A stretch of DNA of 64,000 bases from Bemisia tabaci (taxonomy: Eukaryota > Arthropoda > Insecta > Hemiptera > Aleyrodidae): positions 31,448,487 to 31,512,486 of the forward strand of contig NC_092801.1 of the NCBI RefSeq assembly GCF_918797505.1, read 5' to 3'. Each line of letters opens with the position of its first letter. Within the stretch, counting starts at the first letter, position 1. The position numbers were made by a program, and so were the translations under genes. This document shows positions 1-64,000 of the stretch, one piece after another. A model generated the notes under the pieces. It saw nothing but the letters and a program-made list of their open reading frames with translations. It searched no databases and was not told where the DNA came from.

Positions 1-78
1 ATTAACGATGCGGTGGTAGAGCTAAGGCCTCGTCATGTCCAAGTGATCAATGGAAAATTCAGAGTGTGCATTTACTAG
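1..78 (+). CDS. Possible 3' end of a terminal coding exon (edge of window)
   Basis: The first 25 codons are open in frame 1 and end in a TAG stop. The peptide ends INGKFRVCIY and has a mixed, protein-like composition (VVELRPRHVQV) unlike the low-complexity ORFs elsewhere in the window. I do not recognise the family. The upstream part lies outside the window, so the exon start cannot be judged and a chance ORF of this length is quite possible. No clear AATAAA follows within about 200 bases. Confidence 0.25.
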   Translation: MNDAVVELRPRHVQVINGKFRVCIY

Positions 79-1461
79 TCCCAGAAGTTCCTTAAAGAGA
101 GAGTGAAAATTCTGCACATTCGTACATTATGTAAAGTTTTGAACTAGATGAAGGAGTGAAAGTTCATTTTTAACTTTTTATTTTACTTTTCAACGTGATA
201 GCCGCGAAAACCAAGCATTTTTGAATTCTTAGAATATGCTCGGGAATTCCTGGGACACAAATTTGAAAAATGAGTGCTTGAGTTGTAGCTTAGAGTGTAC
301 TGCGCCCAACGGGTTCGTTGTTCTTTTAGGTTTAATGGTTCGCGAGAAAATCCAGAAAAGACATCACTTTTGGATGATGTTGTAGGATTCTAAATTTTAA
401 GTTATTAGCGTACTCACTTGCACTTAACTTTTTTCCACATCATGCTTTCGACTTCGAACACATTAGGCTCTACCGTCAAGTGTCATCGAACTGGATTGAT
501 TTGTTAGTAATTCCGATCTTGGCTTCGTTAAACAAGCGTTGCCACCATGTCACATATCTAAAAAAGTATGTATTTTACCTGGGAAGGCTGTAAAAATTTG
601 CTAGTTTTGTGTATGTATGTGTGTTCTCTCTCATGCTTTCCCTCACCCGATATGTTCCGCCACCGCTGACTTTCCCCCTTATAACATTTTAATGGGAATC
701 ACTCGTCAAACATTTTCCAATTTTTTATATGTACACGTTCTTTAGCTCAGTTATACTCTCAGGTCTCATTTGACACTAAGTTTTCTTCATTTTGAAGATT
801 AGACCGCTGGCAGCTGATATTTTCGTAAGCGTAGTCAAAAACACCATTATTCCTCTTTTTGAACCTTCCTGTATTGGTTGTGTGTTTTTTAATTTTTCTG
901 CCGAAAAGTTTACTTTTTACCACTGATGTACCTATTTTCTGGATCTAATCAAGATATTTTCAATTTTTTTGTTAGATTTCTGATTGTCTATTACACAGAC
1001 AGATGAAGGCATTTTTTACAATTTGTGCAATTGAAAATTGTAGAGGTTGCAAACGTCACAAAAATCATAATTTTCTTAAAAAAATTCAAAAAACGGTCAA
1101 CATGTTCAAAAACTGTTTTGTACATTTGTGTCGGAGGCTCTTTTCTACGAAAACAAACAAAACTCGTTCAAATATCATCAATAGCTCTTTTCCCATGTTT
1201 GTCAGTTGATTACCTTAATGCCCGATTTCTCCATACCGATATTTACCCTATCGATGGTTTTTAAAGAATTTTAAGTTAAACTTGTTACTGAAACTTAGGT
1301 TTATTCTGAATTTTTTAATACTTTTTGAAACTTGTACTGGGCTCTTCGGTGTGGTAGGTGATTTTTTTACTATTCATGTATCGTCTTTCCATAATACAAT
1401 GACTGATTGATTCTGTTTTATTTGTTTTAGGTAAGTGAACTAGGCCTCAGCACAGGTGCAT
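79..1461. other. AT-rich interval without recognisable gene
   Basis: This stretch is AT-rich with many T-runs. Two overlapping small ORFs at 1003-1264 have low-complexity, Lys/Phe-rich composition and no family signature. I see no splice-bounded coding exon, RNA gene or clear inverted-repeat element. Confidence 0.5.
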
Positions 1462-1620
1462 TGGAGGATCCAGCGAATTCGCAACATTCCTTTTCTTCCT
1501 TTAAACCTAAGGAAATGCATCAACTCTTGAAGGAGCCAGGTGCTCTGACACGAATCGATGATTTAACATAGGTTCAAATGAAGGAATATCGGTGTTGCCA
1601 GATTGAGGGATCCGCTTCTG
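1462..1620. mobile_element. MITE family B, copy 1
   Basis: This is a non-coding inverted-repeat element of about 160 bp. One end reads GGATCCAGCGAATTCGCAAC and the other is its diverged complement (GTTGCCAGATTGAGGGATCC). The inner arms share TTTAAACCTAAGGAAATG against a complementary ACATAGGTTCAAATG. Related copies lie at 1773-1932 and 35253-35418, and the three share the central block around ATCGATTCTT/GAATCGAT. Confidence 0.75.
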
Positions 1621-1772
1621 CACAGGCGTGCCTCTTCCATGTTGTGGCATGCAGTGACATCAATCTCGCGCTCTCTCCCGGTGTACAGCGCTCATATTAG
1701 GCACGCAGCTTCAAATGTAAGTACTTTTTTCTGTGCGGGGGGATCAGTCAGGAATGATCTGTCAGACCGCAA

Positions 1773-1932
1773 TTGGCGGATCCAGAAAATTGGCAACAAT
1801 GTTACTTCGCCAATTCAACCTATGGAAATGTATCGATTCTTGGAGGAGCCAGTGCTCCGACAAGAATCGATTATTTAACATAGGTTCAAACCGAGACAAT
1901 CCGGTGTTGCCAAATTGCTGAATACGCCTCTG
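1773..1932. mobile_element. MITE family B, copy 2
   Basis: This second copy of family B lies about 150 bases after copy 1 in the same orientation. Its ends are TTGGCGGATCCAGAAAATTG and CAAATTGCTGAATACGCCTC. The inner arms are CAACCTATGGAAATGTATCG and CATAGGTTCAAACC. It carries no ORF of meaning, and the two ORFs crossing it are repeat-derived. Confidence 0.8.
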
Positions 1933-4283
1933 GAAAGTTCCCGGGAATCGTCGGGAGAGTTTCTGTAAAAATTATTTTGTCTGAAGAACGATGATTTTGC
2001 ATGAAGCTTGCTCGGGTTCCAAAAAAGGGCCTCTTTTTGGCACATGTCTCTGAATATAAAGACATCAGAGATGATTGTCGTATCCTACATACCTACATCC
2101 GTAAAAGTTGCTTTCTCAGCGCTCTCTGGCGACTCGTAACTGCCGATGTCCCCTATCCTCCCAAAGCTCTTCAAGGAGCTTCAGGGCCGTTTTCTACCAA
2201 TTTAAATGTTTGCCAACCGGCAAGAATGGACCACTAGACAAGGTACGAATTTAAGCAATCTGATACGCGTGTTTCTCGACCAGAATATCACGGAGAGCAC
2301 GATTCGCGCAACGAAAATTACCGAAACCAACTCCTAACGAAGATATTAACGTCTTAATTTCACATTGGTTATGAGGAATTTGAACTGCCCCCTCACAAGA
2401 AACTCAAAGCTCTACGTGAGTCAAATCGAGTACTACAACGGTTTCATCAAGCTTCTCAATCAAGCAATTTTCATTTCCCGCCATGTGATGTTCAACCTAT
2501 TTGTGATTTGCTACCCTGAAAAAAATGAGTTAGCGTCAGATGACTAAAAATGGTTTCTATACACTAACTCATATTGTGTGATTTGGACACACATGATTTT
2601 TGGTTTCTGTACACTAACCACTATTAGTGCTGGGAACTAATTCCGCTACTCTAATTCGCATTCGGTAGGGTTGGGTCAACCTAACCTCAAAACAGAGAGA
2701 GGAGAAAACGGCTTAGCGAATGATAACTGGACAATACTTTCAGGAAAAGAAGATTTCTTAAAAGATGAGAGGTAAAAATCAACTGACCGGTTCCAAATGA
2801 ACGACAGAGGAAAGGAATATCCCATAGGTATGTGCAAGTAGACAGAATTATCCTTTAGAGAGACACACACTCACACATGAAACGGTAGCGAATGTTCACA
2901 CTGAATAAACATATCTCGTCCGAACACTTGAGATATTCTTTTGAAATTACGGGAGAACACGAACTATAGAAGTAAGCAGTAAGTTCACAGATTTTCGTAA
3001 AATATAAACTGAACGCGGAACGCTTTAATCGCAATTTAATACAGAAGATTGACGACTCCAACGAATATCATGCTTGTTTACGTTTTGAATCGAACAGACG
3101 ATTTCTAACCTTAACAGGTTTATTTATGTTGCTTTCGAACGTTTTCAAGAAAGAGAGGACACTATAAATCATACCGGGAGTATTTACATTGTCAAACGAG
3201 CCCGAAATTTCACATTTTAATTGATTTTCACGAGCTGACGCGATTGAGGCTGTTGTACCGACGCCACTTTTTCGAAACTAAATAAATGTAACGGACAATG
3301 TGGCAGTTAGTGTTGAGGGCGAATTAGTTTGACCCGAAGGTGAATTTGTCTTACCACAGCGCTAATTTTACAGCTAGTGCTGTTTTCCAATTCTGGTTCG
3401 CGCTCTAGTAAAGTCAAGTCAGCGTATGAAGCGAATTGATTGGTGCTTCAGGACAATAAATTAGTTCTGAAGCCTAATTTTGATTCTACTTGGCGAGAAC
3501 TTACCAAATTAGTTCTCAACGCTAACTACTTTTTTTTCAGTGATATAACTGGGCCAAAGCGTCAAGATTGAGGTTGCCAAATTTTTATATAGCAGAGACT
3601 GTCATGATAACGTTCAGCGCGCGATGTGAATCACGTAGAGCATTGAGTTTTCATGAGCCGGTGGTTTGAATTCACGCATCAAGAATCATTGAATATCCTC
3701 GTAAAGAGTTGATTTCGGTAATTTTCGTTGTGCGCATCGTGTTCTACGTGAAATTTTTGTGAAGACACTGGTGAAATTTTGTATGAGAATGCTGAAATTC
3801 GTACCTTGTATAGTGGTCCATTGCTTCTGCTCGGAGAGCTGAACGCATTGGTAACCTCGCTCTTGTAACCAACCTTATTTTCCCCAAAAATACACGATCC
3901 TGATGGAGTTAAAGTCCGTACTTTCGGAACAAGCAAAAAGTGTCACGCCAAAAATATCCGACGGTCGGAAATGGCGTCAAATCGGTCAAATGGCGGTCCT
4001 AAAGTACTGAAAGAATGCGGAAGTTCCACAAGAATTGCTGGAATTAATAACATTTACTGTCATTTTTGTCGCAATTTGAGAGAGAATTTCAAATTTTGTC
4101 GAATGGAGGAACTAAAAAAGTTGTAAAGGAAGTATTGAAATTCTTCGAAATGTACTTAAAAAGTACCGTATAAGTACTGATTTTTGGCCAACTTGTTATA
4201 GATACACTTTCGTGCATGTCTCAAAATTACGGTCCGATTAAATACTCCAAAATTGTGAAAGTTTTCGGTTAACACCACTGAAC
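1933..4283. repeat. Repeat-rich interval with diverged inverted pair (about 2225-2360 and 3665-3770)
   Basis: No gene is visible. The segment at 2225-2360 (AACGAAAATTACCGAAACCA) reappears inverted at 3690-3765 as GGTAATTTTCGTTGTGCGCA. This suggests the diverged ends of an older element of about 1.5 kb, or two opposed solo repeats. The tail of the 2225-2270 segment (TTAAGCAATCTGATACGCG) also matches the ends of the repeat at 5764-5951. At 2545-2625 a motif TTTCTATACACTAACT recurs twice. Confidence 0.5.
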
Positions 4284-4466
4284 AGGGCCCCTAAGATAGT
4301 ATACAGAAGTGCGCCTTCAACAAACTGTGAAATATCAATGAGACATTCTGATACCACCATTCGTGCGCCACGACAGTCATAATGCATACCCACCTAATTG
4401 AAGGCGAATCTACGGTTTTCACTTGACCAGTGGACAAGTTACGAATTTGAGCTACCTGATCCATGA
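4284..4466. repeat. Dispersed repeat unit 'a', first copy
   Basis: This copy begins near GGGCCCCTAAGATAGTATAC and contains GAAGTGCGCCTTCAAC. It runs to the AGCTACCTGATCC region and is a direct, roughly 80% similar match to 5764-5951. It is the left flank of the large palindrome at 4476-5603. Confidence 0.7.
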
Positions 4467-4475
4467 TTTTTAACC

Positions 4476-5603
4476 GAAAGGACTACGTGCAAAACGGGCC
4501 ATTTGGGGCTCGGGGACTTGCCGTATTCATTCACCTAATAATGCCCCATCTTTTCCCAAAGTTTCAAGCCCCCCAAAAATTTTGGGGAGACGCGGCGGGG
4601 GGTCAAAGCTAAAAACCGGCAAAATTTTCGCGAATATATTACTCAAAAACCAAGAAGTTTTGGAAAACGCAGTTTAAACGAGCGTATTCAGCGCGACGAG
4701 AGCTTTCAGAAAATGTATAACATCATAGGGTTTTGTCAACTTCAGCTCGAGTTATCGCCTCCGAAGCGCCGGAACGCTCAAAAATGACCCCTTATTTTTT
4801 CACGTTCGGGCCGATTTAAAAGAAAGCCATTTTTTAATTTTGATGAAAAACTCATATGTTGTTCCTGAATTTCTGTAGCCCCTCTAGCTCTTTACCGCAT
4901 GCGGGGGAAATGTTTTGGTCGCGAGTTATAAGAGCGGAAAGGCGCGAAGGTCGGGTGAATCGGCTATTTTAAACTGCGCGTGGCGACGGATCAGGAGACA
5001 TGTGGCAACAAGGCGAGGTCGGCAGAGGAGTGTGTTTCGCCGAACTGAGTTGAAGGGGACGTTTTCCCTCCGATCAACGCTGCGCGCGCAGTTTAAAATA
5101 GCCGATTTTCCCGACATTCGCTCCTTTCCGCTCTTATAACTCGCGACCAAAACATTTCCTCCGCATGCGGTAAAGAGTTAGAGGGGCTACAGAGAGTCAG
5201 GAACAACATATCAGGATTTCAACAAAATTGAAAAATGGCTTTTTCTTAAATCGGCCCGAACGCTCAAAAATAAGGGGTCATTTTTGAGCGTTCCGGCACT
5301 TCGGAGGCGATAACTCGAGCTGAAGTTGACAAAACCCTATGATGTTATACATTTTCTGAAAGCTCTCGTCGCGCTGAATACGCTCGTTTAAACCGCGTTT
5401 TCCAAAACTTCTTGGTTTTTGAGTAATAAATTCGCGAACATTTTGCCGGTTTTTAACTTTGACCCCCCGCCGCGTCTCCCCAAAATGTTTGGGGGGCTTG
5501 AAACTTTGGGGAAAGATGGGGCATTGTTAGGTGAATGAATAGGGCAAGTCTCAAAGGTATCCGCCCTGAGCCCCAAATGGCCCGTTTTGCACGTAATCCT
5601 TTC
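4476..5603. mobile_element. Large foldback palindrome, 1.13 kb
   Basis: The two halves are near-complementary over about 500 bases each. The left outer end GAAAGGACTACGTGC pairs with the right outer end GCACGTAATCCTTTC. Further pairing includes AAGTTTCAAGCCCCCC with GGGGGGCTTGAAACTT and AACTCGAGCTGAAGTTGAC with its complement. The unpaired centre lies around 4985-5085. Symmetry is strong enough that small ORFs on opposite strands (4915-5139 plus, 4926-5150 minus) begin with the same peptide MVASYKSGK. No transposase is encoded. This is best read as a foldback-type non-autonomous element. Confidence 0.9.
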
Positions 5604-5613
5604 ACGTAGGACA

Positions 5614-5756
5614 CGGTTTTTGCGATTACGTATGCTTTTAGCGCCCAAGCATAGAATTTCATTGATTTAGCCTCTTATAATGTTATCACATGTGACCCAG
5701 AGAACCCATGAAAATACATCACTAAAGAAACTACGTACTGATAATCTACGAATTTA
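5614..5756. repeat. Dispersed repeat unit 'b', first copy
   Basis: This segment runs from TTTTTGCGATTACGTATGC through TTAGCGCCCAAGCATAGAAT to AATCTACGAATTT. It matches 5979-6122 directly at roughly 90% identity. It is the right flank of the large palindrome. Confidence 0.8.
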
Positions 5757-5763
5757 ATCACTA

Positions 5764-5951
5764 ATCAGGGCACTAAGATAGGATACAGAAGTGCGCCTTC
5801 AAGAAACAGTGTAATCTCAATGCTAAATTGTGATACCACTATTCGTACGTCACGATAGTCATTGTGCATAGTCGGCTAATTGAGGGCGAATCTTCGGTTA
5901 CGGATGGACTAGAAAACAAGTTACGAATCTAAGCAATCTGATACATGTTTT
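5764..5951. repeat. Dispersed repeat unit 'a', second copy
   Basis: This is a direct partner of 4284-4466, sharing GATACAGAAGTGCGCCTTCA and the tail CAAGTTACGAAT. With unit 'b' it forms an a-b-a'-b' order that the palindrome interrupts. Confidence 0.7.
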
Positions 5952-5978
5952 GAGACAAATTTTCACGTTATTGCGGAC

Positions 5979-6122
5979 ACGATCATTGCGATTGCATACG
6001 CTTTTAGCGCCCAAGCATAGAATGTCATTGATTTAGCCTCTTAAAATGTTATCAAATGTTACCCAGAGAACCCATGAAAATACTTCACTATGGAAACTAC
6101 GCACTGAAAATCTACGAATTTC
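5979..6122. repeat. Dispersed repeat unit 'b', second copy
   Basis: This is a direct partner of 5614-5756. The shared blocks include GCTTTTAGCGCCCAAGCAT and CCCAGAGAACCCATGAAAAT. Confidence 0.8.
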
Positions 6123-7071
6123 ACTTTCAAATCTCTGAAAAGGGCCTTTTTCATTTATTGTTAGGCACGACAGCCGTTAATTTTTCCTTCCACGTCCTGT
6201 CGTAGTTAAGTTTTGAACACACAACAAACAAAATCTGAGGTTACACATTGGCGGAAAATGGCTTCATTTAATATAAAAGTACAGTTCTCATTGGATCTCT
6301 GGCGAAATAATACCCATTGTACCTAGGACTGTTTTCCTTATAACAATGTCAATTCTCACTTACGACTTTTTCATGGGTCTCGTTTTTATACAAAGAAGGC
6401 GAAGTATGCTGATTTGGCTGTTTCACTGATTTCATTTAAAAGAGATCGGACTAATTTTAAAAGAAACAGGATTTTGAAATTTGGTACGTCACGACTCCCT
6501 GTGCTATTTCAGCAGTGCAAGGACTACCCTTGGCACGGCCACGGTCTTATAAGTATTATAAAGAAATTAAAAAACGCAGCCCTGTTATCTCTAGGATTTA
6601 CAATTGAAAAATACAGTCCTTCACAAAAATCAATCAACCTAAAATTTTGAAGCATATGTAACTTTTACAAGCTTACAAAAGTTCAAAACGAGCCCGCCAG
6701 TCATTCTCTGGCAAGGAGGTAAGGCACTGGTTTCAGGACATTTTGTCGACGATTTTTTGTCTGCGCACCTTTTTTGTCCAGTAGTTTACGCCCACACGTA
6801 AAATAAGCAACAATGACTTGGTCCAAGCGTTATATTTTAGTCGGTATGTAAAATTACATTGACAATATGGAAATGAGAAATTGAGAGGGAAGGAGGTGTT
6901 GTTATGGTTGCTCATTTTCTAAATTAAATGTTATTACTTTCTCCTTTTGAATCATCTTTTTAAATTCTCATTGGTGAATATTTGGTTTTATTTCTATATC
7001 CTTAAAATATTCGATGTACAATATACCTTACATATGTCACGATATAATGGCTGTAATTTTCATATGAAATT
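6123..7071. other. No gene; one end of a dispersed repeat
   Basis: This is AT-rich sequence without a recognisable coding exon. At 6690-6795 there is a repeat (CGAGCCCGCCAGTCA ... GACGATTTTTTGTC). Part of it returns inverted at about 9570-9660 and part directly at about 10115-10245, so it belongs to an old dispersed family. Confidence 0.5.
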
Positions 7072-7148
7072 TATTCAACTTGCAGCCACAAAAATTGAAA
7101 CTTGGTTCCTCCGCAACGTTTCGCCCCACATGGGGGGCATGCGATGGG

Positions 7149-7427
7149 GGGAATTGCAATGTTGCTTATATAGGCCATACTAAATGCTACCTGGGAGAAC
7201 GAATAAGGTCACACAAGTATGACGAAAAGGAGAAAACCGCTTTGCACCAACACAGCCAGGAACAACAGCACAAATTTGATTTCAAAAATCCAGAAGTACT
7301 GATCAGAGAACCCAATTTCAAGGCAAGGTTGTATCATGAAGTTAAACAAATTAAACGGTGCTCAAATTCCATTAATTTCAGTACTGACACCGATGAACTG
7401 GGCACGGCGTACAGTCTTTTCTTCTGA
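7149..7427 (+). pseudogene. GIY-YIG endonuclease domain of a Penelope-like retroelement (fragment)
   Basis: About 92 residues are open to a TGA. They start GGNCNVAYIGHT and run through LGERIRSHK, LHQHSQEQQHKFDF and LYHEVKQI to a C-terminal LGTAYSLFF. The order fits the Penelope-type EN domain: Cys-x-x-x-Tyr-Ile-Gly, then the conserved Arg (in ERIRSH), a His-rich linker and the catalytic Glu (in HEVKQI). In the family this nuclease follows the RT and nicks target DNA. Here nothing of the RT remains upstream. The ORF enters directly from the inverted flank, so this is a truncated copy. The open frame can be followed back to an ATG at 7080, but those codons come from the flank repeat and are probably not native. 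Confidence 0.8.
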
Positions 7428-7499
7428 TTATTTTACGTGTAGTTATCTGTTTGCTCCTCTCAGTGACGTGCTCTCTTTGTTCACCGGTCAGTTTGCGAG

Positions 7500-7663
7500 C
7501 AGTGGCGTGGCGTGAATGATCGATTATCGATATTTCTCCACTTGAAACTATAGTAAAGAATCGATTATCAAGGTGTTCGCTGCGAACACCTTGATAATCG
7601 ATCATTTTCCATAGGTTTAAATGGTAGATCATTCGATACATCGTAAAGCACACCACGCCACTG
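7500..7663. mobile_element. MITE family A, copy 1 (nested in the Penelope-like remnant)
   Basis: This 164-bp, almost fully palindromic element runs from CAGTGGCGTGGCGTG to CACCACGCCACTG. Its centre is GTGTTCGCTGCGAACACC, and the arms carry ATCGATTAT and the TAGGTTTAAATGG block. Full copies occur at 12091, 18228, 35617 and 43218, and a half copy near 32717. It is inserted downstream of the GIY-YIG stop. Confidence 0.9.
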
Positions 7664-8268
7664 TTTTCGAGCATGGCCACCGTTGTAGTTTTAGTTTTTG
7701 TGCTTTCGTGTTTTTTAAAAAAAGTTTTAAATTTTTCTGTGTAGACATTCGTCCATTTCAATATTTCGCGAAGACAATCGATCAGCTTTTATGGTTAGTT
7801 TTTTAGTTATAATGTTTGCCTCCCTGAGGATGCCCCCCAGGCGCGGCAAAACGCTGCGGAGGAACTAAGTTTCAATTTTTGTGGCGCAAGCTGAATAAGG
7901 TAAAATTTCAGACCTTACATATGTACAGGTACTTTTTTTTTATTTTTTTAATTTTTCCTTTACGAAATTATTACTTCATTTTGAAAACATTTATATTTTT
8001 AAAACGCGACAAATATTTGTAAAACCTTTTCCAAGCGACATTAATCTCAGTGAGCCGCAGTTGTGCCGACAGAAACTACAAAAATGAAATTAAGAGGGGA
8101 AAAAACCAAGAAGCACGCAATCTTTAGTTTTAACCCATTTGTACATCGACCTTTCAGAGTCAAATACGTGAAATTTTGAGCGTTTGGTTGCGCGTACACC
8201 TCGCTGCAGCACAATAAAAGCACAAAATGTAAAAGAAATGTGACACGGATAAATGGGGATAAATCGCG

Positions 8269-8751
8269 ATGCTAAATGGGGTTCTCTGGGACCAGAGTAT
8301 CTCCAAGGAGACCAAAAGAAAAATTTACAACGTCATCGTGAGGAGTATCGTAACTTACGGGAGTGAGGTCTGGCAACTCAAGAAAAGAACTGAAGACATG
8401 CTTAGGGCAACCGAGATGGACTTTTGGCGAAGGTCTGCTGGGATATCGAGAAGAGAGCGTATCCGCAATGAAAGGGTACGCGAGATAATGGGTGTGGAGA
8501 AGGACATCGTGCACGATATCAGGTCCAAGCAGTTGGTCTGGTATGGACATGTGCGAAGGATGGCAGATGATCGGTTGCCCAAGCAGGTCTTCGATTGGGT
8601 TCCTCCCGGAAGGCGACGGCGCGGACGTCCTGTGAAAGGTTGGCGACAAGGGGTGGAGGAGGAGATCAGAAGGTGCCAATTGCCTGATGATCTCTGGGAG
8701 GATAGGGGGCAATGGCGATTGAGCGTCGCAGAGCGCGAAGCGGCGCTATAA
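8269..8751 (+). pseudogene. C-terminal part of a non-LTR (RTE-like) reverse transcriptase, 5'-truncated
   Basis: This 160-residue open frame matches the C-terminal end of insect RTE-type endonuclease/reverse transcriptase proteins. It has the LNGVLWDQSISKETKRKIY thumb region, IVTYGSEVW, and RRERIRNERVRE. LVWYGHVRRM follows, then the basic GRRRRGRPVKGW block with WEDRGQWRL near the end. The catalytic fingers/palm with the DD motif and the AP endonuclease are missing, and an in-frame stop lies just upstream of the first Met. This is the usual outcome of 5'-truncated target-primed insertion. The stop is followed by AAAGCGACTTTATGTATGTG, a typical RTE-like 3' end. A second fragment of the same family's 3' end is at about 60795-60975. 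Confidence 0.85.
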
Positions 8752-8934
8752 AAGCGACTTTATGTATGTGTATGTTATTATTCTCCTTTGATAAATTGAA
8801 ACATATTTTTTCCCATCAATTTAAATGAGAGTAATCCATGCAGAGTGTGTACACATTTCTAAATAATGAATTAAAAAACGCTGACTATGCGAGTATAAAT
8901 ATCGAAGCCGAACAGAGCGGAGCGACGCGACGTG

Positions 8935-9052
8935 CTGCCAGCGCGAGAGGCTCACTGGCGCCTACAAACCTAAGTGGATACCTCACGCATTGCACAATGC
9001 TTGAAGTATCCACTTAGGTTTGTAGGCGCCAATGCGCGTTTCGCGCTGGCCG
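8935..9052. repeat. Short GC-rich inverted repeat
   Basis: TGGCGCCTACAAACCTAAG at 8956 continues as TGGATAC and is mirrored at 9006-9031. The loop is about 24 bases (CTCACGCATTGCACAATGCT). The flanks add a weaker pairing of GCCAGCGCGA with CGCGCTGGC. The arms match without a mismatch over 26 bases. Confidence 0.85.
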
Positions 9053-9379
9053 CCCGCCCGCCTCGCGGCGGCACCTGAAGCAACCATTTCACAACAGAGA
9101 TGTTGCACAGTATTATACAAAATTGAACGTATTAAGAATGACAGGCATCCTTTAAAAGTACAGATCTTTCCTCAAAAATAAATCAAGATACTTATGGTAC
9201 ACAGGAAAAATCTAAGAGCCTTTAGCCGAGGCAAATATAGAGGTTTATCCGGTTCAGGTATAACAAAGTGGGAATTTTTTGAAAGATAATTAAGTCCTGT
9301 TACACCATAGAGGTGTAGAGAGTTTTAGTGAATTTTGTCTCATGAAATTGACGCTCCCCCATCTTTAGCAAAACTCTCA

Positions 9380-10300
9380 ACTATATATTATTGTCCGTTG
9401 GACCAAACAGACCAAACAAAAAAAAAAAAAACAAGCAAACCCTCATTCTTTCAAGACATTATACATTTTCATCCAAAAACGTCGTGTGCAATTGTCGTTT
9501 GTATTTACATATGGGCCAATTAACTTTGGGTCCTAACTGGCACGTGGACCAAAACTCCCATGCCGAAAAAATGCGTGGACGTAAATTACTGGAAAGAACA
9601 GGTGCGCGGACAAAAAATCGTTGACGAAATGTCCTGTAACCAAGGCACTTGACACATTGTATCGAGTTGGGCGTCGAAACGATCGCAATACTCGCCAAAA
9701 TTATTGAATATACCGGAAATGTAGGACGTTTCGAGCAGCCACGTACCTGATTTCGGCAGCAAAAACAATAAAAATGAATGAAAAATTGCAATGCGTCACA
9801 GGCCTACTTTCAGGAACAAAAAACCAAAATATTTATTAAAAAATTGAAATGCGTCGCAGGCCTGTTTTCGGCAGCAAAAAACATCAATAAATGATAGAAA
9901 ATTGAAGTGCCACCTACTTTATTATTTTTCATCACGCAATAAATCATTTTTTATCGACCTCTATTGCTTTTTTGTGGCTGGAAATGGATTTATGACGCCT
10001 CAAAACATCCTGCAGGCCTTTTGACGCACCAAGAGTAAGGGAAAGGTAATAGAAATAAACAATGAGATCCAACGATATGTGTTGATGAGGCGCACATTTT
10101 GGATTTTGCACAGCTCGCAAAGATTCAAGACGAGCCCGCCAGTCACTTTCCGGTAAGCAACTCAGGCACTCGATACATTGTATCGAAGTGGGGGTCGAAA
10201 CGATCGCAAAGGGGTATTATAGTATATACGCGCCAAAATGTCTCGTTCGTGCGGATTTTACATGAAGAATTCATTTTAAGTATTTGTTTACTTACAATCG
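9380..10300. repeat. Diverged dispersed repeat, several partial copies
   Basis: The block at 9645-9710 (CATTGTATCGAGTTGGGCG, CGAAACGATCGCAA) recurs directly at 10170-10240. The block at 9570-9650 (GGACAAAAAATCGTTGACG) is inverted relative to 6719-6795. At 9780-9910 a piece containing AAAAATTGAAATGCGTC is duplicated about three times at about 60-bp spacing. No coding capacity is evident. Confidence 0.55.
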
Positions 10301-10454
10301 ATTGAAGACGAGCGGAACACAACTATAATGAAAAGGTAGGCATAGAATCTCATTGTAGAATGTAACTCTGCGTATGATGACCACTCTGCAAATGCTCTTC
10401 TCACAGCTTACACAACGTGTTGTGCATCACTCTGATATTTTTCGACAGATTTCT

Positions 10455-10960
10455 CGTTTCCATTGCGTCATTTCTAGGTTTTGAATGTGGCAATAACACC
10501 ATCGATTGAATTTTTTTCTTATTTCTTTTCTCTGGGAGTCCTTTTTTTGTGAGTCGTTCGCAAGCTGACTGGCGTCGGTGGATCCGTACGCAAGTGTTGT
10601 TCTTGTGTGGTTTAAAAGTTCAGTTTTCCTCGAAAAGTGGGCATTGTTCCTCTCAGACCTTTATCCAGCTAAGGTAAGAATAATGCCCAAAATGGATTTT
10701 ACGTTTCTGCGACGTGGTTAGGTTTCGAATATGACAATAACACCGTCGATTGGATTTTTTTCTTATTACTTCTCTCTGGAAGTCCTTTTTTTGTGAGTCG
10801 TTCGCAAGCTGACTATCTTTGTGAGGGAGATCCATACGCAAATGTTTTTGTGTGGTTTATAAGTTCAGTTTTCCCCGAAAAGTGAGCATTTTTCCTCTCT
10901 CACGAGACATTTATCCTGCTGCAGTCCGAATATAGCCCATAATGAAATGTTGCCGTTTCT
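10455..10960. repeat. Tandem duplication, about 245 bp, two copies
   Basis: Shared blocks in the same order include ACACCATCGATTGAATTTTT / ACACCGTCGATTGGATTTTT, CTTTTTTTGTGAGTCGTTCG, CAAGCTGACT and AGTTCAGTTTTCC.CGAAAAG. The copies are about 85-90% alike. No gene is present in them. Confidence 0.8.
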
Positions 10961-10979
10961 GCGAATAGATTCGGCTTAT

Positions 10980-11125
10980 TTTTTGCAAGATATATACGGA
11001 CTTATAAAACAATGGGTCTGTTGCACGCAAGAGATACAGGCATCCAAATACACTTTTTTTCGGTAAATTTGCTCGAAAATCACGTCGAGGACACCAAAAA
11101 ACTTTGGAAAACACTTCTAAGCGAG
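10980..11125. repeat. Dispersed repeat with conserved core GTCTGTTGCACGCAAGAGAT
   Basis: The core AATGGGTCTGTTGCACGC, continuing AAGAGATACAG, recurs inverted at about 28258-28390 and 58490-58600, with a shorter copy at 12655-12695. The 3' flank (CTCGAAAATCACGT, AACACTTCTAAGCG) also aligns with the 28258 and 58490 copies, so the whole of roughly 130 bp is the repeat. Confidence 0.7.
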
Positions 11126-11476
11126 TAATCAGCGTATAGTTTGTAACACGTTTTTTTTTTTCAAATTTACCACGTATCCGCGCAGATTTTCTTCGCGGCC
11201 GGTAAAGTTGCCCGGAGAGAGACCTAACCTAAATGAACTATAAAATAACCTACGTTACTCTCAATCGAGCCCTTCTTTTCACTCCCGCATTCTAAGGATT
11301 ACCGACCAAAGCGTCGATCTTTTATTAGCTTTTTCCCACGAATCGAGGGGGATAGATGTATACGCATCATCAGTTTCACCGGAGCACTGTAAGAGGTTTC
11401 TGTCCAATAAGTTAAAAAAGTAAAAAAAAAAACTGAAAGTGTAAAAAGCAAAAAAGAGCATCATGCTGCAGACAAG

Positions 11477-11855
11477 TGGACGTATTTATGCGAAAAGGAG
11501 ATATGTGGAAGTGGGAAGATGGGGTGTGCTCGTTAGTGGTCGGGCCATAAGAATGAATGGGGAATATAAAGCGCCAGTGACGTCAGCAGCAACTAAGCCG
11601 CTCGCCTACTCCGCCCTCGTCCGCCCGCCTCCGCATAAACTCATGAGCCCTGTCCACAAGGCTCTCTTGCCATGCCCGCGGCTCATGAGTTAGCATATTT
11701 TGGCGCTTAGCTCCTCTTGATTTAATGTCAAATCCCGCTTTTCAATTTTCTCAAAAGGAGCTATATCCACTTTTACATTGTTTCTTATGGCCCAACTGAC
11801 GAGCACACCCCATCTTTCCACTTGCACATATCTCCTTTTCGTGTAAATACGTCCA
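11477..11855. mobile_element. MITE/foldback family G, copy 1
   Basis: The ends read TGGACGTATTTATGCGAAAA and its complement (TTTTCGTGTAAATACGTCCA). Inner arms include GGAGATATGTGGAAGTGG, pairing with CCACTTGCACATATCTCC, and GGGGTGTGCTCGT, pairing with ACGAGCACACCCC. The centre is GC-rich with CTCATGAGCC / GGCTCATGAG. The length is about 380 bp with no coding. It shares the outermost TGGACGT(A)T end with elements at 13490, 20721 and 22141. Confidence 0.85.
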
Positions 11856-12090
11856 AGTGTAGTCGGTAATCGCGAGGTCTCTCAAATCCAATTAGAAAAC
11901 TCCGCGCGTTCGAGGAACATTTTTTCTCCCTTGTCGTTTTGCACGGCGTATGGGAAAGTATGTCGCATATTGTGCGACCATTTTGACCTCTGACTTATTG
12001 TCAGAGGCGACCTGGGTTACCGAGAGTTTGAAATGCACTCACAACTTAGACACTTTTGTCACTGGAGCCGCTCCCTTCTCATGTCAAAAA

Positions 12091-12255
12091 CAGTGGCTCA
12101 GCGTAATTTACGACGTATCGATTGTTATGCCATTTAAACCTAAGGTAAAAAATCGATTATTAAGGAGTTCGCTGTAAACACGCCACCTATCGATCATTTT
12201 CCATAAGTTTAAATAACAGATCAATGGATATATCGCAAAGCACGCCACGGCACTG
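12091..12255. mobile_element. MITE family A, copy 2
   Basis: The ends are CAGTGGCTCAGCGTAATTTA and CACGCCACGGCACTG, with GACGTATCGATTGTTATGCC and AAACCTAAGGTAAAAAATCG in the arm. It is the same family as 7500-7663 but somewhat more diverged. Confidence 0.85.
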
Positions 12256-12989
12256 GTCACAAAGCGTGTTCTGACCTAGTCATACCTTGTTATAAGTGGA
12301 TCGCATTCGGCAAAAAAGGACCAGCGCGATTGCAGTGTTTCCAAAATCGCACGACTTCTTTTTTTCTTGTAAAAATACTCAATACATGTACAGTATTAAA
12401 ATTTACGCAATTCTTTTCCTTAACAATTAACATTTTTTTGGTGGGAAGCAAAAACTATTTGCTGCTCTGGGAGATTTTTTAGATAATCATGAAGGTGCAA
12501 CATTTTCACAACACTGTAATCGCCCTGGTTCCCTTTCGCTAGATGCTATCCAAGTGCACACTGTACTACTTGTGGAAGTTTCCCATGTTTTCAAAATCAT
12601 GCACACCCTATCATCAGTCAATCATTCAAAATCAAATACCTGTCTCGAAATGGGAATAATGGGTCTGTTGCATATAAGAGATATAGGCAACTACTCATAG
12701 CTCGCGGATGGAAAGAGCTAGGAACCTGCACAAAAAACAAGTCCTATACACTATAAAAAGTTGACAATATTCAGTTTTTTTTGTACTTTCTGTATTTTTT
12801 CCTCAGATTCAGGATTTTTTTGAAACAGACTGCTGAACTAGATGTATACTTTGTTTCGACTTGCCAAGCACGTAACCACTTTTTTTTTTTTTATCTCTTT
12901 CAATGCTACTTATTTTTGCGATGAGAGCTCGGACAGGCTTGTAATATTTGTACGACTTCGATGTAATTTTAAAGGCGCAGCCCATATAG

Positions 12990-13412
12990 AGTTCCTATAT
13001 ACCCAGAGTTGAGACAACTCAAATCTGGTTTGCCATACGGTGTCACAAAAGTGTGACCTCAAACGAACGATATTGAAAGATGAGGATGAGAAATCCTGTG
13101 ATGTCTGGCATTCAAAAACAACACAGCGAAACTGATCGAAACCTAACCAAAGAAATTGCAATTACGAAATTAGATTGATTTGTGAATAATTTCTTAATCT
13201 AATTTTCATTTTGGTGCAATGAAAATAACAATGTACTCTTGATAAACCACGATTAAGTATGTTTTCATCATATTTGTCCACATTCGAACCACCGCCTATC
13301 TTGGTACACACTTTTGTAACACCATGAGCGAGAACCAATCAGAATTGCATTTTTTTTGGGCCACTTTCAGCCCAACCAGAATTGAGTTGCCTTAACTCTG
13401 TGTGTAAAGGCA
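12990..13412. repeat. Inverted-repeat element, about 420 bp
   Basis: CAGAGTTGAGACAACTCAAA near 13001 (then TCTGGTTT) pairs with AACCAGAATTGAGTTGCC near 13375 (then TTAACTCTG). The interior holds only a short minus-strand ORF with no family signature. Confidence 0.6.
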
Positions 13413-13489
13413 CTGTAAGCCGAAAGGCAGCGCTTCTTAATTTCGACCTGCTTGTAGAATTCTAGTAGACCAGAGGCAAAGCTTTCAAA

Positions 13490-13613
13490 TGGACGTATCT
13501 CTATCAAACGGAACTATGTGCATTATAACGTGAGCCCTGTTATGCATATATTCTTATGGGGCTCAGGGCTCATGTCTTAATGCACATAGTTACGTTTAGC
13601 AGAAATACGTCCA
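13490..13613. mobile_element. MITE family G, short variant
   Basis: This 124-bp palindrome begins TGGACGTATCTCTATCAAAC and ends AGAAATACGTCCA. The inner arms are GGAACTATGTGCATTA and TAATGCACATAGTTAC. The CATTAT.ACGTGAGCCCTG block is mirrored by CAGGGCTCATG. It shares the terminal TGGACGTAT with the other family G elements. Confidence 0.9.
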
Positions 13614-13919
13614 AATGGCGCACCAGCTCAACAAAAAAGTGTCATTTTTATCGGTGTAACGCGCTCCTGCAAAACACGTCGAAGAAAACAGAAAAAAACC
13701 GCGCCGTCAACTTTGATCACAAGACACGAGAATAAAGCCGGGATCTGACAATGATTTCGACGTATTTTTGCCGATCAAGCCGCTCACTTCTTTGATAAAA
13801 CTAATATCAAAAATGAGGCCAAAAAAATTGTGAGCCCGGCTTACGTGAGTTGGTTGTAAAAAATAGAGGGAAAACCCGACGCGAAATAATTCTTCAAACT
13901 CGCGCAATATTACCGTGCG

Positions 13920-14280
13920 TAAGCTCATTCAGTGATTTTTAATTGTATTTCGGAGGATAGAAATATCACGTCATATAGATCACAGGAATTCCCCCCGATT
14001 TTTTGTGAACGGAATGAATCTACAAAAAAGAAGGAAAAAATGTCTATTCTATGCTCCCATTTGAACGCGCATGGCCGCGGCGGTAAAGCCAAGATGGCGT
14101 CCAAAAGTATCCTTCCCGCTACGGGTACTTTACAAACTTTCGACTGTTCAATTTCTCTGCCTCGATGTTTGCTCCGTGCAACCGTTGCCAATGTAGGGAG
14201 GAGGCAGGGTAATGTTTTATATCTTCGATATTACGGCTTTGATGGATATCTCCATCATCGGGAAACGATTTGAATCATGT
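13920..14280. other. Mildly GC-richer segment, no gene assigned
   Basis: Overlapping ORFs exist on both strands (13932-14273 plus; 13925-14191 minus). Neither shows a family signature, and opposite-strand openness suggests chance or repeat origin. A CCAAGATGGCGTCC motif near 14089 resembles promoter-proximal YY1-type sites in animals. That alone does not support a promoter call. Confidence 0.3.
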
Positions 14281-14345
14281 GTGATAGACAGTTTGCAGAA
14301 TAGTTTGTTTCTTTGAGTTGAATTGTTTAGATTTTCTTTATTCTG

Positions 14346-14585
14346 CCGTGCTAAGGAAAAACGCCGTATAAACCTTCAAACATTGCCACGTTTTCCCCAG
14401 TTAAAAACATTTTTACTGGGAAAACTGTGAATCTTTTTTTTTTCATATTTTTTGGACAATTTAGTTTGCAACTTTGTCCAAAATATCTGAAATTTAGAAG
14501 AAATAAACAAAACAACCCTCATACACATACATAATCTAAGCTAACTTCTGAATGTTCATACGGCGTCCTTCTTGGTATGGTAGTT
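14346..14585. mobile_element. MITE family L, copy 1
   Basis: The left end TGCTAAGGAAAAACGCCGTA (then TAAACCTTC) pairs with the right end GAATGTTCATACGGCGTCCT. An inner CATTGCCACGTTTTCCC block follows the left end. Related ends occur at 18466, 21341, 32838, 49610 and 50092. Confidence 0.75.
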
Positions 14586-14901
14586 TAGGGATCATGGTCC
14601 AGACCTGATAGCCGATTGCAGAAGTACAAAAATAAGTGTCCGCTTTTCGAAGGTAAATTTTGAAAATGCATTGTACGGACAACTCAAATCGTTAGTTGAA
14701 GAGTTGATTCTATTCTTACGTATCTCTAATGGGTTCAAAGTCGTTTGTGTGCAATTTTACGTGTAGCAAGTCAACTTATTTTTAGGTGACAGTATCTTTT
14801 GTGTGCAAGAGGCTCGTTGACGTCAGTTAGCGGAAAAATCCATCCATTACGGAAGTTTTGAAAAACCGCGTGCGAACAGTTAGAAAACTGAAGCACCTTA
14901 A

Positions 14902-16023
14902 CCCTTTATTGCACAATGATGCTTATTGGCAACATTTGGTTTTTTATTTTTTTAAAATCAGGATGTAGATGATTTTTTGATGTGATTGTTTATGGCAGTC
15001 GGCATCGGTATAGCGGATATGAATGAATTTTCCCCCACTCCCAATTCAGGGCTGCCAACTGTAAAAAAAAAACGCGATTCGTCGGGTTGGTCGGTCTGAG
15101 GGTCACCGATGAGGTCACCACTTTCGCTGGTCGGTGGTTGGCTGCCCTGTGGTGCTGATGGGCTGGGAAAATTCATGCTGTTAGGTTGCTTTTTGTAGTT
15201 TTTCGATAGCCAATCAGAATCATTACAGCTTTATTACGCAGTTTTATGGAGATCAAAAAGTAAATGTTGCCAATCGGCATCACCGAGCAACTAGGGGATA
15301 ACTTTTGAGTTTATAGGTCATGTTTACTGAAGTTATCGTGCGCGCGAGTACATGCGTTAAACGTACGTTTCAGTCAGTTTTATTAGTTTTTGCCAAGAAA
15401 TGCTGTGTTGAGTGCCTGAAACAATGATTAAAGAGGAGGAGCGTTTGCGAATAGACAAAATCGTCAAGTGTCTTGGTGAAAATCCAGAGAAATCTGATGA
15501 TTCAGACCTCTGATGTTCTTCCTTCTGATGTTCTTTTTTCAACGAATAATGTCCATTTCTCTACATTATTATTCACATTGAGGTCATTCTTTTCATTTTT
15601 TATACACCTAGGGTATTTAAACTTTAATTAATTTTTTTAAAACTAAATATTTTGGTCGGACCTTGGACCTAGGTCTAATTTTTTGGTACGCTTGGAAACG
15701 CAAGAGTTTTTCCTCCCGGAAAGCCGTAGCATTCAATTTTACCTACGATTTCTTATACTTATTTTTTCTTTTATCATTCTAAATTAAAACTCCAATTTAT
15801 TAGCTCAAAATTTTCCACTTCCAAGTCTTTCAATTTTTTTTTGAAAATCCTCAAAGTGTTCGGTGATGCCGTTTGGCAACATTTGGTTTTGTGCCCCAAA
15901 GAAGGTCAAAAGGTCAAAATTTTCAAAAACGGCAAAAGACGTGTCCAATTCTTTTCCATAACCTACCACATATATTTTTTTAATCAGAATCAGTGATCCG
16001 AAATTAATTCGTGCAACAAAGGG
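14902..16023. mobile_element. piggyBac-like non-autonomous element with TTAA target sites
   Basis: The element is bounded by TTAA on both sides (14898-14901 and 16024-16027). Its ends are CCCTTTATTGCACAATGATG and TTCGTGCAACAAAGGG, inverted repeats of about 15 bp starting CCCTTT. A TTAA target with CCCT-type ends is the hallmark of the piggyBac superfamily. A subterminal GGCAACATTTGGTTTT motif occurs near both ends in the same orientation (14928, 15873). Inside, a plus-strand ORF at 15424-15513 encodes an acidic peptide beginning MIKEEERLRIDKIV and ending SDDSDL. It could be a relic of a transposase N-terminus, but no DDD catalytic core is present. Confidence 0.8.
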
Positions 16024-16027
16024 TTAA

Positions 16028-17441
16028 TCGACTTTACAAAGTCATGAATAACTGCATCTTCTAATATGTCGCCATTTTCGTCAGCCTTCTGACTTAAAGG
16101 CGTGCCTAAATTTTATATTTCACACATAAATCTTTGCCTCCTAGGGTTCATGTGGAAATTGAAATACGCTCTTACGCCAGGGGAGTGAGATTTCATCTGA
16201 ATCATCTGCCCGTTTTTGAGCACGTCGTGGAAATTTTAAAACCACCCAGTGCGACAAAAAAAAAATTGTCAGTGTCATCTAGATGGATTTGTAGAATACG
16301 ACATTCCACGAACAAATGTCATTCTTGAGTTCTCTCTTTATTGATTGTGGCCTATTTGCTCTTCCGACCTGGAAGTGCTGTTTTTGTCATGCTCAAAAGC
16401 CCAGGGAAATGACGGAGGGCTTTTTTTTGCTCACATGTGCCTTTTTTACAAATTTTTTGGTTATAACAGCACATGCTTATTTTTAATTTTAATTACTATG
16501 TCATATTGTTTTAGAGCCGCTCATAAAGGCGTAGCCTCATGTTTACACTAAGTTAATGTGCGTACAATAATGCTTTTGAAATCTGTGAGTATCCCAAAGC
16601 TCTCAGGAATAATTCAATACAGCTCCTGCAGAAGTCAAATACGCCTCATGCAGTTAATAAATACAGCTCATGCAGTAATTAAATACAGATCTTGCAATTA
16701 TTTAAGATTAAAATTATGGAACAATTGATGTTACGTATGAGGGCTGAAAAAGAAATTCTGCTAGTGTTCGAAATTCATCTTTGAGTTTTAGGAGCCATGT
16801 GGCGCAACAAGCCCGATTTTTAGGCGCCATTGAAGATTTTTTACGGGCCAAATTGACTTCTTGCCTATATACCACGGCGTATTTAGTGGAAAGTTAGACG
16901 CAAGATGTTTTAGTTACAGAACTAGTAACTATAACGTGGGGGAAATTTCGAAAAATCACCAAACCAAAAATTTGGATATTTTTTGGAGGGGGGAGGGGCA
17001 ATTTTTAGGGGCAACATTTGGCGCAGAGCCTTCTTTTTTTAGGCGCCATGGCCGATTTTTTAGGCGCATTTGGCGCGTTGGTGCCTGTGAGTTTCGAACA
17101 CTAAATTCTGCACAAAGTAGACTTATTGTTTTCCATGATTCTTGGTCTCTTCCTTCTAAGCTCCATCAGAAAATGTATCCTAGCGAGCGGACTTGCTCTA
17201 GAGGTTTCCACTCCTAGGGTTTTCCAACTTCACTGCTCATGTCCGGTAGGCTAATTTGCGAGACGTTATCGAATGAATTTGCTCTATACGGCGCTGTCTT
17301 AGCAATTCTTTGTATCGATCAAGGTCATTCAAGATGTACTTGCATTAAAGACGAAGATATTGAAAAAAAAGAGTGACTTAGATCAAATTAAGCATTGCTT
17401 TTAGTTGAAAGGAGGGAGAGTCCCTTTAGTGGTTCTTTTTT
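16028..17441. other. AT-rich interval without gene; small repeats
   Basis: At about 16612-16700 a 24-26-bp motif (AATACAGCTCATGCAGT) is repeated four times. At 16790-17080 the phrase TTTTTAGGCGCCAT occurs several times. The ORFs across the region are short and lack family signatures. Confidence 0.5.
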
Positions 17442-17718
17442 AGTTGAGTCCCTTTTATTGAGAGTTAAGGCCTATGAAATCCATTTTTTATTGGTTATTT
17501 TTTATTTGAGGCCTCTCGCAGTGTTCCAAACCAGAATAAAAGAAAACATTTTTTCAGATTCCGAAAATGATGACCTGGGATTAATTGGGAAATTAAGAGT
17601 GCGTCAGAGAACAAACGGAACCACAGGAAAAGCGGAGGGGAGGATTCAGGAATAAGTTGATCAAAGATTACGAAAAATTGTTGAAATGTGTAATCTTTGC
17701 TCCAGTTTGTGACATCCA
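17442..17718. mobile_element. MITE family H, diverged copy
   Basis: This copy aligns with 30495-30808: AGTCCCTTTTATTGAGAGTT, then AGAACAAACGGAA, then GATCAAAGATTACGAAAAAT and GTGTAATCTTTGCTCC. The terminal pairing is degraded compared with the 30495 copy. Confidence 0.7.
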
Positions 17719-18227
17719 TGCGCCGACTTATCTTATTTTTCTCTATCTCTTATTTTGGTCATACAATTGTGCGCACACTGAGAAAGCCTAAAATTCAGTC
17801 TCAACTTCACAATCTACGTACAAAATTTCCTATCAAAAATTTGCGTACTTTCGAGTTTTCTGCTGATTTTTGCAATTACAGATACAGTGATGGACAACGA
17901 GACAAAGTGAAAATGAAGCGTTTTTACTGATAGAAGTGGGTGGTTGCAATGGACAAGGAGGTAAATACACAATGTAATATACAATTTAAGAAGAATCCAC
18001 GAGAAACCCATTGTTAGTCCATCAATTTCCCCCTTTGTCTTCAACAACCACTCGTTTCAACCAATGTGATCCCTCCATTTTCCTTCTATCCTCTTTGTCT
18101 ATCATTTTATCTATCCATTTCAATTGTAAGCCCGCAGGAGAACAATGGTTAGACAAATTGACTGTGTCTGTTCCCGCTTACTTCCCTCCTTTTCATGATT
18201 TCCACACCGGAACTAAAGGTTAAAAAT

Positions 18228-18386
18228 AGTGGCAAGGCGTGGATGATAATCGATATTTCCCCATTGGAAGCTATGGTGAAGGATCGATTTTTAAAGTGTT
18301 CGTTACAAACACCCTGATAATCGATCTTTTTCCTTAGGTTTAAACGGCAGATCAATCGATATATCGCAAAGCACGCCACGTCACTA
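18228..18386. mobile_element. MITE family A, copy 3
   Basis: The element runs from AGTGGCAAGGCGTGGATGAT to AAAGCACGCCACGTCACT. It has the family centre (AAGTGTTCGTTACAAACACC) and the TAGGTTTAAACGGCAGATCA arm. Confidence 0.85.
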
Positions 18387-18465
18387 GTTAAACACTTGGG
18401 ATGCATCCACGGAAAGAAGTTTATTGAGAATTTGCAATGCAAAACTGATCCTCCGGCCCAATACT

Positions 18466-18716
18466 GCCCATTACGGAAGAACGCCGTATGAACATTCGGG
18501 AGTTGCCAAATTTCCTCCGATAAACTGTTCATCTTTGAGGGAAGTTATGAATACTTTCTTTTGGAATTTTCAGGACTCCTCGGCGGAATTACGAGCAAAA
18601 TTATCTTCAAAAATTTGAGAAAAATACTCACAAGTTTACCAGGCAATTCGTATTTTATCAAAGGAAATTTGGCAACGCCTGAGGGCTCATATACCGTTTT
18701 TCCTAAACACGGCCGA
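18466..18716. mobile_element. MITE family L, copy 2
   Basis: The left end ACGGAAGAACGCCGTATGAA, then GGGAGTTGCCAAATTTCCTC, is mirrored by AAAGGAAATTTGGCAACGCC, then ATATACCGTTTTTCC. This is the best-preserved copy of family L, about 250 bp, with no coding. Confidence 0.85.
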
Positions 18717-18739
18717 AGAGAACGAGAACACGTGCTTAA

Positions 18740-20060
18740 AAGTTTGAGAGAGGTCTGTGAAAACAAAGCGGGGAAAGGCTGCTATCCACTTGAATCCCGA
18801 ACCTGACCACTCAAATTCTTGAAAGAGGGAGTAAATTATTCTTGATGCAGGATCGTCTATTCAAAATTTTTCCTAGGTAGAACTCCACATCGATGCCCGA
18901 GTTTTGCGATTTTTTCGCTCACTCTAATGACCTACTTTCAGGCACTGGGTATAAAACTTCATGATTATTATGAAGACTTCAATGAATAAGATTCTTATTT
19001 TAAGTGTGAGGTGTTCTTGCGAGCGGTATACTTGGATTAACTGATAATGATGTATGAAATATAAACTAAGTGAAAAAAGTGAAATTGATTTAATAATCTG
19101 GGTGTAAAACAAAGTGTTCGAGAACTTATAAACTGCTGAATCACCCGCCACAGCAATTAGTTTAAATCGTGGCCGTTAAAGTAACTGCTGTTGTGGGAAA
19201 TTCAGCATTTTACAAGTTCTTGCACACGTATTTTACATCCAGAATGTCAAATCAACTTCACTTTTTTTGGTGCACTGATTTTTCACTTGTCATTTAATTT
19301 TGGACTCGGGGTCAATGAATAATTACTCTGTCTAGTGGTAGACTTGTGGTATTGCACCGAATATAAAGTACTTTCCCCTATCAATGGATTACCTTGGTCA
19401 AAGGTTGGCATTTTATGTACGGTTTCTTTGATGAAGGTGAGCCAATTGCTGGCTGTTTTTCTACTCGAATAGAGCAATAAATATATCACCGGAGTCCGAG
19501 GTAGGAAAACTCGACGCTCTTTCTTGTAGAAGGCATCGCTAGATTTTACATTCGATTTCAATTTTTACTAGAATGACATACCGCAGAAATTTAGTAGCTC
19601 ACATAAAAAATCACCGACCTTTTTTGAGAGCAGCATTATCCAATAACGATATTTTCTCTTCGATCGATGACAGAATTATAAGTCCCTCTCTGAACAGATA
19701 TTTTCTCTAGGAGGGGAGATTCCGTTTGATCATGCATCATAATTGAAGAAACAATAAAAAGGTCCTTAATATAGCATATTAGAACAGACAGGTTAACGCA
19801 TATTTCGCATGCATATTGTGAAGTTAGGAGTGTATCTAAGAATTTGTCGATGCGCTCATCGTGATTTTCGCTGTTTACTCAAGGTGAAGTTTGTAAAAGG
19901 CCCATTACAGTTTAAACCATGTGACATCTTCCTCGTAAGGTAAAACAGTACCGAAAGTCAGCTAACTTTTAGATATCATACAAATTTTTGCTGCTGTCAT
20001 TTTTAAATTGTATTCATTTTACTTATATGAAAATTCCTATGTGATTATGAGTTTCCGTGA
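18740..20060. other. No recognisable gene
   Basis: This is AT-rich sequence. The longest ORF (19283-19561, minus, 92 aa) has a fairly protein-like composition around NWLTFIKETVHKMPTFDQGN. I cannot match it to a family and see no supporting splice context, so it is left uncalled. Confidence 0.45.
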
Positions 20061-20064
20061 GATT

Positions 20065-20425
20065 TTAGATCTATTAAGTTTCAAGGAGCGTCTTAAAATT
20101 TTAGCTTGGAAGAATGTTAAGATCACTTCTCCTAGAAAGCATTTTAAAAGACTAAAATCAATGTGCACGAATCCAAGAATGCAATGATCTGACATATTTG
20201 AATAATGTGCTAGTAAATAATTGAAAGCGCCTTCGCATTTTAATTACAATGCATTGATACAACTATTCGTACTCTTAGGATGTGCTTTTTGCATACCCAA
20301 ACCATTAAAGGCGCCCTACTTTTCCCAATGACAACGCACGGAATCTTGGAAGCATTATGTTGAATTTTACCCGAGATTCGTGAAAAATGCCTGTTTAATG
20401 ATGCTGCATGAAACATTAAAAACAC
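20065..20425. repeat. Segment homologous to 32185-32590 (downstream flank of the cathepsin gene)
   Basis: It shares TAAGTTTCAAGGAGCG, then a GATCAC.TCTCCT block, then GAAGGCGCC / GCGCCTTC, CAACTATTCGTGCTCTTAGG, GGATGTGC and GCATACCCAAA with 32185-32590, in the same order and orientation. The minus-strand translations also align (IWVC..YILR.RIV). One copy lies just beyond the gene's 3' end and the other just beyond its 5' end. Confidence 0.65.
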
Positions 20426-20720
20426 ATATGTGCATAAGGAAACTAATGGCGGATAAGTTGTTTTTAACTGAGACAGATATTTTAGTTCATATTTGCAAAA
20501 TACAGTTCGATTGTTACTTTTCCGACACTTATCACTCTTGATGTTCCTTCAGCATGTACCTTTTAATCTTTAATATTATATTGAAATTTATACTTTTTTT
20601 GTGACGTTAAGTTCTTCTTCAATTTTAATCATCCCGCGATATGCTTCCTGATCAGTGGAATTCCACTTTTGTAATATCAGAAGAACGAATTGCTGCCTTT
20701 TTTTGCAGCGCATCAATAAT

Positions 20721-20939
20721 TGGACGTAAATCTGTTAAACGGAACTAAGCGCCAAATTGAGTTCCTTTTGAGGATTTTGGAATCCCAGGAAGCGCGTTCT
20801 GTCAAAAGGAACTAAGCGCCACGGAAAAGCATTGCGAGTACAGGAGGAGCGAGCATCGCGTTCCGCATCACCCGCCAATCCAGGCCCCCTCTCCCTTCTT
20901 CCCCCGATGGCGCTTAGTTCCGTTTGATCGAAATATCCA
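20721..20939. mobile_element. MITE family G, copy 3, 46 bp past the cathepsin stop
   Basis: The ends are TGGACGTAAATCTGTTAAAC and GTTTGATCGAAATATCCA. The inner repeat GGAACTAAGCGCCA is mirrored by TGGCGCTTAGTTCC. A 115-bp part is a close inverted match to 22141-22262. It probably lies in the 3' UTR or immediate 3' flank of the cathepsin gene. Confidence 0.85.
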
Positions 20940-20985
20940 ATTCTGCATGACTTCATAAGTATTAATCGGTATTGAATAATTATTT

Positions 20986-21150
20986 TTAAGTTTTCTTTGG
21001 TCGGCCGCGTTTGCGTTTTCCACTCGAAGGTGCAGCGATCGTGCTGGCACTGGGAGTACGCTCTGGAGGTTGTTTAACTACATATGAACCAGATATGGTG
21101 TAACTTTGAACACCTATTCCACACCTTCCTTTTTTTACCAGAGCGTGACC
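20986..21150 (-). CDS. Cathepsin exon 7: CGI strand plus AT-hook-like tail
   Basis: After GTATGTTGCAG, an open frame reads GHALVKKGRCGIGVQSYTI, matching the end of papain-like enzymes (GYFRLxRGxNxCGIxxxxxYP). It then adds 35 residues not found in the family: a Pro/Ser/Thr linker (KQPPERTPSASTIAAPSS), then GKRKRGRPKKT and TAA. The RGRP core with flanking Lys/Arg is the AT-hook consensus and also resembles a nuclear localisation signal. This frame is phase 0, but exon 6 ends in phase 2, so the strong acceptor would give a stop after five more residues. A weak acceptor inside the exon (GGAAG|GTGTGG) would restore the CGIG frame but drop the preceding strand. Confidence 0.65.
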   Translation of the reverse strand, partial: GHALVKKGRCGIGVQSYTISGSYVVKQPPERTPSASTIAAPSSGKRKRGRPKKT

Positions 21151-24100
21151 CTGCAACATACATCATATCTGAATTGAGTGGTATTTAAATTGAAAATGAG
21201 CTTCAAGCCCTCTACTTCGTAGTGTTGAAGGAGAAAGCATTCTTGCGCCTATCGCTTGAAAAATGCAGGACTGTCTATGGACGGTCGTAAGTTCTCCATA
21301 TTCATCTACAATGTTGGAGAAAAATGGGCCTGTTCTACCCTGCTAAGGGGAAACGCCGTAGGAACATTTAAGGGTTGCTAAATGTCTCCCGGTGAAACAT
21401 GTAATATTCAGACCTAGTATAGTATGTCCTCATTGCAAAATTTAATCATTTTCAGGACTAAACAAATGAATTTAAGTCGCATTACAATCCGAGAATTTTG
21501 AGCACTGAATAGTGAATATGGCAGACTAAAATCGGACTACATAATTTCATTTTACAATAAATAACCTACTTTTCATGACTAATTTTAGAAACACATGAGT
21601 TAGAAACATGAAATTTTGACATGTCATATGACTTTAGCTTTCTTGTGCAGCTAAGTGCCTTTATAGATGAGCCAAAAATGGCATTTTCTTTTTGCTGAAC
21701 CTAGTCCAATTTTAAGTCACTTTTTTGCGAAGCATACTCCTCGAAATTTGTACTTCAAATCGACGTTATCTCAGTTTAGTTTGATATTTTTGGGCGTTTC
21801 AGTGCCATAATTCTCGCAGTACACTCCGTCATGCTCCAGTACCTATTCTTTATTTCAATCTGTGGGCAAAGGTTCCTTCTCTGGTAGACTGTTACAATTG
21901 TCAAATATATATTATTTTAACACCATTTCAGTCATAAGATTGCATACCTGAATGCCCCATTTTTGGTCGAGCTATTCCGGACGATCCATGCATCTGAAAC
22001 CAAAATGGAAAGTACTCGCATTTTACTTAGACCTTATGTAAGTTCGATGAAGATGTGTATAAAAAATGAGGGATGTTTTTTCTCTTCGACCTTCCCTCTT
22101 TTTCTGCTGGATTTATTGAGGGAACACACATTTTTGTGTCCTACACTTGCAATGCTTTTCCATGGCGCTTAGTTCCGTTTGACAGAACGCGCTATCCGGG
22201 ATTCTGAAATCTTCAAAAGGAACTCAATTTGGCGCTTAGTTCCGTTAACAGAAATACGTCCATTTAGCATAAATACGTCCAACTTTAAAGTTGATCCCTC
22301 TTTTTTCACAGATTTTATGTATGTTTGAGCATTTATGCATCGTTAAGACATTCGGAGGAATAATTCTAACGGTTTTCCTTCAATTTCCTGCTTGGTTTTT
22401 CATGGGTGAAAATAATTTCGATTTATTCCATTAATTCCAAGTTTTGTAAAATAATGTTAGCGAGGTAAGACAAAAGTGATTAAAATGAGACGAAATAAGG
22501 TTGGGGTTACCTTTGTAATGGCCAACGATAACAACGCTATGGTCAAGTTTAGCCGGATTATTGCTGCAATGAGGTACATCAAAAACTCCAGAAACATAGT
22601 GCTGAAACGAAAAATAACGGTTTTAACGCAAACACTGATGTAATGAATTTAGAAATTATTAGCATCCAATGAACCAAACAATACACTAAGATGAAAAACG
22701 TTGCTGCCATCCGGGAAACAAGTCTCAAAAAGGTGATAAGGAACGTAAAAATAAAAGAAAAGTATGAATAAACCTCTTATTTAAAACCTCTATGTTCAGA
22801 GAGTAGGATTTCTGATCATTTATGTATCTACAATTTTCTGACTCATATCCCGTGATTTAGCATCGCTTTTCATTGTGATGTAATGAATATGATTGGTTCA
22901 AATAATCACCCTCTGTGGTGAGATATCATGAAAAACTGAAGTTGTAATCACACGAATGCGCCTGAAAATAATATTTCTGTCGTATATAGGCGTTAGCGAG
23001 GCACTTTTAGACCCAAAACTGTTTCTCCCTAAACTCTAAGCTTATTCCCTCTTTTCATAGTTGTACCTTTTACTCAGAGGCTTTTTTGTTTTATTGATGT
23101 TTTATGACTCAGAGAGGCTGAAAAGCCAATTTTTTTTCGAAGCTTCTGATATAAAATTCACTAATAGTTACGTTTACTTTTTTGAAGCGAAAATCGTCTT
23201 TGGGTGCATTTTCATTGTCTGTTTGGGGGAGCGGAAAAACTGTAGAAAGTTAGTGTGTTTTTTAAAATAAAGTCACCATTTTTGCTCTTTTCATGCACAA
23301 ACAAAGACCTTACATGTCCAAAAACTACTCCTGAAAACTTTTGACGGACTCAAGTGCATTCATTCGGTACTTTCTTCCTTGCAAAATTTGACTTTTTTTT
23401 TACATGTTACCTTGATCGACTTTAACTATGTCACCAACCGAGCAATGAAAGTTGCCTAGCAAACAGATTGAAGCCGTTTGGAAGCATCTGAACTCATCAT
23501 ATTTCGCAAAATTTGTATCGGCCAATTATTGGCAACATTAATGGAGATGTTGCATGTGTGAGGAATTTACGATTTGTCTGTTGATTCTTATGTAAAAGTT
23601 CGTGAGAAACACGATGGTGCCACTGGTTTTCTCTGAAATCATCTCCCAAGCTCAAAAAAAAGCTCTCAAGTTGAGACCAAAATGGAGGTTATATCCCACG
23701 CTATCCTGAGAGTCCACCTCTACATCAAAACAAACTCTCCATGCAAAGATAGGGAGCAAATACATTGACAAGGCTGCCACTTTATTTGGGGACTCTAATT
23801 CTGAAAACACGGCATCACTGCTAATGTATTTGCTCCCTATCTTTGCATGAAGAATTTGTCTTGATGTGGAGGTGGACTCTCAGGATAGCGTGGGATATCC
23901 CCGGCCATTTTGGCCTCAACTTGAGAGCTTTTTTTGAGCTTGGGAGTTGATTTCAGAAAAAACCAGTGGCACCATCGTGTTTCTCACGAACTTTTACATA
24001 AGAATCAACAGACAAATCGTAAATTCCTCACACATGCAACATCTCCATTAATGTTGCCAATAATTGGCCGATACAAATTTTGCGAAATATGATGAGTTCA

Positions 24101-27100
24101 GATGCTTCCAAACGGCTTCATCTGTTTGCTAGGCAACTTTCATTGCTCGGTTGGTGAAATAGTTAAAGTCGATCAAGGTAACATGTAAAAAAAAAGTCAA
24201 ATTTTGTGTGTCAAGTGTTTCTCGTGAACTTTTACATAATAATCAATAGTCAAATCACAAATTCCTCACACATGCAACATCTCCATTAGGAACCAAAATT
24301 CCTTGCACAGTTTAAAAGCAACGTATGTATCCTTAGTTTCCCAATAGACATATGTGTTTTTACGGTCCAATTCTTACTTGGAATTCCTTTGGAGCGTGCA
24401 TGTTCGTTGGGATCGGAGTGTGCTTCAAATATGTTGTCAGAGACTCCTCGCCGACTAAATCGTAACTCGCGATTCTGGCCCACGCTCGAATGTGAGACTT
24501 ACACTCTCCATCCGTTGCTTCGTAAGGATACGCTTCGGAGGTTGGCAGTCCATGATATCTAATGTAATGCAGAGCATATTCCAAGTTCCCACCACTACAA
24601 CCAGAGTTAGCAACGCAGTCAAGCAATGCTGTCGACATTTCCAAACTTTTATGAATTAATGGAATTTGGACCGAGTTTAAGGTGATTCGATGGACGCTAT
24701 ATTTTGCGTCAGAACGGCATGCGATCTTTGGAAAAAAAGCACATTGGATCTAGAGTCTAGACTCTTGAAAACATTGACAAGAAAGAGGACTCTTAATTCA
24801 ATCAGATGTAAGCTTAAATCAAAAGGAAATCCGCTCAAATTAAGAGGCTTGGTTCTTGATTTAAGCTTGAATCTGATTGAATCAAGGGTATTTTTTCTTT
24901 CCGATGTTTTTAAGAGTCTCGACTCTAGATCCAATGTGTTTTTTTTCCAAGTGATGTTTTTAGTTCCATTTTTTCAGACAGGTAGCAGTTACATTTCTCG
25001 TATTTTGAGATCGAAATTCTGTTAACAGGAGAATAATGAATTCACGTACCAATTTTGACACAGAAATTCAACGTGATGAAGGCGTGATTTTTCTAGAGGC
25101 AATATATCGCATTCGATACGGATATCGAAACTGCGCTCGAATACGATATGTTTCCTCTTAAAAAACCACGCCTCGATTACGTCGAATTTGTTGGTCAAAA
25201 TTGGTACTTGAATTCTCTGGAACAGAATTGCCATCTCGAAATTTGAGACAAATGACAAGTAGCTAAAAAAATGAAACTAATCAATGCGATGTATCGCATG
25301 TCGTTTTGACACAAAATATAGCGTCCACCGAATCACCTTAACAGGCAGGATCTGAGTTACACTCAGGTTGAATTGAGCAAAAAAAATAAATTTGAAAATT
25401 TTGAAAGTAAGAAATTGTCTTACTAAAAACTTAGCCCAAGATAAACCCAAGAAGCACCAAAAAGGCTCAAGAGGCCTCAACTAGAAATGTTTCCATTGTC
25501 TGGGAGTCGCGTCTCCCGCGATGATGGCCTGCACGGAAAAAAAAGGACCGTCATTTTAATCGTCGCGACTGTTAAGGGAACAGCCCTTGGCTGTTAAAAA
25601 ACGGCACAGCATCCTGGTTATTAAAATAACATTACCTTTGTCTGTTATTATAACAGGCGCTTTGCTGTCACATTGACAGTACATATATGTAACAATGACA
25701 GCAAAATCTGCTCAACCTACATCAAATAGTATGTTACACTGACAGCGCAGCTGCTGGCGTAAACGCCGGTTCCCCATCAGATTGACGTTCACGCTGCTTT
25801 CGATTTAACAGCGGCCGCTGCTGTCGAAAAAGCAGCGTCGCTGTTTTCATGACAGCCGGTTCGTCTTTGAATTTAAATCCACGTTGCTGTCGATGTAGCA
25901 GCGCTGCTGCTCATGTAAACGCAAATTAGCTTTTGAATTTTCATTCACACTGCTGTTAATGTGGCAGACACGATGCCAAGCAGCTGTAAAAAACCATGGT
26001 CATACTTACATGCTTATGTAAATAGCTGATAATTGCTTAACTGGTTTCAAGTAAATGATACAAAAACCGTAGATAATATTCCGGTCAAAGTAACATTTAC
26101 AGACTAAATCAGTTTCACAATGAGTTAATTCACAAACATTTTAACAGTTTAAATGCACAATAACACTACATTAAGTATACATCTTTGCAGTTCTCGGTTG
26201 GGCAGAATTGATCATGGCCTAGGGGTCGGCAACAAATTATGTGAGGTACATTTTAAACCCTTCCTCTCCACAGATTATTTTCGTTTTTCCAAATAACCCA
26301 ACTTATCACTCGCGGCCTGGACAGATATTGCACATACACTGTATTACACATTGAAACACTTTACGTCATTAAGACAATGTAACGGTGTCACGTTGGCGTC
26401 ATCAATAAAAAACAACGTAAGAACCAAACAGCCGATCGTGCTCATGAATTAAAAACACCAAAAATGTATTATAAAAGAGTTCAAAAAATTCTACCAAGAT
26501 TAGGATTTGCTAAATTATAACTTCAATTCATTTCAAAACAGCCTAAATTTCTTTAAACCAAAAAAAGGAAAAAATCACACAATGGAATTAGGATTCTGCA
26601 AAAACCCATCGGAAAGTATCGGAGACAGGGCTGATGGTATAATCTACAGGAAACGAAATAAAAAGCGTGCCTGCATATAAATATGTAAGGCACGCTAAAA
26701 ATAATAATTGGATGCACTGGACGCAAACCTAATTGATTTGAGAGTGCGTGTAACGTCAAAGGTGAAGTTGAAACCAAAAAACGCAAATATATAGCAGAAG
26801 AAATTCCGAGTTGAGTGGATTCATAATGATGCCTTACAAAATGACGTCTGCCCGCAACTGATTCCAGTGTGCCCAAATTTGATTATATCGTAAGAGTTAC
26901 TTTCCTACGGAGCTACTAATTTTGCAGATCGCGCACTGAGTATCAAAACTAATCACTTTCTTCGCCAAAATTCACTCGCACACACAATTTGAGCACGATT
27001 TCGAAACGCAAACGCAAGACTTCTCCGACTCAAAACCACTGACTGTTGAGCAAACGAAATCCCTTTAAACAGTGATATGGCCGCCTCAGCGAACAGACTG

Positions 27101-30100
27101 GACTGGACTGGAATGCGCATACAACGCCGAGGGAAGAAACAGCCGTTAGAGTTCTAAGAATTTCCCTGACCGGGCCCTTTGTCAGATCGGCGCGCAAGCG
27201 CAACCCTCGAGAAGGAGGGTGGACAGTGGTGACTGGAGGGTAAGGAGAGGTTTTCTGCGTCACCACTCGCAGCGGGGCGATCGACGACTGTTCATAACTG
27301 CGCATGCGCGCTGCGCCGATCGCGCGGGACTGGCTGGGATGGGATGCTCCGTGCAACGGTCAGGATTTTACCGTCAACCCGCTGTTAAATGAGCATTCGA
27401 AAGGGCTGCTATTTCGACACCCTCGCTGTTGCTTTAGCAGATTATTTGTGCGAATTTAACGGCCTTCAAAACATTAGACCTACACGACACGACACACCTA
27501 CACGAATGTAAATTTAAAATCCAAACGAATGTCAAAATAACGTGTGGACTGTAAAATCAAAAGTCAATGACAGTCATTCCAAAAGCTTCAGGAACTGTTG
27601 ATTTAATGAACCGCACTGATGTTAACTCAGCAGTCGTGTGATGATGGAATAACATACAGAATGTTATTTCAAAAGCATTAATAAGATGTTGAGCTAACAG
27701 ATTTGCACACTTTTGTTTCAACATACTTAAAATGTTCAATTAACAGTCACGACAACTAAAAGAACAGAGAAACGTCAAACAAATTTAACATTCAATGCGA
27801 CTGTTAAAATGACAGGTCTTTTTTTTCCGTGTGTGTATGATGGAAAAATCTGGCAACATTGAAATGTAGTTACGTTCTGTCGTGAGAAAAACAACGAATT
27901 GTGAAATAAAATGAACGATCCGTCGCACGGTAGATCAAGTCAATGAGAGAGGTCGGACATGAAATTTTTGATCAATGCAAATTTTGATGTTTATTCTATC
28001 ACATTTTAAGTTTCGAGGGGTGCTTTTAGTACACTGAAAAAATCAGTAGAACTTACCATTCCTTCACGCTGTATTTCACACAGCGTCAATTCCGAGTCAA
28101 TTCTGCCAGAAGAAAGGTAAACGTTTCTATATACTGGTACAGGTAACAATTCCTCTGGCAGAATAGTCTTGAAGATTAGTAGGATTTACCATTCCTTCAC
28201 GCTGTGTGAAATACAGCGTGAAGAAATGGTAAATTCTACCAATCTTTTTTTTCAGTGTACGCAGATTACGCGCTGAAGAGCGGATTTCAGACTTTTTTGT
28301 TGTGCCCCACGTGATTTTTGAGCGGATTTACTCCTTAAGTATACATTTAATTGGCTGTACCTCTTGCGTGCAACAGATCCATTATCCATATAAAAAACAG
28401 TCAAGTACACAAATGAGGATGTTGATGATTTGAGTGAGAGTGGCATAGCGCCAAATTAGTCTTTCTACAGTGAAGGTAAGGGTGGTTTCACGATAACTGA
28501 AATGGTTTTGTCGCCGTAACAGACAACACATTTTTTGGTCATATTTTTAGTAGAAATGATAATCACTCGAATTTGTTTGAATTAATCTTCAAAGGGTTGC
28601 GTATTGTATTGTAACGCTTTCTTATCATTTATTGCTCTACTTCTCAATTAATATTATGTAAATTCCGAAAATGTGCTGTCTGTCACGCGGTAAAAAGTCA
28701 GCGTAACAGACAGCACATTTTCGGCCATTTATATATTAAAATTGAAAAGTAGATCGAGCGATAAATCATTGAAAAGCGTTATAATACACGTAACCGTAAG
28801 GAATGGCACATTCCACCAATCTTTTTTTTCAGTGTTGAATATTTCACGAAGAAACCAATGAGCCTACTTTTAGAGCCTCAACGTTTGTATGAACGAAATT
28901 ATACGGTTTTAAAGTTTCCAAATTTTGTGCGACCTCTCTCATTGACTCGATCCACCTTGCGCGGTATGTCACGTTTCTTAGTGCGACTCACCTTGTTTTG
29001 AGAGCGGGACAATTTTGCATCGCGACCTTGCCAACTCGATAGCTATGGCATCTGCAGCTGCAAATGCCCAACATGCCTTGCATTCTCTTCCCGGTAGGTT
29101 CTGCAAACAAAGTTAAGAAAGAAAGGGTTCATAACTTCGCGGGAAGAAAGCTAGGTACGAATTCCGTTAGTTCCAGAGACAACTCAACTGTAATTCCTAA
29201 AAGCGCTCATGGGTACCATTAACAGACAGGAAAGTTTTATACTTTTAGCCAAAAGGGATTTTTGGGAGAGGGGGTTACTAAAAGGCATCGCGCCGATAGC
29301 ACTCTTTACTCTCGGAAAATTTTTGGTTGAATTGAGTTTTTTCCGCTTTTAGAATTTTTTTTTCGGAATCATGGAGAATTCGCACAAAAATTTTTTGTTA
29401 CTTTGTCTGAAAGTGCTAATTTTGTGTGAAGAGCTAATCTCGCATAATTTTTTAACTTTTTCTGATGTGGGAAATACTATAAAAATCGATTTACTAGTGA
29501 AAATGAACCTCCTAATGACGTCATCTGGCGGCAATCCCTATTTAGTCGCATGTAATTTAGCAGCTTAGGTTACTTCGTCATATCTCCTCCAAAATGGTTC
29601 AATTTATGAACCATGGGTATCTTCGCGTTACGTTCACTTAGTAGTTTCCACTTCAACAGGAAATTCATCAAATTTTAGCCACCTGTAAATTCTCCATTAT
29701 ACACGGAGAAAAAAAATTCGTGCGTAGGACCCGAAGTTTAGGTCATATGGATCTCTGAATTTTCGGATTGAGCATCTGAACACTTTAGGTCCAGCTGCTG
29801 AGGTTTGGATCACACATCTGAAACTTCAGTTCATACATCTGAAGTACTTCGGTTTTCACATCCGAAAAACTTCGGTTTCACATCCGAAAAACTTCAGTTT
29901 TCACATCCGAAAAACTTCGGTTCTCATATCTGAAGTACTTCAGATGTAAGAATTGAAGTTTCAGATGTGTGATCCGAACCTCGACAGCTAGACCTAAAGT
30001 GTGCAGATGCTCAATCCAAAAACTTCAGAGATCCATATGACCTAAACTTCGGGTCCCACGCACGAAAATTTTTTCTCCGTGTAAGCTTTTAAAGTTTCCA

Positions 30101-32131
30101 AATTTTGCCCGACCCCTCGAATGGGCTCTGTCGACTGTGCGACGTACCTGAGGTTCAGTCTCCGGGTAATATTGTACGGGTACTCGCCAATCCAGCATCG
30201 GTCCTCCCTCCGAATATTTCCCGACGAAAAAATCGGACGCGTACTTGCAGAACGACGGGACAGAGGTCGTGCGGGACGGGGGTGGGGGCGGCAAAGAGGG
30301 CTCCGGCCCGCGGGGTGGCACCGAGCGAGAACGCCACCAATTCCAGTTATTACTCGACCCACGGCTCTCCAGCATCCGTCGCTCCAAGTTGGAAGTTTCC
30401 GAAGAGGTATCTTCTGTCTCGGAGATGCCCATCAATGTCAGGTACTCGTCGCCTGCGCATGGGAATCGGATAGAATCAAATGGGCCAGTCGTATCTAGAG
30501 TCCCTTTATACTGAGAGTCAAGACAATGTGAATCCATTTCTGATTGGTTCCCGTATTTTAAGCCTCCATAGTGTCATAAATGGGAATAAAGATTACAATT
30601 TCAGCGATTGCAAAGATTATACTGTAGAATGAACCGGAGAATAACGGGTTCGACAAGGAACAAACGGAATGAGAGAAGGAACGGAGAAAGGAATTTGAGA
30701 ATGAACCGATCAAAGATTACGAAAAACTGTCAATTTGTGTAATCTTTATTCCCATTTGTGACTCCATGAGGGGGTGTTGTCTTGACTCTCAGTATAAAGG
30801 GACTCTAGTCGTATCTATTGCCGGAATCACACGCTGAATTTGGCAGCTGAATATGGAAGTCAAGAGACATCGCTCAACGGCTGAAATTTCGCAAAGTCGA
30901 GTTATTTCTATCCATATTTGTACCAAATGTAATCGAATTGCTGAGACAAATCCAACATTATCCAATGGTCTCTGATAATCGGTCTCTGTTGTCTTCCACA
31001 TTCAAGCCACATTCAGCGTGTGATTCCGGCATCAGTCACCGGCTAATAGGGAAATCCGGCATTTTACAAAATACCTAAGCATATACGAAAAATATGCAGT
31101 AGAAGCATTTCAGTGTTTGAAATTTCCCTTTTGTCTAGACATTTTTCAAAATGCTTCGGCATTTATGAAATTGAGTAGGCATTTTTAAAAAAACCTTGGC
31201 AAATAAGCGAACTGAAATCCTTTTTGCTTAAGCATTTTGCAAATGTCAGGTTTTCGTATTAGCCTGAGACATCTACATCGAGAGGTTATAGGTAACTAGA
31301 GGAACTACCTCCTAGCACGAGAATAACATAATCTGATAAATGAGAGCTAAAAAATTGTGTTTTCATCCTCATTTCATTCCTTTTTTCTTTCGTTCAGCTC
31401 CTCCGGATATCACATTGCTGATTTCCTCGCTCGTTTTAGTTTTCTTGACAGAAACTAATTAGAGCACGTCTCCAGCCATTCTGCGAGATTCCCTTTGCTC
31501 GTAAAATTCGGCATATGTTGAGCATAGCAAATATAATTTTCTTGCTTATTTTCTCTCACACGGAAAAAATGTAAATGTTGATTCAGCATTTATATTGTTA
31601 AAAACATGTTCGACAAGTTTCAAATGCTGATTTTACATGTGGAGAAATGCTAACTTAACTACGCCCACTGTAAAACGAACAAATTCAGATGTTCTCTCAG
31701 CATTTTTATATTGTAAAATCAGCATTTGAAACCTGAAGGGATTTTTTTTAACAATTTAAATGCTAAATCAGCATTTAATTTTTTCGTGCAGTTGTATGTC
31801 TGTGTATAGGGTTGAAATTTCACCTACTTGTAAGATCCGTGTAAGGGCCGATTCCGAAAACGACGTTTCCTTTTCGTTCAGCCATGAGGTTTTCGATTAC
31901 AGCCAAGTTTTCCTTGAAGATCTCAAAACGTCTCTGTTCCTCTTGTAGTGAGCTGTATTTCTTCTCATACGCCTTCTTAAAGACTTCAAATTGTTCTCGT
32001 AAATTCATACTGTCTACATTTTCCTGGCATGCAAGAAGAAGACAACATAGTAACAAAACTGTTTTAAGCCGAAATAAAAGGAACACTTTTAAAAGTAAGA
32101 AGTTAATCCACGATAGAAAGACTGACTTCAA
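20986..32131 (-). CDS. Cathepsin L/F-like cysteine protease (peptidase C1A), seven exons, possibly decaying
   Basis: This gene was assembled by hand from seven minus-strand exons: 32131-31828, 30452-30148, 29100-28992, 24628-24378, 22601-22511, 21993-21948 and 21150-20986. Exons 1-6 join in consistent phase to 368 residues. A hydrophobic N-terminus (about 1-36) is followed by an I29 prodomain with an ERFNIN-type spacing (E64, R68, F72, N75, I79). A DWR mature start lies at 189-191, catalytic Cys213 in ACWAF, GCSGG at 249-253, His344 in LDHSVVIVG and Asn360 in WIVRNSS. The family degrades proteins in lysosomes or gut lumen after prodomain removal. Oddities are a long linker between prodomain and mature enzyme, Gly at the usual oxyanion Gln spacing, and NSS in place of NSW. 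The last intron breaks frame. Introns hold many mobile elements. The cathepsin family is certain; an active enzyme is not. Confidence 0.85.
21341..21400. repeat. MITE family L, one end only
   Basis: CTGCTAAGGGGAAACGCCGT, then AGGAACATTTAAGGGTTGCT, matches the left end of family L (14346, 18466). I could not find the partner end downstream. It lies in the last cathepsin intron. Confidence 0.6.
21948..21993 (-). CDS. Cathepsin exon 6: catalytic asparagine
   Basis: This tiny 46-bp exon lies between TTGGTTTCAG and TTCAG|GTATGC. Its first two bases complete Asp, giving GHYK-D-AWIVRNSSTKNGAF. That matches the family's YWIVKNSWGTxWGExGYF with the catalytic Asn kept. The following Trp is Ser, and about three residues of the WGTxWGE turn are missing. 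It ends in phase 2. Confidence 0.85.
22141..22262. mobile_element. MITE family G, copy 4 (partial), in cathepsin intron 5
   Basis: This is an inverted match of about 115 bp to the first part of 20721-20939. It starts from GCAATGCTTTTCCATGGCGC and ends GAAATACGTCCA. A second ATAAATACGTCCA follows 18 bp later. The other terminus is not apparent. Confidence 0.75.
22511..22601 (-). CDS. Cathepsin exon 5: catalytic histidine
   Basis: The acceptor is TTTCGTTTCAG and the donor AAAG|GTAACC, for 91 bp. The exon reads HYVSGVFDVPHCS, then KLDHSVVIVGHYK. This is the family's FYxSGVY...C...LDHAVLVVGYG with the catalytic His in LDH. The usual GYG is GHYK. It starts in phase 0 after ...EFQ and ends in phase 1, completing Asp with exon 6. 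Confidence 0.9.
23382..24206. mobile_element. Near-perfect 825-bp palindrome in cathepsin intron 4
   Basis: The left arm begins CAAAATTTGACTTTTTTTTT, then ACATGTTACCTTGATCGAC. The right arm ends with the exact complement. Pairing continues through CCGAGCAATGAAAGTTGCC and TGTTGCATGTGTGAGGAAT to GGGAGCAAATACATT against AATGTATTTGCTCCC, so the arms are about 385 bp with only a few percent mismatch. The loop is about 23770-23820. A third, partial copy of one arm follows at 24207-24290. It has no coding capacity. Transcribed with the gene, it would fold into a long hairpin. Confidence 0.95.
24378..24628 (-). CDS. Cathepsin exon 4: GCxGG block
   Basis: The exon opens after ATGTCGACAG and joins as SKQ-A-LLDC, the exact family context (LSEQxLVDC). 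It then reads SGCSGGNLEYALHYI, LPTSEAYPYEATDGEC and ARIASYDLV. It ends at APKEFQ|GTAAGA in phase 0. Each piece has a direct counterpart in cathepsins L and F: GCxGG, the GI..E..YPY turn with its disulfide Cys, and the segment before FQxYxSG. Element O copy 2 with its nested MITE C starts about 50 bp upstream of the acceptor. Confidence 0.9.
24681..25337. mobile_element. Element O, copy 2, interrupted by MITE C; TTAA flanks
   Basis: The left end GGTGATTCGATGGACGCTAT is flanked by TTAA (24677-24680). The right end ATAGCGTCCACCGAATCACC is flanked by TTAA (25338-25341). Subterminal blocks TTTTGCGTCAGAACGGCATG and CATGTCGTTTTGACACAAAA are complementary. A TTAA target again suggests a piggyBac-type MITE. 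MITE C copy 1 (24726-24953) sits inside it, so O inserted first. A related copy is at 54812-55227. Confidence 0.8.
24726..24953. mobile_element. MITE family C, copy 1 (nested in element O)
   Basis: The ends approximate CACTGGAAAAAA, then ACATTGGATCTAGAGTC, with the complementary GACTCTAGATCCAATGTG at the right. The arms include AATTCAATCAGATGTAAGC and GCTTGAATCTGATTGAATC. The core is CTCAAATTAAGAGGCTTGG. Six copies lie in the window (24726, 36652, 37568, 42924, 49080, 49734). Confidence 0.9.
25532..27831. mobile_element. 2.3-kb element with inverted ends in cathepsin intron 3
   Basis: The left end is CACGGAAAAAAAAGGACC, then GTCATTTTAA and CGTCGC. The right end is its complement (GCGACTGTTAAAATGACAGG, then CTTTTTTTTCCGTG). 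Inside, short motifs such as CTGTTA/TAACAG, CTGTC and CAGCGCTGCTGCT are scattered near both ends, as transposase-binding repeats often are. A GC-rich stretch at about 27030-27370 has no recognisable protein. ORFs at 26553-26876 and 27030-27356 (minus) lack family signatures. It is probably non-autonomous. Confidence 0.8.
27843..28031. repeat. Partial repeats: family R end and a 'gagaggtcggac' repeat
   Basis: TCTGGCAACATTGAAATGTA, then GTTACGTTCTGTCG, matches the ends of the element at 34109-34365. It is followed by ATCAAGTCAATGAGAGAGGT, then CGGACATGAAATTT. That repeat is found inverted at 28866-28975 and directly in the 250-bp tandem unit at 35801-36300. Confidence 0.65.
28031..28258. mobile_element. 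MITE family E
   Basis: The ends are ACACTGAAAAAATCAGTAGA and TACCAATCTTTTTTTTCAGTGT. The inner ACCATTCCTTCACGCTGT is mirrored by GTGAAGAAATGGT, and a second ACCATTCCTTCACGCTGTG lies inside. A TTCTGCC/GGCAGAA pair marks the centre. A solo end recurs at 28800-28836. Confidence 0.8.
28258..28390. repeat. Dispersed repeat with conserved core, inverted copy
   Basis: Read on the minus strand this is AATGGATCTGTTGCACGC, then AAGAGGTACAG. It continues into GCTCAAAAATCACGTGG and AGCGCGTAATCTGCG, aligning with 10980-11125. Confidence 0.7.
28495..28835. repeat. Inverted repeat around GACAGCACATTTTCGG
   Basis: CCGAAAATGTGCTGTCTGT, then CACGC, at about 28667-28690 pairs with GCGTAACAGACAGCACATTT at 28700. 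Outer arms (GTAACGCTTTC / GAAAAGCGTTATAA and CTACTTCTCAATT / AATTGAAAAGTAG) extend the pairing to about 28605-28790. A third copy of the core (GTAACAGACAACACATTTTT) is at 28516. Confidence 0.75.
28992..29100 (-). CDS. Cathepsin exon 3: catalytic cysteine
   Basis: This 109-bp exon lies between TTGTTTGCAG and CAAG|GTGAGT. It encodes NLPGRECKACWAF, then AAADAIAIELA, then CKIVPLSKQ. C22 and C25 (papain numbering) and the following Trp are kept. Papain-type enzymes read QGxCGSCW. Here the position of the oxyanion-hole Gln is Gly, and GS before the Cys is KA. LSKQ matches the family's LSEQ. It starts in phase 0 and ends in phase 1, joining exon 4 as LSKQ-A-LLDC. Confidence 0.9.
29701..30082. mobile_element. 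Foldback element D with internal 23-bp repeats
   Basis: The ends are ACACGGAGAAAAAAAATTCG and CGAAAATTTTTTCTCCGTGT. The arms continue with GACCCGAAGTTTAGGTCATA / TATGACCTAAACTTCGGGTC and ATCACACATCTGAAACTTCA / its mirror. The centre holds three to four copies of TTTTCACATCCGAAAAACTTC. It lies 65 bp beyond the exon 2 donor of the cathepsin gene. Confidence 0.9.
30148..30452 (-). CDS. Cathepsin exon 2: linker and start of mature enzyme
   Basis: The acceptor is CATGCGCAG and the first two bases complete a Ser codon, giving DLT-S-DEYLTLMG, which fits the end of the I29 domain. Then follow about 80 residues rich in Ser, Arg and Pro, including PSLPPPPPSR, before PMLDWR, the conserved N-terminus of mature papain-like enzymes. 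The donor is CAG|GTACGT (phase 0). The usual gap from DLT to DWR is about 35-40 residues, so the linker is roughly doubled. MITE H lies 43 bp upstream of the acceptor and foldback element D about 65 bp beyond the donor. The exon is GC-rich and open in several frames. Confidence 0.8.
30495..30808. mobile_element. MITE family H with 6-bp target duplication
   Basis: The ends are CTAGAGTCCCTTTATACTGA and TCAGTATAAAGGGACTCTAG, perfectly complementary over more than 25 bases. They are flanked by TCGTAT on both sides (30489-30494 and 30809-30814), a probable target duplication. The inner arms AAAGATTACAATTTC / AATTTGTGTAATCTTT pair loosely. It sits 43 bp upstream of cathepsin exon 2. Confidence 0.9.
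30819..31031. mobile_element. Inverted-repeat MITE (family I)
   Basis: TGCCGGAATCACACGCTGAA, then TTTGGC, is mirrored by TTCAGCGTGTGATTCCGGCA. The inner pairing is weaker (GAAGTCAAGAGAC / GGTCTCTGTTGTC). It is 213 bp, non-coding, and lies directly beside MITE H in cathepsin intron 1. Confidence 0.85.
31032..31558. other. AT-rich intron sequence, no gene
   Basis: This is part of cathepsin intron 1. Words such as GGCATTT and AAGCATTT recur at irregular spacing between 31050 and 31250. I see no other structure. Confidence 0.5.
31559..31789. mobile_element. MITE family J
   Basis: The ends are CACGGAAAAAATGTAAATGT and GCATTTAATTTTTTCGTG. The inner arms are TTGATTCAGCATTTA / TAAATGCTAAATCAGC and GTTTCAAATGCTGATTTTAC / TAAAATCAGCATTTGAAAC. 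The whole interior is built of CAGCATTT motifs. It lies 39 bp downstream of the exon 1 donor. Confidence 0.85.
31828..32131 (-). CDS. Cathepsin exon 1: signal peptide and I29 prodomain
   Basis: This exon encodes residues 1-101. The Met at 32131 opens a frame with a hydrophobic stretch (FLLLKVFLLF, then VLLLCCLLLAC) that would serve as a long signal peptide. A shorter leader starting in an upstream exon and joining at the AAACAG at about 32067 is possible. The prodomain follows: REQFEVFKKAYEKKY, then ExxxRxxxFxxNxxxI, with Met where the last Asn of ERFNIN is expected. GIGPYTD corresponds to the GNFD motif with Asn to Gly and Phe to Tyr changes. The exon ends in phase 1 at A|GTAGG, after DLT. 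Confidence 0.8.
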
Positions 32132-32184
32132 AATTGCCTTGACTGGATGTATTCTTGAGAGTTCCTTACATGTCCCTAAACCCT

Positions 32185-32590
32185 GTAAGTTTCAAGGAGC
32201 GGTTGATTTTTTTAATTTTAAAGATTGTTTAGATCACCCCTTCTAAAACCCAAATCAGGAGGCTAATAAGTGTTCATGCTGACTGAAATGTAATGGTCCA
32301 ACATATTTCAAAACGATAACTGGGGAACATTGAAGGCGCCATAGTTTTCTTTATGACATCGTCTTGGCGCAACTATTCGTGCTCTAAGGATGTACGCGTT
32401 GCATACCCAAATAATTGAAGGCGCCCAAGTTTTCTCGTTGATAACACTTGGATGCAACTTATCGTGCTCAAAGGATGACTGCGTTGCATTTTTCGCGTAC
32501 AGAAAACGTTGTGGACACTCTGGACGTTTTAATGAAAACGCCTGGGTAAAATTTTGCACAGCCGTGGTAACCGTGTTTTGACGGTGTCAG
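32185..32590. repeat. Segment homologous to 20065-20425 (upstream flank of the cathepsin gene)
   Basis: See the partner copy at 20065-20425. It contains GGCGCCATAGTTTTC..., CAACTATTCGTGCTCTAAGG and GCATACCCAAATAATTGAAG, then GCGCC. The GGCGCC-bounded core of about 90 bp may itself be a small palindromic repeat. Confidence 0.65.
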
Positions 32591-32716
32591 CTTGAAGATC
32601 AGCAAAAAATAATAAGATCAGCGCGTACACCGTGTTTTTACGTCCAGTGTCACTGAAGACGTCCTTAAAGAAGTGCAGCGTAGTTAGCACCCGTGGCGGT
32701 GCATCCCATGCTGTAG

Positions 32717-32905
32717 TGTGACATGCTCTGCGATTTATCTATTGATCTGCTATTTAGACCCATGGAAAAGAATCGATCGAAACGAAATCGTCTTAAAAAT
32801 TGGACAGGAAATATTCACAACTTTTCTTGAAAATTCATGATTTTTCGAAGGAAATTTGGCAACGACTGATGACTGATACGCGGTTCTTTCTTACTACGGC
32901 AGTAC
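32717..32905. repeat. Half copy of MITE A, then one end of MITE L
   Basis: AGTGTGACATGCTCTGCGAT, then TTATCTATTGATCTGC, matches one arm of MITE A at 32717-32780. At 32838-32905, AAGGAAATTTGGCAACGAC, then ATACGCGGTTCTTTCTTA, matches the right end of family L. Confidence 0.55.
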
Positions 32906-32929
32906 TGATCGTTTTTGATAGAAGAATTT

Positions 32930-33440
32930 CACTTTTTATCGCCATTTTGTACTCACAAGAGTCCGAGAGCTATCACCGAAAACCCGTTTCCTCAGATTAC
33001 TCAATTAACTTTTGAGGTTAAGTTTACATGGTTAACCAATCGATATCGATACAATCACACCTGTTTGATGTATCGAATACGATCTATTGACGAAGAAACT
33101 GCATTCCTACCTTAATGATCTTCTCGACTGTTTACGGCAGTACGGATCGTATTTGATAGTATCAATGTATCGTTTGGTCCAGAACAATAAAACATAACCT
33201 CAGATACAAATTTTAGGATTTAAGTTAGAATAGCGGAAAATGAGAAAATTCCTAAGAATATCACTTTTCATTGCCATATTGTACTTACAGGAATCTGAGA
33301 GCTACTATTGAAAACCCGTTTCCTGAGATTACTCAATTAATTTTTGAGGCTAAATTTACATGCTAAACCAATCGATATCGATACAATTACACCTGTTTGA
33401 TGTATCGTATACGTAACTGCATTCCTACCTTGATGACCAT
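32930..33440. repeat. Diverged tandem duplication, about 335-bp period
   Basis: ACCCGTTTCCTCAGATTACT, ACCAATCGATATCGATACAA and CACACCTGTTTGATGTATCG occur at 32980-33085 and again at 33310-33415 with 1-2 changes per block. No coding is visible. Confidence 0.8.
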
Positions 33441-33608
33441 CTCGGCCATTTTTTTCCAGCTTCTGAGTGATCCCCAAAAAGACTTCTGAATACAGGTCTG
33501 GGTTGTAAATCGGTGCAGATCTCCAAAGTTGAATCTGCAAGCGCATAATTTGTCTGTGGTGCACACTCCTCGAGTCCAGGGGACGTTAAACAGAGGGACC
33601 TTCCCCCA

Positions 33609-34108
33609 NNNNNNNNNNNNNNNNNNNNNNNNNNNNNNNNNNNNNNNNNNNNNNNNNNNNNNNNNNNNNNNNNNNNNNNNNNNNNNNNNNNNNNNNNNNN
33701 NNNNNNNNNNNNNNNNNNNNNNNNNNNNNNNNNNNNNNNNNNNNNNNNNNNNNNNNNNNNNNNNNNNNNNNNNNNNNNNNNNNNNNNNNNNNNNNNNNNN
33801 NNNNNNNNNNNNNNNNNNNNNNNNNNNNNNNNNNNNNNNNNNNNNNNNNNNNNNNNNNNNNNNNNNNNNNNNNNNNNNNNNNNNNNNNNNNNNNNNNNNN
33901 NNNNNNNNNNNNNNNNNNNNNNNNNNNNNNNNNNNNNNNNNNNNNNNNNNNNNNNNNNNNNNNNNNNNNNNNNNNNNNNNNNNNNNNNNNNNNNNNNNNN
34001 NNNNNNNNNNNNNNNNNNNNNNNNNNNNNNNNNNNNNNNNNNNNNNNNNNNNNNNNNNNNNNNNNNNNNNNNNNNNNNNNNNNNNNNNNNNNNNNNNNNN
34101 NNNNNNNN
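33609..34108. other. Assembly gap (500 N)
   Basis: Exactly 500 N bases. ORFs crossing it are artefacts. Confidence 1.
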
Positions 34109-34365
34109 TTCGTAGTTTCCGTCACGAAAGAACGTAACTCCAATTCAATGTTGCCAAATTTATCCTCGCATATTGCATATTAACTAGGAGAATCTTGGAC
34201 ATTCCTGACTGATAAATTCAAGGATTTTTCCTCCGGTTCAAGGCAAAAATCAGGAAAATTTTTAACCGAAATTGCACGTGTACCTAATAGTAAAGGAAGT
34301 AATTGTTTGAATCAATTTGGCAACATTGGAATGGAGTTACGTACCTTCGTCCGGGAGACGGCGAA
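34109..34365. mobile_element. MITE family R, abutting the gap
   Basis: TTCGTAGTTTCCGTCACGAA, then GAACGTAACTCCAATTCAAT, is mirrored by CATTGGAATGGAGTTACGTA, then CGTCCGGGAGACGGCGAA. CAATGTTGCCAAATT pairs with AATTTGGCAACATTG. The left end touches the gap, so it may be incomplete. Confidence 0.8.
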
Positions 34366-35252
34366 TTTCATGAAGTTAAGGCTGTTCGGGAGGAAGGGGG
34401 GGGGGGGGCTTGGGATCCACGTAGAAACGTGCGAAACCATAATTCGACTCATTTTTATGTTACTGATTGTGAGTTTCAGTAGCACCAGGAATTTTGAGTA
34501 GACTAAAAGTTATCAAGAATAAAGTTTTTATTGAGACACCCCAGTCTCCATTCCTTTTGCTTGATTCTATTGAGTTTACAACCGTTGGATTAAAGCTATC
34601 AGAAGCAAAAACGCATATTTCCATCACTTATTTTCGCCTCTTTGCTGTCCCTACGACGTAAGGGCGTATCTCAATTTGCACGTGAACCCTGTTCTACATG
34701 TAAGTCCATGCGTTGTGGGTCTCATGCAGAAATCGAGGTACGCGATCAAGTCAGAGAGGCGAAGATTTTTACACTCGCCGTCAAAGTTTCGTTCTAACCC
34801 AAAAGCACCTCACTTCGGCACTTTTAGCCATTAACTAACCATGAGCTTAATCCATTCAGAAAGCTACGATTAAAATAAATTACATACCGATCAGCACTCA
34901 GCAGTAGACAGCTCAATGGAGACGATTCTGAAAAGGAAGCAAAAGAAAATGTTACTATCTAAACCAAGGCACCGAAAATTCTTGCAAAAGTAAAATTTTG
35001 TGCAGGGATGAGTAGAGGTAAAGTGTGCTACAGACTGGTTGCGGGAAATGCACCACTGCACTCAGAAAAATTTGATTCACTATTACAAGAAACCGATTTT
35101 TTGATAGTTTTCCGCTGTATTTAGGAAAATACTATCGTTGCATCATGGGATCTATTCATTGCGCTAAGCAGGGGCGCAGAGACTTCTTAGCCTTCCCATT
35201 TTATAAATGTGTCTCCTCTCTGTAAAAACCACTTTTTCCACATAATTTCACC
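34366..35252. other. No recognisable gene
   Basis: A GGGG-run lies at about 34399. The rest is AT-rich, with only short ORFs lacking family signatures and no clear inverted repeat. Confidence 0.5.
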
Positions 35253-35418
35253 ATTGGCGGATCTAGCAATTTGGCAACACTGGATTTCCTTCATTTAAAC
35301 CTATGAAAATGTATCGATTCTTAGAGGGGCGAGGTACTCTGATGAGAATCGATCATTTACTTAGCATAGGTTTAAATGGAGGAAATTCGGTGTTGCCAAA
35401 CTGCTGGATCCGCCTCTG
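35253..35418. mobile_element. MITE family B, copy 3
   Basis: TTGGCGGATCTAGCAATTTG, then GCAACACTGG, is mirrored by GGTGTTGCCAAACTGCTGGA, then TCCGCCTCTG. The inner arms are CATTTAAACCTATGAAAATG and ATAGGTTTAAATGGAGG. This is the best-preserved B copy. Confidence 0.85.
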
Positions 35419-35616
35419 AATTTCACGGAAATGACTTTTCCCCGCTCTGCACATACGAATTTCCGCGATTTTGCGAAAAACACGTGATTTTTACCGCAGC
35501 TGTTTTGCAAAAAAAAAAAAAAATCGCGATTACAATGGCTTTCCAATTTGAAAACGGTGCTTTCAGAACCTTCCCATTTTAACACGCGACCTATCGCGGA
35601 CCCGATCCACCCGGTC

Positions 35617-35776
35617 CAGTGGCGTGCTTTGCGATGTATCGATTGTTCTGCCATTTAAACCTATGGTAAAGAATCGATTATTAAGGCGTTCGCTGCGAAC
35701 ACCCTAATTATCGATCCTTCTCCATAGGTTGAAATGGCATAACAATCGATAAATCGCAAAGCACGCCACGCCACTG
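35617..35776. mobile_element. MITE family A, copy 4
   Basis: It runs from CAGTGGCGTGCTTTGCGATG to CACGCCACGCCACTG with the centre GGCGTTCGCTGCGAACACC. The arms are CATTTAAACCTATGG and CCATAGGTTGAAATGG. Confidence 0.9.
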
Positions 35777-35800
35777 ACCCAGTCACGAGGTTTAGAATTT

Positions 35801-36300
35801 TTTGCACCCCTAAAAGCCCTGAAAGTATGACTTGGCAGCGAACAGTGAATCGAGTCAATAGGAGAGGTCGGACAAACTTCGGAATCTTTAAGCGTACAAC
35901 TCCGTTAGATCAAAACTTTGAGACTTTAAGGGTGGTTCCATTAGTTTCCTCGTACAATTTTCTTCTAGACACACCCCTTAAAATTTAAAATGTGACAAAT
36001 TAGACATCAAAAATTACAGTTTTAGACAAAAATTTCATGACCGCCCCTTTTTTGCACCCCTAAAAGCCCTGAAAGTATGACTTGGCAGCGAACAGAGAAT
36101 CGAGTCAATAAGAGAGGTCAGACAAAATTTGGAAACTTTAAGCGTACAACTCCGTTAGATCAAAACTTTGAGACTTTAAGAGTGGTTCCATTAGTTTCCT
36201 CGTAAAATTTTCTTCTAGAGACACCCCTTAAAATTTAAAATGTGACGAATTAGACATCAAAATTTGCAGTTTTAGACAAAAATTTCATGTCCGCCCCTTC
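35801..36300. repeat. Two-copy tandem duplication, 250-bp unit
   Basis: TTTGCACCCCTAAAAGCCCT starts each unit (35801 and 36051). The units differ at only a handful of positions, so the duplication is recent. Each contains CGAGTCAATAGGAGAGGTC, a repeat motif also found in cathepsin introns 2 and 3. Confidence 0.95.
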
Positions 36301-36651
36301 TGATTGTCTCGATCTACTGTGTGATATTACGCGAATTATACATCGATGCGAGCAAAATATTCATAAACATCACTAACTTGAGTTGTGCGAAAAGCTAAGA
36401 TTTTCCTTCAATTTCCTTTGATGCCACATACCTACGAAGGAGTCTAAATGTGCTTGCGGGAATCGCCACAACCGCATTGGCAACGGGAACAACTAGTCAA
36501 ATTAAAATTCCCTAACTTTTTATCGAAATTCCCTGTCATTCCCTAATTTCTCCCCGTGTTTACGAATTTCCTGACAGTGCTTGGTTTCACAGATTTTCGC
36601 ATCCGCATTCTTTACAAAATCGCTGAAAAATTGCTAGTTTCCGCGATACTG

Positions 36652-36900
36652 CACTGGAAAAAAAAAAAAAAAAAAAAAAAAAAAAACACACATTGGATCT
36701 AGAGTCCAGACTCTTGAAAACATTGACGAGAAAAAATACTCTTGATTCAATCAGATTGAAGCTTAAATCAAAAGGAAATCCGCTCAAATTAAGAGGCTTG
36801 GTTCTTGATTTAAGCTTAAATCTGATTGAATCAAGAGTATTTTTTCTTGTCGATGTTTTTAAGAGTCTGGACTCTAGATCCAATGTGGTTTTTTCCAGTG
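36652..36900. mobile_element. MITE family C, copy 2
   Basis: It runs from CACTGG plus an A-run of about 28 to GGTTTTTTCCAGTG. Both GATTCAATCAGATTGAAGC and AAATCTGATTGAATCAAGAG are present. The long A-run at one end is an expansion of the family's normal A6-A9. Confidence 0.9.
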
Positions 36901-37567
36901 TGGGATGAAAACCGAGTGTTTCCTTGTAATTATAAGAATCTGGTGAAAAAATCGTATACTACTCGCAATGTTGCGGTGAAAATCGGGTGATCTCTCACTT
37001 TTTACAAAACCGCTGCACAAATTTAATGATAAGTGTCGGGCGGTGTTATGCTCGCCTCGTTAAATGAGGAAATCAAGCGCACAACTTTTCAAACTCCGGA
37101 GTAGGTATGTGGTATTCCGCGAAATTGAAGGAAAATCTCAGTTTAATGGCTGTCTCAAATTACTGAAGTTTTCACATACTACAGTTCTGCTATCCAAACC
37201 GCGTATTTTCCGCAAGCCCGACACATCTCATCTCGTGCCCTGGTACCAGCTTTTGAGCCTGGGCCCCATGACTGCCGAACCCCACCCCCCTCCCCTCCCC
37301 CTCCCCCTCCCCCTTTACCGCAAGAAAAACAATCTGTATTATCATGAAAATTAACATTGTTAGAATAAAAATATAAATTAAATAAATGCTCATTGCATTT
37401 CAGGAGATTAAAAATATCATTCTATACTAAAAAATCTTAAAAAAATATATAAATCTTCTGAGAAGTAAAAAGAGTTCTACACTTCCAGCGTGTTTTTGAA
37501 AATGTATTCACCTTTTGCGAAATTATCGGGGGGAAATGTTCCCTTTTTCCTTACAAGACGAGACAAT
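36901..37567. other. No gene; CCCCTC simple repeat at about 37281-37312
   Basis: A (CTCCCC)n tract is the only structure seen. ORFs on either side derive from it or are short. Confidence 0.5.
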
Positions 37568-37796
37568 CACTGGAAAAAAATCACATTGGATCTAGATTCC
37601 AGACTCTTGAAAACATTGACAAGAAAAAATACTCTTGATTCAATCGGATTTTTGCTTGAATCAAAACGAAATCTGCATTAAGAGGCTTGGTTCTTGATTT
37701 AAGCTAGATTCTGATTGAATCAAGAGTACTTTTTCCTATCGATTTTTTTAAGAGTCTAGACTCTAGATCCAAAGTGTTTTTTTTTTTTTTCTAGTA
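37568..37796. mobile_element. MITE family C, copy 3
   Basis: CACTGGAAAAAAATCACATT, then GGATCTAGATTCCAGACTC, is mirrored by GAGTCTAGACTCTAGATCC. The centre has TGCATTAAGAGGCTTGG. Confidence 0.9.
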
Positions 37797-38041
37797 AGGG
37801 TTACATAAATGAATACCTATCAATTTAATTGGGTTCAGAGGGATATCTTTCTTTAAGGAAAGTATATCAAAAGTTACGTTTTTTGTAGAGATATCATTTA
37901 AAACATTACTAAATATTAGAGAGGAACATTATACTGCTTATCAAAAGAAAGAAAAAAATTGTTGTATACGTACCAGCAGTAGGTTATCCAATTGCCCGAC
38001 GCCAAGCTGAAAGCACTCACAACACTGTCACTGAAACTACA

Positions 38042-38200
38042 CTAAAAAAAATTGCCCATTATTAAAAAGATTAAAGTAGTACTAAAAAAATTGCCCATCA
38101 TTTAAAAGATAAAAGTAGTACTAAAAAAATTGCCCATCATTTAAAAGATTGAAGTAGTACTAAAAAAAATTACCCATTACTTAAAAGATTAAAGTAGTAT
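38042..38200. repeat. Tandem repeat, about 39-40-bp unit, four copies
   Basis: The unit ACTAAAAAAATTGCCCATCA, then TTTAAAAGATTAAAGTAGT, is repeated four times with small changes. Confidence 0.9.
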
Positions 38201-38344
38201 TAATGTAGGATGAGAACACAGGCTCACTGCAGAGTGAACAAATTATAGGATAAACTATCCTGATTTCAATTCTGTCCATGTTAGGTTTTCCAAACGTATC
38301 GTGTCTTATAATCGTTAGATTTATCTCTATAATATAAATGTATG

Positions 38345-38430
38345 CGAGTAATGCGTACTTGACGCTAAACGCCTGAGGCGCAAAGCGCTTCGGGGGGTTG
38401 CACCGCGAAGCGGTCCGGGTAACCTGGAAT
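38345..38430. repeat. GC-rich hairpin-like segment
   Basis: GCGCAAAGCGCTTCGGGGGG, then TTGCACCGCGAAGCGGTCCG, stands out in AT-rich surroundings. It can form GCGCAAAGCGC and CCGCGAAGCGG hairpins. I do not know the family. Confidence 0.4.
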
Positions 38431-38526
38431 GGTTCAACGCAGCAATTAAAAAAACAAATAAGTTTATACAAAATTTACCGAAGCATATTATACTCAACAG
38501 AAATTTTAGATTAAAATAAGAAGATT

Positions 38527-39600
38527 GAACACTTTACATACTAAAAGCAACTTGTCTAGGAGGTAAATGGCCCTAAGTTCCACATCCGATGATGAACCTG
38601 AGTCGTTAAATGAATTCTTTTTTATTGCTCTCATCAGAAAAGGGGGTAGAAGTTCTTCCAACTCAACTCATAGCTATTGGACTGCGTTCCACAGTTCTGT
38701 TGTCTCTCTCATCACAAAATTCAAAGTAAAAGTTCTTGCAACTCAATCTCGTAATGATAGCTTTCCGTTCCACACCACTTTCATCTTAGTTCATTACTTT
38801 ACATACTGATAACAACATGCTTGGATGGTGAATGGTGTACACTTCCATATGTGATAATGAATCTGAATCTTTGAAATCAACCTTGGTCTCTAGTCTCTCT
38901 CATCGGAAAATGAAGTATAAGTTCCTCCCACTCAACTCATAAATATTGAACCTTGTTCCACTGTTCTCTAGTCTCTTTGATCACAAAATTTTACTCGTAA
39001 GTAAAAGTTCTGGCAACTCAATCTCATAAATAATTTCTTTCCGCTCCACGCCACCTTCGTCTTAATTCATAACTTTGCATACTGATAAGAACATGCTTCT
39101 TGGATGGTGAATGGCTTACACTCCTCCATCGAGTAATAAATCTGTGTCTTTGAAATCAATTTTGCTCTCTTCTCCTTCATCCGAAAATGAAGTAGAAGTT
39201 CTTCCAACTCAAATCATAGGTATTGGACTTCGTTCCACTGTTCTCTAATCTCTAGTCTCTAGTCTCTCTCTCATCACAAAATTATAGGTAGAATTTCTTT
39301 CAACTCGATCTCATAAAAATAGCATTTCGTTTCACACTACCTTCGTCGTAGTTCATTACTTTACATACTGATTACAATATGTTTAGAATATGATCGGCGC
39401 ATGTCTTCACATCTGATGGTGAATCCGAGTCTTTGAGATTCAGGTTTACTCTCTTATCTCTCTCATCGGAAAATGAAGTAAAAGTTATTTTCCCTCAACT
39501 TATGATCATAACTTTTCATACTATAGTGATTTCGTCGTGGTTTATTACTTAACATTTTAGAAACAGTATATGTAGATGGTTAATGGTGCACCATTCCACA
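38527..39600. repeat. Long-period satellite, about 270-290-bp unit, about four copies
   Basis: The marker ACTTTACATACTGATAACAA (or close variants) occurs near 38531, 38799, 39071 and 39359, with a fifth partial at about 39513. Between markers come TCTCTCTCATC.GAAAATGAAG, AAGTTCTTCCAACTCAA and TTTCGTTCCACACCACCTTC in the same order. Copies differ by roughly 15-25%. The ORF 38567-38809 is repeat-derived. Confidence 0.85.
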
Positions 39601-39649
39601 ACTAGATTAAAGTAGTTTCTACCTGTATTGATATATATATTCTACCCTA

Positions 39650-40270
39650 AGAATGAGAGGTAAAAAATGAGAGGTAAAAAATGAGAGGTAAAGGATGAGA
39701 GGTAAAAAATGAGAGGTAAAGGATGAGAGGTAAAAAATGAGAGGTAAAGGATGAGAGGTATAGGATGAGAGGTAAAGGATGAGAGGTAAAGGATAAGAGG
39801 TAAAGAATAAGAGGTGAAGAATAGGAGGTAAAGAATAGGAGGTAAAGAATAGGAGGTAAAGAAGAAGAGGTAAAGAGGAAGAGGTAAAGAAAAGGTAAAG
39901 AAGAAGAGGTACAGGATAAGAAAGAAAAAATAGGAGGTAAAGAATAAGAGGTAAAAAATGAGAGGTAAAGGATGAGAGGTAAAGGATGAGAGGTAAAAAA
40001 TGAGAGGTAAAGGATGAGAGGTATAGGATGAGAGGTAAAGGATGAGAGGTAAAGGATAAGAGGTAAAGAATAAGAGGTGAAGAATAGGAGGTAAAGAATA
40101 GGAGGTAAAGAATAGGAGGTAAAGAAGAAGAGGTAAAGAGGAAGAGGTAAAGAAAAGGTAAAGAAGAAGAGGTACAGGATAAGAAAGAAAAAATAGGAGG
40201 TAAAGAATAAGAGGTAAGGAATAAGAGGTAAGGAATAAGAGGTAAGGAATAAGAGGTAAAAAATAAAGAG
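39650..40270. repeat. Minisatellite (gatgagaggtaaag)n with higher-order repeat
   Basis: This is a degenerate 14-bp unit (GATGAGAGGTAAAG, with AATAAGAGGTAAAG and AATAGGAGGTAAAG variants). A larger block of about 250 bp, identified by its order of variants and the unique GTACAGGATAAGAAAGAAAA piece, occurs twice (about 39715-39955 and 39965-40205). The minus-strand ORFs of 222 and 240 residues rich in LPLILYLS are translations of the repeat. Confidence 0.95.
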
Positions 40271-40290
40271 GATGAGAAATTGATCATTAT

Positions 40291-40490
40291 GAGATCTGTT
40301 CGGGAAGTATCCGACCATGTTGATTATCTCGCCATGAACGGTTGATAAGAGCTTGAGGCTTGGGATCATCTTGGCAAGGACTCTCCTGAGAGCAGGAGCG
40401 TCCTTGCCAAGATGATCCCGAGCCCCAAGCTCTCATCAACCGTTGATGGCGAGATAATCAACATGGTCGGATACTTTCCGGACAGACCTG
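40291..40490. repeat. Palindrome, about 90-bp arms
   Basis: GTATCCGACCATGTTGATTA, then TCTCGCCAT, on the left is mirrored on the right by ATGGCGAGATAATCAACATG, then GTCGGATAC. The central pair is GGATCATCTTGGCAAGGA and TCCTTGCCAAGATGATCC around GAGAGCAGGAG. Confidence 0.95.
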
Positions 40491-40496
40491 TTACAC

Positions 40497-40644
40497 GTAA
40501 GCGTCCAGCCCACATACAAAGTAGAGGCTTCAAAGAGACTCATCGATGCCTTTCCCGGCCCTCTCATTGGCCAGCGGTTTAAGTCGGGGCAATCGATGAG
40601 TCTCTTTGAAGCCTCTGGTTTGTATGTGGGCTGGACGCTTTACG
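40497..40644. repeat. Palindrome, about 50-bp arms
   Basis: GCGTCCAGCCCACATACAAA ... GAGGCTTCAAAGAGACTCAT is mirrored by ATGAGTCTCTTTGAAGCCTC ... TGTATGTGGGCTGGACGC. The loop holds CCCGGCCCTCTCATTGGCC. Confidence 0.95.
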
Positions 40645-40663
40645 ATTAAATAAAATTAGGAAA

Positions 40664-40757
40664 TAAAACCACATGCACCCGCCACCAAAGCACATGCACA
40701 CGCCACCAACCCACATGCACCCGCCACCAAAGCGCATGCACCCACCACCAACCCAAG
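40664..40757. repeat. Tandem repeat, 21-22-bp unit
   Basis: CACATGCACCCGCCACCAA is repeated about four times with small changes (CACACGCC, GCGCATG). Confidence 0.9.
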
Positions 40758-40779
40758 TCAGTCATAGTCAGTCGGCCAC

Positions 40780-41632
40780 GGGCTGAAACGAGTTCGGTTC
40801 CCGACACAAGAATGGTAAAAGGAGCTACCGAGCCATTCCTCTGCCTCGTAACCGCCGGCTCAGGGCCGAAAACAGCCCTGAATGGCAGCTACAAGACACA
40901 GGAATTGTTCGGGAACGCCGTTCACCATCCCTCTCGTGTCGCGGACGCGAACTCGCTTCTTCCCGTGGCGGGCAACCATGCTCAGATAAAAATAGTGACA
41001 CTGAATGTTCCGAATGAACACACACACTCAGGTTGGCTGCATGCTCATGAAGAGTGAGCAAGCACCCACGCTTCATGACCACCCGACCATCCTGAATGCA
41101 CGCGAATTCGGGACACTCGGTGTCACTATTTCTACCCGAGGTAGCAGTAGTCAACCCAAAGGTGTTTCAATGGCCACCGTCGGCGGGTCATGGCCGGCTG
41201 GTCTAGGCGGTCCGCAGACGGCCCCTACTCGTGCAACCCACGTGGTCTGCCAACGGTCGGGTTGAGACGACCTGCCGGACGATCCGTCGAGCATTCCGTG
41301 GGATGGCATTGCCACCGGCCTACCCTCCACTTCCAGGCTGAGGTTGCTAGCCCCTGGAAGCGAAGTTCGATCGGTGGAATGCCGTCCCACGGAGTGCTCA
41401 AAGGGCCGTCCGGCGGGTCGTCCCCCCGAACGTTGGACGGACCACGAGGGCGCACTTTTACCGGATCTGGCGGCGGCTGATCGTTGTTGTACGCTACGGC
41501 CGTGAGAGCAAGTCGCTGCAGCAGTGGAACTATCAAGGGGCCCGCTTAAAGAGAACTCACCCCAAGGCCCGAGTCGCGTTCCCTTTGGAGCGCAGCACGT
41601 AGCCGCGCTCCATAGAACGTGACTTCGCTTTT
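40780..41632. repeat. GC-rich foldback DNA
   Basis: Several inverted pairs lie here. AATAGTGACACTGAATGTTC pairs with GACACTCGGTGTCACTATT (about 40990 and 41111). GACCTGCCGGACGATCCGTC, then CATTCCGTGGGATGGCATT, pairs with AATGCCGTCCCACGGAGTG, then GGGCCGTCCGGCGGGTCGTC (about 41268 and 41380). ORFs are open in many frames because of the high GC, with no family signature. The composition is unlike the AT-rich neighbours. Confidence 0.7.
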
Positions 41633-41770
41633 GGACTACATTTTGCAATTTGGAACTATAAATTCTAGCCCGGTTTAAAAAACAACGTATGTGCCTTTCT
41701 TTACCCTATGCACATACGTGCTTTTCCAGAAGAGCCAGAATTTATAGCTCCAGATTGCAAAATACAGTCC
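41633..41770. repeat. Inverted repeat, about 40-bp arms
   Basis: GGACTACATTTTGCAATTTG, then AACTATAAATTCTAG, pairs with CAGAATTTATAGCTCCAGAT, then TGCAAAATACAGTCC. The loop carries GTATGTGCCTTTCTTTACCC and CTATGCACATACG, a second hairpin. Confidence 0.85.
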
Positions 41771-41858
41771 TTTTCATGCTCACCTCTTCGGGCGTGCTTG
41801 TTAGGCACCCACCGTTGAGAATCGACGGGAAAATGAGTTTGTTCAGAAGTTTCCCGGG

Positions 41859-41892
<34 letters not shown>

Positions 41893-42923
41893 TGCTTTTT
41901 TAAATACATTTATTTATTTATTTTTTCTAAATAAATAAATATACTTTTTGTAACGATATTGACCCACGAACTTTCGCTTTCTCGGCAATAAAAAGTGCTC
42001 AGCTCAAATTGTGCAACTTTAATTTTTTTTTTTTTATTATTTTATAATGGAGTTTATAATGGAGTTAATATCCTCCTGAAAAATGTTTGTGAGCTAAACG
42101 CGCTCTCGAACGAGCGCTCACTGAACAAGCTCATGATAAAAACGAAAGATATTGCAAAGGAGAGGGGAGGAAAGAATGGTGGAAAAGATGTAGTTGTGAC
42201 GAACAAAGTCGGTCCCTTTAATTTCGGTCAAGAGGAGTTTTTTCCCTTCGATTGTTTAGTTTGAATTCGGTCAGATTTAATTTTACTTAATTCGTTGCTC
42301 CGTTCTTCGATCGTTAGTCATTCATGAGTACGGAATGGCATAAGCGTATAGTGGCATAGCGTTTTACCCTTTGTTTATTTATTTTGAATTCAAAAGCGTA
42401 GTTTTTTCCCTTCGTTTATTTAGTTCGAATTCAGTCAGATTTAATTGTACTAAATTATTTGTTTCGTTCTTCAATCGTTAATCATTCATGAGTACGGAAT
42501 GGCAAACCTAATGTTTTTAAGTTGAACCCTTGCGATGGAACTGATCCGCGAGATCATTAGCGATCGTTGGACGAAGAGATAAAAGACAATAAAAAATTGA
42601 ATAATATTCAATAATTATTCAGTAGGTTTGATGTCACAAAATTTTAGCACTCGCAGATGTTCGTTAGGATCAAACCTTCGCTGGAATTGTAGAATTGACT
42701 ACTATCTTATATCAAAGATACTTTTAGAATAAAACTTACATGAACAAGAAAAACGTATTCAGGCTTTGTTTAACGGTTAAAAGTACACCCAGAGGACAGA
42801 ACAGACCATTAAATACAATTCTAAGGGTAGGTACATAAACGTAGGGAGTAATCTGAATATAAAAGAGGTTCATTATCTTAACATTTTCACAAGGTCATTT
42901 TTGGGCTCGCGAGCATGGTTGTT
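41771..42923. other. No gene; T-runs and a duplicated 130-bp segment
   Basis: GTTTTTTCCCTTCG.TT.TTTA and TCATTCATGAGTACGGAATG occur at 42236-42345 and again at 42400-42500, indicating a diverged tandem duplication. T- and A-runs lie at 41862-41890 and 42021-42035. Confidence 0.55.
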
Positions 42924-43161
42924 CACTGGTATTAAAAGACTCTTGGATCTAGAGTCCATGACTCTTAAAAAAATTTACAAGAAAAAATACTCTTGATTTA
43001 ATCGGATTTTTTCTTTACTCAAAATGAAATCCGCTTCAATTAAGAGGCTTGGCTCTCGATTCAAGCTGAGCCAAGGTTTTTTTTTCTTTTTTTTTCTTTT
43101 TTTTTCTTTAAATCAAAACAAGAGGCTGGACTCTGGATCCGAGGGACTTTTTTTTACAGTG
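42924..43161. mobile_element. MITE family C, copy 4 (diverged)
   Basis: GGATCTAGAGTCCATGACTC and AAGAGGCTGGACTCTGGATC are the arms, with CAATTAAGAGGCTTGG at the centre. A (TTTTTTTTC)n stretch replaces part of the right arm. Confidence 0.8.
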
Positions 43162-43217
43162 TTGAAAAATCTATTGTGCAGTTTGTCGTACAAAAGAGAG
43201 AGGCAATGTACACACAG

Positions 43218-43381
43218 CAGTGGCGTGGCGTGAATTGCGATGTATCGGTTGTTCTGTCACTTAAACCTATGGTAAATAATCGATTATTAAGGTGTTCGCT
43301 GCGAACACCCTGTTTATCGATCCTTTTCCACGGGTTTAAATGGCATAACAATCGATATATCGCAATTCACGCCACGCCACT
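43218..43381. mobile_element. MITE family A, copy 5
   Basis: CAGTGGCGTGGCGTGAATTG is mirrored by CAATTCACGCCACGCCACT. The centre is GGTGTTCGCTGCGAACACC. Confidence 0.9.
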
Positions 43382-43389
43382 AACGCACA

Positions 43390-44425
43390 GGTCTAATTAA
43401 ACCTTAAAGATTTTTTCTTTTATAAATCGTAAAGTTAATACGGGACCTTTCAAGTATTACGCGAGTCGCTTTGGGAAGGGGAGGGGTCTGTCCTTAGCTT
43501 GTAAGGTATTACGAGGAGGGGAGGTGGAGTAAAAAAATGTGGTCGAAATGCTTTACGCAATACTTAACCAACCCTTGAATGGATCAGACGAAGTAAAGGG
43601 AATCGTAGTTCTTAAATTGCTGATTTCCGAATTTAAGCCTATGTTGAAATTCTGGTCGCAATTTCTATGAATTCTACTATGTTATAAATTATTTCGGTCC
43701 TGGTAACAATATTTCATGGTTCCTGGGACGGAAATAATACTCAATACCGAAAAATATGTTCTACTGACATGGCAATGTAAGAGCTACGATTTCTTTTTCT
43801 GCGTTCATTGCTCGGAAAAGATGGCCTTTACAAAAGGCAGCGACACGCTCAGGGCTCACATCGAAAATGTTGATGGAAACATAATGCCCAATCGCTTAGA
43901 GCCAAAGGACTGTAACCAATATCTTAGGGAGAAAATAAATGTATTAATGGCAAGCTACATCAAACTTGCTCACTGGTAAAAAGTTTTACCAGTGCCACAA
44001 AATTGACAATTAAAGCACGATAAAGGATTACTGATTTTCCACTAAGTCTTGAAACGGAAAAGATAAAGGCGCACGGTCCTTTGGCTCTGAGCTACAAACT
44101 TCCATGTACAAAATAAGAATGAATCAATAGCGATATAGTTAAATATATCTTAATATGTCTTAATACCTTAAAATTGTTAATTTTCTTCGTTCATTTTTCT
44201 TTCTTTTCGTTTTTTTCGTTTTTTTTTTTGGTTTTTTTTCATGTTTTTTTTGTTTTATTTGTTTACTTTGGTTTTTTATGTTTTTTTTTTGTTTTTTGTT
44301 TTTTTTTTCGTTTTTTTTGTTTTATTGTTTTTTTTATTTTTTTTTTTTTTTTTGTTTTTTGTTTTTTTGTTTTTTTTTTCGTTTTTTTGTTTTTTTTTTT
44401 TTTTTATTTTTTTGTTTTTTTGTTC

Positions 44426-44457
<32 letters not shown>

Positions 44458-45088
44458 CATAGGTATCGCAATACAAACAGACAAAATAAAACTTATGCAT
44501 TGCAAGTTGACTCCAGAAGTCCTCCGAGTCGGCCAATGCGGCCCTAGTGGATGACTTCCGTGCAAATATACGATGCACAAGCTTTTTACACAATTTAATC
44601 AATATATTCTACCATCATTAATCTTGAAGAAAAAATCCCTGGAGTTCTCGCCGCCGGGTCGCACCGTAGTCACCTTTCGTCCGCGAGTTGCATCAATTTT
44701 TCCTATCCACGAACGTTTCACTGCATGCAATTTTTCATATCACTGTCCTTCAGTTCCCCTCTTCATCTGGGGAAATTTTTCGAAAAGTCCAAAATAATCT
44801 TGTCCAATAGTTGTCGTTTTTTCTGGTCTATACAAAGTCACTGTCTCGGTACCATTTTTCTGGCCATAATTTTGTGCAATAGTTCAACAGCAATAATGAG
44901 TTTGTGGCGTTGCTAACACTGCTAACAGGTTCAGCAGCGGTTGATGTAAACGTTTCATTTGGCAAAATAGTACAGAGCTGCAATCGCGGATCAACTGCTT
45001 CCATATTTGGCTTTGAAGGAAGATCAATCGGCAAAATAAGTTAGTCTGATGATTACAAGACCATCTGCGTTGACGAAAAAAAATATAA

Positions 45089-45119
<31 letters not shown>

Positions 45120-45427
45120 AAATAAAAAAAAAATTCGTCGTAAGACCGTATGAGTCATCTTCCCATTGGTGTCTCCTTTTCTGGTACTATGGTATTTAGC
45201 AATCATTGTAAATTCGTATTACCAGTTGCAAAGCTGCGGTATGGCAGTTTCATCAGCCTTCCTGCATTCAGACCAAAATCACCAATGAGCGCTGAACAAG
45301 TTCCTTGCCGGTGAAGAGAAAAAAAAAATTATACAAAACTTGCACCGCAAAATTTACAACATTGAAGTTCAAGAAGCTACCTTGTATTCTGCCTAATGAA
45401 GTGAGCTTACTGTCTGAAAATGTGCAC
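43390..45427. other. Unassigned region with T-rich low complexity
   Basis: An ORF at 43716-43979 (plus) encodes FFCVHCSEKMAFTKG, then TLRAHIENV. It is loosely like a CxxC...H finger of the BED/hAT type but too weak to call. At 44200-44460 the sequence is almost pure T with scattered G, and the Phe-rich ORFs there are artefacts. At 44890-45040 a short frame reads VDVNVSFGKIVQSCN, of unknown origin. At 45070-45135 there are long T- and A-runs. Confidence 0.45.
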
Positions 45428-45950
45428 TCTGCTTCAAATGCTCAACAGGTATGAGCGCACACCTGAAGAAGTAACTCTGGAAGTATATCTCCATAGTTGA
45501 AGGCGCCCCAAGCTAGGCATGCCGAGCGCACACCTGAAGAAGTAACTCTGGAAGTATATCTCCATAGTTGAAGGCGCTCCAAGTTATGCATGCCGAGCGC
45601 ACACCTGAAGAAGTAACTCTGGAACTATATCTCCATAGTTGAAGGCGCTCCAAGCTATGCATGCCGAGCGCACACCTGAAGAAGTATTTCTGGAAGTATA
45701 TTTCCACAGTTGAAGGTGCCCCAAGTTATGCATGCCGAGCGCACACCTGAAGAAGTAACTCTGGAAGTATATCTCCACAGTTGAAGGTGCCCCAAGTTAT
45801 GCATGCCGAGCGCACACCTGAAGGAGTAACTCTGGAAGTATATCTCCATAGTTGAAGGCGCCCCAAGCCATGCATGCCGAGCGCACACCTGAAGGAGTAA
45901 CTCTGGAAGTATATCTCCATAGTTGAAGGCGCCCCAAGCTATGCATGCCA
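45428..45950. repeat. Tandem array, 71-bp unit, about seven copies
   Basis: The unit GCATGCCGAGCGCACACCTG, then AAGAAGTAACTCTGGAAGTA, then TATCTCCATAGTTGAAGGCG and CCCCAAGCTAT is repeated about seven times with few changes. Because 71 is not a multiple of three, every frame is used in turn and the 64-residue ORFs repeat each other. GTTGAAGGCGCC also appears in the repeats at 20228 and 32331. Confidence 0.95.
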
Positions 45951-46154
45951 GCGTGATGATATCATGTCCCTCGGGCAATGAGTCAAGTCTGCGACATCAG
46001 CGTTTCCAGCCATGCTCAGCTACCGTGGGGCCTTATCTTGAAAATGTTCCACCTACTATCAAATTGCTGAGTACAAACTATTCTCGAGTCTTGACTAATC
46101 TGGATTCTGAAAACAACTTTGTCAGCAGTTACTCTTATTGAAGTGATTATGCAT

Positions 46155-46302
46155 TGGACAACAGGTATTGAATGTGTCATCTGTTTTTGAAGATCCTACT
46201 GATGCTGACGAAGTACAAGTTGCGATCAAAATTGGTGGCACTGAGGATGAATTCGTCGTAGACCTCATAAACAGTTTAAAGTTTGACTCTAAAATTGAAA
46301 CT
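46155..46302 (+). pseudogene. Short coding-like remnant, family unknown
   Basis: One frame reads VSSVFEDPTDADEVQVAIKI, then GGTEDEFVVDLINSLKFDSK, before a TAG. The acidic, mixed composition looks like a relic of a real protein. The next segment continues in another frame (LRSRNLQVPTLVVLIPG). I cannot name the family. Decayed transposon protein is the likeliest source. Confidence 0.25.
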
Positions 46303-47373
46303 CTATAGGTTTCTAAATGCTGAGATGTTCGAAGCACTTCGTTCTAGAAATCTGCAGGTGCCAACTCTTGTGGTTTTGATACCTGGACTGATTTTTTTTC
46401 TTGCTGGAGTTACAATCCTGTCTGGTGCGTTCGGCGATCACCGGGTTGATCCCCGGCATACCGGCTGTGAAACGCAGACGTTGGATCGTTTTTCAATTCT
46501 GGGCTCTCCGTCATACCATCAACTTGCGGTAGAGACCATCGTATGATTTGACGCTATTACTAAAGGTCATATGAGGTCTGAAGTTCTGGGCGATGTTTCG
46601 GAAATTGAGCCAAGCGAAGCTCAACTTTGAAGAGAGTCGGCAATTCCATAAGATCGAAACTTGTTTTCCTTGGTGCAGCAAAACAAATATTGGCAAATAT
46701 ACCAGTAATGTGATTCATGATGAGCGCTCAACCAAAATTTTTAGAGCATAAAAGGTCGCTCCAAAACATCAGTGATGTAATTGGTGTAAAGCACTCTGCC
46801 TTCGAACAAATGAGCATAATGTTGCTTGAAAACAAGAATCATGTCATTTATATTGAGTGTTCATTAGGAACTGTTCGCAATTTGAAAAAAATTGCGGCAA
46901 AATATTGATGATGTGGTGCAATTAGAACACAGAGTTCAACTTTATTCTAAAAAAGAATCAATTATCGTGTGGTTGTGGAAGTAAGGGGTTACTGTCCTTG
47001 ACATCTTGAATGAAGTATCAGTCACACGTCGAATGAGACAAGTTTCTTAAAAGGCATGATGAGTTTCGTAAGTAAACAACGCGTGACGCAATCAATATTG
47101 CGCACTTTAGTTAATAACTTGAGTTGTGAATACTTAAGTTCAAATACTTTTTCCATTTTCAATTTTAGAGGGTGAATGCAGCCGATCATGGATGAGTAAA
47201 ATCAGCGATTTTAAATTTTCTTCATCTTTGCGACTTGATCCTAATTTGACCACTCGAAAGAGATGAAACTGCTGCGATGGATAAACGTTTCGCTGGATAG
47301 GAAACGCAGTGCGTCGAAGAGTTAGTCGATATTTTAGTCAACCATTAGCGTGGCTGAAAACATTTTGTGGGGG
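46303..47373. other. Unassigned, scattered ORFs
   Basis: This contains GCGATCACCGGGTTGATCCC at 46433-46452, which recalls a tRNA B box but lacks the invariant bases. Short ORFs (for example 46717-46908) have no family signature. Confidence 0.35.
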
Positions 47374-47472
47374 CCAAAGCCCGGCGGTTGGAGCTCAGCA
47401 ACTTGAGGAAAAGCTGTAAATTCGACCCGGCGAGAGAAAGGGATTCACGATGAAAGTACCTGAAAGAACAAA

Positions 47473-47502
<30 letters not shown>
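47374..47502 (+). repeat. Possible SINE-like 3' end with A-tail
   Basis: GCCCGGCGGTTGGAGCTCAG, then AATTCGACCCGGCGAGAG, is followed after about 50 bases by an uninterrupted A-run of about 27. A GC-rich, tRNA-like body plus A-tail suggests a SINE or processed copy. A and B boxes are not convincing. Confidence 0.3.
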
Positions 47503-47505
<3 letters not shown>

Positions 47506-49079
47506 CAACAAAAACAAAACGCAAACAACACTTTCTGTGTTCTCAAGATCAGTGTTAGTACAAAAATCGTAAGAATGAGCTATACAGTAAAAGATTGTAA
47601 CGGCATTTCATTGTATAGTTTAAAGTTCCGCGAAATCACTCTAAATGTCGGGACGTTGAAACTCCCCACGAAAAAAAAAAATAAAAAAAATTAATAACTA
47701 AAAAGGTACGAGTTTCCATTTAGTACTTAGAGGGTCTTTTTTTTACTCCAGTGAAAATCAACAAGCACAAAATGCCCGCTATTCTATATTCAACCCCCCC
47801 CCCCTCCCCCAACCCGTAATGTGCGGGATCTTTCAGTAAATGCTGATTTCTTGAGACAAGAAAGTCATGCTGAAGACATTAAAATAAGTATCAGAATAAG
47901 AACATGACCATAAAGAAACTGTGGAGCATTTGTGTCTTAAATGGTCACAAAACACGTTGCAATAGTAGCGCGTGAAAATACCTTTCAAGTTGGTCTTGAA
48001 ATTCACTGAAAAATTTACTTGGAGTTCGCGAGATAAGTTCCGCCGACAGCCCCTGGCGGTTAGGCAGTAATAATGGTGTCTTTGGCGACAAATAAAAAAC
48101 GCATTTAGGTGCGATTGTTCGTAGAGTTACAGAATTTACAGAAACACAATAGCGCAGAAGAAATATTTGTCCTTGAACTCAGCGTGATGCCGCTTCATCA
48201 TTAAAGCTAACTTTATGCTTATTCCAAGCTTCCTAACCCCCCCCCCTCCCTCTCGAGAAATTCAGCTTAAATCAAGATGGAAAAAAAATCTTGATGGTAA
48301 ATTCAAGGATCAACAAACATGCTTGAGCCAAAGCCTTTTTTTTAATGGATGCGCAAAAAGATACAATTTAAGTCGCAAACGTGTTATTGAGCAAAATTCG
48401 ATCTTTTAACAATGGACAGAACTTAAGCGTCAGGATAAAACAAAACAAAAAAAAGGAGAAAAAATTGTAAAAAAAAGAAAATCAAAGGAAAAACAATTAA
48501 AAACAAAGAAAAACAAAACATTTTTGAACTAGAGGTAGGTAACACAGGCAGGTCCGTCCGGTCCCTGACTGGAAGCATAATGGGCAACAATGTATGCGAA
48601 GGACGTCTGTATTCTTTACCAATATTTTTGACTTTTTCCAGTCATTTTTTGTTATTTTTTGGTAAAGCACTGTTTTACTTTCGAGAGAGTTTTACTTGCA
48701 GCGGTTTACCAAAAAATCAAACAATGTCAGGAAAAAGTTAAGAATATTGGTAAACAACAGACACTCGACAGGCATCGAGGAAGTTTACTCTCGGCTTGCA
48801 AGTATGCATTCGATAAAGATCCTAACGGGTCTTGGGTATAACTGGGTTTTACAGCGCCAAAAACATAGCATGAGAATGAGTAACCCCAGAATCTGCGTGG
48901 AAACGTGAGAAACTTGGTAAAAAATTCCGCCGACAGCCCCGGACGGTTAGGCAATTCCAACAATCCCAGTCGCGCGCAAGATGTGGTAAGTAAACGACCT
49001 GTATCAATATTCATTGGGCTCATCCAACATAAAAGAAAATATTGCAAAATTCTAAGGGGCTCTCGTTTCTGTTAAGATG
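47503..49079. other. No gene; C-runs and a small repeat
   Basis: TTCCGCCGACAGCCCC, then GGCGGTTAGGCA, occurs at 48035 and again at 48926 with minor changes. C-runs lie at 47797 and 48237. Only short ORFs are present. Confidence 0.5.
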
Positions 49080-49308
49080 CACTGGAAAAAAGAAACACAT
49101 TGGATCTAGAGTCCAGACTCTTAAAAACATTCACAGGAAAAAGGACTCTCGATTCAATCAGATTTAAGCTTAGATCAAAAGGAAATTCGCTCAAATTAAG
49201 AGGCTGAGTTCTTGATTTAAGCTTAAATCTGATTGAATCAAGAGTATTTTTTCTTGTCGATGTTTTTAAGAGTCTGGACTCTGGATCCGATGTTTTTTTT
49301 CCCCAGTG
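49080..49308. mobile_element. MITE family C, copy 5
   Basis: CACTGGAAAAAAGAAACACA, then TTGGATCTAGAGTCCAGAC, is mirrored by GTCTGGACTCTGGATCCGA, then TTTTTTTTCCCCAGTG. Confidence 0.9.
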
Positions 49309-49509
49309 TGTAAGTATTGAACATACCTACTACCGTTGGCACTGAAAACGACACTTAAGTAGAATAAGTAGTGAGGAATTTATTCTCCTCTTCAGCGTTA
49401 ACCTCGATGGAGTCAACGGACACGCCACAATCTTCAAGCAAACAGCGTATCTTACTGTGCCTGATATGGAGCCCAATGGAGTGAAAATACTATTCTAATT
49501 TGGTTTATT

Positions 49510-50200
49510 TAGTGGCTTGTGTCCTACTCACATTTACTTCCTTAATTGCCCTCACTGCCTGTTTCGTCTCTGCCTGCACACAGTACAGCGATTTCGACCA
49601 GGCAATGAGGGCCAATACTGGAATGCTAAGGAAAAGGACCGTATAAACCTTGGACGTTGTCGGATTTCTTTAGATGATATACAATTTCAAAGGGAAATTT
49701 GTCCTCCGAGGGAAAACTGTTGAAATTAAATATCACTGGGAAAAAAACACATTGGATCTAGAGTCCAGACTCTTAAAAACATCGACAAGAAAAAGTACTC
49801 TTGATTCAATCAGAATCTAGCTTAAATCAAGAACCAAGCCGCTTAATTTAAGCGGACTTCGTTTTGATTCAAGCAAAAATCCAATTGAATCAAGAGTATT
49901 TTTTCTTGTCAATGTTTTCAAGAGTCTGGACTCTAGATCCAATGTTTTTTTTCCCATTGTGATTTTTTCAGTGACTAAATTACGTCCTACTCATATTTAC
50001 TTGCATAATAGCCCTCACTGCCTGTTTCGTCTCTGCCTGCACACAGTACAGCGATTTCGGCCACGCAGTGAGGGCCAATACTGGCATGCTAAGGAAAAAG
50101 GCAGTATGAAACTTCCGACGTTGCCAGATTTCTTTTGATAATATACAATATCAGAGGGAAAGTGGTGAATTTTTCCCTCAATTTTTCAGAGAATTTCAAT
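49510..50200. repeat. Duplicated segment split by MITE C
   Basis: CACTGCCTGTTTCGTCTCTG, then CCTGCACACAGTACAGCGAT, then the start of a family L element occurs at 49550-49720 and again at 50018-50170, more than 85% alike. MITE C copy 6 lies between them. Each copy includes a CCTCACTGCC / GGCAATGAGG foldback of about 65 bp. Confidence 0.85.
49734..49960. mobile_element. MITE family C, copy 6 (centre inverted)
   Basis: It has family ends and arms, but the central block reads AACCAAGCCGCTTAATTTAA, which is the reverse complement of the centre in the other copies. Either the copy is inserted in the opposite orientation or its centre flipped through the long arms. Confidence 0.9.
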
Positions 50201-50335
50201 CGAAATTAAATCCAAAATATATCAGGGAGTTATATTTATAACTCATTTCAAAAATAATTATTTTTTTGGATGGAACCAGGCAACATTTGAATGTTCATAG
50301 GGCCTTTTTCCTTAGAATAGTGGAATAGCTAATCT
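50092..50335. mobile_element. MITE family L, copy in the 50-kb region
   Basis: ATGCTAAGGAAAAAGGCAGT, then ATGAAACTTCCGACGTTGCC, is mirrored by GGCAACATTTGAATGTTCAT, then AGGGCCTTTTTCCTTAG. Confidence 0.8.
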
Positions 50336-51081
50336 TATTCACAGGAAAAAGGGTAAAAACTGTCTGGCTATAATTGCTCCCCGAAAATTTAGTGACCTTC
50401 ATACAAATTCCAGACAGTGGTAAACTAAATATGTAAGTACAAAATACTTGAGAACGACTTACAAAGCCTGAATGCGTGTTTCTTGTTAAATTTATTAGGA
50501 AAATAACACTGAAGCTAGTCCATTTCAGTAAAAGACCATTTTTGAACTAGGACAAACAGTCTTATTGTTAGCCTGTATGATATGCTGAAAAAATATTAGC
50601 CTATAATCTGCTGAAAAAAATTATGAAGAGTTGATCCTTAACGAACATTTGAGTTGCATGATAAACGAAAAATTAAAACTGCGGTAAGGAAGAAAAAAAC
50701 CGTAAAACACGAGCGCTTGCGAAAAAATGCGTAAACCATTAGAACGCTCAGAGTCAAAACCAACTTAAAAAATCTCTTGGATTTTAGAAAGAAGGGGGAT
50801 GAGAAAATAAAATGTTGCCCCATACCCTCTAGAAATGTTCCCATGATGTAAACCCCCCTAAGTTCACGAAGGAAAAAACTAAAAAGCGACCTATTTTGCT
50901 AAGTCATACTTAGGTCTTCGTTCGTCACAAATTCATCCAGAATAATAGATGACTAAACTTAAGAAAGATTGCCGCCGAGAAGAAACTTTGCGAAAATTAA
51001 AATATTCAAGGGTCAATGTCGTAAATGTAGACCCCGAGCCTGCTGATTTTTTTTTTTTTTTTTTCTGAGGTCTTTCTAATG

Positions 51082-51807
51082 TAGGAGAACCGGGTAAAGA
51101 GAGACCTACCCCCCTATTTCTGAGCTCCCTGTTTGAGATTAAAAATTGAGAAAATCAGGGTACATTAGTTACCTCATAAGAACTTATTACCCAAAGTTTC
51201 ATCTCTATCTCTGCAATAGAAAGTATTTTTTTAAATTTTTTTTTCTTTTCCCCCATTTTTCATGTCTCTCTTTACCATTACGGAGTAAAGAGAGACGTGG
51301 TCTGGATTGCCTCTTGTATTGCACAGGAAAAATATGGCAGGGCAATGAGAGTGTTCTACTGATAGAGTGTGATTACCATTTCAAACAGGTCAATCGGATA
51401 AAATGTGAATGAGTTACGGGGTTTTGAAATTGGACTGCGAGAAGTTCACAAATTCAATTCAAAATGTGAAAATTCAAATTTTTATTAGAGGGATAAAAAC
51501 CGCAAAAATAGACTTAAATATGGTCTTAACAGTATATGATGAAATTAAGCATTAAAAAATTGCTTAAGAGAACATTTCGGCTTTGAAATTAAGATAAAAT
51601 TGACCGGTAGAGTGGTTTCAGGGTAGGTACCAGTTAAAGAATTGGATTTTTTCCTGATCTATTCTGATGTTAGAGGAATATTTGCCTGCTTAGCTGGCAT
51701 TTTGACACTTGTCTCCTGGTTATATTTATGCTGCCAGACTTGTAAAGTAAATAGCATAAAACAAAAAATATAGCCATATAGTACATATCCTAAGCTACAA
51801 AATTATA

Positions 51808-51838
<31 letters not shown>

Positions 51839-52094
51839 GAGTAAAATTTACTTTCCAAAATCCACGAAAACTGCGGCACGGAACGAACTTAAAAACACAG
51901 TTCAAAAAAAAGGTTATGTTTACATGAACTTCCCGCGGTCTGCTGTCGTCCGATCCGGTTCGGAATTTGTACAAGAACGTAGAAATGGACCAAGAGTTCA
52001 TTCCTTCTGTTTCATTACTTAAATCTCAAATGGGTAGCAGCAGGAGCAAAAGTCTCCCATTACCCCAGTCTTTCTTTACCCGGTTCTCCCCTAG
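51082..52094. mobile_element. 1-kb element with AACCGGGTAAAGA inverted ends
   Basis: TAGGAGAACCGGGTAAAGAG is mirrored by CTTTCTTTACCCGGTTCTCC, then CCTA. A third motif inside (TCTCTCTTTACCATTACGGA, then GTAAAGAGAGAC) repeats the end sequence. No transposase is visible. The plus ORF 51146-51412 lacks a family signature. Confidence 0.8.
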
Positions 52095-52410
52095 GTATGG
52101 TCATAGTGGGTGCCTAGGCACAGGGACTCGAGGTGAGCTATAAGTTTGATTTCAAAGAGGGGCCTTGAGATGAGCTCTCTCTAAGCTCGGTTTCCACGAT
52201 CGAAATGAGCGCATCGAAATGGGTCATCCATGCAACTACTGAGAGGTGCCGATCAAAATTCATAGGTGCCTCTAAGTTTGTCTTACTTTTTTCTTTTTTT
52301 TTAAATATTTGTTTTGGGGGGGGGGGGGGGGCGAAGTTTCTTTATACCTTGGACAAGTGCGTAACACCTGCCACGCTTAGGAGGCGGGCCGCACCGAAAT
52401 GAGAATGGAG

Positions 52411-52706
52411 GCCTCTCCTCATATAAAAGGGGAAAGTTTAGGAGAGGCGCTGAAGGGCCTCCTATGATATTTTTCGAAAAATTGGCCTCTTCTCATATAA
52501 AAGGGGAAAGTTTAGAAGAGGCGCTGAAGGGCCTTTTATGATATTCTTCGAAAAACTGGCCTCTTCTCATATAAAAGGGGAAAGTTTAGAAGAGGCGCTG
52601 AAGGGCCTCCTATGATATTCTTCGAAAAATTGGCCTCTTCTCATATAGGTAAAAGGGAAAAGTTTAGAAGGGGCGCTGAAGGGCCTCCTATGATATTCTT
52701 TGAAAA
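52411..52706. repeat. Tandem array, 74-bp unit, four copies
   Basis: GGCCTCTTCTCATATAAAAG, then GGGAAAGTTTAGAAGAGGCG, then CTGAAGGGCCTCCTATGATA is repeated at 52411, 52485, 52559 and 52633. The GCCTCTTC and GAAGAGGC words within each unit are complementary, so each unit can fold. Confidence 0.95.
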
Positions 52707-53021
52707 AATCCAGGGGGAGTTCCGGTGGGGCCATAAAAATTACGTCATAATGACTCCTAGCGGAGCCCTCTCCGTTAACGATTAGAGGGCGATGGCCCTC
52801 TGGTGAGGGCCAGTCCGCCTCTGGGAGGAGGTAGCGCCCTCTCCCTTGTGATTTTTTTGAAGGCCTCTATAACTTTCCCGCTTTTTTTTTAAATTTATCC
52901 GGAGGCGAAGAGTAATTGCGCCTCCGTTCCCATGCGAGCGGGAAAAAACTGAACATTTCGGAGCCAGCGTCCCCCCCCCCCCCCTTCATGACACCACTGA
53001 AGCAGGGTATTACAGGGTATC

Positions 53022-53800
53022 TTATGACAAAAAGTAGAGGCACCACTGGTTGATCGGCAACACAATCGCATCGTCGCATCGGGGACCCAATTCGACGGGC
53101 CCGTGTCGATCGTAGAAACCCAGCGCCACGCCCTTTACACACGTTCGAAGTGAAACTTCGAAGTGGTGGCTGCTCAGCCGAGTCTCGACATGGATCCCAT
53201 CAAAGCAGAGCGCCCCGCGCTCTGCTTCGGCAGACCCATGCCGACACCAGGCCAGACAGCCACCATTCCGGAGCGTCACTTGGAAGGTGTATCCAGGGCT
53301 TAAGCCCCAGGATAGTTCCGCTGTCGCCGCGACTTGCTCTCGCGGTCGTAGCGCCGCAACAACGATCGCCGCTCGGCCAGCTCCGGCGAGGGGTCCGTCC
53401 GCAGATCGCGCCCGGACCTGCGGGCTCCGACCCTGTGACGGTGCCTGAAACCCTATGAATCGACCGCCGCGTGGACACAGGTTACCCAAGGCAATCGTAA
53501 CACGAGCGAATCTCGAAGGGATCCCCGTCCGAGTGGAGCGCACCACCGCTCACCGATCAGCACCGGTGAGCGTTGATGACCTCCACTGGGACAGGGGTCC
53601 GATCGGACACATGCTCGTGTAACGAGAGCCTTGAAGTCAACGGTGAGTCCACGCGGTTCGTCTGACCGTCGGATGAGCGATACGTCGAACAACCTCCCGG
53701 ACGCTCTGTCCGGAGACCGAGCGTCCGGCGGACTGCTCGGCGGGGCGCTCGTCCGGCCGTCGGGCGAACAGGGTGGACACACCAGCGTGAGAAAAACTAT
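53022..53800. repeat. GC-rich block with foldback structure
   Basis: The composition jumps to GC-rich, like 40780-41632. GTGGTGGCTG at 53163 pairs with CAGCCACCAT at 53264, around GCAGAGCGCC / GCGCTCTGC at 53200-53225. GTCCGGAGACCGAGCGTCCG also folds. A minus-strand ORF of 174 residues (53022-53546) overlaps ORFs in other frames and shows no family signature, so I do not call it a gene. Confidence 0.6.
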
Positions 53801-53929
53801 ATAAAATTAAAGTAAAGAACAAATAAAATGTAAACAAAATATACTGTCCTGTGTTACTTACCTTCTTACCTAAAGATAAGAGGGAAGCAAGAGAAGTTGG
53901 AAGAGCAAGAAGCATGCAATGATAGAAAT

Positions 53930-54145
53930 AATGTAGGAGCTGAAGGCAAGAGGTATTTATGGATAGAAGTTAGGGAGGAGCTGAAGGTGAGAAGTATTTA
54001 TGGATAGAAGTTAGGAAGGAGCTGAAGTTGAGAAGTAATTATGGATAGAAGTTAGGTAGGAGCTGAAGGCAAGAAGTATTTATGGATAGAGATGATGAAG
54101 GAACTGAAGGCAAGGAGTGTGAATGGATAGAGGTGATAGAGGAGA
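53930..54145. repeat. Tandem array, about 46-bp unit, about five copies
   Basis: The unit is GGAGCTGAAGGCAAGAAGTA, then TTTATGGATAGAAGTTAG, with progressive divergence towards the right (GAACTGAAGGCAAGGAGTG). Confidence 0.9.
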
Positions 54146-54147
54146 TG

Positions 54148-54214
54148 ATAACATAACATAACATAACATAACATAACATAACATAAAATAACCTAACCTA
54201 ACCTAACCTAACCT
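54148..54214. repeat. (ACATA)n followed by (CCTAA)n
   Basis: About eight ACATA units pass through ATAAAATAA into about four CCTAA units. CCTAA is the complement of the insect telomere repeat TTAGG. The tract is short and interstitial, and it could have arisen by mutation of the neighbouring pentamer. Confidence 0.9.
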
Positions 54215-54811
54215 TACTCGAGGTAAGAAGTGTGAATGGTTAGAGACGATTTTCAGAAGATTATCATAATTTGCTGCAAAAATAACCCTAATGTCTGCCA
54301 AGTGAGTGTTAAGAAGGAGTAGAGGAAATGTTTTAGAGAGTCGTTCTCGTTCTAAATGACGGTCAGGGGATTAATCATTAAAATTAGCTTTGCTTGCGTT
54401 GAGTAGAAAAACATCCGATACAGTTGGAAAAATTTTGCGAACATTTTTGGACTAGGTCAGTCAAATGAGTAATCTAATCATTTGAACAAGCAATTACCAA
54501 AAACCCTAACGCAGTATCTGTTGTACCACACACTGATGTATTTTGAATCATCGATGCTGTGTTTTCATAAATTAAAAACAATTAGATACAAAGATGAATG
54601 TCACTTGAAATTCAGATTTGGACTGCATTTGGCAATTAGGAGCTAATGTTTCAGGCTTAGAGGTAAAAACACCTATGTGCATAGGGGAACCAGTGGCACA
54701 TATGCTGATTCTGAAATAATCCAGAAATTGTAGTTCCTACTTGCAAAATGTGAGCCATTTCGGGAGTAGATGCTCTGTTAAGAGCCGCTCAATTATTGCG
54801 TACGCTACATG
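54215..54811. other. No recognisable gene
   Basis: This is AT-rich with short ORFs only. No inverted repeat is evident. Confidence 0.5.
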
Positions 54812-55227
54812 AGGTGATTCGATGACAACCATATTTTGTGTCAGAACGACATGCAATATATCGCATCGATTAGTTCTCATCTATTTAGCCACTTGTCATT
54901 TTTATCGAATTTTGAGAACGCATTTCTGATGTCCCGAGACTAGAGAAATCACTCGCCAAAGACAAACCATTTTAGCGCAGTAAAGGCAGAGTTTTATTAG
55001 AGGAAAAAATATCGAATTCAAGAGCAGAAAACTCGCACTCGATATAGCTACCCTTATTACGTTGAATTTGTTTGTCAAATGTTTAAGTGAATTCTTCAGT
55101 CTCGTGACAACAGAAATGCCATTTCAAAATTCGATAAACATGACAAATAACTGAGAACATGGAACTAATCGATGGGATATATCGCTTGTTGTTTTGCCAC
55201 AAAATATAGCGGTCATCAAGTCACCTT
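54812..55227. mobile_element. Element O, copy 1
   Basis: AGGTGATTCGATGACAACCA, then ATTTTGTGTCAGAACGACAT, is mirrored by TTGTTTTGCCACAAAATATA, then GCGGTCATCAAGTCACCT. The arms continue with TCGAATTTTGAGAACGCA and AAAATTCGATAAACATGAC. The flanks (ATGA, TTAC) look like mutated TTAA. It is uninterrupted, unlike the copy at 24681. Confidence 0.8.
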
Positions 55228-55289
55228 ACATACGTGGGGAAAGGTTGGATCTATCTTTGCGTTTTTAGGCGTTCCGAAGGAGGGAGGGG

Positions 55290-55960
55290 GGGGGGCTGTC
55301 CAGTCTTACGAAAGCTTCTCATCTCAAATTAATAAAATATTATAGCACTCACTGAGTCAGAAACTTTTCTGTTAAAAACTCTCATCTCAAATGGAAAAAA
55401 AAAACAATATTATTCAACACAGTATAAGTTTCTTTGGTTTTCTCTGTTACTTACTTTCTAAGAAATGGGAGGGGGGCTGGTCAATATGACATACTTCAAA
55501 AAGGGGGGGGGGGGCTATCGAGTCTAGTCCTACACAAGCTTCTCATCTCAAATTAATAAAATATTAATATATTACAGCCTTCCGCTGATCAGAAATTTGT
55601 TTATTAAAAACTCTCATCTCAAATTGAAAAAAGACAATATCATTCAACTATTGAATAGTCCTCTTCCGGTTATCTCCGTTACTTCCTAAAAAATTTAAGG
55701 GGGGGGGGGAGGCTATCGAGTCCAGTCCTACGCAAGCTTCTCATCTCAAATTGATAAAATATTACAGCCTTTCGCAGGTCAGAAATTTTTCTATTAAAAA
55801 CTCTCATCTCAAGTGGAAAAAAACAATATCATTTAACTATTAAATAGTCCTCTTCCGGTTATCTCTATTACTTCCTAAAAAATTTAAGGGGGGGGGGGGG
55901 GCTGCCTAGTCATTCGTACATATTTCAAGGTGGGGGGGGGGGGGGGTTTCTTGGCGAATT
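55290..55960. repeat. Tandem array, about 185-215-bp unit, three copies
   Basis: AAGCTTCTCATCTCAAATTA, ACTCTCATCTCAAATGGAAA and TCCTCTTCCGGTTATCTCCG recur in the same order in each unit. A G-run of variable length (8-12) separates the units. The ambiguous G-runs just before the gap suggest assembly difficulty here. Confidence 0.9.
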
Positions 55961-56105
55961 TGCGTAGTTCAAAAAGGTAGGGATGAGAAGGTCAAAGAAT
56001 CGGCCAAAATGTCTTACTGCGTAATACTTGAGTGGCTCTAAACTGAATCAAAAAGAGGGAAGGAAGGAGAAGGAAAGGAAACCTAGTATTCTGTCGATAA
56101 TCACT

Positions 56106-56605
56106 NNNNNNNNNNNNNNNNNNNNNNNNNNNNNNNNNNNNNNNNNNNNNNNNNNNNNNNNNNNNNNNNNNNNNNNNNNNNNNNNNNNNNNNNNNNNNNN
56201 NNNNNNNNNNNNNNNNNNNNNNNNNNNNNNNNNNNNNNNNNNNNNNNNNNNNNNNNNNNNNNNNNNNNNNNNNNNNNNNNNNNNNNNNNNNNNNNNNNNN
56301 NNNNNNNNNNNNNNNNNNNNNNNNNNNNNNNNNNNNNNNNNNNNNNNNNNNNNNNNNNNNNNNNNNNNNNNNNNNNNNNNNNNNNNNNNNNNNNNNNNNN
56401 NNNNNNNNNNNNNNNNNNNNNNNNNNNNNNNNNNNNNNNNNNNNNNNNNNNNNNNNNNNNNNNNNNNNNNNNNNNNNNNNNNNNNNNNNNNNNNNNNNNN
56501 NNNNNNNNNNNNNNNNNNNNNNNNNNNNNNNNNNNNNNNNNNNNNNNNNNNNNNNNNNNNNNNNNNNNNNNNNNNNNNNNNNNNNNNNNNNNNNNNNNNN
56601 NNNNN
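56106..56605. other. Assembly gap (500 N)
   Basis: Exactly 500 N bases, placed right after the G-run tandem array. ORFs crossing it are artefacts. Confidence 1.
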
Positions 56606-56999
56606 ATTTTGGATTTTGGCATTCGGCCTGATTCTCTTTTCCTCTTTTCCGTAATTAATAACAATAAAAAATTCATTTAATCATTACTTAGCGGCACCTT
56701 GTCCAATTTGTGCCTAGCGCCTCTACAACTTTGCAAATTTGGACGTTACCTTTTGAACATTTCATCCCTTCCCTTTGAAATTACTTTGAATAAGTACACT
56801 TCACATATCACACGGGACTTTTATCTGCATATTTACTTGGCTTTATTCGCAAAGGATCTTTTAGGAAGTAAATTCTTTCGATAACTTATTGGGGATGGTC
56901 AAGTCACCAATTAGAGCCCGTCATTCCATGCCATTATTACTACAGGACTAGGTTTCTTACCTATAATTTGATGGGCACTGTGAGAATAATAGATAACCG

Positions 57000-57209
57000 C
57001 ACCGAAAAAAATGGTATGCTGTTTTGGCACCTAGGATGTCAAAAATGTGTCTGGTCATCCTAAGATGCTACCTTGATTGCCCACGCAGTTGGATTTGCAT
57101 TCGTAGGATGTAAAGTTAACTGGGAGGGCAGTAAAGGCAGCATTTTGGGATCACTAGACACATTTTTGACATCCTAGGTGCTAAAACAGCATACTACTTT
57201 TTTTCAGTG
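57000..57209. mobile_element. MITE family K
   Basis: CACCGAAAAAAATGGTATGC, then TGTTTTGGCACCTAGGATGT, is mirrored by ACATCCTAGGTGCTAAAACA, then GCATACTACTTTTTTTCAGTG. The inner CAAAAATGTGTCTGG pairs with CTAGACACATTTTTG. Confidence 0.9.
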
Positions 57210-57929
57210 CGTATTTGATCCGTGCCTTAAAAAATGAACTGCTGGTGGCAGAACCATCTTGGTGATGTTCATTAGGAATTTTAGACTTTATTCTATTTTT
57301 TCAGCAGATGAACCTTACATGGTAACTTGTAAAGTTTTGCCTCATTTTCCTTGAGTTCTACTTAGTTTGATGCCAAAAAACAAGAAAATTCATGGAGAAA
57401 CGTGCCTTAAAGGTGATAGTTCCCCCTCATACTTACTATCAGAGTTCCAACGGAAAAAATCTTGTTGTCATAGGTAAATACGGTTTCCATTGCTTCTTCA
57501 GCTGTTAATAGACAACTATGCGGGTTTGCTGGAGAATTTGGTGACTGCTAGGATTGTTAATTAGTATCTCCGAAGCCTGGTTGTTATAGCTAAACTTAAA
57601 GCATTGGCTTCAACGCATCGCAAAACCAGAACCTTGGAGAGACCAGTGAACATCCATGAGAAAGTGAGTGAGGAGCAAGGTACCTAGCATTGTACATCCG
57701 TCTGGTTTTCACAACTACCGTTCCTAGGGATTTAGGATTCAGATTCGCACATCAACCAGTAAGCTTTTCTCCCAATCATCTTGATATAGAGGCAGCTATG
57801 CAAGGCGCAGCCAGGTAGTCCAATGCTCAAGCCACTTAATCAACACAAATATTATCCTGACTTACGACAAAATGACTTGTTTCTTCTCTAACAATGGAAC
57901 CGGAAAATGTTACTTTGAATGCGCGAGAA
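57210..57929. other. No recognisable gene
   Basis: This is AT-rich with no ORF of note. No inverted or tandem repeat stands out. Confidence 0.5.
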
Positions 57930-58270
57930 ACTTCTTTGGTCGAGATGAAGAAACGTAAATGAAGAAATGAGTCCGGAACATCTCGACCAGGGCCAGCACG
58001 TACAGGCCGCTTTGTTTACATTAGGAGTCTGGAGTATCTCGCCGCAATTTCACTTGAAATCACCATGAACAGATCAACGGGGTAACTGATATTTGATTTT
58101 ACGAAAGGGATAAATGTTAGACGCGGACGAAAGTTCTTTTGTCGAGGTGAAGAAACGCTAACGCTGAGAAATTGAGTCTGGAACATCTCGAGGAAGTCCG
58201 CTCTGGGTACGCTTTGTTTATGTCCGGACTATGTCGCCGTTCGTTTGTTTACATTAGGAGCGAGTTTGAC
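57930..58270. repeat. Diverged direct duplication, about 195-bp period
   Basis: AACTTCTTTGGTCGAGATGA, then AGAAACG, and TTTGTTTACATTAGGAG occur at 57928-58030 and again at 58130-58262, with ATTGAGTCTGGAACATCTCG between. The plus ORF 58172-58381 lies on the second copy and shows no family signature. Confidence 0.65.
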
Positions 58271-58489
58271 ACCGATGACAGACTTTGGTTTTTGATGAAA
58301 ATTTGGTCTGGAATATCTGGGCCAAACGCAAAAACCTGTCACGAGCTCCGATTTTTAGGTTATGTTGTCAGTTTTAGTTGACCGGAAATAGCCGCGAGTT
58401 GCCGTTAATTGTCTCCGTTAGAAACTGCCCCCAGACGCGGGAAATTTGAAAAAGCGCGTTCCTAACAACACAAATTGCGCAGTAAGGAG

Positions 58490-58605
58490 TGTATTTCAGA
58501 CTTTTTTAATGTGACCATCGTAATTTTCGTGTCATTTAACCTCTAGAAAGTCTATTCGCACGGCTGTATCTCTTGCATGCAACAGGCCCATTATTAAGGG
58601 AGCAG
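58490..58605. repeat. Dispersed repeat with conserved core, third copy
   Basis: GGCTGTATCTCTTGCATGCA, then ACAGGCCCATT, is the complement of the core at 10980-11125. The flank GCGCAGTAAGGAGTGTATTTC aligns with the 28258 copy. Confidence 0.65.
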
Positions 58606-58839
58606 GGTTGCGTTAGAAGAGAGAGAGAGGGGGAGTCAAAAGCGCTGTAAAATGTGGCATATAATTTAATATATGAAGGCTCTCCAATGTTCATTTTTTG
58701 TTTTTTGTTTCAGTAAATGATGTTCCAGATGAGAACGTGATTGTACAAGTAGAGGAAAGAGTGAGAAGGCCGCAGGGAAGACAAATGATGCCAGCAGACC
58801 CAGGCATTTGAGGCGCCTCATGAGGTTATGCTGTACAGC

Positions 58840-59260
58840 ATCAACTCGTAGCTTCAGCATCAATGCCGTATGCCCAGGTAGCGGCCGTTCGGGCATACGG
58901 CTCCGAGCCTGATGCGCTCAACCTGCCGGCCGCCGGCTTCGGGCATTGAAGCCCGATGCTGGAGAGCCGACCGAGCCAGCCTCAAGCGCTGATGCTGAGG
59001 TTTGATGCTGGCTCATGGGCCTCAGCGGGCCTCAGCCTCTGCGGCCGGACCGTCGGCTTGCGGCCCGATACGGCCTTAATTTTCGGACCCGCCACCCAGC
59101 TTAATTACCGACGGGGCTGTCCCAGAAGACCGCGACCCTCGGACTCGGCGATGAATTCGCGGAACACCCCTTTGTTTACGTTTCCCATCGGCGCGGTGGC
59201 CCACGCCTCGTCTCATCGTCTCGCCAGGAGGACACCTCTTTTTCTCGCCGATCTCGTTTG
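58840..59260. other. GC-rich island, no gene assigned
   Basis: The composition is high in GC, with repeated words (GGGCATTGAAGCCCGATGCT, GCTGATGCTGAGG, GATGCTGGC) and inverted pieces such as CCGGCCGCCGG. ORFs are open in several frames without a family signature. Confidence 0.4.
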
Positions 59261-59459
59261 AAATCGAAAGTCCCCCTTCCCCGGTCGAGAACTTGAGAAG
59301 TCGAGACGCTCAATGAGACAGAGTATTAGGTTGGGTTGTGCAAGGGCCGCATGGACTTTGAAAAATAGAGGTCTTGTCGTTCCGTTTATTACTGGGGAGA
59401 TTTGCCGTCTAGGAACACAACACCCCCCCCCCCCCCCCCGGGATCGTCTTCTCCGCATA

Positions 59460-60007
59460 AGTTGTCACTTTTTGCCTTTCTTCACAATTTGCAACAATAA
59501 GAAATGAAAAATAAAATATTCAAATGAAATACAATAACTCTGATGAACTTTACAGGAAATTGTTTCAGGAAAGAGTGGGATTTTCTTTAAAAAAAAGGCA
59601 ACTGCAGACTTCAATTTTTTATGCCTTCTTTCACAGGTTATCTGAAGTCGCCAGATAATGCTGAAAATCAGCACTTTTCTTCAATTAAACCCATATTAAA
59701 TATTCACATTTTGTGGCACAACCTGGCAACTTTGGAAGTATCTACTCGTTGTTTTATAGGTCATTCACACACTTACTTTTTTGCCGGCAATTCGAAAATA
59801 AGTACAAATAATGAAATGTTATGACACACTGATACTTGCAGAACATTAAAACTTTAAAGCGACGACGCTTTTTGAGTCCGGGCGGATAGAAATTTTGGCC
59901 TCCAAAAACACCGGGTAGCATTAATTTCATGGTTTCCTATGTAATTTTTGGCGCTGAATCCGAATTTGACCATTTCATAAAAAAATTGTCACCAAGATGT
60001 TGCCAAA
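59460..60007. other. AT-rich, no gene
   Basis: No coding exon, inverted repeat or array was recognised. A C-run of 17 at 59424-59440 precedes the interval. Confidence 0.5.
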
Positions 60008-60263
60008 TTTGGCAAAAACTGCTTAAAATCGGCCTTTTTGGCGGATTATAGCCTGTGACTTGCCAGGAGTTGATCACACGACAAAATTGGTTACTTCCAC
60101 AGTTAAAACTCGTTAAACTATCTACAAGCTGAGTCAAATTCTTTCTGCTCACGGTAAAATTAAACGCGCGACAAGCAGCAAACTGAAAAAAAGACACCAA
60201 AATTGGCGCTTTTTGCGGTTTTTGTCGTAAGTTTCTTGTTTTCCGATTAAGAGAATGTTTCTT
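60008..60263 (-). repeat. 256-bp inverted repeat, left copy
   Basis: From TTTGGCAAAAACTGC to GAGAATGTTTCTT this is the exact reverse complement of 61017-61272. I found no mismatch reading both through. The two ORFs (minus here, plus there) therefore share the same 60-odd residue peptide around NLTQLVDSLTSFNCGSNQFC. Confidence 0.95.
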
Positions 60264-60794
60264 GACTATACTAATGAACAACATGAGCAGAATTTAATAA
60301 AATTGAACAATAAAATAAGATCGAACATATTCCAATGTTGCCAAGCTTAAACAAAATACTTTAATTTTCGCTGGTTTTTTCGATATTATTGTCCTATATT
60401 CTTTGTTCACCTCTTATTTTTAAATTTTATAAATGTATCTCTCTTGCAAAATAATACACTTCTGTAGAATAATTTAATTTTCAACTTAGATTAATACTAA
60501 TAACTAGGGTATTTAGTTCAGAGAGGAAAAATTCATAAAATAGTGAGTTTTATCGAATCGTGTCAATAAACCACATTTTGAAACAATAATGGACAATTTT
60601 CTGCTAAAAATTAATGAATAAAATGTACTCCTCAGACTGACTTCATTAAAACAAGACAAGACGCATTGCAATATTGCCAAAATTACGTACAAATCGTTGA
60701 ATTTTGGCGGTATTTGACCGTTATTATTCATTACCCTATATTTAGTATACAATTTTATTTTATAATTCTGAGATAATGGAGTTTAATAGAAAAA
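60264..60794. other. AT-rich spacer between the inverted copies
   Basis: This AT-rich sequence holds only one minus ORF (60513-60752) of unremarkable composition. Confidence 0.5.
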
Positions 60795-60975
60795 AGTAAC
60801 GACACCAAACTGAAGAAGACGCCCAGGAAAGGACAATAAGGGGCTTAAAAAGGAACAAGGGCGCACCAAATTACTGAGGACCTGTGGGTGGACAAGGGAC
60901 TATAGCGGTTAGGCGTCGCGGGGCCCGAGAGACCGCTGTTAAAGCGGCTCTTTATCTATATATTATGTAACAATA
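60795..60975 (+). pseudogene. Short 3' end of the RTE-like retroelement seen at 8269
   Basis: The conceptual reading HQITEDLWVDKGL-x-RLGVAG, then KRLFIYI, aligns with CQLPDDLWEDRGQWRLSVAE, then KRLYVCV of the 8269-8751 copy. The nucleotide tail GCGGCTCTTTATCTATATAT parallels GCGACTTTATGTATGTGTAT. Stops and changes show it is dead. It is a very short 5'-truncated insertion. Confidence 0.6.
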
Positions 60976-61016
60976 CAATAGTTTGTCGTTACACTCGGCG
61001 TAATTCAGATTTTCCT

Positions 61017-61272
61017 AAGAAACATTCTCTTAATCGGAAAACAAGAAACTTACGACAAAAACCGCAAAAAGCGCCAATTTTGGTGTCTTTTTTTCAGTTT
61101 GCTGCTTGTCGCGCGTTTAATTTTACCGTGAGCAGAAAGAATTTGACTCAGCTTGTAGATAGTTTAACGAGTTTTAACTGTGGAAGTAACCAATTTTGTC
61201 GTGTGATCAACTCCTGGCAAGTCACAGGCTATAATCCGCCAAAAAGGCCGATTTTAAGCAGTTTTTGCCAAA
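61017..61272 (+). repeat. 256-bp inverted repeat, right copy
   Basis: This is the exact partner of 60008-60263. The spacer of about 750 bp contains the RTE-like fragment. Confidence 0.95.
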
Positions 61273-61393
61273 GAGGTGTGTGAAAAAACGGCCAAAAATG
61301 CCTCAAGGCATTTTCGAATTTTGATCACTTGGGGTGATACAGTAGCTTCCCAGACGCCCAAAACCGGTCGCCGTTTTGCTTAGAAGCGCCGGG

Positions 61394-61560
61394 TTGCGAC
61401 GTTGCCATTTTTTAAAGTGGAAACCTTTAAAAATTCATATCTCCGCCGCATCTCAACCGATTTCAATGAACTTTTTTTTTAAAATGTTCCTCTTAAATAG
61501 AGCTTTCTAGTGATATATAGTTTTCTGGGGTTCACTTGGCTTAAAGTGGCACTTACGCGG
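61394..61560. repeat. Diverged direct copy of the 61893 palindrome arm
   Basis: GCGACGTTGCCATTTTTTAA, CTCAACCGATTTCAATGAAC and TAGAGCTTTCTAGTGATAT match the left arm of 61893-62588 at about 80-85%. Confidence 0.8.
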
Positions 61561-61892
61561 TTTTAGCAGTTCTTGATAGACACAAAAATTTAGTTTTTAT
61601 TTTACCACGATCGTGGAATCGACGGAATCTAAACAAAAACCAGTCTAAATAAAAGTTCAGATTCTCACCTTTCTAACGAGCACAAGATCATCCCGGGGAA
61701 ACGTTTAGTTTCCGAGATATGACCGCTCAAAGTTGGTCACACGCGCTTTTGCGCAATGTGAATGCACCTGATCACTAAGTCATTCGCGAACTGGGGGTCC
61801 CTTATGTTCAATTTACGTTGAAATAATTACACAGAGCAGTAAGGTGTACAACACGAGCCGTATTTTCACCTTCGGCTGCTGATGTGCGACGT

Positions 61893-62588
61893 TGCCATTT
61901 TTTTAAGTGAAAACTCTTAAAAATGCATAACTCCGCTGCATTTCAACCGATTTCAATGAACTTTTTTTTAAAATGTTCCTCTTGAATAGAGCTTTCTAAT
62001 GGTATTTAGGTCTCTGGCTTTTATTGACTTTAGGGCGGCACTTAGGTCGTTTATATGGTTCTTTGCAGAGATTTTTCGTATAAAAAATAGTGTTGCTATT
62101 TTTTTTCTTTTTTTTCGGAAAGGGGTCTGTATTTCCCCCGATTTTTTTTAACATTCAAACTAGATCGGAAGATCACCATCGCTTAAAGTATAATGCAAAA
62201 ATCTTGGTAAATTAGCAACACCAACTTCTCTTGTACAATGAGAGCGTCGCTTTCAATATTTGTACACGTAAGAATAGTGATTAAAAGAATCCCTTTTTTC
62301 AAAGTTCTTTCTTTTAAATTTTGCCATTTCAAACCCTCCCACAACCCGCGGAAAAAAAAATAAATAAATAAAAAATAAAAAATAGCAACACTATTTTTTA
62401 TACGAAAAATCTCTGCAAAGAACCATATAAACGACCTAAGTGCCGCCCTAAAGTCAATAAAAGCCAGAGACCTAAATACCATTAGAAAGCTCTATTCAAG
62501 AGGAACATTTTAAAAAAAAGTTCATTGAAATCGGTTGAAATGCAGCGGAGTTATGCATTTTTAAGAGTTTTCACTTAAAAAAATGGCA
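61893..62588. mobile_element. Palindrome, about 215-bp perfect arms
   Basis: TGCCATTTTTTTAAGTGAAA is mirrored exactly by TTTCACTTAAAAAAATGGCA. The arms run through ATTTCAACCGATTTCAATGA and GACTTTAGGGCGGCACTTAG to ATACGAAAAATCTCT / AGAGATTTTTCGTAT and the AACACTATTTTTTAT region. The loop of about 260 bp (62113-62369) carries no recognisable gene. Confidence 0.95.
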
Positions 62589-63100
62589 TGAAACGGTCAT
62601 TTTGCCTTTGGGCCCACTAATCTTTAGCCCTCATTTCGCGGCGCGGCCCGGGAGAAGCTTTGAATTTCTCCGGGACTCAAAGTTTACCTCGAGCAGCGCC
62701 GCGAACATTTTCTCACGCAAGCGAAGGAAACTGGGAGATGGGACGTCGACGGGACCTGTCTGGCGGATGCGTTCCAGCCGCTTGTCTTGCATTTTTCTTG
62801 CGTTTTGAGAAAACTGCCCAGCCACGATTCCATCGGTTTCCGGCAGACATGCGAAGCTGCCAAATTGGTCAGGGGCCCGCACTGTTCCGGAGTGAATCTC
62901 TGAGAATTTTGCGGGACTCTGATGAATTTGGCTGTGGCTCATGACACTGTCCGTCCGGCAATTCTTGGAAAGCGTGGTTTGGAGTCTGAAATTTTGCTGC
63001 TTCAGAATTTTCCCCAGTACTTTCCCATGGGAACCGACGCTTCCCTGGCATCTCTGGCCCAGGGTAGCGTCTGAACATCGCTTCTGAAGTCAGTCGTGAT
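62589..63100. other. Moderately GC-rich, ORFs on both strands, no gene assigned
   Basis: The opposed ORFs 62631-62942 (minus) and 62660-62944 (plus) overlap fully, and no family signature is visible. CTCCGGGACTCAAAG and GCGGGACTCTGATGAATTT are weak internal repeats. Confidence 0.4.
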
Positions 63101-63964
63101 TTTCAAAGCGCATGAGGAAGGTATACGAGGCAATTGCCCAGTCCGGCCCGTGTTACGTGGAAATTCCGTCTCAACCGTTGTGCGAGATCGCGATTAAGTT
63201 GTCTTCGTTGGTGGTGTTGTGTTTTGTGTGTCGTAGTTTTTATAATTTTTCTCATGTTTAATATCCCTTTCTAGTTTTTTTTTTGTCCTTTTAGTTTGTT
63301 TTTTTTTCTTCGAATCTGGTAATATCGGTCGTTATTTCCACCTGTGAAGAGCCACCTTGGCCTTCATTTATCTTTGTCTAAATCGTGTTAGCGTAGGGTT
63401 TAATTTTTCTTGTGTAGTGTATACTGTAAATAAATTTCGAGTGGCCCGTAAATTTAAATCTGTGTTGACATCCGTTTCTCCCATCCGGCTTCTTCTACCA
63501 TTCCCCATCAATCATAGAGCGACCAGCACCCGTTTGGCGGCAGGAGCCGAGCAAGTCAAAAAATCCTCAGGCCAGGTTTGGCAGAATTAAAGATCAAATG
63601 CCCTTATTAGTCCTTTCTTGAGTCCATCCGTTGCGTTTTGGAGTTGTCAAGGGCTCCTATCACCTAATACCTTGACTGGTGGAGACCTCGCCTTTTAGGC
63701 GCCCCCGAAGTATTCACGCTCTTTACGCCCCCAGAGCGAGCCCGTGTCAAGTGTGTTGCCGGGCGAGATTTAGCCCTTTCAAGTGGTGTAGGCCCGGCCG
63801 GGTAGCCAAAAAATAAACTCCCGGTGAGTGTTTCTTGGCCGTTCCGTAGTACCTCTCCATAAAAAGCCAAGCGAGTGAGAAAATTAATTTGTGTTTCCGA
63901 GATTGCGTAGACTCAAGAAAGGAATTATATAGTGGATTTTTCTGTCTTTTTATTTTTTTTTAAT
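63101..63964. other. No recognisable coding exon
   Basis: This is T-rich on the plus strand. The short ORF 63357-63590 has no family signature. The region could hold a 5' non-coding exon of a gene continuing to the right, but I see no firm donor. Confidence 0.4.
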
Positions 63965-64000
63965 TTTTTCCTTTTCGTCTTTGATTATTTTTCTTTACAG
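63965..64000 (+). other. Possible splice acceptor at the window edge
   Basis: The window ends TTTGATTATTTTTCTTTACAG, preceded by a long pyrimidine tract (TTTTTTCCTTTTCGTC). This is a strong acceptor-like sequence. If real, the next exon begins at the base after the window. Confidence 0.4.

Follow-up and report, generated by a model that had tools for sequence, protein, structure and literature searches.

Does the last exon of a whitefly cathepsin gene really encode a tail of the kind found in DNA-binding proteins, and if so, what could such a tail be good for? The question is raised by exon G of a gene on the minus strand of a 64,000-nucleotide stretch of the Bemisia tabaci genome, which we call the window. 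Read directly, the frame of this exon (21150-20986) passes through GHALVKKGRCGIGVQSYTI, runs on for 35 codons between SYTI and the stop, and arrives at KRKRGRPKKT and TAA; the whole frame is GHALVKKGRCGIGVQSYTISGSYVVKQPPERTPSASTIAAPSSGKRKRGRPKKT followed by TAA. An earlier note on the same DNA had claimed this continuation past the CGI strand, and indeed reading the frame again gives the same result. An open stretch of 35 codons is not rare on its own at the local stop frequency (P about 0.15).

By its sequence, the window gene is a cathepsin L-like zymogen. The deposited protein P0001 scores 121.1 bits against Pfam Peptidase_C1, and exon D of the window alone scores 44.2 bits (cut-off 20.7); for the I29 propeptide, P0001 reaches 46.1 and P0002 51.0 bits (cut-off 24.4). 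P0001 contains the catalytic Cys, His and Asn, all three in one frame, and the window copy has CKACWAF, LDHSVV and RNSS up to exon F, where its frame breaks. The best relatives are P0001-P0005, all from B. tabaci (E 3.5e-71 or better), and the next one is a plant protein at 1.1e-28. A profile search adds more B. tabaci proteins, including P0041, whose end is that of genomic locus L043, and an alga protein at 1.8e-47. The deposited P0002 matches exons A-C and then continues into intron sequence. No further full copies of family genes were seen by tblastn inside the window. We take the gene to belong to the B. tabaci-specific cathepsin L-like clade, for which Chen et al. (PMC5157087) count 35 genes in MEAM1: the species complex is the same, and the I29 and Peptidase_C1 domains are present also in the family of the window gene. 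Unlike the present analysis, the accessible portion of that article makes no mention of C-terminal tails.

Table. Features of the gene, in window positions unless a contig is given; exons are listed in the order of transcription
Feature	Position	Strand	Remark
N-terminal Cys-rich exon, cut by assembly gap 33609-34108	33429..33608	-	fuller in second copy
Exon A, I29 propeptide domain	31828..32023	-	bounds set by the corresponding second-copy exon; Pfam I29 in P0001, P0002
Exon B, propeptide end, P/R/S-rich linker, DWRVP start of enzyme domain	30148..30452	-	
Exon C, CKACWAF with catalytic Cys	28992..29100	-	
Exon D, LLDC...GCSGG...APKEFQ	24378..24628	-	above Pfam Peptidase_C1 cut-off as C9:31472864-31473133
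Exon E, HYVSGVFDVPHC...DHSVVIVGHYK with catalytic His	22511..22601	-	His is Asn in second copy
Exon F, DAWIVRNSS... with catalytic Asn; frame breaks inside	21948..21993	-	open in P0001 and second copy
AATAAA in F-G intron, directly after P0001 read-through stop	21849..21854	-	
Exon G, last strand region GHALVKKGRCGIGVQSYTI, 35-codon tail, KRKRGRPKKT, TAA	20986..21150	-	direct reading; second-copy protein 100% identical
Basic end KRKRGRPKKT, AT-hook-like, nuclear-signal-like	20989..21018	-	direct reading; below the Pfam AT_hook cut-off (14.4 against 17.4 bits)
Second copy of the gene	C9:31002542-31012909	inverted relative to window copy	457 kb away

The first difficulty lies at the junction that the earlier note had left open between its exons 6 and 7. 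There is a real break of frame here in the window copy, and none in the second copy. Exon E joined to exon F reads DAWIVRNSSTKNGAF, exon G picks up the alternative frame of F (WGIQ before, GHALV after the junction), and a plain F-G splice meets a stop within five codons. Because the frame breaks inside exon F, such a splice cannot translate the tail in the window copy. Both P0001 and the second copy pass the same site in one frame. A broken copy is not surprising, since frame-shift variants between Asia II 1 and MEAM1 are described for three cathepsin L-like genes in the accessible portion of PMC6582559.

The second copy is inverted and 99.8-99.9% identical to the window copy over window 20936-33608, apart from an insert of 2.3 kb. 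On the exon G side, the flank has pieces of 96.3-97.9% identity between window 7169 and 19446 and one of only 87.5% at 20276-20845; the match as a whole, window 7169-33608 against C9:30,998,500-31,029,000, goes no further than the assembly gap at 33609. Either a true duplication or a haplotype placed wrongly in the assembly could account for this copy. When its splice sites are chosen by eye, its eight exons, N to G, form one frame that stays open for 462 codons, with KRKRGRPKKT as the last residues before the stop. Protease and tail therefore share a frame in this copy, and the earlier view of a cathepsin-family gene with an in-frame basic tail in its last exon thus holds there. The catalytic His of the second copy is Asn (LDNSVV), whereas P0001 has His, as does the window copy. 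With a broken frame in one copy and a replaced His in the other, neither copy in the assembly is an intact enzyme with a tail. A signal-peptide exon upstream of the second copy was not found by tblastn or in the reading frames. The 2.3-kb insert (window 25532-27831) has inverted ends CACGGAAAAAAAAG... and is confined to the window copy, where it lies in intron C-D; it is the sequence into which P0002 runs.

It could be argued that exon G is an untranslated relic, with transcripts that end in the F-G intron and encode a short isoform lacking the CGI strand. P0001 and P0003 do read through the exon F donor and continue in the intron, bypassing exon G. In the window gene the read-through stop has AATAAA behind it (21854), which would allow a short isoform there, and the 400 bases after the exon G stop contain only AATAAT. 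Among six genes, the F-G intron contains AATAAA or ATTAAA in five, and AATAAA lies no more than 400 bases downstream of exon G in two; the poly(A) signals over these six do not decide in favour of either gene end. Against a relic speaks the gene of P0003 itself (L024), whose F-G intron contains neither AATAAA nor ATTAAA but which has AATAAA 203 bases after the exon G stop; in the genome, this gene has a basic-tailed exon G further on, as does L025, for which the model P0042 stops earlier. Moreover, eight deposited models (P0004, P0005, P0038, P0039, P0040, P0041, P0043 and P0044) end in a G-type exon, and the CGI strand that a short isoform would lack is a core part of the fold. In our opinion, an untranslated exon G is very improbable indeed. 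Deposited models that drop the last exon would hide the basic-tail trait.

A basic tail and a hydrophobic N-terminus (judged by eye) occur together in P0004 and P0038, two of the deposited models. The pieces of P0004 are found in order in the genome, from MMSKILNLFLILPHL to RTPKRKFGS. In the structure model of P0038 a linker at residues 186-258 is disordered, and so is the tail, with block pLDDT values of 64, 61, 51 and 41 after the last strand.

Is the tail peculiar to this gene? A search of the genome with the whole of exon G gave 25 matches, and many of these relatives end in basic clusters. Because that query contained the tail, the search was repeated with a 23-residue core free of it, which gave 30 places, including all 20 loci of the whole-exon search. 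Removal of one false place and merging of two identical copies (L002, L007) left 27 distinct last exons. Twelve extra stretches were fetched, of which L047, L048 and L049 lack the exon core and were excluded, and a weak match of the whole-exon search at C4:51212002 (E 7.9) falls outside the survey. A tail of at least 12 residues follows the last strand in 15 of the 27, the other 12 having a short end only. A K/R cluster (at least 3 of 5 residues) is present in 13 of the 15 long tails, two being without it, and in none of the 12 short ends. Looking among paralogs of the same genome, as the earlier note had proposed, thus finds a tail with a basic cluster in 13 of 27 distinct last exons. The build is recurrent: the final protease strand is followed by a flexible linker of 6-22 residues, often rich in P/S/T/Q, and then by the cluster, which in 10 of the 13 ends no more than 2 residues from the stop. 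Examples of such ends are KRGRKRKSYN, KLKRKKTKKT, SSSKRKRLDQS, TPKRQRLWT, STKRQRLGF (two genes), SSTKRQRTSS, DRSKRQKT and RTPKRKFGS. The last exon of L045 (C6:46501641) has a different tail, 61 residues long, P/Y/S-rich and without a basic cluster.

More telling than charge is spacing. K[KR]x[KR] is found in 10 of the 27 last exons, exon G included, against 0.77 expected from non-coding C-termini of equal length around the same exons; shuffling residues within the tails gives a mean of 1.2, and none of 5000 shuffles reaches 10, the motif having been named after seeing the data and the paralogs not being independent. Other papain-family last exons of the genome have it in 2 of 40 (Fisher P 0.002, with rows that are not independent). 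The cluster of 3 K/R in 5 residues separates the two sets less sharply, with 13/27 against 9/40 (P 0.04), and so does a PSORT-like pattern, with 7/27 against 2/40 (P 0.02). These 40 controls were chosen by eye from 41 matches reaching at least profile position 213, and some of them are identical or near-identical to each other. A set of 40 other deposited relatives has 3 of 5 K/R in 11, of which 3 also have K[KR]x[KR], within the last 30 residues; K/R clusters as such are not uncommon at the C-termini of other C1 proteins. On a tree the label 'basic tail' is clustered, taking 3 changes compared with a mean of 7.2 after shuffling and with 0 of 500 shuffles as low, the tree covering 18 of the 27 genes (those with catalytic exons at hand) and 3 outgroups, with 10 of 18 inner branches weakly supported.

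It has to be considered that the family duplicates rapidly under weak constraint, that an old stop was lost, that former 3' UTR came to be translated and that the basic ends have no function. The tails align poorly beyond close pairs, the window copy is broken, catalytic residues are replaced in several members, and Asia II 1 and MEAM1 differ by frame-shift variants in three cathepsin L-like genes (accessible portion of PMC6582559). However, random C-termini of the same length from the same loci would give fewer than one K[KR]x[KR] tail rather than ten. In one close but non-identical pair, L018 and L020, differences number 30/297 in the intron, 1/66 in the core and 3/45 in the tail, which are too small numbers for judging selection on the tails. 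We consider functionless drift quite unlikely.

The exon G tail was not found in a set of 5.8 billion proteins, where 19 word-sharing candidates of fitting length include none at E up to 10; it has no match among PDB sequences at E up to 10, and no candidate for exon G from GTDB or viral contigs was confirmed by tblastn. In the accessible parts of the literature on whitefly cathepsins, among the matches listed, C-terminal basic tails are not described.

The AT-hook label, with which the earlier note had singled out this tail, needs to be weakened. Its factual core stands: KRKRGRPKKT does contain RGRP with basic residues on both sides, as in AT-hook proteins of the HMGA type. Unlike those, the exon G tail is a single motif at the chain end, and it stays under the Pfam AT_hook cut-off (14.4 against 17.4 bits when the end is scored alone); a typed consensus-like control scored 18.9 bits and three typed tandem copies of the tail end 31.8, and a Pfam scan of the whole of exon G gave no match. 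RGRP alone is unsurprising in 64 kb, because it occurs a second time in the six frames of the window and has a mean of 0.95 per window in 40 Markov windows of the same length. This other occurrence, RRRRGRPVKG at 8620, lies on the plus strand in a frame unrelated to exon G. The stricter pattern [KR]{2}.?RGRP[KR], chosen after seeing the tail, matches only the exon G site in the window and none of the 40 Markov windows. None of the 26 other distinct paralogous last exons has RGRP (1/27 in all); in its place the relatives have KRQRL, KRKRLD, KRQKT or KRKKTKK. Given the score below the cut-off and the single occurrence in 27, we rejected the AT-hook as the defining feature, call the tail AT-hook-like and take the K/R cluster as the real trait. 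RGRP would then be an incidental local variant that may add some weak affinity for the minor groove.

What could the K/R cluster do? K-[KR]-x-[KR] is a monopartite nuclear-signal pattern. We place nuclear import first because this spacing is kept in paralogs with unlike linkers, which suits the major site of importin-alpha better than mere charge does. The cluster would be a short linear docking motif, in the first place a signal of the nuclear-localisation type, coming into play once an enzyme, or a copy with altered catalytic residues, arrives in the cytosol, be it as an isoform without signal peptide or after release from lysosomes. The earlier suggestion that the tail could act as a nuclear signal is supported as a possible reading, with the motif in 10 of the 27 last exons. 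Generic binding of anionic surfaces would be a close second, followed by dibasic processing or drift. Our overall reading has three parts: exon G truly is where the B. tabaci gene for this cathepsin L-like zymogen ends, and its tail is coding; the tail represents a trait of the family, in which a flexible linker leads to a nuclear-signal-like basic motif; and the K/R cluster serves for docking, with nuclear import as the first choice. We hold this reading tentatively, with somewhat less than even confidence. A stronger version, in which selection gave a whitefly-specific expansion of secretory-type cathepsins C-terminal tails for nuclear import and DNA docking (KRxR, with the AT-hook version at the window gene), by which proteases and copies with altered catalysis would act on chromatin or nucleoprotein in the insect's own nuclei or in nuclei of cells that the secretion reaches, seems to us improbable.

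One objection to a nuclear role comes from the other end of the protein. The hydrophobic N-terminus and the Cys-rich domain point, as far as sequence can tell, to the secretory route; in contrast to usual proteins with monopartite signals, the two whitefly models in which a basic tail goes with a complete N-terminus have a secretory look. With an N-terminus of this type, a nuclear signal would need release of the enzyme or an alternative start. The same objection lends weight to the idea that the tail works simply as a polycation, binding anionic partners such as glycosaminoglycans, nucleic acid, or microbial and virion surfaces in the gut, the lysosome or a secretion, without any nuclear role. 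Several members (P0004, P0005, P0039, P0040, P0046) also have basic R/S/P-rich linkers between propeptide and enzyme, the linker being modelled as disordered in P0038, and heparin is reported, in the title of PMC3836952, to modulate a cathepsin L-like enzyme of Leishmania. Charge alone, however, leaves the excess of K[KR]x[KR] over the shuffled tails unexplained, and we regard a purely polycationic role as unlikely.

The secretory look of P0004 and P0038 would equally suit a tail that is a C-terminal propeptide, trimmed in the secretory pathway. KR would serve as a dibasic convertase site; the dipeptide occurs in 11 of the 13 tails with a basic cluster. But where the cluster ends so close to the stop, as in 10 of these 13, cleavage would remove little, and trimming is in our opinion clearly improbable.

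For docking with nuclear import, which we continue to prefer, there is precedent of a kind. Cathepsin L acts in the nucleus in other animals, as the sperm-histone protease of sea urchin and as a mammalian isoform without signal peptide (PMC3489855, in the portion accessible); like the whitefly enzymes it is a C1A protease, and a nuclear location of the whitefly family would be a proposal by analogy. The same portion of that article calls the mechanism by which isoforms without signal peptide enter the nucleus poorly understood, and it does not mention a C-terminal basic motif, in which the whitefly tails differ. Nuclear cathepsins as such are thus already known; what recurrent basic C-terminal motifs in a large lineage-specific set would offer is many natural variants of a route encoded in the sequence. 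The cathepsins of B. tabaci have also been followed as genes responding to virus acquisition and insecticide (PMC5157087, accessible portion).

Some further features of the family deserve a word. Several members have C...CxxxC...C...CxC in an N-terminal domain (window 33608-33429; P0038 residues 26-66; second copy C9:31002542-31002766), modelled in P0038 as strand-helix-strand-strand with pLDDT 83-90 for residues 31-70. An AlphaFold model of the Cys-rich N-terminal exon in isolation had low confidence (pLDDT 42) and was not used as evidence. The cysteine pattern and the order of elements resemble, we presume, CS-alpha-beta defensins, and the model would possibly place a defensin-like domain before the cathepsin propeptide.

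The catalytic Asn is replaced by Asp in P0038, in L028 and in the L018 gene (L029), and by Phe in P0043; of the 10 models in which this site could be located, 7 lack the Trp that follows Asn-Ser. Judging from these residues, many members of the family may be pseudoenzymes. Basic R/S/P-rich linkers between propeptide and enzyme occur in P0005, P0040, P0044, P0046 and P0047 and in the window at 30452-30148; P0046, with such a linker, bears the name PRP4-like kinase. Finally, copies of a GGAACTAAGCGCC repeat lie at 20731-20927, directly downstream of exon G, and at 22162-22266 in the E-F intron.
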